Position numbers and translations under genes: made by a program. Below, one piece after another: positions 1 to 64,000 of a DNA stretch of 64,000 nt (position 1 is the stretch's first letter; each line of letters begins with the position of its first letter). Origin of the DNA: Knoellia sp. p5-6-4 (GTDB lineage: Bacteria; Actinomycetota; Actinomycetes; Actinomycetales; Dermatophilaceae); assembly GCF_029222705.1 (NCBI RefSeq), contig NZ_JARGZF010000002.1:310001-374000 (forward strand), read 5' to 3'. The notes beneath the pieces were generated by a model. The model did not search any database and was not told the origin of the DNA. It saw only the letters and a program-made list of their open reading frames with translations.

Positions 1-81
1 CGTCGCCCCCAGCAGTGCGGGGGCGACGTCGAGCACGTCCTCGCGGAAGAACTCCCGCGGCAGGGCCGGGCCGAGAGGCAT
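1..81 (-). CDS. DNA-3-methyladenine glycosylase (AAG/Mpg family), N-terminal fragment
   Basis: The first 27 codons of a gene running off the left edge. The product begins MPLGPALPREFF and continues with a DVLDVAPALLGA segment. This matches the usual N-terminus of the AAG/Mpg family of alkyladenine DNA glycosylases, which excise alkylated purines in base excision repair. The ATG lies two bases beyond the argH stop, so it is probably translated from the end of the arginine transcript. No catalytic residues lie in the visible part, so the call rests on the N-terminal pattern and on the frequent argH-glycosylase adjacency in actinobacteria. Confidence 0.7.
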   Translation of the reverse strand, partial: MPLGPALPREFFREDVLDVAPALLGAT

Positions 82-82
82 C

Positions 83-2759
<2,677 letters not shown>

Positions 2760-2814
2760 GGGTTTCTCCTTGTGTTGCTGCGGTCTGCGGTCTGGTCTGG
2801 GGCTGGTGGGCTGG

Positions 2815-5454
<2,640 letters not shown>

Positions 5455-5455
<1 letters not shown>

Positions 5456-6462
5456 CAGCGGTCCTCCTCCGGCTGGTCGTCGTGGTGGGGCTGGTCCGTG
5501 GCGTCGGGGACGATCATGGTGCCGATGCCCTCGGAGGTGAACACCTCGAGCAGCAGCGAGTGCGGCTGCCGGCCGTCGACGACGTGTGCCTGCGGCACGC
5601 CCTGCTCCACGGCGCGCACGCACGCCTCCAGCTTGGGGATCATGCCTGCGTCGACCTTCTGCAGGAGGCCCTTGGCGCCGGAGACGGACAGCTCCGACAG
5701 CAGCGAGTCGCGGTCGGGCCAGTCGCCGTAGACACCCTCCACGTCGGTGAGGACGACGAGCTTGTGCGCCCGCAGCGCCACCGCCAGGGCCGCGGCCGCG
5801 GTGTCGGCGTTGACGTTGAGCACCTGGCCGTCGGCGTCGAGGTCGGGGGCCACCGTCGACACCACCGGTATCCGGCCGGCGTCGAGGATGTCGCGCACCG
5901 CAGAGGGGTTGACCGTCTCGACGTCGCCGACGAGGCCGAGGTCGACCTCCTCGCCGTCGACGACGGTGGAGCGGCGGCGCGCGCCGAAGAGGCTGGCGTC
6001 CTCGCCGGAGAGGCCGACGGCCACGGGACCGTGCTGGTTGAGCAGGCCCACGAGCTCGCGCCCCACTTGGCCGGTGAGCACCATCCGCACCACGTCCATG
6101 ACCTCGGGCGTCGTGACCCGCAGGCCGCCCTTGAACTCGCTCTCCAGCCCCAGGCGGCCGAGCATCTCGGCGATCTGCGGACCGCCGCCGTGCACGACGA
6201 CGGGGCGCAGCCCGGCATACCGCAGGAAGGCGACGTCCTGGGCGAACGCGGCCTTCAGGGCGTCGTCGGTCATGGCGTTGCCGCCGTACTTGACGACCAC
6301 GAGGGCTCCGCGGAAGCGCTCCAGCCAGGGCAGGGCCTCGACGAGGACCTGCGCCTTGGACTGGGCGACCCGCAGGGCGGCGGCGTCGATGGTGCCGCGG
6401 ACGGTGTTGCGCGCGGCCGGGCCCGGCTGGGCCGGCTGCGCGGCGCTGGTGGGTGCGGTCAT
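5455..6462 (-). CDS. argB: acetylglutamate kinase
   Basis: Phosphorylates N-acetylglutamate, normally the arginine-inhibited control step of this pathway. The kinase core starts with VVKYGGNAM and continues through VHGGGPQI and [10 protein letters not shown]. In front of the core is a long N-terminal segment with a helix-like stretch ([15 protein letters not shown]). In the family such a helix marks the hexameric, arginine-feedback-inhibited form. The first 25 or so residues are Ala/Pro/Gln-rich linker. The total is 335 residues. The start ATG overlaps the argJ stop. Confidence 0.95.
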
Positions 6463-7606
6463 GAGCTGTAGGCCGAGTTCTCGTGGACGTAGTCGTGGGT
6501 CAGGTCGTTGGTCCACACGGTGGCCGACTCGGTGCCGGCGTGCAGGTCGACGAGGACGTGCACCTCGCGGCCGGTGAGGTCGACCAGGCTGCGGTCCTCC
6601 CCCACACCGCCGGCCCGGCACACCTGCACACCGTTGATGGAGACGTCGAGCTGGTGCGGGTCGAAGGCCGCCCGGGTGGTGCCGACGGCCGCGAGCACCC
6701 GGCCCCAGTTGGGGTCGTTGCCGAACACCGCGCACTTGAAGAGGTTGTTGCGGGCGATCGCCCGTCCGACCTCGAGCGCGTCGGCCTCGGTGGCCGCGGA
6801 ACGCACCGCGATCGCGATGTCGTGGTGGGCGCCCTCGGCGTCGGCGATGAGCTGGCGCGCCAGGCTCGCACACACCTCGCTCACCGCCTCGGCCAGGTCG
6901 CCAGCGGTCGCGCGGACACCCGAGGCCCCGGAGGCCAGCAGCACCACGGTGTCGTTGGTCGACTGGCAGCCGTCGGAGTCGATGCGGTCGAAGGTGGCCG
7001 CCGTGGCTGCGCGCAGCACGTCGTCGAGGTCGGCAGCCTCGACCACCGCGTCGGTCGTGACAACCACCAGCATGGTGGCCAGGGCTGGGGCCAGCATGCC
7101 CGCGCCCTTGGCCATGCCGCCGACGCTCCAGCCGTCGCGCTGGACCTGCGCCTGCTTGCTCACCGTGTCGGTCGTCATGATCGCGGTGGCCGCGGCGGGC
7201 CCACCGTCGGCGTCCAGGCCCGCGGCAGCCGAGTCGACGCCGGCCAGCAGGCGCTCCATCGGCAGCAGCTCGCCGATCAGCCCGGTGGAGCACACGACCA
7301 CGTCGCCTGCGGAGACCCCCAGCACCTCCGCGACGTGCTCGGCCGTGAGGTGGGTGTCGGCGAAGCCCTGCGGACCCGTGCAGGCATTGGCTCCACCGGA
7401 GTTGAGGACCACGGCGTCGACCCGGCCGTCGGTGACGACCTGGCGCGACCAGGTGACCGGTGCGGCCTCCACCCGGTTGCTGGTGAAGACGGCCGCGCCG
7501 TGGTGGTCGGGCCCGTCGTTGACGACGAGGGCGACGTCGGGCGCGCCGCTGGTCTTCAGGCCTGCAACGACCCCGGCCGCCCGGAAGCCTTGGGGGGCGG
7601 TGACGC

Positions 7607-7610
<4 letters not shown>
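6459..7610 (-). CDS. argJ: bifunctional ornithine acetyltransferase / amino-acid acetyltransferase
   Basis: Transfers the acetyl group from N-acetylornithine to glutamate, recycling it. Bifunctional members also make N-acetylglutamate from acetyl-CoA. The autocleavage motif reads [13 protein letters not shown], and Thr179 would become the N-terminal nucleophile of the beta chain. It has 383 residues. The start is GTG at 7610, chosen for a GGAGG site six bases upstream and the GTGA overlap with the preceding ACT gene. Open frame further upstream is ignored. The presence of argJ agrees with the absence of argA and argE in the operon. Confidence 0.95.
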
Positions 7611-9108
<1,498 letters not shown>

Positions 9109-9846
9109 TCACGCCAGGGGGTCGTCGCTCCCCCACGGCACCAGGGCGATGCTGCGGTCGGTGTCCGTGAGCCCGGCTGCCGCACGCGCGCGCAGCGACT
9201 CGGGGGTGTCGGCACCGGCGCGGACCATGCGACCCGACCACGCGTCGAGCTCACCGGAGGCCAGCGCCAGCACGAGGTCGACAACCTCCTGCGGCGACGT
9301 CCACTCCGTGCGCCCCTCGTGGGAGGGCATGGAGAGGGTCATGTCCGTGCGGACCACCCCCGGCGCGAGGTCGAAGGCGCGTATGCCGTGCGCCGCGCCG
9401 CTGAGGTGGATGGACCCGGTGATCCGGGCCAGCGCCGTCTTGCTCACGTTGTAGGCCGAGGCGAGTTCGCCGGCCCGGGTGCCGGCCCCGCTGTTGAGGT
9501 TGACGACCCGGCCACCGCTGCGCCGGACCATGTGCGGCATGACGAACCGGGTGACGAGGTAGGGCCCGAGCACGTTGACCTCGATGGTGCGCCACCACTC
9601 GTCGGGGTCGGACTCCTCGATGGGCACCTCGGTGTCGATGACGCCCGCGTTGTTGACCAGCAGGTCGATGCGCCCGTGCCGGGCGGCGACGTCACCGATC
9701 CACCGCTCGACCGACCCGCGGTCGGTCACCTCGGCGACCTCGCGCGAGCCGCGCTCCACGGCATACCCGGCCCCCTCTAGGCCCTCGGCGACGTGGTGGC
9801 CGATGCCCCGCGAGGCACCGGTCACCACCGCGACGGGGGCGCTCAT
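9109..9846 (-). CDS. SDR-family NAD(P)-dependent oxidoreductase
   Basis: Classical short-chain dehydrogenase/reductase of 245 residues. The cofactor glycine motif TGASRGIGHH is near residue 9, the NNAG motif follows, and the catalytic Ser and YNVSK tetrad lysine/tyrosine are in the middle. The nucleotide-binding first third is short and irregular. The C-terminal SPQEVVDLVLALASGELDAWSG segment is typical of FabG-like members, but the substrate cannot be named. The ATG overlaps the pheT stop, so it is coupled to pheST. Forty-five bases separate its stop from argC. Confidence 0.88.
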   Translation of the reverse strand: MSAPVAVVTGASRGIGHHVAEGLEGAGYAVERGSREVAEVTDRGSVERWIGDVAARHGRIDLLVNNAGVIDTEVPIEESDPDEWWRTIEVNVLGPYLVTRFVMPHMVRRSGGRVVNLNSGAGTRAGELASAYNVSKTALARITGSIHLSGAAHGIRAFDLAPGVVRTDMTLSMPSHEGRTEWTSPQEVVDLVLALASGELDAWSGRMVRAGADTPESLRARAAAGLTDTDRSIALVPWGSDDPLA

Positions 9847-12416
9847 CGCTGCACGGCTCCCGTGGCGCGGGCGGCCGCCGCCACGGCCCGGTCGCGCAGG
9901 GCGCTCACCTCGTCGGTGGTGAGGGTGCGCTCCGCGGAGCGGAAGGTGAGTCGGAACGCCAGCGACTTCCTGCCCTCGCCGACCTGGTCGCCACGGTAGA
10001 TGTCGAAGAGCACCAGCGACTCCAGCGATGGGCCTGCACCTTCGCGCAGCGCCGCCTCGACGGCCGCGGTCGGCACCGCCTCGTCGACGACGAGGGCGAC
10101 GTCGGAGTGCGCGAGGGGGAACGTCGACAGGGCCTTGGCCTGCAGCGGCTCACCGGTGGCGTCCACCAGGACGTCGACGTCGAGCTCGCCGGCCACGGCG
10201 CGGGCCGGGAGGTCGAGCGCCGTGACGACCTTGGGGTGCAGCTCGCCGGCGTGGCCGACGACGGTGCCGTCCGCGAGGGCGAGCTGCGCGCACCGCCCGG
10301 GGTGCCAGGGCGCCCGGTCGGTGGCCGAGACCACGAGCTCGACCCCCACGGCCTTTGCCACGGCCAGCGCCCACGCGACCGCGTCGCTGGCGTCGAACGG
10401 ACGGGCAGCGCCCCACGGGCCGGCCGGCTCGGCGTCGCCGGCCGCGGCGAAGGCCACGTGTCGCGGCTGGGCGGGCACGGCGCCGAGGATCGCCGAGAGC
10501 GTGGCCTCGTCGGGCCTCGACTCGATGCCCGGCACGGGCGCGCTGCGGACCTGCTCGGGTCCGACGGTGACGAGCCCGAGCTCGTAGACGGCGGCGTCAC
10601 GGTTGCCGCGGGCGACGTTGCGGCGCAGCGTCTCGAGCAGGCTGTCGAGCACCGAGGTGCGCATGAGGGGCGCCTCGTCCGACATCGGGTTGGCCACGGT
10701 GACCGTGCGCCGGCGGCTGTCGTCTGCGGCGTAGCCGAGCCGGTCGAACAGGTCGCGGGCGATGAACGGATAGCTGAGCACCTCGACCAGTCCCTGCTGG
10801 GCCAGGGTGGTCGCGATGACGCGGCGGGTGCGCTGGCCGTGGGTCAGGCCGCGCCCGGCGGTGGCCTGGGGAAGCACCGACGGGATCTGGTCGTAGCCGC
10901 GCACGCGCGCCACCTCCTCGACCAGGTCGGGGCCGTCCTTCAGGTCGGGGCGCCACGACGGCGGCAGCACCGAGACGACGTCGCCGTGCCCGAAGGCGTC
11001 GGAGACCTCGGAGACCCCGTCGGGGCCGCTCACCCGGCAGCCGATGGCCCGCAGCGTCTCGAGCACCTCCGCCCGGGGGTACTCCAGCCCCACGTAGCGG
11101 GTCGGCAGCGCGGGGTCGAAGTCGAACGGCTCACGGTCCACCCGGTGGTCGACGTCGGTGACGCCGGCGTCGGGGGTGCCGCCACCCAGCGACACGAGGA
11201 GGTCGACCGCGAGCTGGGCCGCGGCAGCGGTCACCTCGGGGTCGACGCCGCGCTCGAAGCGCTTGGACGCCTCGGTCGTCAGGCGGTGACGGCGCGAGGA
11301 GCGCGCCACCGTCGTCGGGTCGAAGTGCGCCGACTCGATGAGCACGTTGGTCGTGGACGAGCCCACCTCGGAGGACTCACCGCCCATGACGCCGGCGATG
11401 GCCAGCGGGGTGTCGCTGCCGTCGACGATGAGCAGGTCCTCGGGGTCGAGCGCGCGGTCTACGTCGTCGAGGGTCTTCAGCCGCTCCCCCGGCCTCGCCC
11501 TCCGGACACCGACGGAGCCGGAGAGGGTGTCGAGGTCGAAGGCGTGCAGCGGCTGTCCGAGCAGCATCATCACGTAGTTGGTGACGTCGACGGCCAGGCT
11601 GATCGGGCGCATGCCGACCTGCGTCAGGCGCTTCTGCATCCACGACGGCGTGGCGGCGTTCACGTCGACCCCGCGCACGGTCCGGGCGATGTAGCGGTCG
11701 CAGCCGGCGTTGCCGTTGATCGGCGCGCCGTCGGCGAGCTTGACGGCATACCCGCTGTCGTTGGGGGTCGGCACCTCGACGTCGGCGGGGTCACGGAAGC
11801 CGCCACCGGTGGCGAGCGCGTACTCGCGCGCGATGCCGCGCATCGAGAAGCAGTAGCCGCGGTCGGGGGTGACGTTGACCTCGACGACCTCGTCGGCGAG
11901 GCCGAGCAGCTCGATGGCGTCCTGTCCCGGCTGGAGCCCGGCGACCACGTCGGGGTTGTCGCCGAGCCACTCCTCGAGCACGATGATGCCGTCGTGGTCG
12001 TCGCCGAGGCCGAGCTCCATCGCGGAACAGATCATCCCGTTGGAGACGTGGCCGTAGGTCTTGCGGGCGCTGATCTCGAACGGGCCGGGGAGCACGCCGC
12101 CGGGCAGGATGCACACGACGTGGTCGCCGGGCTTGAAGTTGTGGGCGCCGCAGACGATGCCCTGCGGGGCGCCCTCGGTGAGCATTTGGCCGTTCTGGCC
12201 GACGTCGACCTGGCACCAGTTGATGGTCTTGCCGTTCTTCTGCTTCTCGGGAGTCACCTCGAGGACCCGTCCGACGACCAGCGGTCCCTGGATGTCGCCG
12301 CCGTGCAGCGCCTCCTCCTCCAGGCCCACCTTGACCAGGCTCGCGGCGATGTCGGCACCGGTGGCCCCTGCCGGCACGTCGGCCAGCTCCCGCAGCCATG
12401 ACACTGGCGCGCGCAT
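9843..12416 (-). CDS. pheT: phenylalanyl-tRNA synthetase beta subunit
   Basis: Large subunit of the heterotetrameric PheRS that charges tRNA-Phe. Domains in order: an N-terminal OB-fold tRNA-binding domain (about residues 40-155, with VCGAHNFKPGD), the B3/B4 editing region, the B5 domain (from about 420), a synthetase-like core, and a C-terminal ferredoxin-like anticodon-binding domain (the last 95 residues, STFPLAHSDVALVVDE). It has 857 residues. The start is joined to the pheS stop as TGATG. Confidence 0.96.
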   Translation of the reverse strand: MRAPVSWLRELADVPAGATGADIAASLVKVGLEEEALHGGDIQGPLVVGRVLEVTPEKQKNGKTINWCQVDVGQNGQMLTEGAPQGIVCGAHNFKPGDHVVCILPGGVLPGPFEISARKTYGHVSNGMICSAMELGLGDDHDGIIVLEEWLGDNPDVVAGLQPGQDAIELLGLADEVVEVNVTPDRGYCFSMRGIAREYALATGGGFRDPADVEVPTPNDSGYAVKLADGAPINGNAGCDRYIARTVRGVDVNAATPSWMQKRLTQVGMRPISLAVDVTNYVMMLLGQPLHAFDLDTLSGSVGVRRARPGERLKTLDDVDRALDPEDLLIVDGSDTPLAIAGVMGGESSEVGSSTTNVLIESAHFDPTTVARSSRRHRLTTEASKRFERGVDPEVTAAAAQLAVDLLVSLGGGTPDAGVTDVDHRVDREPFDFDPALPTRYVGLEYPRAEVLETLRAIGCRVSGPDGVSEVSDAFGHGDVVSVLPPSWRPDLKDGPDLVEEVARVRGYDQIPSVLPQATAGRGLTHGQRTRRVIATTLAQQGLVEVLSYPFIARDLFDRLGYAADDSRRRTVTVANPMSDEAPLMRTSVLDSLLETLRRNVARGNRDAAVYELGLVTVGPEQVRSAPVPGIESRPDEATLSAILGAVPAQPRHVAFAAAGDAEPAGPWGAARPFDASDAVAWALAVAKAVGVELVVSATDRAPWHPGRCAQLALADGTVVGHAGELHPKVVTALDLPARAVAGELDVDVLVDATGEPLQAKALSTFPLAHSDVALVVDEAVPTAAVEAALREGAGPSLESLVLFDIYRGDQVGEGRKSLAFRLTFRSAERTLTTDEVSALRDRAVAAAARATGAVQR

Positions 12417-13510
12417 CAGATCTCCATCCCGAACTGCGTGCTGAACCGCACGTCTCCCTCAACGATGTCTCGCATGTCGCCCACCCCGTGCCGCAGCATG
12501 AGCGAGCGCTCGATGCCCAGCCCGAAGGCGAAGCCGGTGTAGCGGTCGGGGTCGATGCCGCTGGCGTTCAGCACGCGGCGGTTGACCATGCCGCAGCCGC
12601 CCATCTCGATCCAGCCTGTGCCACCGCAGGTGCGGCACTGGCTGTCCTGGCCCCCGCAGATCCAGCAGCGGCAGTCGATCTCGGCGCTGGGCTCGGTGAA
12701 CGGGAAGTACGACGGGCGCAGCCGCGTGACCGTGCCCTCGCCGAACAGCCGCGAGACGAAGGCGTCGAGGCTGCCCTTGAGGTGCGCCATGGTGATGCCC
12801 TCGTCGACCACGAGTCCCTCGAACTGGTGGAACACCGGCGTGTGGGTGGCGTCGAGCTCGTCGGTGCGGAACACCTTGCCCGGGCACAGCACGTAGATGG
12901 GCGGCTCGCCCACGAGCATGGTGCGCACCTGCACCGGTGAGGTGTGGGTGCGCAGCACCAGGCCCAGCTCGGGCGGGTCGATGAAGAAGGTGTCCTGCAT
13001 CTGCCGGGCCGGGTGGTCGGCCCCGAGGTTGAGCGCGTCGAAGTTGAGCCACTCCGACTCGAGCTCAGGGCCCTCGGCGACCTCCCAGCCCATGGCGACG
13101 AAGATGTCCTCGACCCGCTCGGAGACGAGGCTGATGGGGTGGCGGGCACCGAGCCGGCGGCGCGGCACCCGCACAGTGAGGTCGACGGTCTCCTCGACGA
13201 GGATGCGCTGGTCGCGCTCGGCCTCGAGCTCCTTCTGGCGCACCTTGAGGGCCTGCGCCACCTGGCCGCGGGCCTGCCCGACGCGCTTGCCGGCCTCGGC
13301 CTTGGCGCTGGGCGGCAGGGCGCCGATCTCGCGGTTGGCCAACGCCAGCGGGCTCTTCTCCCCCTGGTGGGCCAGACGCGCCGCCTTCAGCTCCTCGAGG
13401 CTGGCGGCCGCGGAGATCGCGGCGACGGCGTCGGCCACGGCCTGCTCGATGGCGGCCGGGTCGAGCGCGGCGACCTCGACGGGGTCGTACTGCTTGTTGG
13501 GTCCAGACAT
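12416..13510 (-). CDS. pheS: phenylalanyl-tRNA synthetase alpha subunit
   Basis: Catalytic subunit of PheRS, 364 residues. An N-terminal coiled-coil arm (residues 20-110) precedes the class II core with RTHTSPVQVRTM (motif 2 region), FHQFEGLVVDEG and the C-terminal GFAFGLGIERSLML (motif 3). A CWIC...CRTC four-cysteine insert sits before WIEMGGCGMV and suggests a metal site; similar inserts occur in actinobacterial PheS. The ATG at 13510 is chosen over an upstream in-frame GTG because MSGPN-type starts are usual. A TAGACT hexamer at 13566-13561 could drive a short-leader transcript. Confidence 0.95.
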   Translation of the reverse strand: MSGPNKQYDPVEVAALDPAAIEQAVADAVAAISAAASLEELKAARLAHQGEKSPLALANREIGALPPSAKAEAGKRVGQARGQVAQALKVRQKELEAERDQRILVEETVDLTVRVPRRRLGARHPISLVSERVEDIFVAMGWEVAEGPELESEWLNFDALNLGADHPARQMQDTFFIDPPELGLVLRTHTSPVQVRTMLVGEPPIYVLCPGKVFRTDELDATHTPVFHQFEGLVVDEGITMAHLKGSLDAFVSRLFGEGTVTRLRPSYFPFTEPSAEIDCRCWICGGQDSQCRTCGGTGWIEMGGCGMVNRRVLNASGIDPDRYTGFAFGLGIERSLMLRHGVGDMRDIVEGDVRFSTQFGMEI

Positions 13511-13840
13511 CTCAATCCACTCTGCGCAGAATGCTTTCTTTGCCTTGGCGCGGCGCACCGAGTCTAGGGGTCAGCGGATGAGCCCTCGGAGGCGAGGCAG
13601 TGCGGAAGGAGCGGTGACGGTATGCCGCGTGGCCTGCCGACGCGGTGCTCGCACCAGGTGGCGGGCGCCCGGTCGCGCGGGCGGGGGCGGCGTGCCCTCA
13701 GAGCAGCGCAGCAGCCGCGTCCGAGGGCGCGGTAAATCGCTGGCGGCGCGAGGTCATGGCTCCAGCGTGCCCCGCGCCCACGGCATACGGCATACGGCAT
13801 ACGGCAAGGGAGTTTGCCGGGGCCGGGCCGCCCGACGGGC
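13511..13840. other. pheS upstream / histidine-kinase downstream gap
   Basis: About 330 bases between the kinase stop and pheS, both on the minus strand, with no convincing coding region. It holds a probable pheS -10 (TAGACT at 13566-13561, minus strand), one GTATGCC at 13620-13626, and the tandem GGCATAC array listed separately. No phenylalanine-rich leader peptide or T-box-like sequence was recognised. Confidence 0.6.
13782..13806. repeat. three tandem copies of GGCATAC
   Basis: GGCATAC occurs three times head to tail (13782, 13789, 13796), followed by a fourth partial copy (GGCA). The same heptamer is scattered singly, on both strands, through the rest of the window. This is the only tandem array. 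It is intergenic, between the kinase and pheS. Confidence 0.95.
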
Positions 13841-14953
13841 TCAGGCCAGGTAGTCCGGCGGCTCGGCGGGCAGGTTGAAGCGGAACTGGGCGCCGCCCCT
13901 GGGTGAGCTCTCCACCACGATGCGCCCGCCGTGCGCCTCGACCAGCCCCTTCACCACGTAGAGCCCGAGGCCGGTGCTGCCCCTGCCCGAACCGTGCCAG
14001 AAGCGGGAGAAGACCAGCTCGCGGTGGGCCGGGTCGATGCCCTTGCCGTCGTCGCTGACCACGAGGTCGACCGAGCCCTCGATGCGCCGCCGGGCACCGC
14101 CCTCGCCCGCGCCGTCGTGGGCAGGGGCCGCGGCGAGGGTGACGGTGCCCTCGCCGTGGCGCAGGGCGTTCTCGATGAGGTTGGCGAGGATCTGGTCGAG
14201 CCGGTCGGGGTCGGCCCAGACCTCCGGCAGGTCGGCCGGCACGTCGACCACGAACTGGTCGCGGTCGTGGCCGGTCGCCACGGCACGCTCGATGTGCCGC
14301 TCGTAGATGGAGGTGACGTCGAGCGGCTGCGGGCGGATCTGCAGGCGACCGGCGTCGATGCGCGAGACGTCGAGCAGCTCGCTGATGAGACGGGTGACCC
14401 GGTCGGCGTCGGCCTCGATGGTCTCGATCATGAGGCGCTTCTGCTCGTCGCTGAAGCGCTCCCACCGCCGCAGCAGCGTGGAGGAGAAGCCCTTCACCGA
14501 GGTCAAGGGTGAGCGGAGCTCGTGGGCGACCGTGGAGATGAGCGCGGCGTGGTTGGCCTCGGTGCGCCGGCGGTGCTCGGTGTCGCGCAGGGCCACGAGC
14601 ACCCGGTTCACCGGCTCGTTGCGGCCGGGCCGGAGGTAGCTCGCCGTCACCAGCACCTCGCGGCCGTTGGCGAGGAGGAGCAGCTTCTCGCGGTGCCCTG
14701 TGCGGGTGCGCAGGCCGTCCCACGGGTTGGTGCACTCCCACCACGAGCTGCCGTCGCTGTCCTGCAGGGTCAGCACCTCGCGCACGTCGTGGCCGACGAC
14801 GTCCGCGACGGCCAGGCCGGTGATCTCCTCGAAGCGCGAGTTGCAGTAGATGACCTGGGCGTTCCCGTCAGCGGCGACGAGCCCGTCGGGCAGCATCTCG
14901 ACGGCCCTGGCTGCGGCTGCAGGATCCAGCAGCTCGTCGTCGCGGAAGAACAT
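13841..14953 (-). CDS. PAS-domain sensor histidine kinase
   Basis: Predicted cytoplasmic sensor kinase of 370 residues with no transmembrane segment. A PAS domain (about 15-130, LPDGLVAADGNAQVIYCN) is followed by a dimerisation and phospho-acceptor domain with the H-box STVAHELRSPLTSVKGF. The ATP-binding domain follows, with NLIENALRHG (N box), DDGKGID (G1) and GSTGLGLYVVKG (G2). No response regulator is adjacent, so its partner is elsewhere. The start is ATG 14953, seven bases after a TAGGGT -10; a GTG nine bases upstream is the alternative. What it senses is unknown. Confidence 0.92.
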   Translation of the reverse strand: MFFRDDELLDPAAAARAVEMLPDGLVAADGNAQVIYCNSRFEEITGLAVADVVGHDVREVLTLQDSDGSSWWECTNPWDGLRTRTGHREKLLLLANGREVLVTASYLRPGRNEPVNRVLVALRDTEHRRRTEANHAALISTVAHELRSPLTSVKGFSSTLLRRWERFSDEQKRLMIETIEADADRVTRLISELLDVSRIDAGRLQIRPQPLDVTSIYERHIERAVATGHDRDQFVVDVPADLPEVWADPDRLDQILANLIENALRHGEGTVTLAAAPAHDGAGEGGARRRIEGSVDLVVSDDGKGIDPAHRELVFSRFWHGSGRGSTGLGLYVVKGLVEAHGGRIVVESSPRGGAQFRFNLPAEPPDYLA

Positions 14954-14966
14954 GGCCGCCACCCTA
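14954..14966 (-). promoter_or_regulatory. leaderless promoter of the histidine kinase
   Basis: TAGGGT (14966-14961) followed by seven bases and the ATG at 14953. The first three bases of the -10 are also the TAG stop codon of the upstream methyltransferase gene, so the promoter is built into that gene's end. Confidence 0.65.
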
Positions 14967-15782
14967 GCGACGACGGGGGCCCAGGGCCCCCGCTGACGCG
15001 TAGAGGCACACCGTGGCCGCCATCGCGAGGTTGAGCGACTCGGCCTTGCCGTAGATCGGGACGCGCACCACCTCGTCGCACTGCTCGCGCACGTGCGGCT
15101 CGAGACCCCACGCCTCGTTGCCCATCACCCAGGCATGGGGCGGGTCGAGGTCGGCGTCGGGCAGCAGGCGCTCCCCCGCCCCGTCGGCCGCGAGGAGCCG
15201 CACTCCTTGGTTGCGCAGGGCGCTGAGGGCGTGATCGATCTCCAGGCCGGTCACGACCGGCAGGTGGAAGATCGACCCGGCGGTCGAGCGCACGACCTTG
15301 GGGCTGTACACGTCGACCGAGTTCCCGCTCACCAGCACGGCATCGGCGCCCACGGCGTCGGCGCCCCGGATGACCGTCCCGGCGTTGCCGGGGTCGCGCA
15401 CGTTGGTGAGCAGCACCAGGAGGCGCGGCCCGGCGCTCAGCACGTCCTCGAGGGAGGCCGGGGCCACCCGGCACACCGCCGTCAGACCCTGCGGCTGCTC
15501 GGTGTCGGACATGGCCGCGAGCACCGGCTCAGTGACCTCGTGCACGAACAGCCCGGCCTCGTGGGCCAGGGCCAAGATGTCGGGGTGCCGTTCGGCGGCC
15601 GCCGCGGTCAGGTACAGGTCGACGACGTCAGCGGGCCGCCAGCGCACCGCCTCGCGAACGGACTGCGGGCCCTCGGCCAGGAACCGGCCGGTCCTGGCAC
15701 GCACAGAGCGCCGGGACAGTGCCCGCACCGCCTTCACCCGGTCCGACCGTGGGTTGGTCAGCGGGCTGCTCAGCGGGGGCAT
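14964..15782 (-). CDS. SpoU/TrmH-family RNA 2'-O-methyltransferase
   Basis: SAM-dependent RNA ribose methyltransferase with the SPOUT trefoil knot, 272 residues. An N-terminal RNA-binding substrate domain (residues 15-100, FLAEGPQSVREAV) precedes the three family motifs: NVRDPGNAGTVIR, VMGNEAWGL and GKAESLNLAMAATVCLY. The target nucleotide (23S rRNA or tRNA) cannot be deduced. It lies 33 bases downstream of rplT in the infC-rpmI-rplT transcript, a common actinobacterial arrangement. Confidence 0.93.
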   Translation of the reverse strand: MPPLSSPLTNPRSDRVKAVRALSRRSVRARTGRFLAEGPQSVREAVRWRPADVVDLYLTAAAAERHPDILALAHEAGLFVHEVTEPVLAAMSDTEQPQGLTAVCRVAPASLEDVLSAGPRLLVLLTNVRDPGNAGTVIRGADAVGADAVLVSGNSVDVYSPKVVRSTAGSIFHLPVVTGLEIDHALSALRNQGVRLLAADGAGERLLPDADLDPPHAWVMGNEAWGLEPHVREQCDEVVRVPIYGKAESLNLAMAATVCLYASAGALGPRRR

Positions 15783-15815
15783 GTCCCGGCGCTCTGTCAG
15801 AGAGTCAGCGCAGGG

Positions 15816-16193
15816 TCAGGCGCTGGCCTCGGCGGTCGCCGGCACGTTGGCCTTGGCGATCTCGACGAGCGCCGCGAACGCGGCCTCGTCGTTGACGGCC
15901 AGCTCGGCCAGCATGCGACGGTCGACCTCGACCTCAGCGGCCTTGAGGCCCTGGATGAAGCGGTTGTAGGTCATGCCGTTGGCGCGGGCGCCGGCGTTGA
16001 TGCGCTGGATCCAGAGGCGCCGGAAGTCACCCTTCTTGGCGCGGCGGTCACGGTAGGCGTAGCCGAGGCTGTGGGTGACCTGCTCCTTGGCCTTGCGGTA
16101 CAGGCGCGAGCGCTGCCCGCGGTAGCCGCTGGCGCGCTCGAGGACGACCCGGCGCTTCTTCTGGGCGTTGACCGCCCGCTTCACGCGTGCCAC
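15816..16193 (-). CDS. rplT: 50S ribosomal protein L20
   Basis: Large-subunit assembly protein that binds 23S rRNA. It has 125 residues with the typical basic N-terminus ([15 protein letters not shown]) and the conserved [12 protein letters not shown] and YNRFIQGLK segments. The start is GTG, with AAGGAGA seven bases upstream. The C-terminal tail is slightly extended and Ala-rich. Third gene of infC-rpmI-rplT. Confidence 0.98.
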
Positions 16194-16274
16194 GTGAGTT
16201 CTCCTTGCTGTTCTTGTCTAGCTGTCCGGGGCTGGTGTGCTGCCCCGTCACACTGGGAAGGGATGGGGGGCGGC

Positions 16275-16469
16275 TCAGCGGCCGAGAAGCTTCTTGACCT
16301 TCTTGGCGTCCGGCTTCGAGACCTCGACGTCGTTCGCGATGGAACGGGTGTAGCGCGAGGACTTGTGCTCGAGCAGGTGGCGGCCGTTGGCCTGCTCGCG
16401 CATGACCTTGCCCTTGCCGGTCAGGCGGAAGCGCTTCTTGGCGCCGGAGTGCGTCTTCATCTTCGGCAT
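16275..16469 (-). CDS. rpmI: 50S ribosomal protein L35
   Basis: Small basic large-subunit protein of 64 residues, starting [14 protein letters not shown] with the conserved [11 protein letters not shown] motif and a lysine-rich C-terminus. It sits between infC and rplT in the standard order, with an 81-base gap to rplT. Confidence 0.98.
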
Positions 16470-16521
16470 GGGAGCCGATCTCCTTCAGTCGTTTCGGTAC
16501 TGCGTGGGGGTCTTCGTGCGG

Positions 16522-17151
16522 CTACTGCGCCGACTCGGGAGCCTGCGGCTCCGCCGGGACGTTCTCGTCCTCGGGGGCACCGACGGCGCCCTCCGCGGCC
16601 GCCGCGGAGCGTGCGCGTCGCTGCTCGGCCTTGGCCTCGGACTTCTTCTTGGTCGGGGCCAGGACCATGATCATGTTGCGGCCGTCCTGCTTCGGAGCCG
16701 ACTCCACCGTGCCCAGCTCAACCACGTCCTCCGCCAGCCGCTGCAGCAGGCGGAAACCCAGCTCCGGACGCGACTGCTCGCGACCGCGGAACATGATCGT
16801 CACCTTGACCTTGTCGCCGCCCTTGAGGAACCGCTCGACGTGGCCCTTCTTGGTGCCGTAGTCGTGCGGGTCGATCTTCGGGCGGAGCTTGATCTCCTTG
16901 ATGACGGTGTTGACCTGGTTCTTGCGGGCTTCCCGCGCCTTCATGGCCGCTTCGTACTTGAACTTGCCGAAGTCCATGAGCTTGGCGACGGGGGGCTTCG
17001 CCATCGGGGCCACCTCGACGAGGTCGAGGTCGGCCTCGGCCGCCAGGCGCAGCGCGTCCTCGACGCGCACGATGCCGACCTGCTCTCCGTTGGGGCCAAC
17101 CAACCGCACCTCCGGAACCCGGATGCGGTCGTTGATGCGAGGCTCGCTGAT
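16522..17151 (-). CDS. infC: translation initiation factor IF-3, AUC start
   Basis: Binds the 30S subunit and checks initiator tRNA and start codon. The N-domain ([19 protein letters not shown]) is followed by the linker with [16 protein letters not shown] and the C-domain ([18 protein letters not shown]). An Ala/Glu-rich tail follows; 209 residues in all. The conserved N-terminus has no ATG, GTG or TTG. The codon before SEPRIND is ATC, seven bases after AAGGAG, and an in-frame TGA lies just upstream. A start at AUC is therefore inferred, as in other bacteria whose infC uses a rare start for self-repression. The GTG at 17109 would delete about 14 conserved residues. Confidence 0.93.
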
Positions 17152-17195
17152 AGTGGTGCTCCTTCACGTCACGGGGTCGTCCGCAGCAACGAGAA

Positions 17196-17228
17196 GAGGC
17201 TCCTCGCCGCCGTTGCGCGAGAAGCCTC
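17196..17228 (-). promoter_or_regulatory. stable hairpin in the infC leader
   Basis: Minus strand: GAGGCT-T-CTCGC, a nine-base loop, then GCGAG-G-AGCCTC, i.e. 11 pairs with one mismatch. It ends about 45 bases before the infC start and is followed by TTCTCGTTG, only mildly U-rich. It could be an attenuator or a protein-binding leader; neither is proven. Confidence 0.6.
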
Positions 17229-17424
17229 ACCATGTCCGTGCCGGGATCGCAGGCGGTGGGTGTGCCGTGGAGTCGCCTCCGCGGCACACGCCCTGCGGAC
17301 CCGGGGAACCCGGCAGCCTCTCGGCCACAGCGGGTGGAAGCGTGGTGCTGCTTCTCTTGCACACCGTCCCTGTCTGGGTCACCCCGCGGGCAGGAACGGC
17401 CGGTCGATCTGCAAGGCTACCAGC

Positions 17425-17790
17425 GTGAGCACGGAAAATCCCAATCCCAGCCAGGCCGGCGACCAGCAGTACGCCCGGGACCTCGCCGACGTCCCCGCCG
17501 TCGAGGTCATCACCACCGCCGCCATCCACATGATGAGCGCCGCGGCCGTCAAGTGCGGGCTCGCCGAGGGCGAGGACGCCGCCGACCACCTCGACCTCGA
17601 CGAGGCGCGTCGCCTCATCACCGCCCTGGCCGGCCTGGTCACCGCCGCGGCCCCCGACCTCGGCAGCCAGCACGCCGCCCCGCTGCGCGACGGCCTGAAG
17701 TCGCTGCAGCTGGCATTCCGCGAGGCCTCGCTGGTGCCTGACCCGCCGGGTCAGGGCCCGGGCGAGAAGCTCACCGGCCCGGTCGTCTGA
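17425..17790 (+). CDS. DUF1844 domain protein
   Basis: A 121-residue protein of unknown function, divergent from infC, as is common in actinobacteria. The core DUF1844 region is about residues 18-105, with EVITTAAIHMMSAAAVKCGL, then DLDEARRLITALAGLV, predicted as helices. No signal peptide or transmembrane segment is evident. The start is GTG. The best upstream hexamer is AAGGCT six bases before it, a weak match to the leaderless pattern seen elsewhere. The gene ends seven bases from the convergent SRPBCC gene. Confidence 0.85.
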   Translation: MSTENPNPSQAGDQQYARDLADVPAVEVITTAAIHMMSAAAVKCGLAEGEDAADHLDLDEARRLITALAGLVTAAAPDLGSQHAAPLRDGLKSLQLAFREASLVPDPPGQGPGEKLTGPVV

Positions 17791-17796
17791 CGGCCG

Positions 17797-18288
17797 TCAC
17801 CGCGGCTTGCGCACCTTCGCGACCCCGCCGTCGCCGCCCGTGTCGTCGCGGCGGCGGGCCCGGCTCTCGGCCAGGTAGGCCAGCCGGCGCAGCGCCTCGG
17901 TGTTGCGGGCGTGCAGCACCGGATCGAGCGCCGGCTGCGGGATCAGCTTGGCCGGGCCGTTGGCCGCCCACTCCTCGATGGTCACCGTGGTGCCGGTCGG
18001 GTCCGGCTCGCACCGCAGCACGACCCGAGCCTCACCGGTCGGCCAGGCCCGGGCCTTGAGCTGGAGCATCTGCGGCTCCTCGACGGCCTCCACCTCGGTG
18101 CTGTCGCTGATCAGCAGCGGCCAGGCCCCCACCGAGTGGTGGATGCGCGAGCCGACGGTGGGCCAGTCGTGGTCCACGTCGCGGATGCGAGCGGCCCCCA
18201 CCACCCACGTGGCGTAGCTCCAGCCGTCGGCGAGCACGTCGAAGACGTCCTCGGGCCGGCACTGCAGGTGGCGGGTGGTCGTGCTCAT
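17797..18288 (-). CDS. SRPBCC-family (START-like) protein
   Basis: A 163-residue protein of the polyketide-cyclase/START-like fold, which forms a hydrophobic ligand pocket. It begins MSTTTRHLQCRPEDVFDVLADGWSY, and WVVGAARIRDVD and the WPLLISDSTEV strand fit the family. The C-terminus is basic and disordered. The start ATG overlaps the stop of the FAD oxidoreductase (ATGA), so the two are translated together; such pairs recur in actinobacteria. The ligand is unknown. Confidence 0.82.
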   Translation of the reverse strand: MSTTTRHLQCRPEDVFDVLADGWSYATWVVGAARIRDVDHDWPTVGSRIHHSVGAWPLLISDSTEVEAVEEPQMLQLKARAWPTGEARVVLRCEPDPTGTTVTIEEWAANGPAKLIPQPALDPVLHARNTEALRRLAYLAESRARRRDDTGGDGGVAKVRKPR

Positions 18289-19898
18289 GGCGTGGAGTCC
18301 TTCCTGCCGAGTGGGATGAGGGAGCGGACCGACCGGACCCGGTCGTGCGCCAGGGCGGCACGGGCCGCGTTGGAGCCGCACGCCCCGTGCACGCCGCCAC
18401 CGGGGTGTGCGGACGCCGAGGCGAGGTAGAGGCCTTTGACCGGCGTCTCGGCCCGGCCCAGTCCGGGCACCGGCCGGAAGACCAGCTGCTGGTGCAGGCC
18501 GGCGGTGCCACCGTTGACCGAGCCACCGACGAGGTTCTCGTCGCGCGCCTCGAGCTCGCGGGGCCCCATCGCCCGGCGAGCGACGACCCGGTCACCGAAT
18601 CCCGGCGCGTAGGCCTCGACCCGTGCCTGCATCCGGTCGGCCATCCGCTCGACGTCGTCGCGGTCCCACCGACCGGTGATGGTGCCGTCACCGGCATCCG
18701 AGGTGGTGTGGTGCGGCACGTGGGTGTAGAGCCACAGGGACTCCGCGCCCTCGGGGGCCCGCCCCGGGTCGGCCGCGGCCATCTGGCCGCAGAGCAGGAA
18801 GGGGGTGGCGGGCGCCGCGCCGGCGGCGATCTCCGCACCGTTCTGCCGGATCTCGTCGATCGACTCAGCGATGTGCACCGTGCCGGGCGCGGCCGCTGGG
18901 ATCGAAGCCCACGGCACCGGCCCGCTCAGGGCAAAGTCCACCTTCACCGTGCCCGGGTCCCACTCGAAGTGCTCCATCCGGCGCAACAGGCGGGCCGGCA
19001 GGTCGTCGGCCGCAACGAGCGCGCCGAACAGCGCTGGGGCGCTGACGTCGGCCAGCACCGCTCGCCGGGCCGTGAAGACCTCGCCGTCGTCGGCCGCGAC
19101 CGCGGTCGCTCGACCGTCCCGCACGAGCACCCGCCGCGCGTGCTGGCCCAACCGGAGGTCGCCCCCGCGGTCCGCGAACCGCCGGACCATGGCGCCACTG
19201 AGCATGCCGGCCCCGCCCCGGGGCACCGGGTAGCCGAGGTGCTGGCCGATCATGGCGAGCAGCCAGGCCATGATCGTCGACCCGGGTGCGTCCATGGGGA
19301 TGTCGGCGTGGGCGGCGTTCCCGGCCAGCAGCATCTGCGCGCCCCTGCCCCGGAAGCGCGTGCCCGCCATGCTCTGCAGCGGCGAGAGCATCATCTGGAC
19401 GAAACCGAGACCGCCGGCTCCGGGCAGCCGGGTCACCAGCCGTGCACCGGCCCGCATCGGCGGGAACGGCTCCAGCAGCGCTCGGACTGCCGCATCTCCC
19501 ACCTTCTGCCAGCCGGCGCACAGGTCGAGCCAGGCCTGCCCGTCGCCCGGCGCCAGCACGTCGAGGGCGGCGGCGGTCTGCTCGGGGGTGCGGTGCATCA
19601 GCGCCCACTCCCCCGTGAGGAACGGCGTTCCCGCCACCGCGGGGGCGTCCAGCCACTCCAGCCCGTAGCGATCGAGCCCGAGCGCGGCGATGGTCGGGGA
19701 GGCTGCGGCCAAGGGGTAGAAGGAGCTGAACGTGTCGTGCACGTAGCCTGGGTGCACCTCGGAGTCGGAGCGCACCGCGCCGCCGGGGGTCTGCTGCGCC
19801 TCGAGCACCGTCACGTCCCAGCCCTGGTCGGCAAGCAGGTTCGCTGCCACGAGGCCGTTGGGGCCGCTGCCGATGACGACGGCGTCGGAAACCGGCAC
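18285..19898 (-). CDS. phytoene-desaturase-like FAD oxidoreductase (COG1233)
   Basis: FAD-dependent amine-oxidase/phytoene-dehydrogenase-like protein of 537 residues. The dinucleotide-binding motif VIGSGPNGLVAANLLAD is at the N-terminus, with the LEAQQTPGGAVRS continuation. The C-terminal FAD segment is GLYLASASAHPGGGVHGACG. No carotenoid genes are nearby, so a desaturase role should not be assumed. The start was set at GTG 19898 because GAGGAGG lies six bases upstream; the ATG two codons earlier touches that same site and is too close to it. It is coupled to the SRPBCC gene. Confidence 0.88.
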   Translation of the reverse strand: MPVSDAVVIGSGPNGLVAANLLADQGWDVTVLEAQQTPGGAVRSDSEVHPGYVHDTFSSFYPLAAASPTIAALGLDRYGLEWLDAPAVAGTPFLTGEWALMHRTPEQTAAALDVLAPGDGQAWLDLCAGWQKVGDAAVRALLEPFPPMRAGARLVTRLPGAGGLGFVQMMLSPLQSMAGTRFRGRGAQMLLAGNAAHADIPMDAPGSTIMAWLLAMIGQHLGYPVPRGGAGMLSGAMVRRFADRGGDLRLGQHARRVLVRDGRATAVAADDGEVFTARRAVLADVSAPALFGALVAADDLPARLLRRMEHFEWDPGTVKVDFALSGPVPWASIPAAAPGTVHIAESIDEIRQNGAEIAAGAAPATPFLLCGQMAAADPGRAPEGAESLWLYTHVPHHTTSDAGDGTITGRWDRDDVERMADRMQARVEAYAPGFGDRVVARRAMGPRELEARDENLVGGSVNGGTAGLHQQLVFRPVPGLGRAETPVKGLYLASASAHPGGGVHGACGSNAARAALAHDRVRSVRSLIPLGRKDSTP

Positions 19899-19992
19899 GG
19901 GCATCCTCCTCAGGACGGCTGTGGGCCTCCCACCGTATGCGGCGTGCGCCGGGCCTGCTCGTCGGGACGGCGAGCCCACCGCCCGCGTCGAG

Positions 19993-20081
19993 GGCATGTC
20001 GTGCCGGGTTGTGCAGGTCACGCCTGCGTCGGCGCATGCGGAGACACCGACAGCCGCGGGAGCAACTCAGCACGACATGCC
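19993..20081. repeat. REP-like long-loop inverted repeat
   Basis: The 12-mer GGCATGTCGTGC (19993-20004) recurs exactly inverted at 20070-20081. Allowing two mismatches, the arms extend to about 19 bases (GGCATGTCGTGCYGRGTTG). The loop is 65 bases. It sits in the roughly 230-base gap between two minus-strand genes. Form and position resemble a repetitive extragenic palindrome, but only one copy is in this window. Confidence 0.8.
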
Positions 20082-20136
20082 GAATCGTCGAGGGGCGGGG
20101 CCAGGTGAGGGGGCCAGATGGGCCAGCTTGGGCGGG

Positions 20137-21348
20137 TCAGGCGGCGCCGGCCGTGGCGAAGCGCCGACGCCGCACCCGGGTGGCGGCCGCGCCGGTGGCG
20201 GCGACCACCAGCCCGAGGCCGGCCACCATGGTGAAACCGGCTCCCCAGCCCCAGCGGTCGATGGCGACCCCCGCGGCGGGGGCCCCGAGGGCCAACCCCG
20301 CGGTCATGAACGAGCCGTGCCACCCCATCGCCTCGCCCCGTGCCGACAGCGGCACGACGCGGCTCACCTGGTCGACGGTGGCCGTGATCGTCGGGGCGCA
20401 CAACAGGCCGGCCACGAAGGAGAGGACCGCCAGCGACGGGACGCCGGCTGCCAGGGTCATCGGGGCGGTGACCACACTCAGGCCGCCGAGCAGCCAGAAG
20501 GCCGAGATCGAGCGGTGCAGTCCGCCGTAGACCAGTCCACCGACGAGCGACCCGAAGCCCCAGACGGCCAGCACCCAGCCGATGGACGCCTGCTCGCCGA
20601 ACGCGCGCAGGGCCGCGACGATCGCGATGTCGGAGCCGCCGAGCACCACGGTGGTGGCCGTGGCCGCCAGGCAGATGGCGAGGAACTGCGGGCGGAACCA
20701 CTCGCTGCGGGCAGCGCCCGCGGCCGCCACCGGTACGCCGTTGCCGTCGAGCACGGACTCGTCGGCAGCCTCGCGGATTACGGGGTTGGCGAGCCACAGC
20801 AGCACCCCGGCGGCCACCCCCACCATCTCGATGGTGAACAGGACCCAGGAGGTCGGCCACACGGTCGCGGCCCAGACCCCCACGGCCGGTCCCACCATGA
20901 AGGACAGCTCCACTGCCACCGAGTCGAGCGAGATCGCGGTGCGGCGGTCGCTCTCGGGCACCGCCGCGATGACGGCCTGGCGGATGATCGAGAACGACGG
21001 GATGACGAACAGGCCGGCGAGCGCCGCGAGCGACAGCAGCCACCAGTACCCGACGAACGGGGCGATCGACCAGCAGACGGCGGCCACCACGATCGAGGGG
21101 ACGACCACCCGGCGCAGGCCGAGGCGGTCGAGCAGCCGGCCGCGCCACGGCCCGCTGATGGCGATGGCGATGGTTGCCGCGGCCGACACCAGCCCAGCGG
21201 CACCGTAACTGCGGTGCAGGGAGCTGACCACGTGGAGCGTGAGCACCACGCCGCCGGCGAAGATCGGCATGCGCACCAGCAGCCCGAGCATGAGCGCCTG
21301 CCTCAGGGCAGGGCTGGACAGGACACGGCGGTAGCGCTGGATGGGCAC
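20137..21348 (-). CDS. MFS transporter
   Basis: Major facilitator superfamily membrane protein of about 403 residues with roughly 12 hydrophobic segments. The cytoplasmic loop between segments 2 and 3 reads GPWRGRLLDRLGLRR, a variant of the MFS motif A. A longer central loop (VLDGNGVPVAAAGAARSEW) separates the halves. The substrate is unknown; drug-efflux-like sequences look like this. The start is uncertain: GTG 21348 is preferred to an ATG at 21390. It ends next to the REP-like repeat. Confidence 0.85.
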   Translation of the reverse strand: MPIQRYRRVLSSPALRQALMLGLLVRMPIFAGGVVLTLHVVSSLHRSYGAAGLVSAAATIAIAISGPWRGRLLDRLGLRRVVVPSIVVAAVCWSIAPFVGYWWLLSLAALAGLFVIPSFSIIRQAVIAAVPESDRRTAISLDSVAVELSFMVGPAVGVWAATVWPTSWVLFTIEMVGVAAGVLLWLANPVIREAADESVLDGNGVPVAAAGAARSEWFRPQFLAICLAATATTVVLGGSDIAIVAALRAFGEQASIGWVLAVWGFGSLVGGLVYGGLHRSISAFWLLGGLSVVTAPMTLAAGVPSLAVLSFVAGLLCAPTITATVDQVSRVVPLSARGEAMGWHGSFMTAGLALGAPAAGVAIDRWGWGAGFTMVAGLGLVVAATGAAATRVRRRRFATAGAA

Positions 21349-21423
21349 CCGCTCAGCATCGCATCCCGCACCGACACGGCTCACCCGCATTTCCGGCGGT
21401 GGCCCCAGCCGTCACGAGGGCGG

Positions 21424-22647
21424 TCAGGGGCCGCCGCGCCGGGAGAGCAGGAAGCGCCGTTCCGCCTCGCTGTCCGTGAGGGCCAGCGCGTCGTCGTACG
21501 CCTGCCGGGCCTGCGTCCCGCGGCCAAGCCGGCTGAGGACGTCGGCCCGGGTCGCCGGGAGGTACGGGTAGGCGGCGAGTGTCGGCTCCCCCTCGAGCGC
21601 GTCGAGGTCGCGCAGCACGGCCTCGAGGTCCGCGCCGGGGACGAGGCTGGCCGCCGCGGCCCGGTTGAGGGCGACGACGGGGCTGGGCCAGCGCAGCAGC
21701 AGTGCGTCGTACATCCGCACCACCTGGGGCCAGTCCGTGGCCTCCCACGCCGGGGACGACATGTGGAGCCCGGCGATGGCCGCCTGGAGGGTGAAGCGCC
21801 CGTCACCGGCGCCGAGGGCCCGCGTCGCCAGCGCCAACCCCTCGTGCACGAGAGAGCTGTCCCAGCGTGAGCGGTCCTGGTCGGCGAGCAGGACGAGGTT
21901 GCCGCCCGGATCGAGGCGGGACCTCGCCCTGGCCTCGGCGAACAGGAGCAGGGCCAGCAGCCCGAGCGCCTCCGGCTCCTGGGGCAGCTGGGCGACCAGG
22001 AGCCGCGCCAGCCCCACCGCCCGCGCGGTGAGGTCCTCGCGCACCAGCCGGTCGCCGGAGGCGCTGTGGCCCGCGGTGTAGGCGAGGTGGACGACCGTGA
22101 GGACGGTGTCGAGGCGGGCCGGCAGGGCGTCGTCCGAAGGGAGCCGGAATGGCACACCGGCTCCGGCGATCTTCTGCTTGGCCCGGGTGATCCGGGCAGC
22201 CACGGCTGTCTCCTTGGCGAGGAGCACCCGGGCGATCTCGGCGGTCGTGAGGCCGCACATCAGGCGCAGTGTCAGGGCCAGCTGCGCGTCGCGGCCGAGG
22301 GCCGGGTGGCAGCAGGTGAACACCAGGCGGAGCGGGTCCCCCGGCCGCGGGTCAGGACCCGCTCTCGGGGCCGCCTCCACCGCCAGGAGCGGCAGCTTGC
22401 GCCGCAGCGTCGCCTCGTGCCGCATCCGGTCGAGGGCGAGGCGGCGGGCGACGGTCGCCAGCCAACCGCCTGTGCTGTCGGGGATGCCCGTCGCCCAGGT
22501 CTGCAGGGCCCGGACGAAGGCGTCCTGGGTGCAGTCCTCAGCGAGGTCGAGGTCACGGGTGAGGCGCACCGTCGCCGCCAGGACCGTGGCCCAGTGGCTG
22601 CGGTGCGCCTCCTCCACCGCTCGCGCGACGTCGCGGGCGTCGGGCAC
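21424..22647 (-). CDS. ECF42-type RNA polymerase sigma factor
   Basis: Extracytoplasmic-function sigma factor with a long C-terminal extension, 407 residues. Region 2 is about residues 10-80 (DLAEDCTQDAFVRALQTW), region 4 about 105-165 (MCGLTTAEIARVLLAKETAVAARI). The remaining 230 residues are a helical, TPR-like domain (DUF6596 type, VALNRAAA, YPYLPATRADVLSRLG). No anti-sigma gene is adjacent. Instead it follows a YCII/DGPF gene by seven bases, the hallmark of ECF42. The start is GTG after a GAGGAC site. Confidence 0.92.
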   Translation of the reverse strand: MPDARDVARAVEEAHRSHWATVLAATVRLTRDLDLAEDCTQDAFVRALQTWATGIPDSTGGWLATVARRLALDRMRHEATLRRKLPLLAVEAAPRAGPDPRPGDPLRLVFTCCHPALGRDAQLALTLRLMCGLTTAEIARVLLAKETAVAARITRAKQKIAGAGVPFRLPSDDALPARLDTVLTVVHLAYTAGHSASGDRLVREDLTARAVGLARLLVAQLPQEPEALGLLALLLFAEARARSRLDPGGNLVLLADQDRSRWDSSLVHEGLALATRALGAGDGRFTLQAAIAGLHMSSPAWEATDWPQVVRMYDALLLRWPSPVVALNRAAAASLVPGADLEAVLRDLDALEGEPTLAAYPYLPATRADVLSRLGRGTQARQAYDDALALTDSEAERRFLLSRRGGP

Positions 22648-22654
22648 GTCGTCC

Positions 22655-23032
22655 TCAGCCGGTGGAGCCGGAGCCGCTCGTGTCGAGGATCGGGCGGATC
22701 TCCAGCGCGCCGGTGGGGCACAGCGCGCCGAGCTCCAGGGCCTGGTCGAGGTCCCTGGCCTCGATGACGTAGTAGCCACCGAGCGCCTCCTTGGTCTCGA
22801 TGAACGGCCCGTCGGTGACCACCGGGGGCGCGGACGGGTTGTCCCAGTCCTTGCGAACCGTCGTGGCTGTCGTCGTGCGCTGCAGCGCCTTGCCGTCAAG
22901 GATCCTGGCTCCGGCAGCCTCGACCGACTGGGCGAACGCGCCGTGCAGCTTCATCGCCGACTCCCAGGACTCCGGGGTGAGGTCGTCGAACCAGCTCTCG
23001 TCGTCGAACAGCAGGAACATGTACTCGGCCAT
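22655..23032 (-). CDS. YCII/DGPF-domain protein linked to the ECF42 sigma factor
   Basis: A 125-residue YCII-related protein with the DGPFIETKEALGGYYVIEA block that names the DGPF family. An N-terminal MAEYMFLLFDDES strand is also typical. YCII folds resemble dimeric alpha-beta barrels; in ECF42 clusters their role (enzyme or sensor) is unsettled. AAGGAGG lies seven bases before the ATG at 23032. A promoter with the ECF42 consensus stands directly upstream, so the pair is probably autoregulated. Confidence 0.9.
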   Translation of the reverse strand: MAEYMFLLFDDESWFDDLTPESWESAMKLHGAFAQSVEAAGARILDGKALQRTTTATTVRKDWDNPSAPPVVTDGPFIETKEALGGYYVIEARDLDQALELGALCPTGALEIRPILDTSGSGSTG

Positions 23033-23069
23033 CGTGGCCTCCTTGTCGTGTGAGGGTCTGTGCACTGTT

Positions 23070-23096
23070 GACGAACGCCCCACGCCCTATTCGACA
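23070..23096 (-). promoter_or_regulatory. probable ECF42 target promoter
   Basis: Minus strand: TGTCGA (23096-23091), 17 bases, then CGTC (23073-23070), about 37 bases before the YCII start codon. TGTCGA/CGTC is the type of -35/-10 pair reported for ECF42 sigma factors, to my knowledge. This supports autoregulation of the YCII-sigma operon. Confidence 0.72.
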
Positions 23097-23181
23097 GGTC
23101 CGCGGCAGAAAGTGTCCTCCGCTTCTGTCGATCCCGTCCGGGCACCGCCGTGGCGCTGCACAACCTCCGTCGACAGCGCAG

Positions 23182-23910
23182 CTACCGGATGGAGAAGGCC
23201 AGCCCGTCGACCCGCGCCCGCAGCTCGCCGTCGGTGGCCAGCCGCTCCCCCACCCGGGTGGCGACGGCCTGCACCTGCTCGGCCGTGAGGCCGGGCACGA
23301 GCTCCAGGGTGACCGCGAGGACCCCGCGCCCCTGCGGCAGCCCGGCCCCGACCGCGTGCGCCCGCACCGACTCCTCGGGTCGCACCGCGGCGGCGACGGC
23401 GCGCTCGACCACCGGGTCCTCGTGGGCCGGGACCCAGTCGCGCTGCTGGGCCAGCGCCCAGACCATCGACGGGCGCAGCACCACGGTGCGCGGGCCTGCG
23501 ACGTCGAGCACCATGACGTCGCAGCGCTCCGAGACGGCCGCCTGCGCGGCCCGGCTTGCGGTCACCGGCACGGGGCGGGCCTGCGGGTCCCAGGCCTGCA
23601 GGGTCTCCAGGCTCGTGAAGACGGGCAGGGCGCGCTGCCCGTCGGGTGCCACGAGGGTCACCGCAGCCATGTCGGTCTGCTTCTCTGCGACCAGGCCACC
23701 GACCTCCTCGACGCTGACGGGCTCGGCGACGATGGGCACCAGCAGCCGCGCCGGAGCCACGGCACCCATGAGGGCCGCCTCGTCGCCGGGGTGCTCGAGA
23801 GCGGCGGCGAGGGCCGGGTCGGCCGCTCCCGTGTCGTCGTCGAAGCCGGTGCCCGTCAGCTCGCGGCCACCCCAGGGAACGCCCGCCGAGTCGTGCTGTC
23901 CGCCCGTCAC
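23182..23910 (-). CDS. SseB-family protein
   Basis: A 242-residue SseB-like protein. The N-terminal SseB domain covers about residues 30-130, with RLLVPIVAEPV, TDMAAVTLVAPDGQRALPVFTS and SLETLQAW. The C-terminal half contains the companion SseB C-terminal-like region (VVERAVAAAVRPEESVRAHAV). SseB-type proteins are widespread in actinobacteria with unknown function. The GTG overlaps the ridA stop, so it is the last gene of the histidine cluster. Confidence 0.85.
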   Translation of the reverse strand: MTGGQHDSAGVPWGGRELTGTGFDDDTGAADPALAAALEHPGDEAALMGAVAPARLLVPIVAEPVSVEEVGGLVAEKQTDMAAVTLVAPDGQRALPVFTSLETLQAWDPQARPVPVTASRAAQAAVSERCDVMVLDVAGPRTVVLRPSMVWALAQQRDWVPAHEDPVVERAVAAAVRPEESVRAHAVGAGLPQGRGVLAVTLELVPGLTAEQVQAVATRVGERLATDGELRARVDGLAFSIR

Positions 23911-24329
23911 GACGGTGCCTCCCCACCCGTGTCGGACCCGGGCGCGCCCACGACGGCCTCGACCTCGACCTCGACGAGCAGCTCGGGCGAGATCAGCCCG
24001 GCGACGACGAGCATCGAGGCCGCCGGCCGCACAGCGGCGAACAGCTCGCCGTGCACGTGTCCGACCGCCTCGGCGTCACGGCGGTGCACGATGTACATCC
24101 GGGTCCGCACCACGTGCTCGACCGTCCCGCCCAGCGCCTCGACAGCCTCGACAGCGGTGCGGAAGGCGGTGCGGGCCTGGCCGGCCGGGTCGCCGAGGTG
24201 CTGCGCGACGCCGTCCCGCACCGCCGTGCAGCCCGAGACGATGATGCGGTCGCCGGAGCGGACTGCACGCGAGTACGCGAAGGCGTCCTCCCAGGGGCCG
24301 CCGGTGCTGTGCCGCTGCACCTCGGTCAT
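23907..24329 (-). CDS. RidA-family enamine/imine deaminase-like protein
   Basis: A 140-residue YjgF/YER057c/UK114-family protein. RidA proteins hydrolyse reactive 2-aminoacrylate-type enamines and protect PLP enzymes. The fold core is visible ([48 protein letters not shown]), including the Arg of the RTRMYI segment. It is coupled by ATGA to priA and by GTGA to sseB. Its place at the end of the his genes is consistent with a housekeeping role around amino-acid metabolism. Confidence 0.9.
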
Positions 24330-25063
24330 GGGCGGCCCGCCACGTCCAGGGCCGCGGGCAGCGTGAACGCGCCACGGTAGAGCGCCGACCCGACGATCGC
24401 CCCCTCCACGCCGAGCGGCACCAGCCCGCGGATGGCCTCGATGTCGGCGAGCGTCGACACCCCGCCGGAGGCGACGACCGGCCGGTCGGTGCGCTCGCAC
24501 ACCTCGCGCAGCAGCTCGAGGTTCGGCCCCTTCAGCATGCCGTCCTTGTTCACGTCGGTGACGACGTAGCGCGCGCAGCCCTCACGGTCGAGCCGCTCGA
24601 GGGTCTCCCACAGGTCGCCCCCGTCCTTGGTCCAGCCGCGAGCCGCGAGCGTGGTGCCCCGCACGTCGAGGCCGACGGCCACCCGGTCGCCGTGCTCGGC
24701 GATGGCCGCGGCGGTCCACTCCGGGTCCTCCAGCGCTGCGGTGCCGAGGTTGACCCGGCGGCATCCGGTGGCGAGGGCGGCCTCGAGGGACTCACCGTCA
24801 CGGATGCCTCCCGACATCTCGACCAAGATGTCGAGCCGGCCCACGATCTCGGCGAGCAGCTCGCGGTTGCTGCCCCGGCCGAACGCGGCGTCGAGGTCGA
24901 CGAGGTGGAGCCACTCGGCCCCCTGGTCCTGCCACGCCTTGGCGGCCTCCCACGGGTCGCCGAACTGGCCGCCGGTTCCGGCCACGCCCTGCACCAGCTG
25001 CACGGCCTCACCCCCGGCGACGTCGACGGCGGGCAGGAGCTCGAGACGGGGGGCGTCGGTCAT
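24326..25063 (-). CDS. priA: PriA: bifunctional HisA/TrpF isomerase
   Basis: TIM-barrel isomerase of 245 residues acting on ProFAR in histidine synthesis. In actinobacteria this enzyme usually also replaces TrpF in tryptophan synthesis. [18 protein letters not shown] (with the catalytic Asp), the phosphate-binding [17 protein letters not shown] and [18 protein letters not shown] (second catalytic Asp) are clear, as is [13 protein letters not shown]. The dual activity is inferred from the lineage. The ATG follows AGGAACCAC. Confidence 0.93.
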
Positions 25064-25148
25064 GTGGTTCCTCGGGTCGTGGTGGACGGTCGTTCGGGGG
25101 TCAGGGGAGGCGGTCCGGTATGCCGCGGGCGGAGGCGGTCGCCCGGCG

Positions 25149-25793
25149 TCACCGGAGGGTGCGCACCCAGTTCTCGAGCAGGGCGAGTCCGGCCTCACCC
25201 GACTTCTCGGGGTGGAACTGGGTGGCCGACAGCGGGCCGTTCTCGACGGCGGCGACGAAGTCACCGCCGTGGTGGGCCCAGGTGACCCGGGGGGCCACGG
25301 CGGCCATGTGCCCGGAGGGCTCGGCCATGGTCCACTCCTGCACGGCATACGAGTGGACGAAGTAGAAGCGCTCGTCCTCGACGCCCTGGAAGAGGCGGGA
25401 ACCGGTCGGCGGGCGGACGGTGGACCAGCCCATGTGGGGCACGACGTCGGCCTTGAGCCGTGCCACCGTGCCGGGCCACTCCGACAGCCCGGGCTCGGGG
25501 TGGGCACTCGGCTCGTCGGAGCCGTCGAACATCACCTGCATGCCGACGCAGATGCCGAGCACCGGACGGCCGCCGGCGAGCCGAGTCTCGATGAGCAGGG
25601 GTCCGCCGGCGCGGCGCAGACCTGCCATGCAGGCGTGGAAGTTGCCCACGCCCGGCACGAAGAGGCCCGCCGCGGACAGGGCCGCCTCGCGGTCGGCGGT
25701 CAGCTCGACAACGGCCCCCACGTGCTCGAGGGCGCGGACGGCGGAGCGGACGTTGCCGCTCCCGTAGTCGAGCACGACGACTCGGGGGTTCAT
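25149..25793 (-). CDS. hisH: imidazole glycerol phosphate synthase, glutaminase subunit
   Basis: Class I glutamine amidotransferase that feeds ammonia to HisF, 214 residues. The nucleophile elbow is [11 protein letters not shown] (catalytic Cys), and the His-Glu pair is in [13 protein letters not shown]. The oxyanion [10 protein letters not shown] segment is intact. Its partner hisF is not in this window. The start ATG overlaps the stop of the unknown protein gene, and an 85-base gap with one GTATGCC follows. Confidence 0.95.
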
Positions 25794-26428
25794 GAGGACT
25801 CCTGTCCCGTCTCGGCACGGTGGCGTGCCTCTTCCAGCATGAGTGCGTCGAAGCGGGCGACGACCCGGTGGTCCGGTTCAACGAGCTCGCCCTCCCCGCT
25901 CGGCGGGGCGTCGACGAGGAGCCCCGCCCCGGGCAGGCCGAGCAACGTCATCAGGTCGCCCAGCATGCCGAGCGCGTCGCCGCTGCCGTCGCGCAGCAGG
26001 GCGCCCACCGCGGAGGAGACCCCGCGGGTGCCCGCCCCTGCTGCCGTCAGCAGGTCGCCGGGCCGCGCCACGCGCAGGCCCGGCGCCCGGGCGGCCCCAC
26101 GGCCGGGCTGCCAGACCACCCAGCGCTGGACCGCACGCCAGCCCTGGCCCTGCACCATCACCACGGCACGGCCGTCGATGACGAACAGCCCGAGGGCAGC
26201 GCGCAGCCGGTGCGCGACGGGCCGCGAGGCCAGGACGGTCAACGCGTCGTCGTAGGGCGCCATGGCCCGCGAGGTCGGCTCCGCCGGGAGGACGGCCGTC
26301 CACGACGGCAGGGGGACGACCCGGGTGGCGACCAGCCCACGCGCCGCCCACCGGGCCACGTGCTCGGGCTCACCGCGCAGCAGGAGCACGCCCCGCCCGT
26401 GGCGCGCCGACTGCCACGGCACGCTCAC
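25790..26428 (-). CDS. uncharacterised protein in the histidine operon
   Basis: A 212-residue protein I cannot assign. It has no signal peptide and no clear transmembrane span. The middle has short hydrophobic strands ([27 protein letters not shown]), and the C-terminal half is Gly/Leu-rich, then acidic. The GTG starts three bases after the hisB stop, and its end overlaps the hisH start (ATGA). Similar genes sit between hisB and hisH in other actinobacteria, as far as I recall. It is probably co-expressed with histidine synthesis. Confidence 0.75.
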
Positions 26429-26431
26429 GGC

Positions 26432-27040
26432 CTACAGGCTGCCCTTCGCGCTGGGGATGCCGCTCACGCGCGGGTCGCGCGCCACGGCCGCCCGCAGCGC
26501 CCGGGCAACCGCCTTGAACTGCGCCTCGACGATGTGGTGGGGGTCGCGGCCGGCGAGCACGCGCACGTGCAGGGCGATGCCCGCGTGGTAGGCGAACGAC
26601 TCGAGGACGTGTCGGGTCAGCGAGCCCACGTAGTTGCCGCCGATGACGACGTACTCCTGCCCCTCGGGCTCGCCCGTGTGCACGACGTAGGGACGGCCGG
26701 CCACGTCGACGACAGCCTGCACGAGCGCCTCGTCGAGCGGCACGGTGGCGTCGCCGAACCGGGAGATGCCCCGCTTGTCGCCGAGCGCCTCGCGGACCGC
26801 GTCACCGAGCACGATGGCGACGTCCTCGACCGTGTGGTGGGCGTCGACGTCGAGGTCACCGGTGGCCTTGACCCGCAGGTCGATGAGCGAGTGCTTCGCC
26901 AGCGACAGCAGCATGTGGTCGTAGAAGCGCACGCCGGTGCTCACCTCGCCGACCCCGCTGCCGTCGAGGTTCAGCTCGAGCTCGACGCTGCTCTCGGAGG
27001 TGGTCCGGCTCAGTGACGCGATGCGGTCGGGGCTGCTCAT
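26432..27040 (-). CDS. hisB: imidazoleglycerol-phosphate dehydratase
   Basis: Dehydrates imidazole glycerol phosphate in histidine synthesis; a manganese enzyme of 202 residues. The two metal-binding repeats show as [16 protein letters not shown] and [14 protein letters not shown], with FYDHML and ESFAYHAGI also present. It is the single-function form, without the phosphatase domain of enteric HisB. The ATG overlaps the hisC stop as ATGA. Confidence 0.96.
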
Positions 27041-28233
27041 GCGGGGCGCTCCTGTGCGGTGGCGGGCACGGTCTCGTGTCCGGGGACGTTGGCGGGGGTG
27101 GGGTCGCCGGCGGTGCCGGCGGTGGACAGCAGCTCGGGGACGACCTCCGCCATCGCCGCCAGGAAGGCGTCGGTCTCGGCCGGGGTGCCGGCCGTGACCC
27201 GAAGGTAGTGGGGGATGCCGACGTCGCGGACCAGGACGCCCCGGTCGAGCAGCGCCTGCCAGGCCACCGCGGAGTCAGGGAGCCCACCGAAGAACACGAA
27301 GTTGGCGTCGCTCGGCACCGGGTCGAGCCCCAGCTCGCGCAGCCCGTCGACGATGCGGTCGCGCTGGTGCTTGATGACCGCGACCGTCGAGAGCATCTCC
27401 GGCGCGTGCCGCAGCGCGGCCAGGGCGATCGCCTGGGTGGGGGTCGACAGGTGGTAGGGCAGGCGCACCAGCCGCAACATGTCGGTGAGCGCCGGCGCCG
27501 CGGCCAGGTAGCCGAGCCTGCCGCCGGCGAACGCGAAGGCCTTGCTCATGGTGCGCGTCACGACGAGGCGCTCGCGCCCCTCGAGCAGGGTCAGGGCGCT
27601 CGGCACGCCCTCGCGGGCGAACTCCTCGTAGGCCTCGTCGACCACCACGACGGCGTCCGCGGCCGCGTCGTGGACCGCCTCGACGAGCTCCAGGGACAGC
27701 GCCGTGCCGGTGGGGTTGTTGGGCGAGCAGAGGAACACGACGTTGGGCTGGTGCTCGCGCACCTGCGCCACGGCCGACTCCACCGTGAGGCCGAAGGGCC
27801 CGTCCGCCCCCATGCCCCGCTTCCCGTCCACCCACCGGGTGCCGACCGTCTCGCTGATGATGGGGTGCATGGAGTATGCCGGCGTGAAGCCGAGCGCGGT
27901 GCGGCCCGGGCCACCGAAGGCCTGGAGGAGGTGCTGCAGCACCTCGTTGGACCCGTTGCCGGCCCAGACCTCCTCAGGCGTGACCTCCACACCGGAGGTC
28001 GAGGTGAGGTAGCCGGCCAGCGCGGTGCGCAGCTCGGTGAACTCGCGGTCCGGGTAGCGGTTGAGGTGCGGCGCGACCTCGGCGACCGCGGCGGTGATGT
28101 CGCGCACCACGTCGTCGGGCACCGGGTAGGAGTTCTCGTTGGTGTTGAGCCGCACGGCGACGTCGAGCTGGGGCGCGCCGTAGGCGGTCTTGCCGCGCAG
28201 GTCGGGGCGCAGCAGCTCCCGCAGCCGGCTCAC
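27037..28233 (-). CDS. hisC: histidinol-phosphate aminotransferase
   Basis: PLP-dependent class I/II aminotransferase of 398 residues. It has [13 protein letters not shown] at the substrate entrance, [38 protein letters not shown], and the PLP lysine in [17 protein letters not shown]. The last roughly 25 residues are a Pro/Thr-rich tail outside the usual fold. The start is GTG overlapping the hisD stop. Confidence 0.95.
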
Positions 28234-29561
28234 AGCGCGTCGCCGAAGCGGGCGGTGACAGCCTCGCCGTGGGCCGGGAGGTCCTCGGCGTGGGCCAGGG
28301 TCACCACGTGGCGGGCGACCTCTCTCAGGGCCGACTCGTCGTAGGTGACGACGTGGATGCCGCGCAGGAAGGACTGCACCGACAGCCCGCTGCTGTGCAC
28401 CGCGCACCCACCGGTGGGCAGCACGTGGTTGGAGCCCGCGGCGTAGTCGCCGAGGCTGACGGGGGCCCACGGCCCGACGAAGACGGCCCCGGCGTTGCGA
28501 ACTCCAGCGGTGACCGCCGCGGCGTCGCGCGTCTGGATCTCGAGGTGCTCCGCGGCATACGCGTTGACCACGGCCAGCCCGGCCTCGACGTCGTCGACGA
28601 GCACCGTGCCCGACTGCCGCCCGGTGAGGGCGGTGCGGACCCGTTCGGTGTGCTTCGTCTGGGCGACGCGGCGCTCGAGGGCTGCTTCGACACGCTCGAC
28701 GAGGTCGGGGCTGTCGGTGACCAGCACCGATGCCGCCAGCGGGTCGTGCTCGGCCTGGCTGATCAGGTCGGAGGCGACGTGCTCGGCATCAGCGGTCTCG
28801 TCGGCGAGGATCGCGATCTCGGTGGGACCAGCCTCGGCGTCGATGCCGATCAGGCCCTTGAGCAGGCGCTTGGCGGCGGCGACGTAGATGTTGCCCGGAC
28901 CGGTGACGAGGCTGACCGGCTCGCAGGCCTCGTCCTCGTCGTCGAAGCCGTAGGCGAACGCGGCCACGGCCTGGGCGCCGCCCACGGCATACACCTCGTC
29001 GACGCCGAGCAGGGCGCACGCGGCGAGGATGGTCGGGTGCGGGTAGCCGGCGAACACGCCGCTGTTCTCCCGCTGCGGAGGGCTGGCGACGGCGAGGGAA
29101 CCGACGCCGGCGGCCTGCGCGGGGACGACGTTCATGACGACGCTGGAGGGGTAGACGGCGAGGCCGCCGGGCACGTAGAGGCCGACCCGGTCGACGGGCA
29201 CCCAGCGCTCGGTGACCTGGCCACCCGGCACGACCTCGGTCGTGGTGTCGGTGCGCCGCTGGTCGGCGTGCACGACCCGGGCCCGGCGGATCGACTCCTC
29301 CAGGGCTGCGCGGACGGCGGGGTCGAGGGCCTCGAGGGCGGCGGACAGCACCTCGGAGGGCACCCGCAGCGAGTGGGGGCGCACGCCGTCGAAGCGCTCC
29401 CCCAGCTCGTAGAGCGCCTCGGCTCCACGATGACGCACGGCCTCGCAGATCGGGCGCACCGTCTCCAGTGCCGCCTCGACGTCGAACTCGGCGCGTGGCA
29501 GTGCCTGACGCAGCTCCCGCGTGCTGAGCACGCGGCCGCGCAGGTCGATCGTGGACATCAT
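28230..29561 (-). CDS. hisD: histidinol dehydrogenase
   Basis: NAD-dependent, zinc-containing enzyme that oxidises histidinol to histidine, 443 residues. Marks include [35 protein letters not shown], the catalytic Glu-His region (YAAEHLEI) and [12 protein letters not shown]. Several start codons are close together. ATG 29561 is chosen because TAGAAT ends seven bases upstream, giving a leaderless transcript. It is the first gene of the histidine cluster. Confidence 0.96.
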
Positions 29562-29574
29562 GGGCACGATTCTA
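29562..29574 (-). promoter_or_regulatory. leaderless hisD promoter
   Basis: TAGAAT (29574-29569), then CGTGCCC and ATG at 29561. It is the best -10 match among the leaderless starts of this window. No TTGAC-type -35 is visible. It should drive hisD through sseB. Confidence 0.7.
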
Positions 29575-29657
29575 GGCGGCGCCGGCGAGGCCCCGGTCCG
29601 CGGTCCGGCCTCCGGGAGGCGGTGGCCGTGGTGACCGCCGTTGCGGCCGGGCAGGCC

Positions 29658-30944
29658 TCACGCAGCGCGCGAGGTGCCCTCGGGGAGGCTGAAGGTACGG
29701 TGGACCGCGTCGGCCAGCTCGGTGCGCGGCCAGCGCGCGGCGACCAGCACCAGACCGCCGAGGCTGGCGATCGCGCAGACACCGATGGCGGCCGCCGGGG
29801 TGGTGTGCTGGGAGATCCACCCCGCAAGGAGGTAGAAGGCGCCGGTCGCGGCCACGGACAGGGCGCCGGCAAGGCCGAAGACCCGGCCGCGCAGCTCGGC
29901 GGGCACCATGAGGGTGAAGGTGGACTGCAGCGGCAGCATGTAGGCCTGCAGGGCGCCGCACGCGAACCAGGCGCCCCAGATGGCCGGCAGCGGCGGCTCG
30001 AAGACGGTCACCAGCAGCGGCAGCGGCATCACCAGCGCCATGGCCAGGACGGAGCGGTTCTGCTCCTCGGCGCCGAAACGGCTCACCACGAGCAGGCCCA
30101 CGACCGCGCCGAGGATCGGGGCCGCCATGAGCATGCCGCCCCAGCCGGGCTGGTCGGTGTGGGTGTTGACGTAGGGGATCGCGACGGCCTCGGGAGCGGC
30201 CATCGCCAGGGTGCTCGTGATGCTGAGCAGCAGCAGCGAGGTGAGCACGCGGTTGTGGAACAGGTGGCGCCCACCCTCGAGGACGTCGCGCACGAACCCG
30301 GAGATGCCCTCCTGGGCCATGCCGACGGGGTCGCGTCGCGGCACCACCACGGCGAGCACCGCCGCGGCGACGAGGAACGTGACGAGGTCGAAGAACAGGC
30401 CCTGCACCGGGCTGGTCATCGTCACCACCAGGCCGCCGACGGCCAGGCCGATCGCCTGGTTGGTCTGCTCGGCGAGGGTGGTGAGCCCGAAGGCCTTGCT
30501 GTAGAGGCGCCGGTTGGCGAAGAGGTCGGTGAGCAGCATCTGGTTGGCCGCCACCGTCGGCCCGCCCGCGAGCTCGAGGAGGAACAGCAGCACGAGCAGC
30601 AGCCCCACCGGCGCCGACGACACGGTGGCCGCCAGCAGCGCGATGACGAAGAGCGCCCGCACCAGGTGGCTGCCGATGAGCACGTACTTGTAGGGCAGCC
30701 GGTCGGCGAAGGGCGAGAGCACCATGCGGCCGAAGACGCTCGGGAGCATCGAGACGGCGAACGTGGCGGCGGTGGCCACGGCGGACCCGGTGCGCTCGAA
30801 CACCACTGCCGCCACGGTGATCCGCGCGATGTAGTCGCCCCAGGTCGACAGGGACGAGGCAAGGAAGAACGGAAGGAACGCGGGTGCCCGCAAGACCTCC
30901 CCGTAGGACGGCACGCCGTCCCCCCTCCAGCCCCTCTGCCGCAT
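29658..30944 (-). CDS. MFS transporter (enterobactin-exporter-like)
   Basis: Major facilitator protein of 428 residues with about 12 hydrophobic spans. It begins MRQRGWRGDGVPSYGEVL, then FFLASSLSTWGDYIARI. The motif-A-like loop is SPFADRLPYKYVLIG, and the second half shows PAELRGRVFGLAGALS, both as in the MFS_3/EntS branch. The substrate is unknown. An upstream open frame continues through glnE but is out of glnE's frame. The start ATG 30944 lies six bases after a TACGGT -10. Confidence 0.87.
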   Translation of the reverse strand: MRQRGWRGDGVPSYGEVLRAPAFLPFFLASSLSTWGDYIARITVAAVVFERTGSAVATAATFAVSMLPSVFGRMVLSPFADRLPYKYVLIGSHLVRALFVIALLAATVSSAPVGLLLVLLFLLELAGGPTVAANQMLLTDLFANRRLYSKAFGLTTLAEQTNQAIGLAVGGLVVTMTSPVQGLFFDLVTFLVAAAVLAVVVPRRDPVGMAQEGISGFVRDVLEGGRHLFHNRVLTSLLLLSITSTLAMAAPEAVAIPYVNTHTDQPGWGGMLMAAPILGAVVGLLVVSRFGAEEQNRSVLAMALVMPLPLLVTVFEPPLPAIWGAWFACGALQAYMLPLQSTFTLMVPAELRGRVFGLAGALSVAATGAFYLLAGWISQHTTPAAAIGVCAIASLGGLVLVAARWPRTELADAVHRTFSLPEGTSRAA

Positions 30945-30956
30945 GGGCGAACCGTA
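30945..30956 (-). promoter_or_regulatory. leaderless promoter of the MFS gene
   Basis: TACGGT (30956-30951), six bases, then ATG at 30944. It lies immediately after the glnE stop codon. Confidence 0.6.
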
Positions 30957-30961
30957 CCCCC

Positions 30962-33900
30962 CTAACGGGCCTCGTAAAAGTCGACTTCGACAACTGCCCT
31001 GGCGCGTCGCGCGACCCGCCGGTAGGTCTCGGCGAGCTCGCCGCCGCTGCCCGGCTCCATCCCCATGATCCGGCTGACGCCGTCGGCGACCCGCAGGTCG
31101 GACGGCACGCCCTCGACCGGACGGCCGCGGAACAGGACGGACGCGTTGCGCATGCGGGAGGCGAGCGTCCACGCCGCGCGCAGGTCGTCGGCGTGGGACG
31201 CGTCGATGAGCTCCGCGTCGACCGCGGCCGCCAGCGCCCCGAGCGTCGAGGTCGTCCGCAGTCCCGGCACGTGGTGCGCGTGGCACATCTGGAGCAGCTG
31301 CACCGTCCACTCCACGTCGCTCAGCCCGCCCCTGCCCAGCTTGAAGTGCGTCTTGGGGTCGGCGCCGCGGGGCAGCCGCTCGGCCTCCATGCGAGCCTTG
31401 AGCCGCCGGATCTCGCGCACCTCCCGGGGGCCGAGGCCGTCTTCGGGCCAGCGCAGCGGGTCGATGAGCTCCACGAACCGCCGCCCGAGCTCGGGGTCGC
31501 CGGCGATCGGACGGGCCCGCAGCAACGCCTGTGACTCCCAGGTCAGGGACCAGCGCTCGTAGTAGGCGCGGTAGCTGTCGAGGCTGCGCACCAGCGGGCC
31601 GTTCTTGCCCTCCGGGCGCAGGTCGGCGTCGAGGCCGAGCTGCGGGTCCGGGCCCTGGCTGCCGAGCAGGCGGCGCAGCTCCTGCACCACCTCCAGTGCC
31701 TGGTCCTGCGCCTCGGCCTCGGAGGTGCCGTCGCACGGCTGGTGGACGAACATGACGTCGGCGTCGCTGCCGTAGCCGGTCTCGGCCCCGCCGAGCCGGC
31801 CCATCCCGACGACGAGCACGGATGTGACGAGCCGGCCGTCGCTGCGTTCGGCGACGACGCGCTGGGCCACGTCGAGGCTCGTCTCGACCAGCGCCGACGT
31901 CACGTCGCTCAGGGCCCGCCCGACGCCCTCGAGGTCGAGCTGGCCGGTCAGGTCGGCCACCGCGATCCGGAAGAGCTCGTGCCGGCGCACGCTGCGGGCC
32001 GCGTGCACCGCGCGCTCGGGGTCGCCCTTGCGCCCGGCGGCCGCCGCCATGCGGAGCAGCAGGTCCTCTCGCGCCAGCGGGGCGAGCCCGCCGCTCTCCC
32101 CCAGGATCGAGACGGCCTCCGGGGCGCCCATGAGCAGGTCCGCGGCGTAGCGGCTGCGGGCGAGAGTGTGGGCCAGGCGTTCTGCGGCCGAGCCCTCGTC
32201 GCGCAGGAGGCGCAGGTACCAGTGCGTGGAGCCGAGGTCGTCGCTCACCTTGCGGAACGCGAGCAGGCCGCCGTCGGGGTCGGCCTCGTCGGCGAACCAG
32301 CCGAGCATCACCGGCAGGAGCGTCCGCTGGATCGCCGCCCGGCGGCTCACCCCCGCCGTCAGCGCCTCGAGGTGGCGCATGGCCCCGGCCGAGTCGCGGA
32401 AGCCGAGCGCCGCCAGCCGCTCGCGCGCCGCCTCCGGCGCCAGGCGGGCCTCGGAGGTGCTCAGCCGCGCCACGGCAGCGAGCAGCGGCCGGTAGAACAG
32501 CCGTTCGTGGATCCGGCGGACCTCCCGGGCCTGCTGCTGCCACCGGGCCACCACCTCGGACTGTGCCTCCCGGCGGTAGCCCAGGCCCCGTCCCAGGCGG
32601 CGCAGGTCGGCCTCGGCCGTCGGCATCAGGTGGGTACGCCGGAGCCGGTGGAGCTGGATGCGGTGCTCGAGGGTGCGCAGGAAGCGGTAGCTCTCGTCGA
32701 GCGCCGCCGCGTCGTCGCGGCCGACGTAGCCGCCGCGGGCCAGGGCCCCGAGCGCCTCGAGGGTGGTGCCCGAGCGCAGCGAGTCATCGGCCCTGCCGTG
32801 CACCAGCTGGAGCAGCTGCACGCTGAACTCGACGTCGCGCAGCCCGCCGGGGCCCAGCTTCAGCTGCCGCTCGGCCTCTGCGGCCGGCACGTGCTGCTCG
32901 ACCCGGCGGCGCATCGCCTGCACGTCCTCGACGAAGTTCTCCCGCGAGGCGGCCTGCCAGACGAGCGGGCTGACGGCCTCGAGGTACTCCTCGCCGAGCG
33001 CGCGGTCGCCGGCCACGGGGCGGGCCTTGAGCAGTGCCTGGAACTCCCAGGTCTTGGCCCACCGCTCGTAGTACGCGCGGTGGCTGGCGACGGTCCGGAC
33101 CAGGGGGCCCTGCTTGCCCTCGGGGCGCAGCGCGGCGTCGACGGGCCAGAGCACGCCCGCGGCGGTCGAGGTGGAGCAGGCCCGCATGAGGTGCGTCGCC
33201 AGCGCGGTCGCCGCAGCCAGGGCGGTGGTCTCGTCAGCGCCGTCGGCCGGTTCGGCCACGAAGATGACGTCGACGTCGCTGACGTAGTTGAGCTCGCGAC
33301 CACCCGTCTTGCCCATGCCGATGACCGCGAGCCGGCAGGCGTCGGCCTGCGCGCCCAGCTCCGCCCGGGCGATGACGAGCGCCGCCTCCAGGGCGGCCTC
33401 GGCGAGGTCGGCCAGGGCCGCGGCCGTCTCCGGCAGGGTCTGCGCCGGCCCCTCCGACGTCAGGTCGAGGGCGGCGATGCCGAGCAGCTCGCGTCGATAG
33501 CCCACGCGCAGGGCGTCGTATGCCGTGGCCTCGCCGTGGGCGCGCACCGCCTCGGTGAGGTGCTGCACGCGTTGGGCGACCGTGCGCGGCTGCGCCTCGG
33601 TGACGTCCCGCCAGTGCTCGGGGTGGGCGACGAGGTGGTCGGCCAACGCTGTGGAGGCGCCGAGCACCGCGAGCAGCCGGTCGCGCTCGGGCCCGCGGTG
33701 GCGCAGGGCGGCGATGAGCCCCGAGAGCGAGGCCTCCGGGCCGGCGTCGACGTCACGACGGCGGGGTTCGTCGGCCCGCACCGCCTCCATGAGCCGCACC
33801 AGGCTGAGCAGCGCGAGGTCGGGGTCGGAGGTGCCGCCCAGGGCGTCGGGCAGCCCGTCGCTGAAAATGTCGTCGAGCGGGTCGACGAGCCCGCCCAGCG

Positions 33901-33991
33901 CGGGGTCCGCGAGGAGCTGCTCGGCACGAGCCGCCTCCGCGAAACCCAGTCGCGCCAAGGTGGCGGCTCGGGAGGGCTGGCGGGAGCTCAC
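30962..33991 (-). CDS. glnE: glutamine synthetase adenylyltransferase / adenylyl-removing enzyme
   Basis: Two-headed nucleotidyltransferase that adenylylates and de-adenylylates glutamine synthetase I-beta according to PII/nitrogen status. It has 1009 residues. The N-terminal deadenylylase head carries GGRELNYVSDVDVIFV. The C-terminal head carries GGAETGYGSDADVMFV, each with the catalytic acidic pair, and helical domains between and after. The start is GTG 33991, six bases after TAGGTT. It is next to glnA2, as in mycobacteria, where GlnE acts on GlnA1 instead. Confidence 0.96.
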   Translation of the reverse strand: MSSRQPSRAATLARLGFAEAARAEQLLADPALGGLVDPLDDIFSDGLPDALGGTSDPDLALLSLVRLMEAVRADEPRRRDVDAGPEASLSGLIAALRHRGPERDRLLAVLGASTALADHLVAHPEHWRDVTEAQPRTVAQRVQHLTEAVRAHGEATAYDALRVGYRRELLGIAALDLTSEGPAQTLPETAAALADLAEAALEAALVIARAELGAQADACRLAVIGMGKTGGRELNYVSDVDVIFVAEPADGADETTALAAATALATHLMRACSTSTAAGVLWPVDAALRPEGKQGPLVRTVASHRAYYERWAKTWEFQALLKARPVAGDRALGEEYLEAVSPLVWQAASRENFVEDVQAMRRRVEQHVPAAEAERQLKLGPGGLRDVEFSVQLLQLVHGRADDSLRSGTTLEALGALARGGYVGRDDAAALDESYRFLRTLEHRIQLHRLRRTHLMPTAEADLRRLGRGLGYRREAQSEVVARWQQQAREVRRIHERLFYRPLLAAVARLSTSEARLAPEAARERLAALGFRDSAGAMRHLEALTAGVSRRAAIQRTLLPVMLGWFADEADPDGGLLAFRKVSDDLGSTHWYLRLLRDEGSAAERLAHTLARSRYAADLLMGAPEAVSILGESGGLAPLAREDLLLRMAAAAGRKGDPERAVHAARSVRRHELFRIAVADLTGQLDLEGVGRALSDVTSALVETSLDVAQRVVAERSDGRLVTSVLVVGMGRLGGAETGYGSDADVMFVHQPCDGTSEAEAQDQALEVVQELRRLLGSQGPDPQLGLDADLRPEGKNGPLVRSLDSYRAYYERWSLTWESQALLRARPIAGDPELGRRFVELIDPLRWPEDGLGPREVREIRRLKARMEAERLPRGADPKTHFKLGRGGLSDVEWTVQLLQMCHAHHVPGLRTTSTLGALAAAVDAELIDASHADDLRAAWTLASRMRNASVLFRGRPVEGVPSDLRVADGVSRIMGMEPGSGGELAETYRRVARRARAVVEVDFYEAR

Positions 33992-34003
33992 GCCCCCAAC
34001 CTA
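33992..34003 (-). promoter_or_regulatory. leaderless glnE promoter
   Basis: TAGGTT (34003-33998), GGGGGC, then GTG at 33991. It would let glnE be transcribed independently of glnA2, which ends 31 bases upstream. Confidence 0.62.
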
Positions 34004-34034
34004 GCGGGGACGCGGGGGCCTCCCCGGTCCGGGC

Positions 34035-35372
34035 TCAGAGGCCGGGCAGGTAGCGCTTGAGCTCGAACGGCGTGATCTCGCCGCGGTAGTCGTCCCACTC
34101 GGCGCGCTTGTTGCGCAGGAAGAAGTCGAAGACGTGCTCGCCGAGGGTGTCGGCCACGAGCTCGCTCTTCTCCATCACGCCGATCGCCTCGTGCAGCGTG
34201 GAGGGCAGCGGCTCGATGCCCATGGCCCGGCGCTCCGAGCCGGTCAGGCCCCACACGTCGTCCTCGGTCTCCGGGGGGAGGTCGTAGTCCTCCTCGATGC
34301 CCTTGAGCCCGGCGGCGAGGATCACGGCGAAGGCGAGGTAGGGGTTGCACGCCGAGTCGAGGGTGCGCAGCTCGACGCGGCTGCTCTGTCCCTTGGCCGG
34401 CTTGTACATGGGCACACGCACCATGGCGCTGCGGTTGTTGTGCCCCCACGTCAGGTGCGCCGGGGCCTCACCGCCGCCCCAGAGGCGCTTGTACGAGTTC
34501 ACCCACTGGTTGGTGACGGCCGTGATCTCGGCCCCGTGGCGCAGCAGGCCTGCGATGAACTGCCGTCCCACCTTGGAGAGCTGGTAGGGCGCACCGGCCT
34601 CGTAGAAGGCGTTGCTCTCGCCGTCGAAGAGCGACATGTGGGTGTGCATGCCCGACCCCGGGTAGTCGGAGAACGGCTTGGGCATGAAGGAGGCGAAGAT
34701 GCCCTGCTCGAGCGCCACCTCCTTGATGACCGTCCGGAAGGTCATGATGTTGTCGGCCGTCGAGAGCGCGTCCGCGTAGCGCAGGTCGATCTCGTTCTGG
34801 CCCGGCGCGCCCTCGTGGTGGCTGAACTCCACCGAGATGCCCATGGACTCCAGCATCGTGATCGCGGCGCGGCGGAAGTCGTGGCCCGTGCCGTGCGGGA
34901 CGTGGTCGAAGTAACCGGCCTGGTCGACGGGGTCGGGCTGCTCACCCGCCCTGAACCCCTGCTTGAGGAGGAAGAACTCGATCTCCGGGTGGGTGTAGAA
35001 GGTGAACCCCAGGTCGGCGGCCCGGCCCAGCGCCCGCTGCAGCACGTGGCGGGGGTCGGCCCAGCTCGGGGTGCCGTCCGGGAGCGTGATGTCGCAGAAC
35101 ATCCGTGCCGTGCCGGGGCTCTCACCACGCCAGGGCAGCACCTGGAACGTGGACGGATCCGGCTTCGCCAGCATGTCGGCCTCGTAGACCCGGGCGAAGC
35201 CCTCGATCGCCGAGCCGTCGAAGCCGATGCCCTCCGCGAAGGCGCCCTCGAGCTCGGCGGGGGCCACCGCCACGGACTTGAGTGTCCCGAGCACGTCGGT
35301 GAACCACAGCCGCACGAAGCGGATGTCGCGCTCCTCGATGGTGCGGAGGACGAACTCCTGCTGACGATCCAT
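34035..35372 (-). CDS. glnA2: type I glutamine synthetase, GlnA2-like
   Basis: ATP-dependent glutamine synthetase or a related amide-forming enzyme, 445 residues, as in actinobacterial GlnA2. The active-site blocks are present: GFDGSAIEGFARVYEADM, FYTHPEIEFFLL, the GQNEIDLRYADAL metal ligands, the SGMHTHMSL ATP site and NRSAMVRVPMY. The classic adenylylation tyrosine motif NLYDLPPEE is not in its usual place. The upstream CAGGAT-N7-ATG is a weak leaderless match; AGGA could equally be a ribosome site. Confidence 0.94.
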   Translation of the reverse strand: MDRQQEFVLRTIEERDIRFVRLWFTDVLGTLKSVAVAPAELEGAFAEGIGFDGSAIEGFARVYEADMLAKPDPSTFQVLPWRGESPGTARMFCDITLPDGTPSWADPRHVLQRALGRAADLGFTFYTHPEIEFFLLKQGFRAGEQPDPVDQAGYFDHVPHGTGHDFRRAAITMLESMGISVEFSHHEGAPGQNEIDLRYADALSTADNIMTFRTVIKEVALEQGIFASFMPKPFSDYPGSGMHTHMSLFDGESNAFYEAGAPYQLSKVGRQFIAGLLRHGAEITAVTNQWVNSYKRLWGGGEAPAHLTWGHNNRSAMVRVPMYKPAKGQSSRVELRTLDSACNPYLAFAVILAAGLKGIEEDYDLPPETEDDVWGLTGSERRAMGIEPLPSTLHEAIGVMEKSELVADTLGEHVFDFFLRNKRAEWDDYRGEITPFELKRYLPGL

Positions 35373-35427
35373 GTGACGAATCCTGCCCTACTCGTGTTTC
35401 CGGGTCGTTACGGCACCACAGGGCGGC

Positions 35428-36975
35428 TCACCCGCCCAGGACCGCCTGGGCCGCGTTGTGGCCCGGTATGCCGGACACCCCGCCTCCGCGGCGCGCCCCG
35501 GCTCCGGCGAGCAGCACCTTCTCGTAGGGCGTCTCCACGCCCCACCGGCCGATCTCGTCGGCCGACTCGGCCCACGGCCACTGCAGCGAACGGTGGAAGA
35601 TGTTCCCACCCGGCAGGCCGATGTCCTGCTCGAGCTCCACGGGTGTCCTGGCCTCCAGGCAGAACGCATCGTCGGCGTCGCGCAGGAGCACGTCCTGGAT
35701 CGGTTCTGCCAGCACGGAGTTGAGCGACTCGAGCGTGTGGCTGAGGGCGAGGTCGCGCATCTCGTCGTGGTCCTCGCGGAACAGCCGGGTCGGCATGTGG
35801 AGGCCGAACAGCGTCAGGGTCTGCGCGTCGGAGGCGGCCAGGTCGGCCCCGAGGATGCTGCGGTCGGAGAGGCTGTGGCAGTAGATCTCGCACGGCGGCA
35901 GGCGAGGCACGTGCCCGCTCGCCGCGACGGCATACGCGTCCTGGAGCTGCTGGTAGCCCTCGTTGATGTGGAAGGTGCCGGCGAAGGCGGCAGCCGGGTC
36001 GGCGTTCGGGTCCTTGAGGCGAGGCAGGCGCGACAGCAGCATGTTGACCTTCAGCTGGGCTCCCTCCGGCGCTGCCTCGGTCGGCACCGGGTCCGCTCCC
36101 CCGGCCACGAGCAGCTCGTTGAGCACCACGGGCGCGCAGGCGGCGAGCACCGCCCCGGCCCGGGCGGATCCGCCCTCCCACGTCACTTCCCCATCCGGGG
36201 TGACGCTGAGGGCCCGCGCGCTCGTGCGGATCTCGGCGCCCGCATCGGCGGCTGCCCCGGCGAGGGCGGTGGTGAGGGATCCCATGCCACCGACGGGCAC
36301 GTCCCAGTCGCCGGTCCCGCCGCCGATGAGGTGGTAGAGGAAGCAGACGTTCTGGCGCAGGTCCGCGCCCCGCAGGTCGGCGAACGTGCCGATCAGCGCG
36401 TCGGTGGCGACGATGCCGCGCAGGGTGTCGTCGGCGAAGGTCTCCTCCAGCAGCTCGCCGAGCGGTCGCTGGGTCACCGCCCGCCAGAGCTCGTCGTCGC
36501 CGACCCGCTCGGCCAGCTCGTCGGCTGAGCGCAGCGGCTCGAGCACCGTCGGGAAGACGGCACGGGCCAGGCCCGCCATCCGGTCGTAGAACTGCTCCCA
36601 CTGGCGGTGGGCGTCCTCCGAGCCGGTCAGGGCGGCGAACGCCCGGGCCGTGGCTGCGGGGTCGCCGTTGTCGACGAGCACCGAGCGGCGCGGGTCCGCC
36701 GGCAGCGGTGTGAACGAGGAGTACCGGCGCCGGATCAGGCGCAGGTCGAGGTCGAGGTCGGTGACGACCTGGTGCGGCAGGAGGGAGACGAGGTAGCTGT
36801 ACCGCGAGAGGCGGGCGTCGACCCCCGGGAAGGCCTGCGCCGAGACCGCGGCACCCCCGACATGGTCGGCGGCTTCGAGGACGAGCACCCGCCTGCCGGC
36901 CCGCGCGAGGTAGGCCGCGGCGGTCAGCCCGTTGTGCCCTGCACCGATGACGACGTCGTCGTAGTCGTGGTTCAC
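35428..36975 (-). CDS. phytoene-desaturase-like FAD oxidoreductase (COG1233), second copy type
   Basis: FAD-binding amine-oxidase/phytoene-dehydrogenase-like protein of 515 residues. VVIGAGHNGLTAAAYLA and LEAADHVGGAAVSAQAF bind the dinucleotide. The C-terminal VLLAGAGARRGGGVSGIPGHNAA segment completes the FAD site. It is distinct in sequence from the similar enzyme at 18.3-19.9 kb. The start is GTG 36975, seven bases after TAGGGT; a GTG three codons earlier overlaps the -10 and is rejected. The substrate is unknown. Confidence 0.88.
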   Translation of the reverse strand: MNHDYDDVVIGAGHNGLTAAAYLARAGRRVLVLEAADHVGGAAVSAQAFPGVDARLSRYSYLVSLLPHQVVTDLDLDLRLIRRRYSSFTPLPADPRRSVLVDNGDPAATARAFAALTGSEDAHRQWEQFYDRMAGLARAVFPTVLEPLRSADELAERVGDDELWRAVTQRPLGELLEETFADDTLRGIVATDALIGTFADLRGADLRQNVCFLYHLIGGGTGDWDVPVGGMGSLTTALAGAAADAGAEIRTSARALSVTPDGEVTWEGGSARAGAVLAACAPVVLNELLVAGGADPVPTEAAPEGAQLKVNMLLSRLPRLKDPNADPAAAFAGTFHINEGYQQLQDAYAVAASGHVPRLPPCEIYCHSLSDRSILGADLAASDAQTLTLFGLHMPTRLFREDHDEMRDLALSHTLESLNSVLAEPIQDVLLRDADDAFCLEARTPVELEQDIGLPGGNIFHRSLQWPWAESADEIGRWGVETPYEKVLLAGAGARRGGGVSGIPGHNAAQAVLGG

Positions 36976-36988
36976 GCCGCCCACCCTA
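36976..36988 (-). promoter_or_regulatory. leaderless promoter of the FAD oxidoreductase
   Basis: TAGGGT (36988-36983), GGGCGGC, then GTG at 36975. It settles which of two nearby in-frame GTG codons is used. Confidence 0.62.
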
Positions 36989-37032
36989 GGGCGGCAGGGC
37001 GCTACCGGGCTCGCACGCGCAGGAACGAGGGG

Positions 37033-37083
37033 CCGAGACGCGGGCGGGGCCCCGGGATGTCTCCCGGGGCCCCGCCGTCTCGG
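37033..37083 (-). terminator. very strong terminator behind the M6 protease
   Basis: An inner perfect 14-bp stem (GGCGGGGCCCCGGG with its complement, six-base loop) is extended by an outer CCGAGAC/GTCTCGG stem. It starts 40 bases after the protease stop on the minus strand. There is no U-run, as is usual for high-GC actinobacteria. Confidence 0.85.
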
Positions 37084-37122
37084 TGTGACAGGTCGCGTCG
37101 ACCGGTCAGCCGAGGTGGTGCG

Positions 37123-39363
37123 TCACTTGAACTCGACCTTGACCTGCAGCTCGTTGCCGCCGTCCACGGACTTGGCAACCGTCATGGTGGTGCCGGAGCC
37201 CGCGACCTTGACCGAACCCATCGGGTTGGTGGCGTCGTAGTAGCGGTTCGGGTCGCTGTCGTCGAACGTCGGGATCGCGGGCTGCGACCCGACGGTCGTC
37301 GGGATGCCGTTCTTGTGGAACGTCACCGCGTCGGTCGCCTCGAGGCCGAAGGTGCCGTCGAACGGCTGGCGGCGGTTGCCCAGGCGCGAGCCGTCGTAGA
37401 ACTTCACCGGGCTCGGGCGGGCGTCGACGTTGAGGACCTGGCCACCGCCGGGGTGCTGGCGGGTGTTGTTGTCCGAGTACTCGTTGTCGATGTACCAGAC
37501 GAGCATGCCGTTCTGGTACGGGAAGCGCTCCACCCAGTCGGGCTTGGTGTTGGCGAACCCGAAGTTGTACGGGCCCGTCTTCAGCGTCGCGTCGTAGCCG
37601 CTGTAGACGCGGTTCTCGGCGATGTAGTAGTGGCTGGCCTGCTTTGTGGTGGAGCCGTCGATACGCGAGAAGCCCTTCGCGACCCAGCCGTTGTCGCCGC
37701 TCTCGACGTCGTCGGCGAAGACCTCCGCGCCGTCAGCGGTGATCGACAGGTCGTCGAGGAACGCACCGTCGAGGTGCACGCCGCCGTCGGTGGCGTAGCG
37801 GAACCGCACCTGGCCGCTCTTGCCGGCGAGGGAGGAGAGGTCCCAGGTCTTCTGGACCCAGCCGCTGCTCTGGCCGTCGATCGGGGTGCCGACCTGGGTC
37901 CAGTTCGCGCCGTCGGTCGAGGTCTCGACGTACAGGTAGTCGTAGTCGGCCTCGATGTCGTGCTCGAGCCAGGCCGACAGGGTGGCGCTGGACTTGCCGG
38001 TCAGGTCGACCGAGCGGGTCAGCGTGTTCTGCAGGTCGTCGGCCGAGCCGCTCCACCACTCAGCCGCACCGGAGTGCGGGGTGTTGTACTCGGTGGTGAT
38101 CGTCTTCTCGGGCAGGGTCACGATGACGGCCTGCTTGTTGGTCGAGGCGTCGAGGTCGGCCGGGCCGAGCTTCACCGTGGTGTCGGCGCCGTGCTTGACC
38201 ACCTGGTAGTCGAGCCAGCCGAGCATCAGCTTCTCCCACGGGCCCATGTAGCCGGGCGTGGTGCCGATCGAGTCCTTGCCCCAGTTGAGCCACGAGCCTC
38301 CGGACATCAGCGTCCAGAAGCCGGTGGTGTTGTCGCCACCGGAGGTGTCATAGAGGTCGGGCAGGCCGAGGTCGTGGCCGAACTCGTGGGCGAAGACGCC
38401 GAGTCCGCCGTTCTCCGGCTCCGTGGTGTAGTCGCCGACCCAGATGTCGGCGTCGCCGATGCGGGCGCCACCGAGCCTGTTCTCGCCGGGGCCGGTCTTG
38501 CCGATGTCGGTGGAGTTGACGTACCAGCGGTGCGACCAGATGGCGTCCTCGCCGAGCGTGCCGCCGCCGGCCTCCTCACCCTCACCGGCGTGGATGGCCT
38601 GGAAGTGGTCGATGTAGCCGTCGGACTCGTTGAAGTTGCCGTCACCGTCGGCGTCGTAGCGGTCGACCTTGTCGAACTGCTTGAGGTACGCGTTGATCTC
38701 GGCCGACGACTTGCCCGCCGCGACCTGCGCCTCGTACCAGGCGTTGACGGTGTCCTGCACGTAGGACCAGTAGCCCTCGCGCTCGTTGGCGTTGTCGCCG
38801 TAGGTGGCGGCCTCGCCCTTGACCTGGACCCAGTCGGAGACGTCGCCCTTGGCCAGGAAACGGCCGTTGGACTGCTTGAGGTAGAAGTCGCGGAAGGACT
38901 CGCCCTCGCCGAACATCATGTCCTGGTAGTGCGCCCGGTCGAAGTTCTCGGTCCAGTACGTCGAGTTGTCCATGGAGCGGTCCGGCTCCGGGATCTCGTT
39001 CTGCTGCATGTCGCTGAAGCTGGAGAGGATCGTGAAGATCGACTCCTCCCGCTCCACCGGGTAGGACACGTAGCGGTCTGCGGTCCTCTGGCCGCGGGCG
39101 TCGGTCTTGCCCGCCAGCTTGATGACGCGCTGGCCGCCGCGGGTCTCGGTCGTGGCCTCGCCCTTGACGAGCTTCTCGACCGCCTCCTTGCGCAGCTCGC
39201 GCGCGGCGTCGCCGAGCGGGTTGGGCAGGTCGTGGTCGCGGTTCGCAGCCTTCGGCTCCTTGTCGCCCTGCACAGGGATTGCCTGTGACTGGGCGGGCGC
39301 CAAGCTCAGTGCGACGGCAGCCACCGCCACACCGGACAGGACGCTCACATGACGTCTCTTCAC
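37123..39363 (-). CDS. secreted M6-family (immune inhibitor A-like) metalloprotease
   Basis: Extracellular zinc protease, 746 residues. A basic N-terminus and hydrophobic core end in AQSQA (residues 24-28), a good signal-peptidase I site. A propeptide follows (30-120). The M6 catalytic motif HEFGHDLGLPD begins at His326, and MSGGSWLNWG supplies the Met-turn. After about residue 450 come beta-rich segments (DLTGKSSATLSAWLEHDIE, a MAM/jelly-roll-like region) and a C-terminal domain. The start is GTG 39363 after GGAGG. Such proteases degrade host or environmental proteins; the target here is unknown. Confidence 0.92.
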   Translation of the reverse strand: MKRRHVSVLSGVAVAAVALSLAPAQSQAIPVQGDKEPKAANRDHDLPNPLGDAARELRKEAVEKLVKGEATTETRGGQRVIKLAGKTDARGQRTADRYVSYPVEREESIFTILSSFSDMQQNEIPEPDRSMDNSTYWTENFDRAHYQDMMFGEGESFRDFYLKQSNGRFLAKGDVSDWVQVKGEAATYGDNANEREGYWSYVQDTVNAWYEAQVAAGKSSAEINAYLKQFDKVDRYDADGDGNFNESDGYIDHFQAIHAGEGEEAGGGTLGEDAIWSHRWYVNSTDIGKTGPGENRLGGARIGDADIWVGDYTTEPENGGLGVFAHEFGHDLGLPDLYDTSGGDNTTGFWTLMSGGSWLNWGKDSIGTTPGYMGPWEKLMLGWLDYQVVKHGADTTVKLGPADLDASTNKQAVIVTLPEKTITTEYNTPHSGAAEWWSGSADDLQNTLTRSVDLTGKSSATLSAWLEHDIEADYDYLYVETSTDGANWTQVGTPIDGQSSGWVQKTWDLSSLAGKSGQVRFRYATDGGVHLDGAFLDDLSITADGAEVFADDVESGDNGWVAKGFSRIDGSTTKQASHYYIAENRVYSGYDATLKTGPYNFGFANTKPDWVERFPYQNGMLVWYIDNEYSDNNTRQHPGGGQVLNVDARPSPVKFYDGSRLGNRRQPFDGTFGLEATDAVTFHKNGIPTTVGSQPAIPTFDDSDPNRYYDATNPMGSVKVAGSGTTMTVAKSVDGGNELQVKVEFK

Positions 39364-39549
39364 AAATCCTCCAGTGGTGTTCGCGCGCCGTCCCTGGCGC
39401 ACAAAAGCCGATCAGAACACGATTTGTCGGCATTTCCGATGGCCCCCGGGTAAGGAGTTGTTAAAAAATCACAGACCTGTCGTGACCCTCGACGGCGCTG
39501 GTCAGGGCGCCGTCTCACGGCGCCGGAGCCCCGCCGGACCGGCCCTCGG
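39364..39549. other. divergent region between the M6 protease and nadE
   Basis: It contains an unusually AT-rich patch (GTTGTTAAAAAATCACAG, about 39460-39477) and, nearer nadE, a perfect 8-bp hairpin (GGCGCCGT, CTC, ACGGCGCC; 39506-39524). No confident -35/-10 for the protease was identified. The hairpin could be an operator or part of a regulated leader. Confidence 0.5.
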
Positions 39550-39561
39550 TAGGGTTCCGGC
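39550..39561 (+). promoter_or_regulatory. leaderless nadE promoter
   Basis: TAGGGT (39550-39555), TCCGGC, then ATG at 39562. Confidence 0.68.
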
Positions 39562-41304
39562 ATGGCCCAGCTCCGACTCGCCCTCGCCCAGGTCAACGCC
39601 ACGGTGGGAGACCTCGCCGGCAACGCCGCGATGGTCCGCGAGTGGACCGCCAGGGCTGCCGCCGAGGGCGCACACCTGGTGGCCTTCCCCGAGATGGCAC
39701 TGACTGGCTACCCCGTCGAGGACCTCGCCCTGCGGACCTCCTTCGTCGACGCCTCGCGAGCAGCGTTGACCGCACTGGCCGCCGACCTCGCCGCCGACGG
39801 ACACGGCGACCTGCCGGTGGTCATCGGCTACCTCGACCGCGCGACGCCCGGCAGCGCCGACGCCGACCCCGGTCGTGAGCTGCCCCAGAACTGCGCCGCC
39901 GTCCTGCACCGCGGCGAGGTCGTCGCGCGGTACGCGAAGCACCACCTGCCCACCTACGGAGTCTTCGACGAGGCCCGCGTCTTCGCCCCCGGGCACGACC
40001 TGGCCGTCGTCCGCGTCCGCGGGGTCGACGTGGCTCTGGCCATCTGTGAGGACATCTGGCAGGAGGGCGGACCCGTGTCGATGGCCCGCGAGGCCGGTGC
40101 CGAGCTGCTGCTGGTGCTGAACGGCTCGCCCTACGAGCGCGACAAGGACGACGTGCGGCTCGAGCTCGCCGCCCGCCGCGCCCGCCAGGCGGAGTGCGTG
40201 CTCGCCTACCTGAACCTCGTCGGCGGCCAGGACGAGCTGGTCTTCGACGGTGACTCGGTCGTCGTCGCGGCCGACGGCGCAGTGCTCGCTCGTGGCCCGC
40301 AGTTCGCCGAGGACCTGCTCGTCGTCGACCTCGACCTCCACGAGTCGACCTTCGACCCCACCGACGTCACCGAGGGCGTCGCCTTCACCCCGGTGAGCGA
40401 GGACCCCACCGAGCCGTATGCCGCGCGGCCGGCTTCCGAGGCCCCCCGCCTCGACCCGGTCGGCGAGGTCTACGAGGCGCTCGTGCTCGGCCTGCGCGAC
40501 TACGTCCGCAAGAACGGGATGCGCTCGGTCGTGCTGGGCCTGTCGGGCGGCATCGACTCGGCGCTCGTCGCCGCCATCGCGTGCGACGCGCTCGGCGCAG
40601 ACAACGTCCACGGCGTCTCCATGCCCAGCGTCTACTCCTCCGACCACTCCAAGGACGACGCCGCCGACCTCGCCGAGCGCACCGGCCTGAGCTACCGGGT
40701 GCAGCCGATCAAGCCGATGGTCGAGGCGTTCCTCGGCGAGCTCGGCCTCACCGGCGTCGCGGAGGAGAACCTCCAGGCGCGCTGCCGGGGGGTCATCCTC
40801 ATGGGCCTGTCCAACCAGGAGGGCCACCTCACCCTCGCCACCGGCAACAAGTCCGAGCTGGCCACCGGCTACTCCACCATCTACGGCGACAGCGTGGGCG
40901 GCTTCGCGCCGCTCAAGGACGTGCCGAAGAGCCTGGTGTGGCAGCTGGCGACCTGGCGGAACGCCGAGGCGGAGCGTCGCGGCGAGACGATGCCCATCCC
41001 GCCGAACTCGATCACCAAGCCGCCGTCGGCCGAGCTGCGCCCGGGCCAGGTCGACCAGGACTCGCTGCCGCCGTACGAGACCCTCGACGCCATCCTCGAG
41101 CTGTACGTCGCCGGTGCGCAGGGTCGCGCCCAGCTCATCGACGCCGGTTTCGACGCCGCGGTCGTGGACAAGGTCGTCTCGCTGGTGGACCGGGCCGAGT
41201 GGAAGCGCCGGCAGTTCGCGCCCGGCCCGAAGATCTCCGCCCTGGCGTTCGGCCGCGACCGCCGGCTGCCCATCACGAGCCGGTGGCGCGAGCAGGACTC
41301 CTGA
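39562..41304 (+). CDS. nadE: glutamine-dependent NAD+ synthetase
   Basis: Makes NAD from deamido-NAD using glutamine-derived ammonia. It has 580 residues in two domains. The N-terminal nitrilase-like glutaminase carries [16 protein letters not shown] (Glu), [15 protein letters not shown] (Lys) and ALAICEDIW (Cys). The C-terminal synthetase carries the ATP-pyrophosphatase loop [13 protein letters not shown] and [20 protein letters not shown]. The short glutaminase form differs from the roughly 680-residue mycobacterial enzyme. Leaderless start. Confidence 0.96.
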
Positions 41305-41313
41305 GGCGCGTCC

Positions 41314-41326
41314 TAGGATCGCGACT
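41314..41326 (+). promoter_or_regulatory. leaderless panB promoter
   Basis: TAGGAT (41314-41319), CGCGACT, then ATG at 41327; it lies between the nadE stop and panB. Confidence 0.68.
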
Positions 41327-42214
41327 ATGAGCGACTCCCCCGCGACCGGCGAGATCTCGGCACCCTACGGCAGCGGCCCCCAGGCCTCGCAGGCCCCGGC
41401 AGGCGCCGCACCCGTCCGGCGCATCCGGATCCCGCACCTGCAGGCCATGAAGGAGCGGGGCGAGAAGTGGGCCATGCTCACCGCCTACGACCAGTACTCC
41501 GCCGAGATCTTCGACGAGGCGGGCATTCCCGTGCTGCTCGTCGGCGACTCGGCCGGCAACAACGTCTACGGCTTCGAGACCACCGTGCCCGTGACCGTCG
41601 AACACCTGCTCCCCCTCGTCAAGGCGGTCACCACGGCTGCGAAGCGGGCCATGGTCGTGGCCGACCTGCCGTTCGGTTCCTACCAGGCGAGCCCGGAGCA
41701 GGCCCTGGGCACCGCCACCCGCTTCATGAAGGAAGGACTCGCCCACGCGGTCAAGCTCGAGGGCGGCAAGGCGATGGTCCCCGAGATCGAGCTGCTCGTG
41801 CGGGCGGGCATCCCCGTCATGGGGCACGTCGGGTTCACCCCGCAGAGCGAGCACGTCCTCGGCGGCTACCGGGTGCAGGGCCGGGGAGAGGCCGCAGACC
41901 GGCTCGTCGACGACGCGGTCGCCCTCGAGCAGGCAGGTTGTTTCGCCGTCGTCATGGAGATGGTCCCGGCCCCGCTCGCGGCCCGGGTGACCGAGGTGCT
42001 GTCCATCCCGACCATCGGCATCGGCGCCGGCCCCGACTGTGATGCCCAGGTGCTGGTGTGGTCCGACATGGCCGGCCTGCGCGGCGGCAGGAGCCCCCGC
42101 TTCGTCAAGAAGTACGCCGACCTGCGCGGCACCCTCTCCGAGGCGGCGAGGACGTATGCCGCGGAGGTCGCCTCGGGCGCCTTCCCCACCGCCGAGCACT
42201 CCTTCGAGGAGTAG
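41327..42214 (+). CDS. panB: 3-methyl-2-oxobutanoate hydroxymethyltransferase
   Basis: First committed enzyme of pantothenate synthesis: adds a hydroxymethyl group from methylene-tetrahydrofolate to ketoisovalerate. It has 295 residues. After a 30-residue Ala/Pro-rich extension comes the TIM barrel with [30 protein letters not shown] (metal-site Asp), [18 protein letters not shown] and FAVVMEMVP. panC and panD are not here. It follows nadE by 22 bases but has its own promoter. Confidence 0.95.
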
Positions 42215-42227
42215 CCCCCGAGGTGTG

Positions 42228-43559
42228 TCAGGTGGCCAGGCCGCAGCGCCGGAGCGCGAGCAGGGCGTAGACGCGCGCGCACCGGAGCAGGTCGGCGACC
42301 GCCACGTGCTCGTCCAGCGCGTGGGCATGGCGGACGTCGCCGGGCCCGTACTGCAGCGTGGGCACACCCGCGGCGATGTAGAGCCGCAGGTCCGACCCGT
42401 AGGGCGCGCCGACCACTCCAGGCGCTGAACCTCCCTGCGCCTCGACGCAGCTCGTGACATCACGCACCAGGGAGTCATCAGCGGTGAGTCCCGCCGACGC
42501 GAAGGCGCCTCCGGGCCAGGTCACCTCCACGGGGTGCTCGCACAGCCACGGGTCGGCCGCACAGGCCCGCCCCACAGCCTGTTCGAACGCGGTGCGAGCG
42601 TCCTCCAGCGACTCCCCGATCCGCACCCCGTAACGGCCCTCGGCGACCAGCCGATCGGGCACGGTGCTGGCCCAGTCACCGGCGTGCACCACACCGATGG
42701 AGAGGGGCCAAGGCAGGTCGAGATGGTCGAACAGGATTGGGGCGCTGGCGTTTCGGGCGGTCTCGAGCTCGCGCAGGGCCGCCTGCACCGGGGCCAGCAG
42801 GTCGATGGCGCTGACGCCCCTCGTGCGGGTCGATCCGTGGGTCGCCCGGCCCCGGACCTCGAGCCGGAAGGTGAGAGATCCGGCGTTGGCCGGGACGACC
42901 GCCCCGGACGTCGGCTCTGCGATGACACAGGCTTCGGCCCGGTGGCCACGGCGCAGGGTGGCGAAGGCGCCCAGCCCGCCGTCCTCCTCGCCGCTGACAG
43001 CGTGGACGGCGAGCGGGCGGCGCAGCCGGACGCCTGAGCTCACGACTGCCGACACCGCGGCCAGCACCGCGGCGAGCCCGCCCTTCATGTCGCAGGTCCC
43101 GCGCCCGGCCGCGAGGCCGTCGCCAATCCGGAGCCGGTAGGGGCCCCGGTCCGGCCACGCGGTGAGGTCGCCCGGGGGCACCACGTCCGTGTGCCCGGAG
43201 AGCACCAACGCCGGCACGACCCCCGAACTCCCTGAAGGCTGCGCCGCTGCGCCCAGGACGGCAACGCAGCCCCGGGCCTGCGCACGCTCGACCTCCATGC
43301 CGGGGAAACCCGGAGCCGCCTGCTCGGCCGCGACGTCGATGTCCCAGGAGTCGACTTCCAGCCCGATGCCGGCCAGCCGGTCGGCACACCAGTCCTGCGC
43401 CTCGATCTCGGCCGGGCTCCCGCCCGTGGACGGGATGGCCACCAGCGCGGCGAGGTCTGCGAGCAGGCCCTGCTCGTCGATGGCGTCGAGCACGCCGCGC
43501 TCGGTGGCGGTCAGGTCGGCACCGCCGAGGTCCGGGCCTGCGGTGTGGTCGAGGCGCAT
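42228..43559 (-). CDS. M20-family (ArgE/DapE-like) metallopeptidase
   Basis: Zinc-dependent amidohydrolase/peptidase of 443 residues. The metal-binding and catalytic segments are LSGHTDVVPPG, GRGTCDMKGGLAA, the general-base SGEEDGG and AEPTS. The dimerisation-lid HGSTRTRGVSA lies in the middle. It could be an N-acyl amino-acid deacylase; ArgE/DapE assignment would be a guess, and argJ makes ArgE unnecessary. It converges on panB and is divergent from the LLM gene. ATG 43559 is the best of several starts. Confidence 0.88.
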   Translation of the reverse strand: MRLDHTAGPDLGGADLTATERGVLDAIDEQGLLADLAALVAIPSTGGSPAEIEAQDWCADRLAGIGLEVDSWDIDVAAEQAAPGFPGMEVERAQARGCVAVLGAAAQPSGSSGVVPALVLSGHTDVVPPGDLTAWPDRGPYRLRIGDGLAAGRGTCDMKGGLAAVLAAVSAVVSSGVRLRRPLAVHAVSGEEDGGLGAFATLRRGHRAEACVIAEPTSGAVVPANAGSLTFRLEVRGRATHGSTRTRGVSAIDLLAPVQAALRELETARNASAPILFDHLDLPWPLSIGVVHAGDWASTVPDRLVAEGRYGVRIGESLEDARTAFEQAVGRACAADPWLCEHPVEVTWPGGAFASAGLTADDSLVRDVTSCVEAQGGSAPGVVGAPYGSDLRLYIAAGVPTLQYGPGDVRHAHALDEHVAVADLLRCARVYALLALRRCGLAT

Positions 43560-43593
43560 GGCCCCGAGACTCTCATCCCCGCTGCCCGAGGGA

Positions 43594-43605
43594 TAGCGTG
43601 ACCGC
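43594..43605 (+). promoter_or_regulatory. leaderless promoter of the LLM oxidoreductase
   Basis: TAGCGT (43594-43599), GACCGC, then ATG at 43606. It shares a 46-base divergent gap with the M20 peptidase start. Confidence 0.62.
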
Positions 43606-44637
43606 ATGACGGACCGGACCCACGCGATGACCCCCGACGGCTCCCTCACGGTCGGCTACGCCGCCATGCTGGAGCAGTTCGCGCCGCGCGAGGCAGTCGA
43701 CCTCACGGCCTTCGCCGAGCAGCACGGGTTCTCGGGGTGCATGGCCGCCGACCACTTCCAGCCGTGGGTGCCGCAGCAGGGCCAGGCGTCGTTCGTCTGG
43801 AACGTCCTGGCAGCCGTGGGCGAACGCACGCAGGGCGACCTCGGCCCGGGGGTGACCTGCCCCTCGTTCCGGTTCCACCCGGCGATCGTCGCCCAGGCGG
43901 CCGCGACCCTGGAGGCGATGAACCCCGGTCGCACCTGGCTTGGCCTGGGCACCGGCGAGGCGCTGAACGAGCACGTCATCCCCGGCTACTGGCCCGAGGC
44001 CGGCGAACGCTCCCGCCGGATGTGGGAGGCCGTCGAGCTCATCAACCAGCTCTTCACCACCTCCCTGAAGGGCAAGGACACCAAGTTCGCCGGCGAGTTC
44101 TTCAAGATGGAGACCACCCGGCTGTGGACCATGCCCGAGACCGCTCCCCCGGTGCTGGTCGCGACGGCCGGGCCGATCAACGCGAAGAAGACGGGCAAGT
44201 TCGCCGACGGCATGATCACCGTCGGCGCCCCGCTGGAGAAGATCGAGGGCCTCTTCGCGAAGTTCGACGAGGGCGCCCGCGAGGCCGGGAAGGACCCGTC
44301 GACGATGCCCAAGGTGCTGCAGCTGCACCTGTCGTGGGCGGAGACCGACGAGGAGGCGCTCCACAACGCCGTCACCGAGTGGCCCAACGGCGGGATGAAG
44401 TTCCCCAAGGCCGACATCCGCTCGCCGTTCGAGTTCGAGCAGATGGCCAAGCTGGTGCGGCCCGAGGACTTCGAGGGCCGCATGGTCATCTCGTCCGACC
44501 CGGACGCCCACCGGGCCGAGATCCAGCGCTTCGTCGACCTCGGCTTCGACCGGGTCTACCTGCACAACGTGGGCCGCAACCAGCGCGAGTGGATCGAGGT
44601 GTTCGGTCGCGAGGTGCTGCCGAAGCTCACCCGGTGA
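43606..44637 (+). CDS. F420-dependent LLM-class oxidoreductase
   Basis: Luciferase-like TIM-barrel enzyme of 343 residues, of the F420-dependent glucose-6-phosphate dehydrogenase-like group. GFSGCMAADHFQPWVPQQGQ, PGRTWLGLGTGEALNEH and the PPVLVATAGP segment are typical of the TIGR03557-type family. Coenzyme F420 use is inferred from the family. The physiological substrate is unknown, and glucose-6-phosphate specificity cannot be claimed. Confidence 0.9.
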   Translation: MTDRTHAMTPDGSLTVGYAAMLEQFAPREAVDLTAFAEQHGFSGCMAADHFQPWVPQQGQASFVWNVLAAVGERTQGDLGPGVTCPSFRFHPAIVAQAAATLEAMNPGRTWLGLGTGEALNEHVIPGYWPEAGERSRRMWEAVELINQLFTTSLKGKDTKFAGEFFKMETTRLWTMPETAPPVLVATAGPINAKKTGKFADGMITVGAPLEKIEGLFAKFDEGAREAGKDPSTMPKVLQLHLSWAETDEEALHNAVTEWPNGGMKFPKADIRSPFEFEQMAKLVRPEDFEGRMVISSDPDAHRAEIQRFVDLGFDRVYLHNVGRNQREWIEVFGREVLPKLTR

Positions 44638-44644
44638 ACGGACC

Positions 44645-44656
44645 TAGGCTGTCCCC
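44645..44656 (+). promoter_or_regulatory. leaderless promoter of the methyltransferase gene
   Basis: TAGGCT (44645-44650), GTCCCC, then ATG at 44657, starting seven bases after the stop codon of the preceding gene. Confidence 0.65.
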
Positions 44657-45304
44657 ATGAGCGAGCACGAGATCCCGGTTCCCGAGAGCGAGCCGCGCAC
44701 CCGCTGGTCGGAGGTCTCCGGCGGCATCGGTGCCGCCACGGCATACCAGCGCCACTTCGACGAGATGGCGGCCAAGGGCCTCGACGTGCACGGCGAGGCC
44801 ACCTTCGTGCAGTCGCTGCTGCCCGCCCCGGCCCGCGTGCTCGACGCCGGCTGCGGCACCGGACGCGTGGCAACCCAGCTGACCTCGCTCGGCTACCACT
44901 GCGTGGGCGTCGACGCCGACCGCGACATGGTCGCGGTCGCCGAGCGCCGGGACCCGGCCACGACCTGGGTCCAGCAGGATCTCAGCCGGCTGCAGCTGCG
45001 CTCGCAGGCCTTCGAGCTGGTGCTGCTCGCCGGCAACGTCGTGCCGCTGCTGGCCCCGGGGACACTGCTCGCCGCCATGGAGCGCATGGCCGCCCATGTG
45101 GAGCCGGGAGGGCTCGTGGTCGCCGGCTTCGGCCTCGATGCCGCACACCTTCCGGCGGGCATTCCCGTCACCCCGCTGGAGGACTACGACCGGGCCTGCA
45201 CGGTCGCCGACCTGTCGTTCATCCGCCGCTACAGCACGTGGGACAAGGAGCCCTGGCGCCCGGACTCCGGCTACGTCGTCAGCATCCACCGCCGCAACGA
45301 CTGA
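44657..45304 (+). CDS. class I SAM-dependent methyltransferase
   Basis: Rossmann-type methyltransferase of 215 residues with motif I VLDAGCGTGRVATQL, the acidic end of strand 2 (VGVDADRDM), and the motif II/III region QDLSRLQLRSQAFELVLLAGN. The substrate is unknown. It is leaderless, just downstream of the LLM gene. It ends 28 bases from a convergent small gene. Confidence 0.9.
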   Translation: MSEHEIPVPESEPRTRWSEVSGGIGAATAYQRHFDEMAAKGLDVHGEATFVQSLLPAPARVLDAGCGTGRVATQLTSLGYHCVGVDADRDMVAVAERRDPATTWVQQDLSRLQLRSQAFELVLLAGNVVPLLAPGTLLAAMERMAAHVEPGGLVVAGFGLDAAHLPAGIPVTPLEDYDRACTVADLSFIRRYSTWDKEPWRPDSGYVVSIHRRND

Positions 45305-45331
45305 GGCTGCGGACATCTGGGGTAGAGCCCG

Positions 45332-45520
45332 TCAGTCGTCGACGTCGTCGTCCTCCCACGCACGGTCCTCCTCGTCCCAGCGCTCGGTCTTCGCGCGGGC
45401 GATCTCGAGGGCGCGCGAGGCCTCCTCCTCGGTGGCGTAGGGACCCATGAGGTCCTCCCCGGGGCTGCGGTTCTCCTCGGTCTCGACCTTGCCGGTGTTG
45501 ATGTTGAACCAGTAAGCCAT
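45332..45520 (-). CDS. small acidic SPOR-like protein
   Basis: A 62-residue protein: [16 protein letters not shown], then a [17 protein letters not shown] helix and an acidic tail ending in DDDVDD. Actinobacteria carry many such short proteins, often labelled SPOR-domain or hypothetical, frequently next to map. GGAGG lies seven to eight bases before the ATG. The function is unknown. It is divergent from map with a 53-base gap. Confidence 0.82.
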
Positions 45521-45560
45521 CGAGAGAGCCTCCGTGTCCGCGTGGGGGTTCAGCCTTGCC

Positions 45561-45573
45561 TAGACTCCACCGT
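45561..45573 (+). promoter_or_regulatory. leaderless map promoter
   Basis: TAGACT (45561-45566), CCACCGT, then ATG at 45574. The start codon itself lies inside a GTATGCC heptamer. Confidence 0.65.
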
Positions 45574-46437
45574 ATGCCGCTGACGTACGCAAGTGTTGCG
45601 CCCGGGACCGTGTCCCCGCGCCGCGCCGTTCCCGCCTCGATCGCGCGACCGGAGTACGTCGACCGGCCGGCGCCGGCGAGGAGCCACGGACCGGAGGTCA
45701 AGGACGCCGAGACGATCGAGAAGATGCGCGTCGCCGGCCGGATCGCCGCCCAGGCGATGGAGGCCGCCGCAGCGGTGATCGCGCCTGGCGTCACGACCGA
45801 CGAGGTCGACCGGGTGGGCCACGAGTTCCTGCTCGACCACGGCGCCTACCCCTCGACGCTCGGCTACCGCGGCTTCCCCAAGTCGCTGTGCACGTCGGTG
45901 AACGAGGTCATCTGCCACGGCATCCCCGACAGCCGCCGGCTCGAGGACGGCGACATCGTCAACATCGACATCACCGCCTACATCGGTGGGGTGCACGGCG
46001 ACACCGACGCGACGTACCTGTGCGGGGACGTCGACGAGGAGTCGCGCCTGCTGGTCGAGCGCACCCGCGAGGCGATGATGCGCGGCATCAAGGCCGCCCA
46101 GCCGGGTCGTGAGGTCAACATCATCGGACGCGTCATCGAGTCCTACGCACGACGCTTCGGCTACGGGGTGGTGCGCGACTTCACCGGCCACGGGATCGGC
46201 ACCGAGTTCCACTCCGGCCTGATCATCCCCCACTACGACGCGGCGCCGGCCTACAACACGGTCATCGAGCCGGGGATGACGTTCACCATCGAGCCCATGC
46301 TCAACCTCGGCACCCACGAGTGGGAGATGTGGGACGACGACTGGACCGTGGTGACCAAGGACCGCAAGCGGTCGGCGCAGTTCGAGCACACCATCCTCAT
46401 CACCGAGAGCGGCAACGAGATCCTCACCCTCCCCTGA
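45574..46437 (+). CDS. map: type I methionine aminopeptidase
   Basis: Removes the initiator methionine from nascent proteins; a dinuclear metalloenzyme of 287 residues. The metal ligands are visible in order: NIDITAY (Asp), HGDTDATYL (Asp), [10 protein letters not shown] (His), TIEPML (Glu) and AQFEHTIL (Glu). An N-terminal extension of about 40 residues precedes the catalytic domain, as in mycobacterial MetAP-1c. For leaderless proteomes, removal of a start residue from direct AUG starts is especially relevant. Confidence 0.95.
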
Positions 46438-46451
46438 GGCCTCTCCTGCCC

Positions 46452-46472
46452 GTGAGTGCCACGGGCACTCAC
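46452..46472. terminator. bidirectional terminator between map and the DUF3224 gene
   Basis: GTGAGTGCC, ACG, GGCACTCAC: a 9-bp perfect stem with a three-base loop, just after map and overlapping the stop codon of the convergent DUF3224 gene. Confidence 0.75.
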
Positions 46473-46858
46473 AGCCGGTAGCGCAGCGCGTAGCGGTGGG
46501 TGCCGTCGTCGGCGACGGTCAGCTCGAAGTCGCCCAGGATGCCGGCCAGCTCCCCGGTGCCGCTGCCGGGCACCACGCTGATAGCCAGCCGCTGCCGGCC
46601 CTCGTGCATCGTGCCGCTGTGCTGCAGGGCGAACGTGCCGTGCCGGCCGGACAGGGCTCCGTCGACCACCTCGATGACGACGTAGCCCGCCGAGCCGCTG
46701 GACGGGTCACCGGCCGACAGCATCGCCCCGCGTGAGGTGCCCGTGAGGTCGCCGGCGAAGGTCTTGTCGAACTCGAGCCGGCCGAGCCCGGGCGGCTCTG
46801 CCTCGGCCTGCGGGGGACGGAAATCGATCACGAAGGTGCCCTCTGCCACGTGGTCCAT
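46469..46858 (-). CDS. DUF3224 domain protein
   Basis: A 129-residue DUF3224-type protein, predicted as a small beta-barrel: LGRLEFDKTFAGDLTGTSRGAML, GYVVIEVVDGALSGRHGTFALQHSG and GELAGILGDFEL are diagnostic. The fold resembles allene-oxide-cyclase/avidin-like barrels; function is unknown. Its leaderless promoter is TAGGGT-N6-ATG. Confidence 0.85.
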   Translation of the reverse strand: MDHVAEGTFVIDFRPPQAEAEPPGLGRLEFDKTFAGDLTGTSRGAMLSAGDPSSGSAGYVVIEVVDGALSGRHGTFALQHSGTMHEGRQRLAISVVPGSGTGELAGILGDFELTVADDGTHRYALRYRL

Positions 46859-46870
46859 GCCCCGACCCTA
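46859..46870 (-). promoter_or_regulatory. leaderless promoter of the DUF3224 gene
   Basis: TAGGGT (46870-46865), CGGGGC, then ATG at 46858. On the other strand, CCTAGGGT at 46909-46916 may be the -10 of ppgK. Confidence 0.62.
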
Positions 46871-46938
46871 GGGTCTGCCACTGACAGGCAATCGTGCCCG
46901 GCACGACCTAGGGTGTGGGGCACCGAGAGGAGCAGCAC

Positions 46939-47700
46939 ATGTCAGGACCCGGCATCGCCCTCGGCATCGACGTCGGCGGCAGCGGCATCAAGGGCGCCCC
47001 TGTCGACCTCGACCGGGGCGACTTCGCTGCAGACCGGCTGCGCATCGAGACACCGGACGGGGCGTCCCCCCAGGCCGTCTGCGAGGTCATCGCCGAGATC
47101 GTCGACCACTTCGACGGCACCCAGGGGCACTCCCCCATCGGCGTGACGATCCCCGGCGTCGTCACTCGCGGCGTGGTGCGCTCGGCAGCGAACATCGACA
47201 AGGCCTGGATCGACTTCGACGTGGTGGCGCACCTGCACGGGCTGCTCGACCACCCGGTGATCGCGGTCAACGACGCCGACGCTGCGGGCATCGGCGAGAT
47301 GTACCACGGCGCGGCCCGAGGGCGAGAGGGCCTGGTCATCCTCACCACCCTCGGAACGGGCATCGGAACGGCGCTGATCCACGACGGCGTGCTGGTGCCG
47401 AACTCCGAGCTGGGCCACCTCCAGATCGACGGCCACGACGCCGAGAGGCGGGCCTCCTCCGGCGTGCGCGAGGCCGAGGAGCTCACGTGGGAGGAGTGGG
47501 CCGCCCGGCTGCAGCGCTACTACACCCACCTCGAGGCGCTGCTGTGGCCCGACCTCTTCGTCGTCGGCGGAGGCGTCTCCAAGAAGGCCGACAGGTACCT
47601 CCCCCTGCTGGACCTGCGCACTCCGATCATCCCGGCCCAGCTCGAGAACCGGGCCGGCATCATCGGTGCCGCCCACCTGGCGGCGACCTCCGCACGCTGA
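46939..47700 (+). CDS. ppgK: polyphosphate glucokinase (ROK family)
   Basis: Phosphorylates glucose using inorganic polyphosphate (and/or ATP); 253 residues. The phosphate loop [15 protein letters not shown] is the PpgK-specific form of the ROK motif. The catalytic Asp is in [13 protein letters not shown], and [14 protein letters not shown] follows. The second half has [20 protein letters not shown], typical of PpgK. GAGAGGAG lies before the ATG at 46939; an earlier in-frame ATG lacks such a site. Confidence 0.93.
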
Positions 47701-47739
47701 CTTCGCAGGGGGGCACCGGCTCAGCGACAGCGACGCACG

Positions 47740-49314
47740 TCAGCGGACGCTGACGAGGTCCTGCAGCAGCTCCGGCGAACGCCGCTCGAACAGCCCGGCC
47801 CCCACCCGCACCCCGGCCACCGCGGCTGCGGCGCCCACGCCCACGCCGACGGGCAGGGCGGTCCAGGCGGCCCACCCGTGCCCGAACCAGGCGAGGACCC
47901 CGAGGGCCAGCGCCGGCATGGCCACCACCAGCACCGCGAGGCCCACCACGGCCTGCACCACGAGGGTGATGCCGGCGCCGCCGGGCGGGGTCGCGAAGGG
48001 GCTCTCCCCGGGACGCGGCACGGGGTACTGCTTCACCGCGCTGGCCAGGCTGGCGACACCGAACCCGGCCAGCAACAGGGCGGTCCCCACGCCCAGGGTG
48101 GCCGGGAGCAGGTCCCAGCGCCCTCCGAGGGCGGCGCCCAGCACGGCATACGCGGGCACGCACACCCCGCCGAGCACCGCTGAGGGGAAGAGCCGGCCGA
48201 CCCGGTCGCTCGTGCCGTCGACCCCGCTGGCCACGTGGAGCCAGAAGGCCGTGGAGTCGTAGCCGACGTCGTTGTGCTGCCCCCAGCCGAGCATGTAGGC
48301 CGACGCGAGCGGCATCGCGACCAGCGCGACCTCGGAGCCGCCGAAGTACCAGGCGAACACCAGGCCGACGGGGAAGAGCGTCGTGATGAGCGCGGGGAAG
48401 GCCAGCCGGGGGTCGCGGCGCCAGTAGACCGCCGACCGGGCGGCGACGGCGCCGAGGGGCGTGCCCGGCAGGCGCGCGAACAGCCCGAGGCCGCCCTGGG
48501 TGGCTTCGGAGCCGCCCTGGGCGGCGCCGCGGGGGTCGTGGACCGCGCGCGAGAGCTGGCGCTGCCACACGAGCAGCAGCACGCCGACGAGGACCGCGGC
48601 GAGCGCGAGCCGCCCGAGCCCGGCGAGGTGCTGGCCCTGCGCGACATCGGCGGGAGCGGCCCAGGCCCACCCGAGAGGGATCCAGCCGACGGCACTCGTG
48701 AGGCCGGCGAGGTCGGCGAGCGTGGGCTCGAAGCTGCCCCCGACGCTGGTGACCGGTCCCAGCCCGATCAGCAGGAGGAAGCCGAGCACCGCCGCCACGT
48801 CGCGACCACGACGGCTCGAGAGCACCGCGGCGGCCGCTGCGGTGACGACGCGGCTCAGGAGCACGCAGGTGGCCAGCGCGAGCAGGCCGCCGACCACGGC
48901 GGCCAGCAGGGCGGGCACGCTGCGCGACCAGGTCACGAACGAGGCGACGACCAGCACGGCGGTGGCCAGTCCCGGCAGCCCGATGAGGCCGGCCGCCGCG
49001 AGCCCGAGCGCCAGCTGGCGCTCGGGCACGGCGAAGGTCGCGAACCGGTGCGGGTCGAGGGTGGGGTCGGTGCCGAAGGCCACCACGGGCACGACACCCC
49101 AGGCGAGCACCAGGAGGGCGCCGCCGAGGGTGAGCGCGACCCGGCTGGCCTCGACGTCGGGCAGGAGGCGGAGGGACACCAGGCCGACCGCCGCGAGCAC
49201 CAGCAGGCCGCCGCCGTAGACCACGCCCACGGCCAGGCCGATGAGGGCGGCCGGACTGCGCCGCAGGGTGTTGCGCAGCAGCTGGAGCTTCAGTCCGACG
49301 AGGTGTGCAACCAC
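47740..49314 (-). CDS. ABC-2-type exporter permease
   Basis: Integral membrane protein of 524 residues with about 12 hydrophobic segments, partner of the ATPase gene that overlaps its start by about 25 bases. It begins VVAHLVGLKLQLLRNTLRRS, typical for this actinobacterial permease family. A central hydrophilic region (RAVHDPRGAAQGGSEA) divides it. The substrate is unknown. A small CGTCAGCG palindrome (47738-47755) at its 3' end faces the convergent ppgK and could help termination. Confidence 0.82.
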   Translation of the reverse strand: MVAHLVGLKLQLLRNTLRRSPAALIGLAVGVVYGGGLLVLAAVGLVSLRLLPDVEASRVALTLGGALLVLAWGVVPVVAFGTDPTLDPHRFATFAVPERQLALGLAAAGLIGLPGLATAVLVVASFVTWSRSVPALLAAVVGGLLALATCVLLSRVVTAAAAAVLSSRRGRDVAAVLGFLLLIGLGPVTSVGGSFEPTLADLAGLTSAVGWIPLGWAWAAPADVAQGQHLAGLGRLALAAVLVGVLLLVWQRQLSRAVHDPRGAAQGGSEATQGGLGLFARLPGTPLGAVAARSAVYWRRDPRLAFPALITTLFPVGLVFAWYFGGSEVALVAMPLASAYMLGWGQHNDVGYDSTAFWLHVASGVDGTSDRVGRLFPSAVLGGVCVPAYAVLGAALGGRWDLLPATLGVGTALLLAGFGVASLASAVKQYPVPRPGESPFATPPGGAGITLVVQAVVGLAVLVVAMPALALGVLAWFGHGWAAWTALPVGVGVGAAAAVAGVRVGAGLFERRSPELLQDLVSVR

Positions 49315-50081
49315 GCCAGCCCCTTCACGTCCGTCGAGCCGCCCACGAGGTCGAGGAACCGGTCCTCCAGGCTGAGCCCGCCGCGCACGTGCTCGATCGG
49401 ACCGGCGGCACGGACGTGGCCGCCCGCGATGATCGCGACGTCGCTGCACATGCGCTCGACGAGGTCCATGACGTGGCTCGACAGCACCACCGTCCCGCCG
49501 CCCTCGACGTAGCGGGTGAGGATGCCCCGGATCGTCTTCGCCGAGACGGGGTCGACCGCCTCGAAGGGCTCGTCGAGCACCAGCAACCGGGGGCCGTGCA
49601 CGAGCGCACAGGCGAGGGTGACCTTCTTGGTCATGCCGGCCGAGTAGTCGACGACGAGCTTGTCGGCCGCCTCCTCGAGCCCGAGCGCGGCGACCAGCTC
49701 GCCGGACCGCTCCACGACGTCGGCGCGGTCCATCCCCCGCAGCAGGCCGGCATACGTCACCAGCTGCAGGCCGGTGAGGCGGTCGAACAGGCGCAGCCCG
49801 TCGGGCAGCACGCCGATGCGGGCCTTGGCCGCGACCGGGTCGGCCCAGACGTCGGCGCCCAGCGCGTGCACCGTGCCGCGGTCGGGACGCAACAGGCCGG
49901 TCGCCATCGACAGGGTCGTCGTCTTCCCGGCGCCGTTGGGGCCCACCAGACCGTAGAAGGAGCCGCGCGGCACGTCGAGGTCGATGCCTGCGACGGCGAC
50001 GGTCTGGCCGAACTGCTTCGTGAGCCCGCGGATCTGCAGGGCCGGTCTGTTCTGCTCCGTGATGTCTGGTCCCCCGCTCAT
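49290..50081 (-). CDS. ABC transporter ATP-binding protein
   Basis: ATPase of 263 residues for the adjacent permease. Walker A is GPNGAGKTTT and the Q-loop region IGVLPDGLRLFDRLTG. The signature is the unusual SAGMTKKV in place of LSGGQ, and Walker B is LLVLDEPFEAVDP with the H-loop SSHVM. This pattern is common to ABC-2 exporters of the CcmA group. Start ATG 50081, leaderless. Confidence 0.93.
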   Translation of the reverse strand: MSGGPDITEQNRPALQIRGLTKQFGQTVAVAGIDLDVPRGSFYGLVGPNGAGKTTTLSMATGLLRPDRGTVHALGADVWADPVAAKARIGVLPDGLRLFDRLTGLQLVTYAGLLRGMDRADVVERSGELVAALGLEEAADKLVVDYSAGMTKKVTLACALVHGPRLLVLDEPFEAVDPVSAKTIRGILTRYVEGGGTVVLSSHVMDLVERMCSDVAIIAGGHVRAAGPIEHVRGGLSLEDRFLDLVGGSTDVKGLAWLHTSSD

Positions 50082-50094
50082 GCGCGTGACGCTA
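50082..50094 (-). promoter_or_regulatory. leaderless promoter of the ABC exporter operon
   Basis: TAGCGT (50094-50089), CACGCGC, then ATG at 50081. Confidence 0.65.
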
Positions 50095-50140
50095 GCAGCG
50101 GCCCCCGCCCCGACCCTTCCCCGCCTCGCCGGGCTGGGTT

Positions 50141-50320
50141 TCAGCGCTGGCGCGCGACGAGCATGACCTTCTTCGGGACGTTCTTGTCGACCTTGTAGTC
50201 GCGCTTGTCCTTGCCCTTCTCGGCGTACCCGAGCTTCTCGAGGCGCATCAGGACCACCGGGCACTTGGCACAGCGCGGCTTGTCCTTGCAGCACTTCTTC
50301 TTGGCAGTCACCTTGGGCAC
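50141..50320 (-). CDS. small basic cysteine-rich protein
   Basis: A 59-residue protein rich in Lys/Arg with the cluster KKKCCKDKPRCAKCPVVLMR: four cysteines in a C-C-x5-C-x2-C array, suggesting a metal site. The rest is charged (EKGKDKRDYKVDKNVPKKVM). The start is GTG 50320, seven bases after TACCCT. It resembles short conserved actinobacterial proteins without a named function. Nucleic-acid or ribosome binding is a guess from charge only. Confidence 0.75.
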   Translation of the reverse strand: MPKVTAKKKCCKDKPRCAKCPVVLMRLEKLGYAEKGKDKRDYKVDKNVPKKVMLVARQR

Positions 50321-50333
50321 GCGTTCGAGGGTA
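50321..50333 (-). promoter_or_regulatory. leaderless promoter of the small Cys-rich gene
   Basis: TACCCT (50333-50328), CGAACGC, then GTG at 50320. Confidence 0.58.
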
Positions 50334-50394
50334 GGTGAGGCTCTCCTAACCTGCAAAACGCGTCTCGCCCGGGGGAGCTTGGGTGCAGACGCGG

Positions 50395-51051
50395 TCAGCG
50401 GCGGAACTCCGCTGGCTCGCCGTCGGCCAGGTCGCGGATCTGGGTGTCGTGGCCGCCGAGGTTGGCCGCCTGGGTGAGGTAGAGCGTGCGCCCCCGCTCG
50501 TTGAGCAGGCCGTCGTGGATGGGCACCGCGTGCGGCGCGTTGAACCGGCGCAGGAAGCCGGTCATCTCACGGCTGCGCATCCACGGCGCGTTGAGCGGGA
50601 AGGCGAGCACGTCCACCGGGCCGGGCTCCGCGTCGAGGGCGTCGCCGGGGTGGAACAGCGTCGGCTCACCGGGGGCGCTCACGCGGACGCCGGTGTTGGA
50701 GATGCGGGGGATGTCGTCGTGGATCAGGGCGTGGTTCTGGCCGGCCCCCGCGACCCTCGCCTCGCCGATGCCCACCTCGTCACCCTCCTCGAACGCCTCC
50801 GGGTCGAGCCCCGACTCGCGCAGGAGACGCGCGGTCCCCGGGTCGGCGAACAGCGCGGCCGCGGGGTTGGCGCGCAGCAGCTCGGGCAGCCGTTCCTGGT
50901 CGACGTGGTCCGGGTGCTGGTGGGTGATGAGCACCGCAGAGAGGTCCCGCTGGTCGAAGGCCCGGGGCGACCAGATGCCCGGGTCGATGAGCAGCCGGGC
51001 GTCGGCGACCTCCACGAGGAGGCAGGCGTGTCCGAGGTGGGTGAGACGCAT
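50395..51051 (-). CDS. metallo-beta-lactamase-fold hydrolase
   Basis: A 218-residue hydrolase of the UlaG/YtnP-like MBL type. It has MRLTHLGHACLLVE, the metal motif THQHPDHVD and FHPGDAL, with a later PIHDG histidine. The substrate is unknown. The start ATG 51051 is six bases after TACGGT, which itself is part of GGCATACGGT. Its promoter is back to back with that of the APC permease. Confidence 0.88.
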   Translation of the reverse strand: MRLTHLGHACLLVEVADARLLIDPGIWSPRAFDQRDLSAVLITHQHPDHVDQERLPELLRANPAAALFADPGTARLLRESGLDPEAFEEGDEVGIGEARVAGAGQNHALIHDDIPRISNTGVRVSAPGEPTLFHPGDALDAEPGPVDVLAFPLNAPWMRSREMTGFLRRFNAPHAVPIHDGLLNERGRTLYLTQAANLGGHDTQIRDLADGEPAEFRR

Positions 51052-51063
51052 GGCCCCACCGTA
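51052..51063 (-). promoter_or_regulatory. leaderless promoter of the MBL-fold gene
   Basis: TACGGT (51063-51058), GGGGCC, then ATG at 51051. The TAC of the -10 is the end of a GGCATAC heptamer. Confidence 0.62.
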
Positions 51064-51101
51064 TGCCGGGTGCCACGCACCGTCGACGTCAACGCAGCCC
51101 C

Positions 51102-51114
51102 TACGGTGGCGGCC
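51102..51114 (+). promoter_or_regulatory. leaderless promoter of the APC permease
   Basis: TACGGT (51102-51107), GGCGGCC, then ATG at 51115. The -10 is identical to that of the divergent MBL gene. Confidence 0.65.
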
Positions 51115-52356
51115 ATGCAGCACACGCTGGACCGCCGTCTCGGCATGGCCGACGCCGTCGTCATCGGGCTGGGCTCGATGGTGGGAGCCGGCGTGTTCGT
51201 GGTCTTCGCCCCGGCCGCGTCCGCCGCCGGCCCCCTCGTGTGGCTGGCGCTGGCCGTCGCCCTGGTCGTCGCCTACTGCAACGCCACCTCGTCGGCCCGG
51301 CTGGCAGCCCTCCACCCCGAGTCCGGCGGCACCTATGTCTACGGCCGCGAGCGGCTCGGGAGGTTCTGGGGGTTCCTCGCGGGCTGGGCCTTCGTCGCGG
51401 GGAAGCTGGCGAGCTGTGCGGCGATGGCGCTGACGGTGGGTGCCTACCTGTGGCCCGACGCGATGCGCCCGGTCGCGCTCGCAGTGGTCGCCGCGATCAC
51501 CGCACTCAACTACGTCGGTGTGCACAAGAGCGCCGTCGCCACGCGCGTCATCGTCGCCCTCGTGCTCCTGGCGCTGGCAGTGGTCGTGGTGGCTGCCTGG
51601 GGCTCCCCCGTCGAGCACGCCGTCGGCACCGTCGCCCCCGACACCTCTGTGGTCGGCGTGCTGCAGGCGGCGGGCTTCCTCTTCTTCGCCTTTGCCGGCT
51701 ACGCCCGCATCGCCACCCTGGGCGAGGAGGTGCGCGACCCGGCGCGCACCATCCCGCGCGCCATCCCCCTCGCCCTCGCCATCACCGCCGTCGTGTATGC
51801 CGCGGTGGGCCTCGCGACCGCGCGTGCCCTGGGCGTGGACGGACTCGCCGCCAGCAGCGCTCCCCTTGCCGATGCGGTCGCGGCAGCCGGCGCTGACGCG
51901 CTGCTCCCGGTCGTGCGGGCCGGGGCCGTGCTGGCCGCCACCGGCTCGTTGCTGGGGCTGGTGCTGGGAGTCTCCCGGACGACGTTCGCGATGGCGCGCG
52001 ACGGCTACCTGCCGCGCTCCCTCGACCGGGTGCACCCGGCATACCGCGTGCCCCACAGGGCCGAGGTCGCCGTAGGCGTCGTCGTGGGGCTCGCCGTGCT
52101 GGCAGGCGACCTGCGCCAGGTGATCGGTTTCTCGTCGGTGTGTGTGCTGGCCTACTACGCGATCGCCAATGCCAGCGCGTGGACCTTGGACTCCTCGCTG
52201 CGCGCTCGCCTGGTGCCGGCGCTCGGGGTCGTCGGCTGTGTCGCGGTGGGTCTCGCACTGCCCGTCACCTCCGTGCTGGCCGGGGTCGGGGTGCTCGCGG
52301 CCGGAGCGGCCCTGTGGCTGCTGCGATTTCGCGCGGGTCCGCAACGGCGGGGCTAG
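51115..52356 (+). CDS. APC-family amino-acid/polyamine permease
   Basis: Secondary transporter of 413 residues with about 12 hydrophobic helices. The start MQHTLDRRLGMADAVVIGLGSMVGAGVF contains the helix-1 substrate motif (GSMVGAG). PESGGTYVYGRERLGRFWGFLAGW marks helix 3, and FFAFAGYARIATLGEEVRDP the helix-6 region with its conserved Glu. MARDGYLPRSLDRVH is the usual cytoplasmic loop. The substrate is not predictable. Confidence 0.9.
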   Translation: MQHTLDRRLGMADAVVIGLGSMVGAGVFVVFAPAASAAGPLVWLALAVALVVAYCNATSSARLAALHPESGGTYVYGRERLGRFWGFLAGWAFVAGKLASCAAMALTVGAYLWPDAMRPVALAVVAAITALNYVGVHKSAVATRVIVALVLLALAVVVVAAWGSPVEHAVGTVAPDTSVVGVLQAAGFLFFAFAGYARIATLGEEVRDPARTIPRAIPLALAITAVVYAAVGLATARALGVDGLAASSAPLADAVAAAGADALLPVVRAGAVLAATGSLLGLVLGVSRTTFAMARDGYLPRSLDRVHPAYRVPHRAEVAVGVVVGLAVLAGDLRQVIGFSSVCVLAYYAIANASAWTLDSSLRARLVPALGVVGCVAVGLALPVTSVLAGVGVLAAGAALWLLRFRAGPQRRG

Positions 52357-52415
52357 CATCGGCTCACCGGCCCAGTGCCACCGTCCCTCGGGACGCGACC
52401 AGACGGGGAGAACGC

Positions 52416-52913
52416 ATGTCGACCGACGCCATCGTCCTGCTGAAGAACGACCACAAGGAGATTCGCAAGCAGTTCAAGCAGTTCCAGAGCCCCAAGGCGA
52501 CGACGGCCCAGAAGGGCAAGACCGTCAAGAAGATCATCGAGCTCCTGACCGCGCACACCTACATCGAGAACGAGGTCATGTACCCGCAGGTGCGCCGGCT
52601 GCTCCCCGACCTCGAGGACGACGTCCTCGAGTCCTACGAGGAGCACCACGTCGCCGACGTGCTCGTCATGGAGCTGTCGATGATGCGGCCCACCGATGAG
52701 CGCTTCGAGGCCAAGACGACGGTGCTCATCGAGAACGTCGAGCACCACATGGAGGAAGAGGAGCAGGAGTGGTTCCCCAAGGTGCGGGCGGGTCTGGGGC
52801 GCAAGGCCCTTCAGGAGATCGGCGCTGAGCTGGCAGCCGCCAAGAAGCGCGCGCCGAAGAAGCCGACCCAGCCGAGCGCGCTGAAGAAGACGATCGACGC
52901 CGTCATCGCCTGA
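52416..52913 (+). CDS. hemerythrin HHE-domain protein
   Basis: A 165-residue four-helix-bundle protein with iron-ligand positions spread over the HHE repeats: LLKNDHKEIRKQF, LTAHTYIENEVMYP, SYEEHHVADVLV and NVEHHMEEEEQEWFP. Such proteins bind a diiron site and respond to oxygen, NO or peroxide. The C-terminus is Lys/Pro-rich. GGGGAG lies before the ATG. A strong bidirectional terminator follows. Confidence 0.92.
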   Translation: MSTDAIVLLKNDHKEIRKQFKQFQSPKATTAQKGKTVKKIIELLTAHTYIENEVMYPQVRRLLPDLEDDVLESYEEHHVADVLVMELSMMRPTDERFEAKTTVLIENVEHHMEEEEQEWFPKVRAGLGRKALQEIGAELAAAKKRAPKKPTQPSALKKTIDAVIA

Positions 52914-52926
52914 GGACCTCGTCCTC

Positions 52927-52960
52927 CGCGGGCCCCGGGCGTGCGCGCCCGGGGCCCGCG
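52927..52960. terminator. bidirectional terminator between hemerythrin and baeRF genes
   Basis: A perfect 15-bp GC stem (CGCGGGCCCCGGGCG with its complement) and four-base loop between two convergent stop codons. Confidence 0.85.
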
Positions 52961-52979
52961 TCGTCAGGGCAGCAGCGGC

Positions 52980-54092
52980 TCAGTAGCGCAGCAGCGCCGC
53001 AGGCTCCCCGCCGAGGTCGGCCTCCGCGAGGGAGAGCACCGTGCCGTCGTGGCGCAGGGTCTCGGCGATGGCACGGTCGAGCTCGTGGGTGCCATTTGCC
53101 CCTGCCTCGACGATGAGGGTGTCCACCCTGCCGTCGCGGGCCGCGGCGAGCACCTCGACGACCCCGCTCGCGGTGCGGCCCGTGCCCGCCTGCTCGCGGT
53201 AGCGGTCGAGGTGGCGCTGCTCCTTCTCGGCGAAGTGGTCGGACACCAGCGGCCACGCCGCATCGTGGAGCTGGGCCGCCGACCGCGCCTCGGGGTTGCC
53301 CTCGACCGCGCGCTCCCAGACGTGCGGGTAGCGGCTGACCTGCGTGTAGATGGGCCGGTAGTAGCCGACGCACGCGAGCACCAGGGGCGCGGCGCCGTTG
53401 CCGAGCGCGGCGGTGAGCGGTGTGTCCACCGCGCGGAAGTAGCGCTCGAGCGCCGCCTTGTCGTAGTCGGCCTCGTTGCCCTGCCCGTGGAAGGAGGCAC
53501 TCGTGCGGCCGGTGGAGTGCGCCTGGCCGTAGCGCTGCATCTCCTCCTGCGGGATCGCCTCCTCCAGCGAGCGCGGCATCCCGGACAGGTCCATCTCCCC
53601 CACGGTCTGGCGCGTCGCCTGGAGAACCCTGACCGACTTCTGCGACAGGGCGAGGACGTAGAACATGCCGTCGGCCGAGACCATCGGCAGCAGCGGCCGG
53701 ATCCGGTAGGCCTCCCCCACCGCCGACTCCTCGGTGAAGGCGATGGGCACCCGGAAGTGCGCGAAGTGCCCCGGAGCGCTGAACACCGCGAGGCCGTCGC
53801 TCTGGCGCTGCCAGAAGGGCTCGTTGCCCATGAGCTCACGCGCGGGAGCGAGCAGGTCATCGGCCTGCTTCTGGTCCACTCCCTGGTCGGACAGGTGCGC
53901 AGCCGCCTGCGCCACGAGCTCGCGCAGGCGCGCCGGACCGCTGAGCGTCTCTGGGCCGAAGCGCGCGGTCGGCAGGAACAGCGACACGCACGGTCCCGGC
54001 GTACGGACGAGCTGCCGGACGTCCTCGGTGGACAACAGGTCGACGTGGCCCAGTGGCTCGGCACTCGTCCCCTGCGGCATGCTCACGCTCAT
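52980..54092 (-). CDS. baeRF-type (release-factor-like) stress protein
   Basis: A 370-residue protein of the bacterial archaeo-eukaryotic release factor (baeRF) superfamily. LLSTEDVRQLVRTPGPCVSLFLPT at the N-terminus, FRVPIAFTEESAVGEAYRIRPLLPM in the middle and the eRF1 domain 3-like C-terminus (DTLIVEAG...LRHDGTVLSL) are characteristic. Proposed roles are in ribosome rescue or stress, unproven. GGAGG lies eight bases before the ATG at 54092. It converges on the hemerythrin gene. Confidence 0.82.
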   Translation of the reverse strand: MSVSMPQGTSAEPLGHVDLLSTEDVRQLVRTPGPCVSLFLPTARFGPETLSGPARLRELVAQAAAHLSDQGVDQKQADDLLAPARELMGNEPFWQRQSDGLAVFSAPGHFAHFRVPIAFTEESAVGEAYRIRPLLPMVSADGMFYVLALSQKSVRVLQATRQTVGEMDLSGMPRSLEEAIPQEEMQRYGQAHSTGRTSASFHGQGNEADYDKAALERYFRAVDTPLTAALGNGAAPLVLACVGYYRPIYTQVSRYPHVWERAVEGNPEARSAAQLHDAAWPLVSDHFAEKEQRHLDRYREQAGTGRTASGVVEVLAAARDGRVDTLIVEAGANGTHELDRAIAETLRHDGTVLSLAEADLGGEPAALLRY

Positions 54093-54446
54093 CTCGCCCA
54101 CCTCCGCTCGGCTCGCCCGCACCCTGCGGACTGTCCCTCATTGCAACAGCGGGTCAGGGGTGCCTGCAGGGCCCTAGGTCCTGCACGGGCGATGGAATGA
54201 CCGGCGCCCGGTCAGCAGCACGGGCACCCCGTCAGCAGGACGGGACGCCCCTTCAGGAGACGCCGAGCCCGACCCGGCGGAACGCCTCCCGTGCCCGAGC
54301 CACCGGCTCGCCGAGGCGTCGTTTGACCTCTTGGGGTGGGCTCGCCAGGACCGTCGCGCGACACGACCCGCTCGCCTGCGCTCTGCCCGGCAGGCAGGGA
54401 CCTATGCCTCTGCCCCTCCGGCAGGGCGCGGGAGCAGGGTGGTCGC
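54093..54446. other. gap between baeRF and the membrane-protein pair
   Basis: About 350 bases without a supported gene. It contains two adjacent copies of a roughly 20-bp sequence (GTCAGCAGcACGGG-aCcCC types) at 54211-54230 and 54231-54251. There is also a CAGGGT hexamer six bases before the next gene's GTG, a weak version of the leaderless pattern. No promoter for baeRF was identified. Confidence 0.5.
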
Positions 54447-54896
54447 GTGGGAGGTAGGCCCAACCGGATCCTCGCGGTCGTGGTCGGGGCGATGGTCGTT
54501 CTGGCCGCGGTCGTCGTGCTGTTCTCGGCCAACCGCTCGACCGCGGAGCTCGAACCGGGCAGCCCCGAGGCAGCCGTCCAGACCTACCTCACGGCCGTCA
54601 CCGAGGGCGACAACGCCAAGGCTGCCGAGGTGCTCGACCCCGCGGGCGCCTGCGACGTCGACGACCTCGACCGGACCGGTCGCCCCGGGTCGGCCCGGGC
54701 CTACCTGGTCGACAGCCAGGTCGAGGGCGACACGGCCCGGGTCAGGGTCGAGGTCACGTTTCCCTCAGGCGGTGGCCCGTTCGGCTCCACCGACTTCTCC
54801 GAGACCCACATCTTCCGCCTGACGAAGTCGGGCGAGGGCTGGCTGCTGACGGGCACGCCATGGCCGCTCTACGAGTGCGAGGGAGACGTGAAGTGA
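54447..54896 (+). CDS. single-pass membrane-anchored protein of unknown function
   Basis: A 149-residue protein with a basic start (VGGRPNR), one transmembrane helix (about 8-28, ILAVVVGAMVVLAAVVVLF) and an extracytoplasmic domain. ELEPGSPEAAVQTYLTAVTEGDNAKAAEVL looks like a DUF4878/NTF2-like lumazine-type fold. The stop overlaps the GTG of the next gene, so the two act together. Start GTG 54447; an ATG further upstream would add residues without a membrane or signal character. Confidence 0.72.
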   Translation: MGGRPNRILAVVVGAMVVLAAVVVLFSANRSTAELEPGSPEAAVQTYLTAVTEGDNAKAAEVLDPAGACDVDDLDRTGRPGSARAYLVDSQVEGDTARVRVEVTFPSGGGPFGSTDFSETHIFRLTKSGEGWLLTGTPWPLYECEGDVK

Positions 54897-56596
54897 TCGT
54901 TGGTCTGCTTCTCCTGGTGGTGCTGGTCGCCGCGGTGGTCCTCGGCGCCCGCAAAGCGATGGGCAGGGAACGCGGTCCCGTGACCGAGGCTCATGCCATC
55001 CGTCGGTTCTTCCAGTACCTGCTGCTCTTCGGCCTGCTCGTCGTGGTGGCAGTGGGCTTCTCCGGCCTGCTGGGCCGCGCCCTCGACCGTGACCCGATCG
55101 TGGCGGCCGATGACGTCGAGCTGGCCCGCAGCCTGGCGTTCACCGTGGTGGGCGTCCCGCTCTACGCCGCGGTCGCGCTGTGGTCCCGTCGTCGGCTCCT
55201 GGAGGATCCGCTGGAGAGGCTGTCCCTCGGCTGGGTCTTCTACGTCACGGCGGCAGCCATCACGTCGCTCATCGTGGCCATGACCGGGCTGCACGCCACG
55301 CTGTCGTGGGCGGTCGGTGTCGGTCCCGACGACCCCCGTGCCCTGGCGAGGTTCCTCGTCTGGGGGCTGGCGTGGGGCCTCCACTGGTGGGTGCACCTCC
55401 GGCTGGTGCCGGCCGGCCGCTCCCAGGTCCACCACCTGGCGGGCTCGCTCGTCGGCCTCGTCACCGCGGTCACCGGTTTGGCAAGCCTTCTCGGCTCGGC
55501 GCTGTGGAGCCTGTTCTTCTCCGGCAGCGACGTCGTGCTGAGCGGCGGTGACGAGGCGCTGACTGCCGGCGTCACCCTGGCTGTCGCCGCCCCCGTGTGG
55601 TTCCTCTACTGGGTCCGCACGGCGTCGAGGGCGGAGCGAGACCCCCTGTGGCTGGGCTACGTCCTCCTCCCCGGGGTCGGGGGTGGCCTGGTGATGGCAG
55701 TCGTCTCCGCCAGCACCGTGGTGTACGACCTGCTCGTGTGGCTCCTTGGGGACCCCGAGTTCAGCGATGCGGCTCGGCACTTCAACGACGCCCCGTGGGC
55801 GGCGGGGGCAGCGGCCACCGGCGCCCTGGTCTGGTGGTACCACCAGGCCGTGCTCGAGGAGGCCCACCTGAAGGCCCGGACCGAGGTCCGCCGCGTCTAC
55901 GAGTACCTCATGTCCGCCATCGGGCTGCTCGCAGCCGCTGCCGGCCTGACGACCCTGGTGGTGGCCGGTATCGAGGCGCTCACCCGGACCGAGGCGGTCT
56001 TCCTCGGCCAGAGCGCGGTCAACACCCTGCTGGCCTCGGCGACACTCCTCGTGGTGGGCGCCCCGGTGTGGTGGTTCTACTGGCACCGCATCCAGCAGGC
56101 AGCGGTCTCGGCCCCCGCCGAGGAGCACGCCTCCCCCACGCGACGGGTCTACCTGCTCCTGCTCTTCGGCGTGGGCGGGATCGCGGCGGTGGTCGCCCTG
56201 CTCGTCGGCGTGTACCTGCTGTTCGAGGACCTGGTGCAGGGGACCTTCGGCGCCGAGACCATCCGCAGCATGCGCGTCCCGATCGGTGTCCTGCTGAGCA
56301 CCGGCGCCATTGCGGCATACCACTGGTCCGTCTACCAGGGCGGTCGCGGTGTCGCCCTGCCCGCCCCCCACGGCCCGCGCTTCGTGCTGCTTGTCGGTCC
56401 GCCTGACCCCCAGATCGCGAAGGCCGTGGCGCACGAGACCGGCGGGCTCGTGCTGGCGTGGGCCACTGAGGACGGCGGCGCCCCGTGGACCGTCGACTCC
56501 GTGATGGCCGCGCTGGGCTCGGCCACCCCGGAGCACGAGGTGCTGGTCCTGTCGGACACCTCGGGCCTGCACGCCATTCCCGTTCACCGCACCTGA
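54893..56596 (+). CDS. polytopic membrane protein with repeated DUF5671-like units
   Basis: A 567-residue membrane protein of about 14 hydrophobic helices. The same unit recurs about four times: RRFFQYLLLFGLLVVVAVGF, HHLAGSLVGLVTAVTGLASL, RRVYEYLMSAIGLLAAAAGL and RRVYLLLLFGVGGIAAVVAL. Each begins a pair of helices and is followed by a (W)FLYWVR/WWFYWHR-type loop, as in DUF5671. The last 75 residues are soluble (LLVGPPDPQIAKAVAHETGG). Function is unknown; the GTG overlaps the previous stop. Confidence 0.8.
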   Translation: MIVGLLLLVVLVAAVVLGARKAMGRERGPVTEAHAIRRFFQYLLLFGLLVVVAVGFSGLLGRALDRDPIVAADDVELARSLAFTVVGVPLYAAVALWSRRRLLEDPLERLSLGWVFYVTAAAITSLIVAMTGLHATLSWAVGVGPDDPRALARFLVWGLAWGLHWWVHLRLVPAGRSQVHHLAGSLVGLVTAVTGLASLLGSALWSLFFSGSDVVLSGGDEALTAGVTLAVAAPVWFLYWVRTASRAERDPLWLGYVLLPGVGGGLVMAVVSASTVVYDLLVWLLGDPEFSDAARHFNDAPWAAGAAATGALVWWYHQAVLEEAHLKARTEVRRVYEYLMSAIGLLAAAAGLTTLVVAGIEALTRTEAVFLGQSAVNTLLASATLLVVGAPVWWFYWHRIQQAAVSAPAEEHASPTRRVYLLLLFGVGGIAAVVALLVGVYLLFEDLVQGTFGAETIRSMRVPIGVLLSTGAIAAYHWSVYQGGRGVALPAPHGPRFVLLVGPPDPQIAKAVAHETGGLVLAWATEDGGAPWTVDSVMAALGSATPEHEVLVLSDTSGLHAIPVHRT

Positions 56597-56698
56597 CCGT
56601 GCGACGTCGGCGGCAGGAGCGGGCACACCTGTCGGTGCTTCTCCGTACGCTCGTGGGACGAGCAGTCCCGGAGTCGGGACCACTGAGAGGAGCTCAGC

Positions 56699-57070
56699 AT
56701 GGACTTCAAGATCGAGCTGGTCCCGCTGGCGGTGTCGGACGTCGACCGATCGGTCGAGTTCTACGGCAACGGCCTGGGCTGGAGCGTCGACCACGACCGG
56801 ACCGTCAGTCCGGAACTGCGGTTCGTTCAGGTCACCCCGCCGGGATCGGCCTGCTCCATCTGCTTCGGGACGGGGCTCGAGATGATGCCCGAGGGCTCGT
56901 CGCAGTTCATCCAGGTGGTCGTCGCGGACGCCGACGAGGCCCGCGCCCACCTTCGAGATCGCGGGGTGGAGTGCAGCGACGTCGACGAGCAGCCCTGGGG
57001 CCGGTTCGTGCGGTTCGTCGACCCGGACGGCAACCGCTGGGCGCTGCAGCAGATCGTCGTGCCGTCCTGA
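56699..57070 (+). CDS. VOC-family (glyoxalase-like) protein
   Basis: A 123-residue vicinal-oxygen-chelate domain with two beta-alpha-beta modules: LVPLAVSDVDRSVEFYGNGLGW and FIQVVVADADEARAHL. The ending WGRFVRFVDPDGNRWALQQ is typical. The metal ligands are not canonical, so enzyme activity is uncertain. A GAGAGGAG site precedes the ATG. A TACGCT hexamer at 56646-56651 may be its -10. Confidence 0.88.
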   Translation: MDFKIELVPLAVSDVDRSVEFYGNGLGWSVDHDRTVSPELRFVQVTPPGSACSICFGTGLEMMPEGSSQFIQVVVADADEARAHLRDRGVECSDVDEQPWGRFVRFVDPDGNRWALQQIVVPS

Positions 57071-57112
57071 AGCAGCCGTCCACGCCTGCCTCAGGGCTGC
57101 CGCGTTCACGGC

Positions 57113-57129
57113 CCGCCCGGTCAGGGCGG
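57113..57129. terminator. small hairpin between VOC gene and convergent gene
   Basis: CCGCCC, GGTCA, GGGCGG: a 6-bp stem between convergent stop codons; a weak terminator candidate. Confidence 0.45.
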
Positions 57130-57130
57130 A

Positions 57131-57496
57131 TCAGCTGACCGCCGTCACCCGGGGTCGGCGCTGGCCGCACCGCCCGTGCCAGAAGATCGGGTGGTGGTCG
57201 AGCCCCGTGATCATCGCGTCGATGTACTCCCCGTCGCCGTGGGACAGTTTCCACACTGCCCTGCCTGGCGTCGGCATCTGAAGGCCCGCAAGCGCGCCGT
57301 ACGCGACCACGGGTACCGACCAGGTCTCGAGCCTGCCGCCCGCGTACCGCTGTCCGACGACCTCGGTCAGCCCTCCATCGGTATCGACGAACATCATGGC
57401 GGTCACCCGCGCGCCGTGGTCCGAGCGGGTCACTCGGGCCGGTGAGTCCACGGCCTCGAATGAGACGCTGCCCTCCAAGAACGCCGATGGGACCAC
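57131..57496 (-). CDS. C-terminal half of a DUF6544/DUF6920-like protein
   Basis: A 121-residue product. VPSAFLEGSVSFEAVD, ARVTAMMFVDTDGGLTEV, the WSVPVVAYGALAGLQMP segment and AVWKLSHGDGEYIDAMITG resemble the C-terminal part of DUF6544-type proteins, which are normally about twice as long. The start is GTG 57496, six bases after AAGGAG and directly after the serine-hydrolase TGA (TGATGTG), so it is translatable. It may be a functional short gene or the surviving piece of a truncated one. Confidence 0.6.
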   Translation of the reverse strand: MVPSAFLEGSVSFEAVDSPARVTRSDHGARVTAMMFVDTDGGLTEVVGQRYAGGRLETWSVPVVAYGALAGLQMPTPGRAVWKLSHGDGEYIDAMITGLDHHPIFWHGRCGQRRPRVTAVS

Positions 57497-57497
57497 A

Positions 57498-59024
57498 TCA
57501 GCTCCTTGAGAGCCGGCGACGCGAGCGCCGGAGCGTTGTCGCCACCAGCGAGAGACCCGCGGCTCCCCCCGCGGCACGCAGCCAGCGCCTGGGATCGGTG
57601 GCGCGGCGTCGCCTCAGCGCCGACAGCGGCATGACATCGAGGTGAACTGCCGTCGCACCACCTCCGGGTGCGCGGCTGAAGACGACCCGGACACCGAAGC
57701 CCTCCTCGGACACCTGGAGGCGGAACACGTACGGGTCCTCCGCGTCGTCGGGATGGAGAGGAAGGCCTCGGTACAGGCCCGGGATCGCGGAGATGCTCCG
57801 AAGCATGAGCCGACCCCGGCGCACGAAGACCTCCACACCGGCGCCGAGAGCTCCTCGGGCTCGTACGTCGGTGAGCGGTCCGGATAGCGAGTACCAGCCG
57901 CAGACCTCGTTCCAGACCTCGGGATGCTGCGGGACATCGGTGCGCATCTCCTCAGCCTGAACGCGCAGCAGGAAGCCCAGGAGTCTTCCCATCTCGACCG
58001 GCATCCACATCGTCGCGCCGGGAGATCCGTTGGTGAGTGCCATGACGCCAACACCGTCGTGGGGTGCCAGGAAGATCTCGGCGTTGAAGCCGGGCACGAT
58101 CCCTTGGTGCTCGATGACCTGAGTGCCCGCCACAGTCCCCCGGAAGAAGGCCAGGCCGAGGCCGGGAATGCGAGGATCGGGCTGGTACTGCGGCGCGAAC
58201 ATCGAGCTGAGCGTTGCTGGCTGGAGCACGCGGCCGTGCACGTTGGCGCCCCCACCCAGGAGCGCCTCGACGTACCGGGCGATGTCCGCGGAAGTGGAGT
58301 ACGCCGCAGCGGCTGCCGCAGTGACGACCTCGTAGTCGGGGACGGCGCGAGGCCCCCTGGACCCCATGACGTAACCCGTCGCCAGACGGGGCGTGATCCG
58401 TCCAGAGCGGATGAGGGTGGTGTCTACCATGCCGAGGGGCGCGAAGACGTGCTCGCGCAGGTAGCGGTCGAGGGGCTCGCCGGTCACGTCCTCCACGATC
58501 TGGCCCAGGGTGGCGAAGCCGTGGTCGGTATACCTGAACCTCGTGCCGGGTTCCGCCTCCACCCGGACTCCGTGCCGGTAGTACTTGGCTAGGGAGGGCA
58601 CAGAATGGCCCGACTTCACGGTCTCGCCGAACAAGGGTCGCAGCACGCCCGAGGGGTGCAGCACCTCCCGGATCCCGGCGGTGTGCGTCATCAGGTGTCG
58701 CATCGTGACAGGACTGAAAGCGGGCTTGGTGGGCACCAGCCGGTATGAGCGCAGATAGTCCTCGGCGGGCGCGTCGAGGTCGACCTTGCCCCGCTCCCAC
58801 AGCTGCATCACCGCAACGGCGGTGAAGGTCTTGGTCAGGGAGCCGACACGGAAGACGGTCTCCGGGGTGACCGGCGTCCGCGATGAGACCTCCGCGACGC
58901 CGTGTCCGTGGAAGAACGGCAGCTCCCCGCTGCGGACCACTCCCACCGCCAGCCCCACGGCAGGTGACCGGTTCAGGATCAGGGCGACCTGCTCGGCAAT
59001 CTCCCCGGCGCCCAGCTCAGCCAT
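57498..59024 (-). CDS. serine hydrolase, class C beta-lactamase/esterase family (copy A)
   Basis: A 508-residue cytoplasmic-looking penicillin-binding-protein-like hydrolase with no signal peptide. The nucleophile motif is GSLTKTF (Ser-x-x-Lys). The YxN equivalent is YTDHG, and the KTG equivalent reads HQGIVPGF. Such proteins are often esterases or peptidases rather than beta-lactamases. A C-terminal extension of roughly 130 residues follows the hydrolase fold, ending in an Arg-rich tail. It is clearly paralogous to the divergent gene at 59379. Confidence 0.88.
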   Translation of the reverse strand: MAELGAGEIAEQVALILNRSPAVGLAVGVVRSGELPFFHGHGVAEVSSRTPVTPETVFRVGSLTKTFTAVAVMQLWERGKVDLDAPAEDYLRSYRLVPTKPAFSPVTMRHLMTHTAGIREVLHPSGVLRPLFGETVKSGHSVPSLAKYYRHGVRVEAEPGTRFRYTDHGFATLGQIVEDVTGEPLDRYLREHVFAPLGMVDTTLIRSGRITPRLATGYVMGSRGPRAVPDYEVVTAAAAAAYSTSADIARYVEALLGGGANVHGRVLQPATLSSMFAPQYQPDPRIPGLGLAFFRGTVAGTQVIEHQGIVPGFNAEIFLAPHDGVGVMALTNGSPGATMWMPVEMGRLLGFLLRVQAEEMRTDVPQHPEVWNEVCGWYSLSGPLTDVRARGALGAGVEVFVRRGRLMLRSISAIPGLYRGLPLHPDDAEDPYVFRLQVSEEGFGVRVVFSRAPGGGATAVHLDVMPLSALRRRRATDPRRWLRAAGGAAGLSLVATTLRRSRRRLSRS

Positions 59025-59130
59025 GTCACTCCCCCGACCGTTCACGACGCGGGCGGAGTGTCGCTCGCGCCCCGTCCGAGCCGTGGTCATGCTCGTCAAC
59101 ATCCCGTCCCACCCTGTCGCGCCGGCCGGC

Positions 59131-59229
59131 GGCGAGGAGGCCGATGTCCTGCGGCCACCTCTGGTCGACCCGAAGCATGATCCGGTCGTCTGCAGTCAGC
59201 CTGTTCACACTGATCACCTTCTCGACCAT
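59131..59229 (-). pseudogene. remnant start of a wax-ester-synthase/DGAT-like gene
   Basis: The frame from ATG 59229 reads MVEKVISVNRLTADDRIML, then RVDQRWPQDIGLLAA. This is the typical opening of actinobacterial WS/DGAT-like acyltransferases. After about 33 residues the similarity ends in low-complexity charged sequence, and the frame stops at 59026. It lies in the gap between the two divergent serine hydrolases. It is best read as a decayed fragment. Confidence 0.6.
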
Positions 59230-59378
59230 TGTGTGCCGGGTGTTCCGCGCGCGGCCAGTGCCCTCGCCCCAGCGTCGGACAAGTGGGCTCTTGTCAAAGG
59301 GCCTCGACCGGCGGAGCGTGGAGGAGATGTCGCACCAGGCTGGCTTGGTGGGAGTGTCGATCGCGCGGAGGGGTCGTG

Positions 59379-60812
59379 ATGCCCGGGTTGAGCGAGCAGG
59401 GACTGGAGCAGAGGGTCGCGGAGATCTTGAACCGCTGGCCCGCCGTCGGCCTCGCGGTCGGCGTCATCAGACGTGGCTCACCGATGCTCTTCTACTCCCA
59501 CGGAATGGCGAACGTCGCGGATCAGATCCCCGTCACCGAACACACCGTCTTCCGGATCGGGTCCATCACCAAGACCGTCACCGCGGTCGCGCTCATGCAG
59601 CTGTGGGAGAAGGGACTCGTCGACCTGGACCGGCCGGCCAACGACTACCTGCGGGCGTTCGAGCTGGTGCCGTCGAGGCCGGCCTGGCGCCCTGCGACCC
59701 TGCGGCACCTGCTGACGCACACCGCCGGGGTGCCGGAGTGGGTGCGGCCGACGCAAATGGTCCGCAGCCGCTGGTTCGGGGAGACCTTCGCGCTGGAGGA
59801 GCGGCTCCCGACCCTGGGGGAGTTCTACCGGGGCCGGCTCCGGCTCGACGCCGAGCCCGGCACGGTCTGGGCCTACACCGACCACGGGATCGCGACCGTG
59901 GGGCAGATCGTCGAGGACGTCACCGAGGTACCCCTGCACCGTTACCTGGCCGAGCACGTCTTCGCGCCGCTCGGCATGACCGACAGCGACCTGCTGCGGT
60001 CCGAGCAGCTCCAGAGCCGCCTGGCCACCGGCTACACGCTCACCCGCTCCGGGCCGAAGGCGCTCACCGACCGCCAGGGCGTGACCGCAGCGGCCGGGGC
60101 CATCTACTCGACGCCGCGAGACATGGCGCGCTACGTGGCGGCGCTGGTCGGGGATGGCGTCGGCGGGCACGGCACGATCCTGAAACCCGAGACCCTGACC
60201 ACGATGTTCGCCCCTCACTACCAGCCGGATCCGCGCATCCCCGGCATGGGGCTGGCGTTCTGGCGCGGTGAGCTCGGCGGACGCGCCGTCGTGGAACACC
60301 AGGGCGTGGTGCCAGGGTTCAACTCCCAGATCTACCTCGCCCCTGCGGACGGTGTCGGGGTGATGGCCTTCACCAATGGCTCCAGGAACGCCGGGTCCTG
60401 GCTCGTCGCCGAGATGGCCCGACTGCTCGGCGACCTCCTCGGAGCCGACGAGGACCGCATCCGCACCGACGTCCCGCTGCGCCCCGACCTCTGGGCCGAC
60501 CTGTGCGGCTGGTACCGGCCCCGAGCGCAGCGCACCGACCTGATGGCTCGGCTGGTCATGGGCGCCGGCGTGCAGGTGTCGGTGCGGCGCGGCCGGCTCG
60601 TCCTCCGGGCCCTCAGCCCGATGCCGACGCTGTACCGAGGCCTGACGCTCCACCCCGCCGACCGGGACGACCCGGATGCCTTCCAACTCGACCTTGGCCG
60701 CTTCGGTCTGGGAACCGGAAGGGTCGTGTTCGGCCGCGACGGGTCCGGCCGGGCCACGGCGGTGCACTTCGACGGGCTTCTGCTCTCCGCAGACAAGCAC
60801 TCGTCCGGCTAG
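59379..60812 (+). CDS. serine hydrolase, class C beta-lactamase/esterase family (copy B)
   Basis: A 477-residue paralogue of the divergent copy A, alignable along its whole length. It has ILNRWPAVGLAVGVIRRG, nucleophile GSITKTV, then HTAGVPEWV, YTDHGIATVGQIVEDVT and HQGVVPGFN. It lacks the Arg-rich tail of copy A. GGAGGGG lies five bases before the ATG at 59379. Substrate unknown. The inverted pair suggests a local duplication. Confidence 0.9.
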   Translation: MPGLSEQGLEQRVAEILNRWPAVGLAVGVIRRGSPMLFYSHGMANVADQIPVTEHTVFRIGSITKTVTAVALMQLWEKGLVDLDRPANDYLRAFELVPSRPAWRPATLRHLLTHTAGVPEWVRPTQMVRSRWFGETFALEERLPTLGEFYRGRLRLDAEPGTVWAYTDHGIATVGQIVEDVTEVPLHRYLAEHVFAPLGMTDSDLLRSEQLQSRLATGYTLTRSGPKALTDRQGVTAAAGAIYSTPRDMARYVAALVGDGVGGHGTILKPETLTTMFAPHYQPDPRIPGMGLAFWRGELGGRAVVEHQGVVPGFNSQIYLAPADGVGVMAFTNGSRNAGSWLVAEMARLLGDLLGADEDRIRTDVPLRPDLWADLCGWYRPRAQRTDLMARLVMGAGVQVSVRRGRLVLRALSPMPTLYRGLTLHPADRDDPDAFQLDLGRFGLGTGRVVFGRDGSGRATAVHFDGLLLSADKHSSG

Positions 60813-60844
60813 GGCCCCCGGGGCGCTTGGCATGAGGACGGATG

Positions 60845-61250
60845 GGTGGATGAGTCGGCCGATACGCCGGGTTCTGTTCCGCGCCGCCGTTACCAGCGGC
60901 GCGGCGACGGTCATCCATCTACGACAGCCGTTGCCGACTGCCTCCAGCGCTCTACCCGTGTGCTCGGGCGGGCCGCCCTCGAACGCACACTGTCTGAGCT
61001 TGCTCCCAGTGGGGTTTACCGAGCCGACCCCGTCACCGGGGCCGCTGGTGGTCTCTTACACCACCGTTTCACCCTTACCGCGGCGCCTTCCGGCCCGAAG
61101 ACCAGCGGTTCGCCGTGGCGGTCTGCTTTCTGTGGCACTGTCCCGCGGGTCACCCCGGGTGGCCGTTAGCCACCACTGCGCCCTGTGGAGCCCGGACGTT
61201 CCTCGGCGGTGATTGCTCACCGACGCGACCGCCTGGCCGACTCATCCACC
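60845..61250 (-). ncRNA. rnpB: RNase P RNA (class A)
   Basis: Ribozyme that trims the 5' leader of tRNA precursors. On the minus strand the conserved core elements appear in order: GAGGAACGTCCGGGCTCCAC (P4/CR-I region), ACAGAAA, GGTAAGGGTGAAA, GAGACCACCAGC and, near the 3' end, the ACAGAACCCGGCGTAT-type CR-V segment. The ends pair to form helix P1 over about 16 bp (GGTGGATGAGTCGGCC with its complement at 60845-60860). About 406 nt. The ends are set from P1, so they are accurate to a few bases. Confidence 0.96.
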
Positions 61251-61254
61251 ACCA

Positions 61255-61260
61255 AGGATA
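61255..61260 (-). promoter_or_regulatory. -10 element of rnpB
   Basis: TATCCT on the minus strand, about seven bases before the predicted 5' end of RNase P RNA. No clear -35; the palindrome at 61265-61298 occupies that position. Confidence 0.55.
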
Positions 61261-61264
61261 GGGC

Positions 61265-61298
61265 AGGTATGCCGCGGGGCCCGCCACGCGGCATACCT
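61265..61298. repeat. perfect inverted repeat containing two GGCATAC heptamers
   Basis: AGGTATGCCGCG (61265-61276) and its exact complement (61287-61298), separated by ten bases. It lies where the -35 region of rnpB should be, and upstream of the divergent amidotransferase gene. It could be an operator for a dimeric protein or simply a hairpin. Confidence 0.8.
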
Positions 61299-61386
61299 CG
61301 CCGCCGGGTGCGGCGACGTGCGCTCACCCCCGGGGGATGATCCGCGGGACCCGACCTCCTGCTGACATGGGTGCAAGGAGGTCGTC

Positions 61387-62229
61387 ATGTGTCGATGGCT
61401 CGCATACTCGGGTTCCCCCGTCAACCTGGAGGACCTGCTCTTCAAGCCCAAGAACTCGCTGGTCGTCCAGAGCAAGCACTCGCAGCTGGGCGCCGAGACG
61501 ACCAACGGCGATGGGTTCGGCGTCGGATGGTACGGCCGCTTCGAGACGCCCGGGGTCTTCCGCAGCATCGAGCCGGCGTGGAACGACCGCAACCTGCGCG
61601 AGCTGGCCGCCCACGCGCAGGCCGGCCGGGTGTTCGCCCACATCCGGGCGTCCACGGGTTCGCCGGTGCAGCAGTCGAACTGCCACCCGTTCCGCCACGA
61701 CCGCTGGCTCTTCATGCACAACGGCTCCGTCGCCGACTTCCGCAGGGTCAAGCGCGACCTCGTACTGGCCGTCGACCCGGAGCTCTACCCCGACATCGAC
61801 GGGTCGACGGACTCAGAGGTGCTGTTCTTCCTGGCGATGACGTTCGGGCTGAAGGACGACCCGCCGGCCGCGATGGCCCGGGCCGTCGGGTTCGTGGAGG
61901 ACGTCGGGAAGCGCCACGGGGTCCCCTGGCCCATCCAGATGACCGTGGCAACGACGGATGGCGAGACGACCTGGGCGTTCCGGTACTCGAGCGAAGGTCG
62001 TTCGCGATCCCTGTTCCACAGCGCCGACATCCTGACCCTGCGGGAGCAGTACCCGGACCACCCGATGCTCAAGGAGCTCTCCGACGATGCCCGCCTCGTG
62101 GTGTCGGAGCCGCTGGGCGACCTGAGGGGCGTGTGGCACGAGGTTCCCGAGGCGACGTTCCTGACCGTTCGTGGAGCCGACATGCGGCTGGACTCCTTCG
62201 CGCCCACCACCCCTCAGGCCGCGGCCTGA
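61387..62229 (+). CDS. class II glutamine amidotransferase (YafJ/EgtC-like)
   Basis: Single-domain N-terminal-nucleophile glutaminase of 280 residues. It begins MCRWLAYSG, so Cys2 becomes the nucleophile after Met removal. NGDGFGVGWYG, FAHIRASTGSPVQQSNCHPF and the substrate loop FMHNGSV match the family. EgtC-like ergothioneine hydrolases share this fold, but no egt genes are near, so that role is not claimed. AAGGAGG lies five bases before the ATG at 61387. Confidence 0.92.
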   Translation: MCRWLAYSGSPVNLEDLLFKPKNSLVVQSKHSQLGAETTNGDGFGVGWYGRFETPGVFRSIEPAWNDRNLRELAAHAQAGRVFAHIRASTGSPVQQSNCHPFRHDRWLFMHNGSVADFRRVKRDLVLAVDPELYPDIDGSTDSEVLFFLAMTFGLKDDPPAAMARAVGFVEDVGKRHGVPWPIQMTVATTDGETTWAFRYSSEGRSRSLFHSADILTLREQYPDHPMLKELSDDARLVVSEPLGDLRGVWHEVPEATFLTVRGADMRLDSFAPTTPQAAA

Positions 62230-62243
62230 TCGGGCGGTGACCC

Positions 62244-63386
62244 GTGGCGACGGCTCGGCACCTCGGCGGCCAGGACGCGTTTCCGGCTCCGCCCGGCGCG
62301 GCACGGCCCGGACCGGACATCGGGCTCGGCGCGCCACGCCTGGTGCCCCTGAGCCCTGACGACCACGCGGAGCCGTCGCTGGGTGACGTGGCACTCGGCG
62401 CGTCATCCCTTGGGCTCGGCCTCGCGGGCCGCCTCGTCCGCGCGGGGTCGTCCGTGGTGCGCCCTACTGCGAGTCTGGTGCTGCGACCACCGGGAGTGCC
62501 GTCGTTCCTGCAGCCGGCGCGGGTGGTCCAGAGGCTCGGGCGGATCGGCTCCGCCCGGCGACGCTCGCTCGAGCAGGCTGTCTCGGCGCTGCTCGACGAT
62601 GTCGTGCCGGTGATGGCGGAGGTCATCCTCGGGCGCCTGGACCTCACCGACGTCGTCCTGCGTCAGGTCGACCTCGACGCGGTCGTCGCCGGCGTCGACC
62701 TCGACGCGGCGGCCGCACGCCTGGACATCGAAGCGGTGCTGAACCGGCTCGACCTCACCGAGCTGGTGCGCGACCGCGTGGACCTCGACTCCGTGGTGGA
62801 GGAAGTCGACCTCGACGCGATCGTGCGCCGGGTCGACATCGGCGCTGTGATCGACCGACTCGACCTCACCGCCCTCGTCCGGCAGCGCGTCGACCTGAAT
62901 GCCGTTGCGGCTCAGCTCGACATCGATGCCATCCTCGACCGCCTCGACCTCACCGCCCTGGTCCAGGAACGCGTCGACCTCGACGCCATCGTGGCCGGCG
63001 TGAACCTCGACGACATCGCACGGCGCCTCGATGTGGAGGCCGTGATCGACCGGCTCGACCTGACGGCGATCGTGCTGACCCGGGTCGACCTCGAGGCGCT
63101 CGTCAACGCCGTGTTGGCGCGCATCGACCTCGTGGGCCTGGCCGAAGAGGTCATCGACGCGGTCGACCTGCCCGAGATCATCCGGGAGTCCACGGGCTCG
63201 ATGGCCTCGGAGACGGTGCGGGGTGCGCGACTGCAGGGCATCCACGCCGACGAGGCCGTCAGCAGAGCCGTGGACCGGCTGCTGCTCAGGCGTGCCCGTC
63301 GCCACCCGGGTGGACCGAGCGACCAGCTCGATAGCCCGGGACCGGTCGAGCCTCGTCAGGAACCGCCCGGTCCGGGACACCGGTGA
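62244..63386 (+). CDS. repeat protein with a 37-residue (four-unit) leucine/aspartate period
   Basis: A 380-residue protein of unknown function. An N-terminal Pro/Gly-rich part (1-75) and helical segment (80-130) precede a solenoid-like stretch (about 131-310). Its units are 8-10 residues of the form RLDLTALVRQ, RVDLDAIVAG, VDLDAIVRR, VDIGAVID. Four such units make a 37-residue super-repeat. It ends in a basic, Pro-rich tail. No signal peptide. The stop overlaps the start of the RDD membrane protein, so they probably work together. The start GTG lacks a good ribosome site. Confidence 0.78.
   Translation: MATARHLGGQDAFPAPPGAARPGPDIGLGAPRLVPLSPDDHAEPSLGDVALGASSLGLGLAGRLVRAGSSVVRPTASLVLRPPGVPSFLQPARVVQRLGRIGSARRRSLEQAVSALLDDVVPVMAEVILGRLDLTDVVLRQVDLDAVVAGVDLDAAAARLDIEAVLNRLDLTELVRDRVDLDSVVEEVDLDAIVRRVDIGAVIDRLDLTALVRQRVDLNAVAAQLDIDAILDRLDLTALVQERVDLDAIVAGVNLDDIARRLDVEAVIDRLDLTAIVLTRVDLEALVNAVLARIDLVGLAEEVIDAVDLPEIIRESTGSMASETVRGARLQGIHADEAVSRAVDRLLLRRARRHPGGPSDQLDSPGPVEPRQEPPGPGHR
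62634..63161 (+). repeat. 111-bp in-frame DNA repeats in the solenoid gene
   Basis: The RLDLT codon block starts at 62634, 62745, 62856, 62940 and 63051, i.e. spacings of 111, 111, 84 and 111 bases. The 84-base unit lacks one nine-residue module. Divergence between copies shows the repeat is old and selected at protein level. Confidence 0.85.
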
Positions 63387-63868
63387 GCGCCGTGACGACG
63401 AGCAGCATCTCGCCACTCCCGCCTGAGGCTCGGCCCTACCAGGGGCACCGTGCCGGACTGGTCACCCGCCTGGTGGCGGCGACCATCGACGCGTTGCTGG
63501 TCGGTCTCGTGCTCCTGCTGGGCTACGCGGGTCTCGCCACCTTGCGCTTCCTCATCGACCCGCGCACCTTCTCCTTCCCCGAGCCGGGCCTGTTCTTCAG
63601 CCTCACCGCGGCCCTCACGGTGCTCGTCGTCTACCTCACGGTGTCGTGGTGGATCACCGGGCGCACCTACGGCTGCCACGTGATGGGCCTGCGCGTGGTG
63701 AGCCACAACGGGTCGAACATGAGGTTCCTCGGCGCGCTGGTCCGTGCGTGGTTCTGCGCCTTCTTCCCGATCGGGCTCCTGTGGGCAGCGGTGAACCGCG
63801 AGAACCGATCGGTGCAGGACATCGTTCTGCGCACCTCGGTCCTCTACGACTGGCAGCCCCACCGCTGA
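63383..63868 (+). CDS. RDD-family membrane protein
   Basis: A 161-residue protein with three hydrophobic spans and the RDD-family pattern: GLVTRLVAATIDALLVGLVL (span 1 with the Arg/Asp pair), VVYLTVSWWITGRTYGCHVMGLRVV, then FCAFFPIGLLWAAVN, ending NRSVQDIVLRTSVLY. The role of RDD proteins is mostly unknown; some influence transport or ion balance. GTG overlaps the stop of the repeat protein (GTGA). Confidence 0.88.
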   Translation: MSAVTTSSISPLPPEARPYQGHRAGLVTRLVAATIDALLVGLVLLLGYAGLATLRFLIDPRTFSFPEPGLFFSLTAALTVLVVYLTVSWWITGRTYGCHVMGLRVVSHNGSNMRFLGALVRAWFCAFFPIGLLWAAVNRENRSVQDIVLRTSVLYDWQPHR

Positions 63869-63884
63869 CCGACGAAGCGCACAA

Positions 63885-63916
63885 GCCAGCCCCGGTGCTG
63901 GAGCACCGGGGCTGGC
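63885..63916. terminator. terminator after the RDD gene
   Basis: GCCAGCCCCGGTGC, TGGA, then the exact complement: a 14-bp stem with a four-base loop, between the RDD stop and a probable convergent gene. Confidence 0.82.
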
Positions 63917-63929
63917 GCACCACGTCCGG

Positions 63930-64000
63930 TCAGGCCGAGACCTGCGCCCCGGTGCCACTCCTCTGCGGGCTCCAGCCCGGCACGTCGGCCGCGGGCCGCG
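63930..64000 (-). CDS. possible C-terminal end of a convergent gene
   Basis: The minus strand holds an open frame with 23 codons in the window, ending ...RPAADVPGWSPQRSGTGAQV and two more residues before TGA. It runs off the right edge. The terminator next to it fits a convergent gene end. No family can be assigned from this fragment. Confidence 0.35.
   Translation of the reverse strand, partial: RPAADVPGWSPQRSGTGAQVSA

Follow-up and report, generated by a model that had tools for sequence, protein, structure and literature searches.

A short-unit repeat protein and an RDD-family membrane protein form a conserved gene unit in actinobacterial genomes

A protein carrying an array of very short repeats and a membrane protein of the RDD family form a conserved unit. 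We studied the pair in the window, that is, the whole stretch of DNA analyzed (64,000 nucleotides of Knoellia sp. p5-6-4). Two results lead to this conclusion. An RDD domain directly follows the repeat protein, or is fused to it, in every relative that can be judged, and these RDD proteins form a clade of their own. We give a probability of about 45% to the reading that the pair is a membrane-bound module, in which a dedicated RDD subunit holds a cytoplasmic scaffold of variable length.

The repeat-protein gene and the RDD gene in the window

Three genes lie in a run at the window's right end, encoding an amidotransferase, the repeat protein, and the RDD protein, and a hairpin follows them (Table 1). 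The original prediction had the repeat protein coupled through GTGA to an RDD protein. That overlap is present, and the downstream product matches the Pfam RDD family (PF06271) with an E value of 5.5e-13 and a score of 49.8 bits, above the Pfam cut-off of 24.1. By hydropathy, it has three hydrophobic segments (residues 30-48, 69-87, and 115-133). The RDD-defining residues are R29 at the start of the first segment, D36 within it, and D146 near the C terminus. The domain, the three defining residues, and the three hydrophobic segments are shared with the RDD family, including Halobacillus andaensis RDD and Bacillus subtilis SppI. There are four RDD matches in the window genome in total.

Table 1. 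Features at the right end of the window
Feature	Position	Strand	Basis or remark
Class-II glutamine amidotransferase, EgtC-like, below the EgtC cut-off	61387..62229	+	14 nt upstream of the repeat-protein gene; context only
Repeat-protein gene, 380 aa, GTG start	62244..63386	+	ORF list; codon-position bias versus Pedococcus cremeus L003
N-terminal region, residues 1-131	62244..62636	+	Last segment before the repeats is a borderline hydrophobic helix (residues 112-130, AVSALLDDVVPVMAEVILG)
Repeat array, residues 132-306	62637..63161	+	Units 10-9-9-9, 10-9-9-9, 10-9-9, 10-9-9-9, 10-13-13; shuffles, family statistics
Conserved C-terminal domain, residues 307-354, VDLPEIIRESTGSMASETVRG...ADEAVSRAVDRLLLRR	63162..63305	+	Alignments A1 and A3; genome searches
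GTGA overlap of repeat-protein stop and RDD start codon	63383..63386	+	4 nt
RDD-family membrane protein, 161 aa	63383..63868	+	PF06271; hydropathy; conservation
Hairpin, 14 bp, GC-rich, just 3' of the RDD gene	63885..63916	+	Without a T run

A pattern scan at the 3' end of the RDD gene called no terminator. The folding energy of positions 63869-63930 is -41.4 kcal/mol (z = -4.94), and the hairpin there is a possible transcription end. The amidotransferase gene lies in the same order at one P. cremeus locus (L002). It was seen in this genus only, with no match among the other loci searched, many of which had only about 1.5 kb of flank. It is outside the conserved unit.

The array has the four-unit, 37-residue super-repeats that had been predicted, with exact coordinates. 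There are three full copies of 10-9-9-9 (residues 132-168, 169-205, and 234-270), and a fourth of 28 residues (10-9-9, residues 206-233) has lost exactly one unit, also as predicted. One 10-residue unit and two 13-residue units follow and run into the C-terminal domain, so that unit starts span residues 132-307. The predicted Asp-Leu every 9 to 10 residues held for the spacing but not for the Leu, because the residue after Asp may be Leu, Ile, or Val. The longest chain in the 9/10 register has 17 units. Shuffling the whole protein 5,000 times gave at most 3 units, and shuffling residues 125-320 5,000 times gave at most 4. The register is far beyond chance.

Ahead of the array, the AVSALLDDVVPVMAEVILG segment has a hydropathy of 1.63, and residues 104-131 are helical in a low-confidence AlphaFold2 model of the protein. 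Comparison with a P. cremeus fragment (L003) gave 16/12/53 differences by codon position over 151 codons of the repeat protein and 28/11/63 over 157 codons of the RDD gene. This pattern shows that selection acts on the repeat-protein frame at the protein level. In the draft assembly of P. cremeus, a break inside the array leaves the gene on two contig ends (L002 4001-4870 and L003 3-455).

Relatives are linked to a distinct clade of RDD proteins

We searched for relatives with the whole repeat protein, with a profile of its C-terminal 65 residues (A1), and with a broader profile (A3). The C-terminal domain was the bait by which relatives were retrieved. With the whole protein, matches came from 8 of 58 near genomes, a tally that still includes one false match (G018). 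Profile A1 matched 67 of 393 genomes of the class, in 31 of 123 genera, and the loci of all 67 were retrieved. Profile A3 matched 35 of 396 genomes of the phylum, a tally that still includes three matches found false on inspection (G554, G616, and G633). These four weak matches have neither repeat nor RDD at the locus and were excluded; by eye, G554 resembles lysyl-tRNA synthetase. Among the actinobacterial genomes searched, all of one phylum, the distribution of the pair is patchy. The ORFs of the window, L001, L004-L010, and L015-L134 yielded a first pool of 96 distinct proteins that carry the C-terminal domain. The remaining matches, checked later, added three fusions (L155, L156, and L160), giving 99 distinct relatives.

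An RDD domain lies directly after the repeat protein or is fused to it in 97 of these 99. The two exceptions stop at a contig edge, where 0 and 124 bases remain, and the count among judgeable relatives is 97 of 97. How often the two genes travel together had been left to be checked in the original prediction, and what we found is the opposite of rare linkage. The link to RDD is not built in, because relatives were sought with the repeat protein or its C-terminal domain and not with RDD. All 97 come from one phylum, and the number is not a count of independent events, because the proteins share descent.

In the first pool, 94 proteins have an RDD partner: 33 with a GTGA overlap, 28 with an ATGA overlap, 17 otherwise close, and 16 fused. 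The 4-nt overlap of the window therefore recurs in 61 of 94. Where the genes are separate (78 pairs), the distance from the repeat-protein stop to the start of the RDD domain ranges from -25 to 91 nt. With the added relatives, fusions number 19 of 97. They join array, C-terminal domain, and RDD in a single polypeptide (L092, L095, L097, L098, L099, L119, L120, L123, L124, L126, and L127, and further L129-L132, L134, L155, L156, and L160). RDD domains were called with a profile started from the window RDD protein, and with Pfam for the window and three fused proteins; Pfam confirmed all three of the latter (L095, L097, and L099). The C-terminal domain adjoins RDD in both architectures and in the fusions lies directly before it. 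Some fused proteins have VDPNRLLDR-type units.

We also built a FastTree tree of 50 partner RDDs (the 16 fused and 34 taken at random from the 78 separate) and 20 nonpartner RDDs chosen from 55 in related genomes. Partners and nonpartners separated without error in this 70-sequence tree, with a local support of 0.954, and the 16 fused RDDs clustered with one unfused RDD (support of 0.783). All 94 aligned partners have G25, R29, D36, G102, and D146, and 93 of the 94 have R121. Unlike the 20 other RDDs of related genomes, the window-type RDD belongs to a clade of its own, whose members are linked to the repeat protein in every judgeable relative.

The original prediction spoke of a two-component membrane-associated system. 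The conserved unit of two genes stands, and the term is best taken to mean two subunits, not a kinase/regulator pair. The overlaps and fusions make a physical complex of the two proteins likely. RDD proteins occur commonly, and for most of them no role is known. Having a partner that is coupled by overlap, close, or fused in every judgeable relative gives direct access to one RDD clade, and the existence of separate and fused forms lends itself to simple complex and deletion tests.

Comparison with known families

Searches of Pfam and NCBIfam with the window repeat protein gave no match at E values up to 10. The prediction of no obvious match to leucine-rich repeats (LRR), TPR, or pentapeptide repeats was borne out. 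LRR profiles matched neither the window protein (Pfam, E up to 10) nor ten relatives (E up to 1), and no TPR, pentapeptide, or other catalogued repeat rose above the Pfam or NCBIfam cut-off in these proteins. Besides RDD, the ten relatives had sub-threshold matches only. A weak Band_7 match of L031 (E of 0.0093) was rejected, that family not being among those matched by members of the C-terminal alignment. When 44 members of that alignment were compared with Pfam, no family was matched by more than 5, and the best E value among those was 0.064.

Against PDB chains, the C-terminal profile had no match and the window repeat protein had a best E value of 0.32. Chain 9e5c_0q was matched by L063 (E of 4e-8) and L097 (E of 0.0019). 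We rejected homology and take this match as shared repetitive composition, because the alignments have i-Evalues of 0.03 or worse and, for L063, large bias terms. The chain is a LIM-domain protein with nine-residue VEATEVAEA-like repeats, and its solved shape might hint at the role of nine-residue arrays. In PHROG, L063 and L097 match families of unknown function (best E of 6.2e-15, from L063 to two families). A tblastn search with L063 found a single Maribacter phage (two records), matched over an 11% stretch, and there were no plasmid matches.

No described system matching the pair was found among the matches listed from curated libraries and open-licence literature. RTX nonapeptide repeats share a nine-residue unit with a conserved Asp. 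Their consensus is glycine-rich. In contrast, the unit studied here has no glycine-rich turns, and its position table departs from the RTX consensus. A passage of PMC12419801 describes VanZ-RDD fusions, in which RDD is joined to another domain, with a proposed action at the cytoplasmic face. Here, RDD is partnered by an array of short units that has a C-terminal domain of its own, a combination that the passage on VanZ-RDD does not mention.

The repeat unit and the proposed module

Most units have 9 to 10 residues. We compiled statistics for 598 nine-residue units across the relatives, found with a pattern that fixed residue classes at positions 1, 2, 3, and 6. Because these positions were preset, the free ones carry the weight. 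Asp occupies position 2 in 96% of units and Arg position 9 in 72%, and positions 1, 3, 6, and 7 are hydrophobic. Pro occurs in 8.2% at position 3, in 1.7% at position 5, and in at most 0.2% at positions 4, 7, 8, and 9; Gly is at most 6.9% at every position. In ten-residue units, Pro is also found at position 10 (3.4%), and 13-residue units have extra hydrophobic positions at 10 and 11. The unit statistics favor a two-turn helix with Asp as its N-cap as the most likely reading. The Asp at position 2, the Pro pattern, and the hydrophobic positions fit such a helix, and the 13-residue units fit the addition of one further turn. If nine-residue units are single helices, the repeat fold would be unusually small. 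To our knowledge, such a unit would be shorter than any helical repeat class.

By pattern count, relatives have 1 to 31 units (median of 7), the longest array being that of L063 (3864-5459), with 31 nine-residue units. In some arrays (L001 and L007), the tandem units are almost identical in sequence. The range in number and the near-identical tandem units suggest that array length is readily altered while the C-terminal domain stays constant. Since some relatives have only one or two counted units, the array is not essential to the core.

A C-terminal domain that is constant beside RDD and an array that varies favor a membrane-anchored scaffold or spacer. In such a module, the RDD protein would be the membrane subunit, to which the repeat protein would attach through its conserved C-terminal helical domain. 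The array would lie at the cytoplasmic face as an elongated scaffold or spacer of variable length, its very short units being two-turn helices with the conserved Asp as cap, and it might offer repeated docking surfaces or set a distance from the membrane. We infer both the helical units and the scaffold role. The array would be cytoplasmic if the RDD N terminus is inside, as we have taken it to be, and the hydrophobic stretch at the start of the fused protein L095 weighs against this. The RDD domain may bind or sense a small ligand or ion through its conserved Arg and Asp residues; a passage of PMC12419801 proposes for RDD an intramembrane binding site that faces the cytoplasm. A bolder form makes the array an alpha-solenoid of single two-turn helices. 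Anchored in the membrane by a subunit from the dedicated RDD clade, it would serve as a ruler or docking rail that can expand. We regard that form as possible but doubtful.

We consider it unlikely that the RDD protein works as a cation/H+ antiporter, or as some other small transporter, with the repeat protein as its cytoplasmic regulator. The part of PMC5996927 on Halobacillus andaensis RDD describes Na+(Li+,K+)/H+ antiport that needs R124, R129, D154, and D158. By chain offset, two of these four are matched in the window RDD, R129 and D154 falling on the conserved R121 and D146. However, R124 and D158 fall on L116 and R150, again by offset and not by alignment. Across the 94 partners, Arg is found at position 116 in 19 proteins; at position 150, 88 have Arg or Gly, and Asp is not one of the six commonest residues there. 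Also, Bacillus SppI, which is 39% identical to Halobacillus RDD, inhibits a protease and has no salt or alkali phenotype, according to a passage of PMC7568657.

The array might instead be a passive tether that expands and shrinks neutrally, with only the C-terminal domain and RDD mattering. The spread in unit number and the near-identical tandem units would fit. However, the sampled relatives retain both the Asp at position 2 and the hydrophobic positions, and the window array with its C-terminal domain is under protein-level constraint in the comparison with P. cremeus. We hold a purely passive tether to be unlikely as well.

The structure models do not establish the solenoid that the original prediction named. 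AlphaFold2 built short helices for the window repeat protein from a four-row alignment (mean pLDDT of 38.5), with helix at positions 3-9 in 7 of 11 nine-residue units, in part of an eighth, and in none of the five 10-residue units. For the Nocardioides relative L001, which has 23-residue units, a single-sequence model gave a beta-alpha, LRR-like coil (pLDDT of 54.5) that renders the 10-residue unit as a strand. The two models conflict, and both are of low confidence. When the L001 model was compared with the PDB by Foldseek, the top three matches were the LRR protein SKP2 (best E of 0.065, TM of 0.37), and most others listed were TIM-barrel-type enzymes. An LRR-like beta-alpha solenoid, with LDLTxVV as the strand and the repeat protein as a ligand-binding subunit, would account for that model and for the LxxLDL-like spacing of the Nocardioides version, but it is improbable given so weak a fold match, the predominance of shorter units, the lack of any Pfam match for the window protein, and the little space left for an LRR unit by arrays built strictly of nine-residue units that have Pro at position 3 (L095 and L097).

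Neighborhood of the pair

Clustering of neighbors at 58 loci gave no shared pathway among the matches listed. Likewise, a Pfam scan of 78 neighbors from 23 of 33 chosen loci gave none in the best 25 of 90 families. Neither analysis pointed to a function for the pair. Near the pair, 14 of the 58 loci (for example, L075 2572-3105) encode a small membrane protein, at a median of about 0.9 kb downstream; its C terminus may be of the SHOCT type.

Elsewhere in the window, a class A RNase P RNA lies at 60847-61244 on the minus strand (297.7 bits). The ORFs at 60676-61212 and 60846-61169 are probably spurious because of it; P. cremeus L002 has an ORF closely similar to them. By eye, the genes at 57498-59102 (minus strand) and 59229-60812 (plus strand) are similar, divergent, and serine-hydrolase-like (beta-lactamase type).
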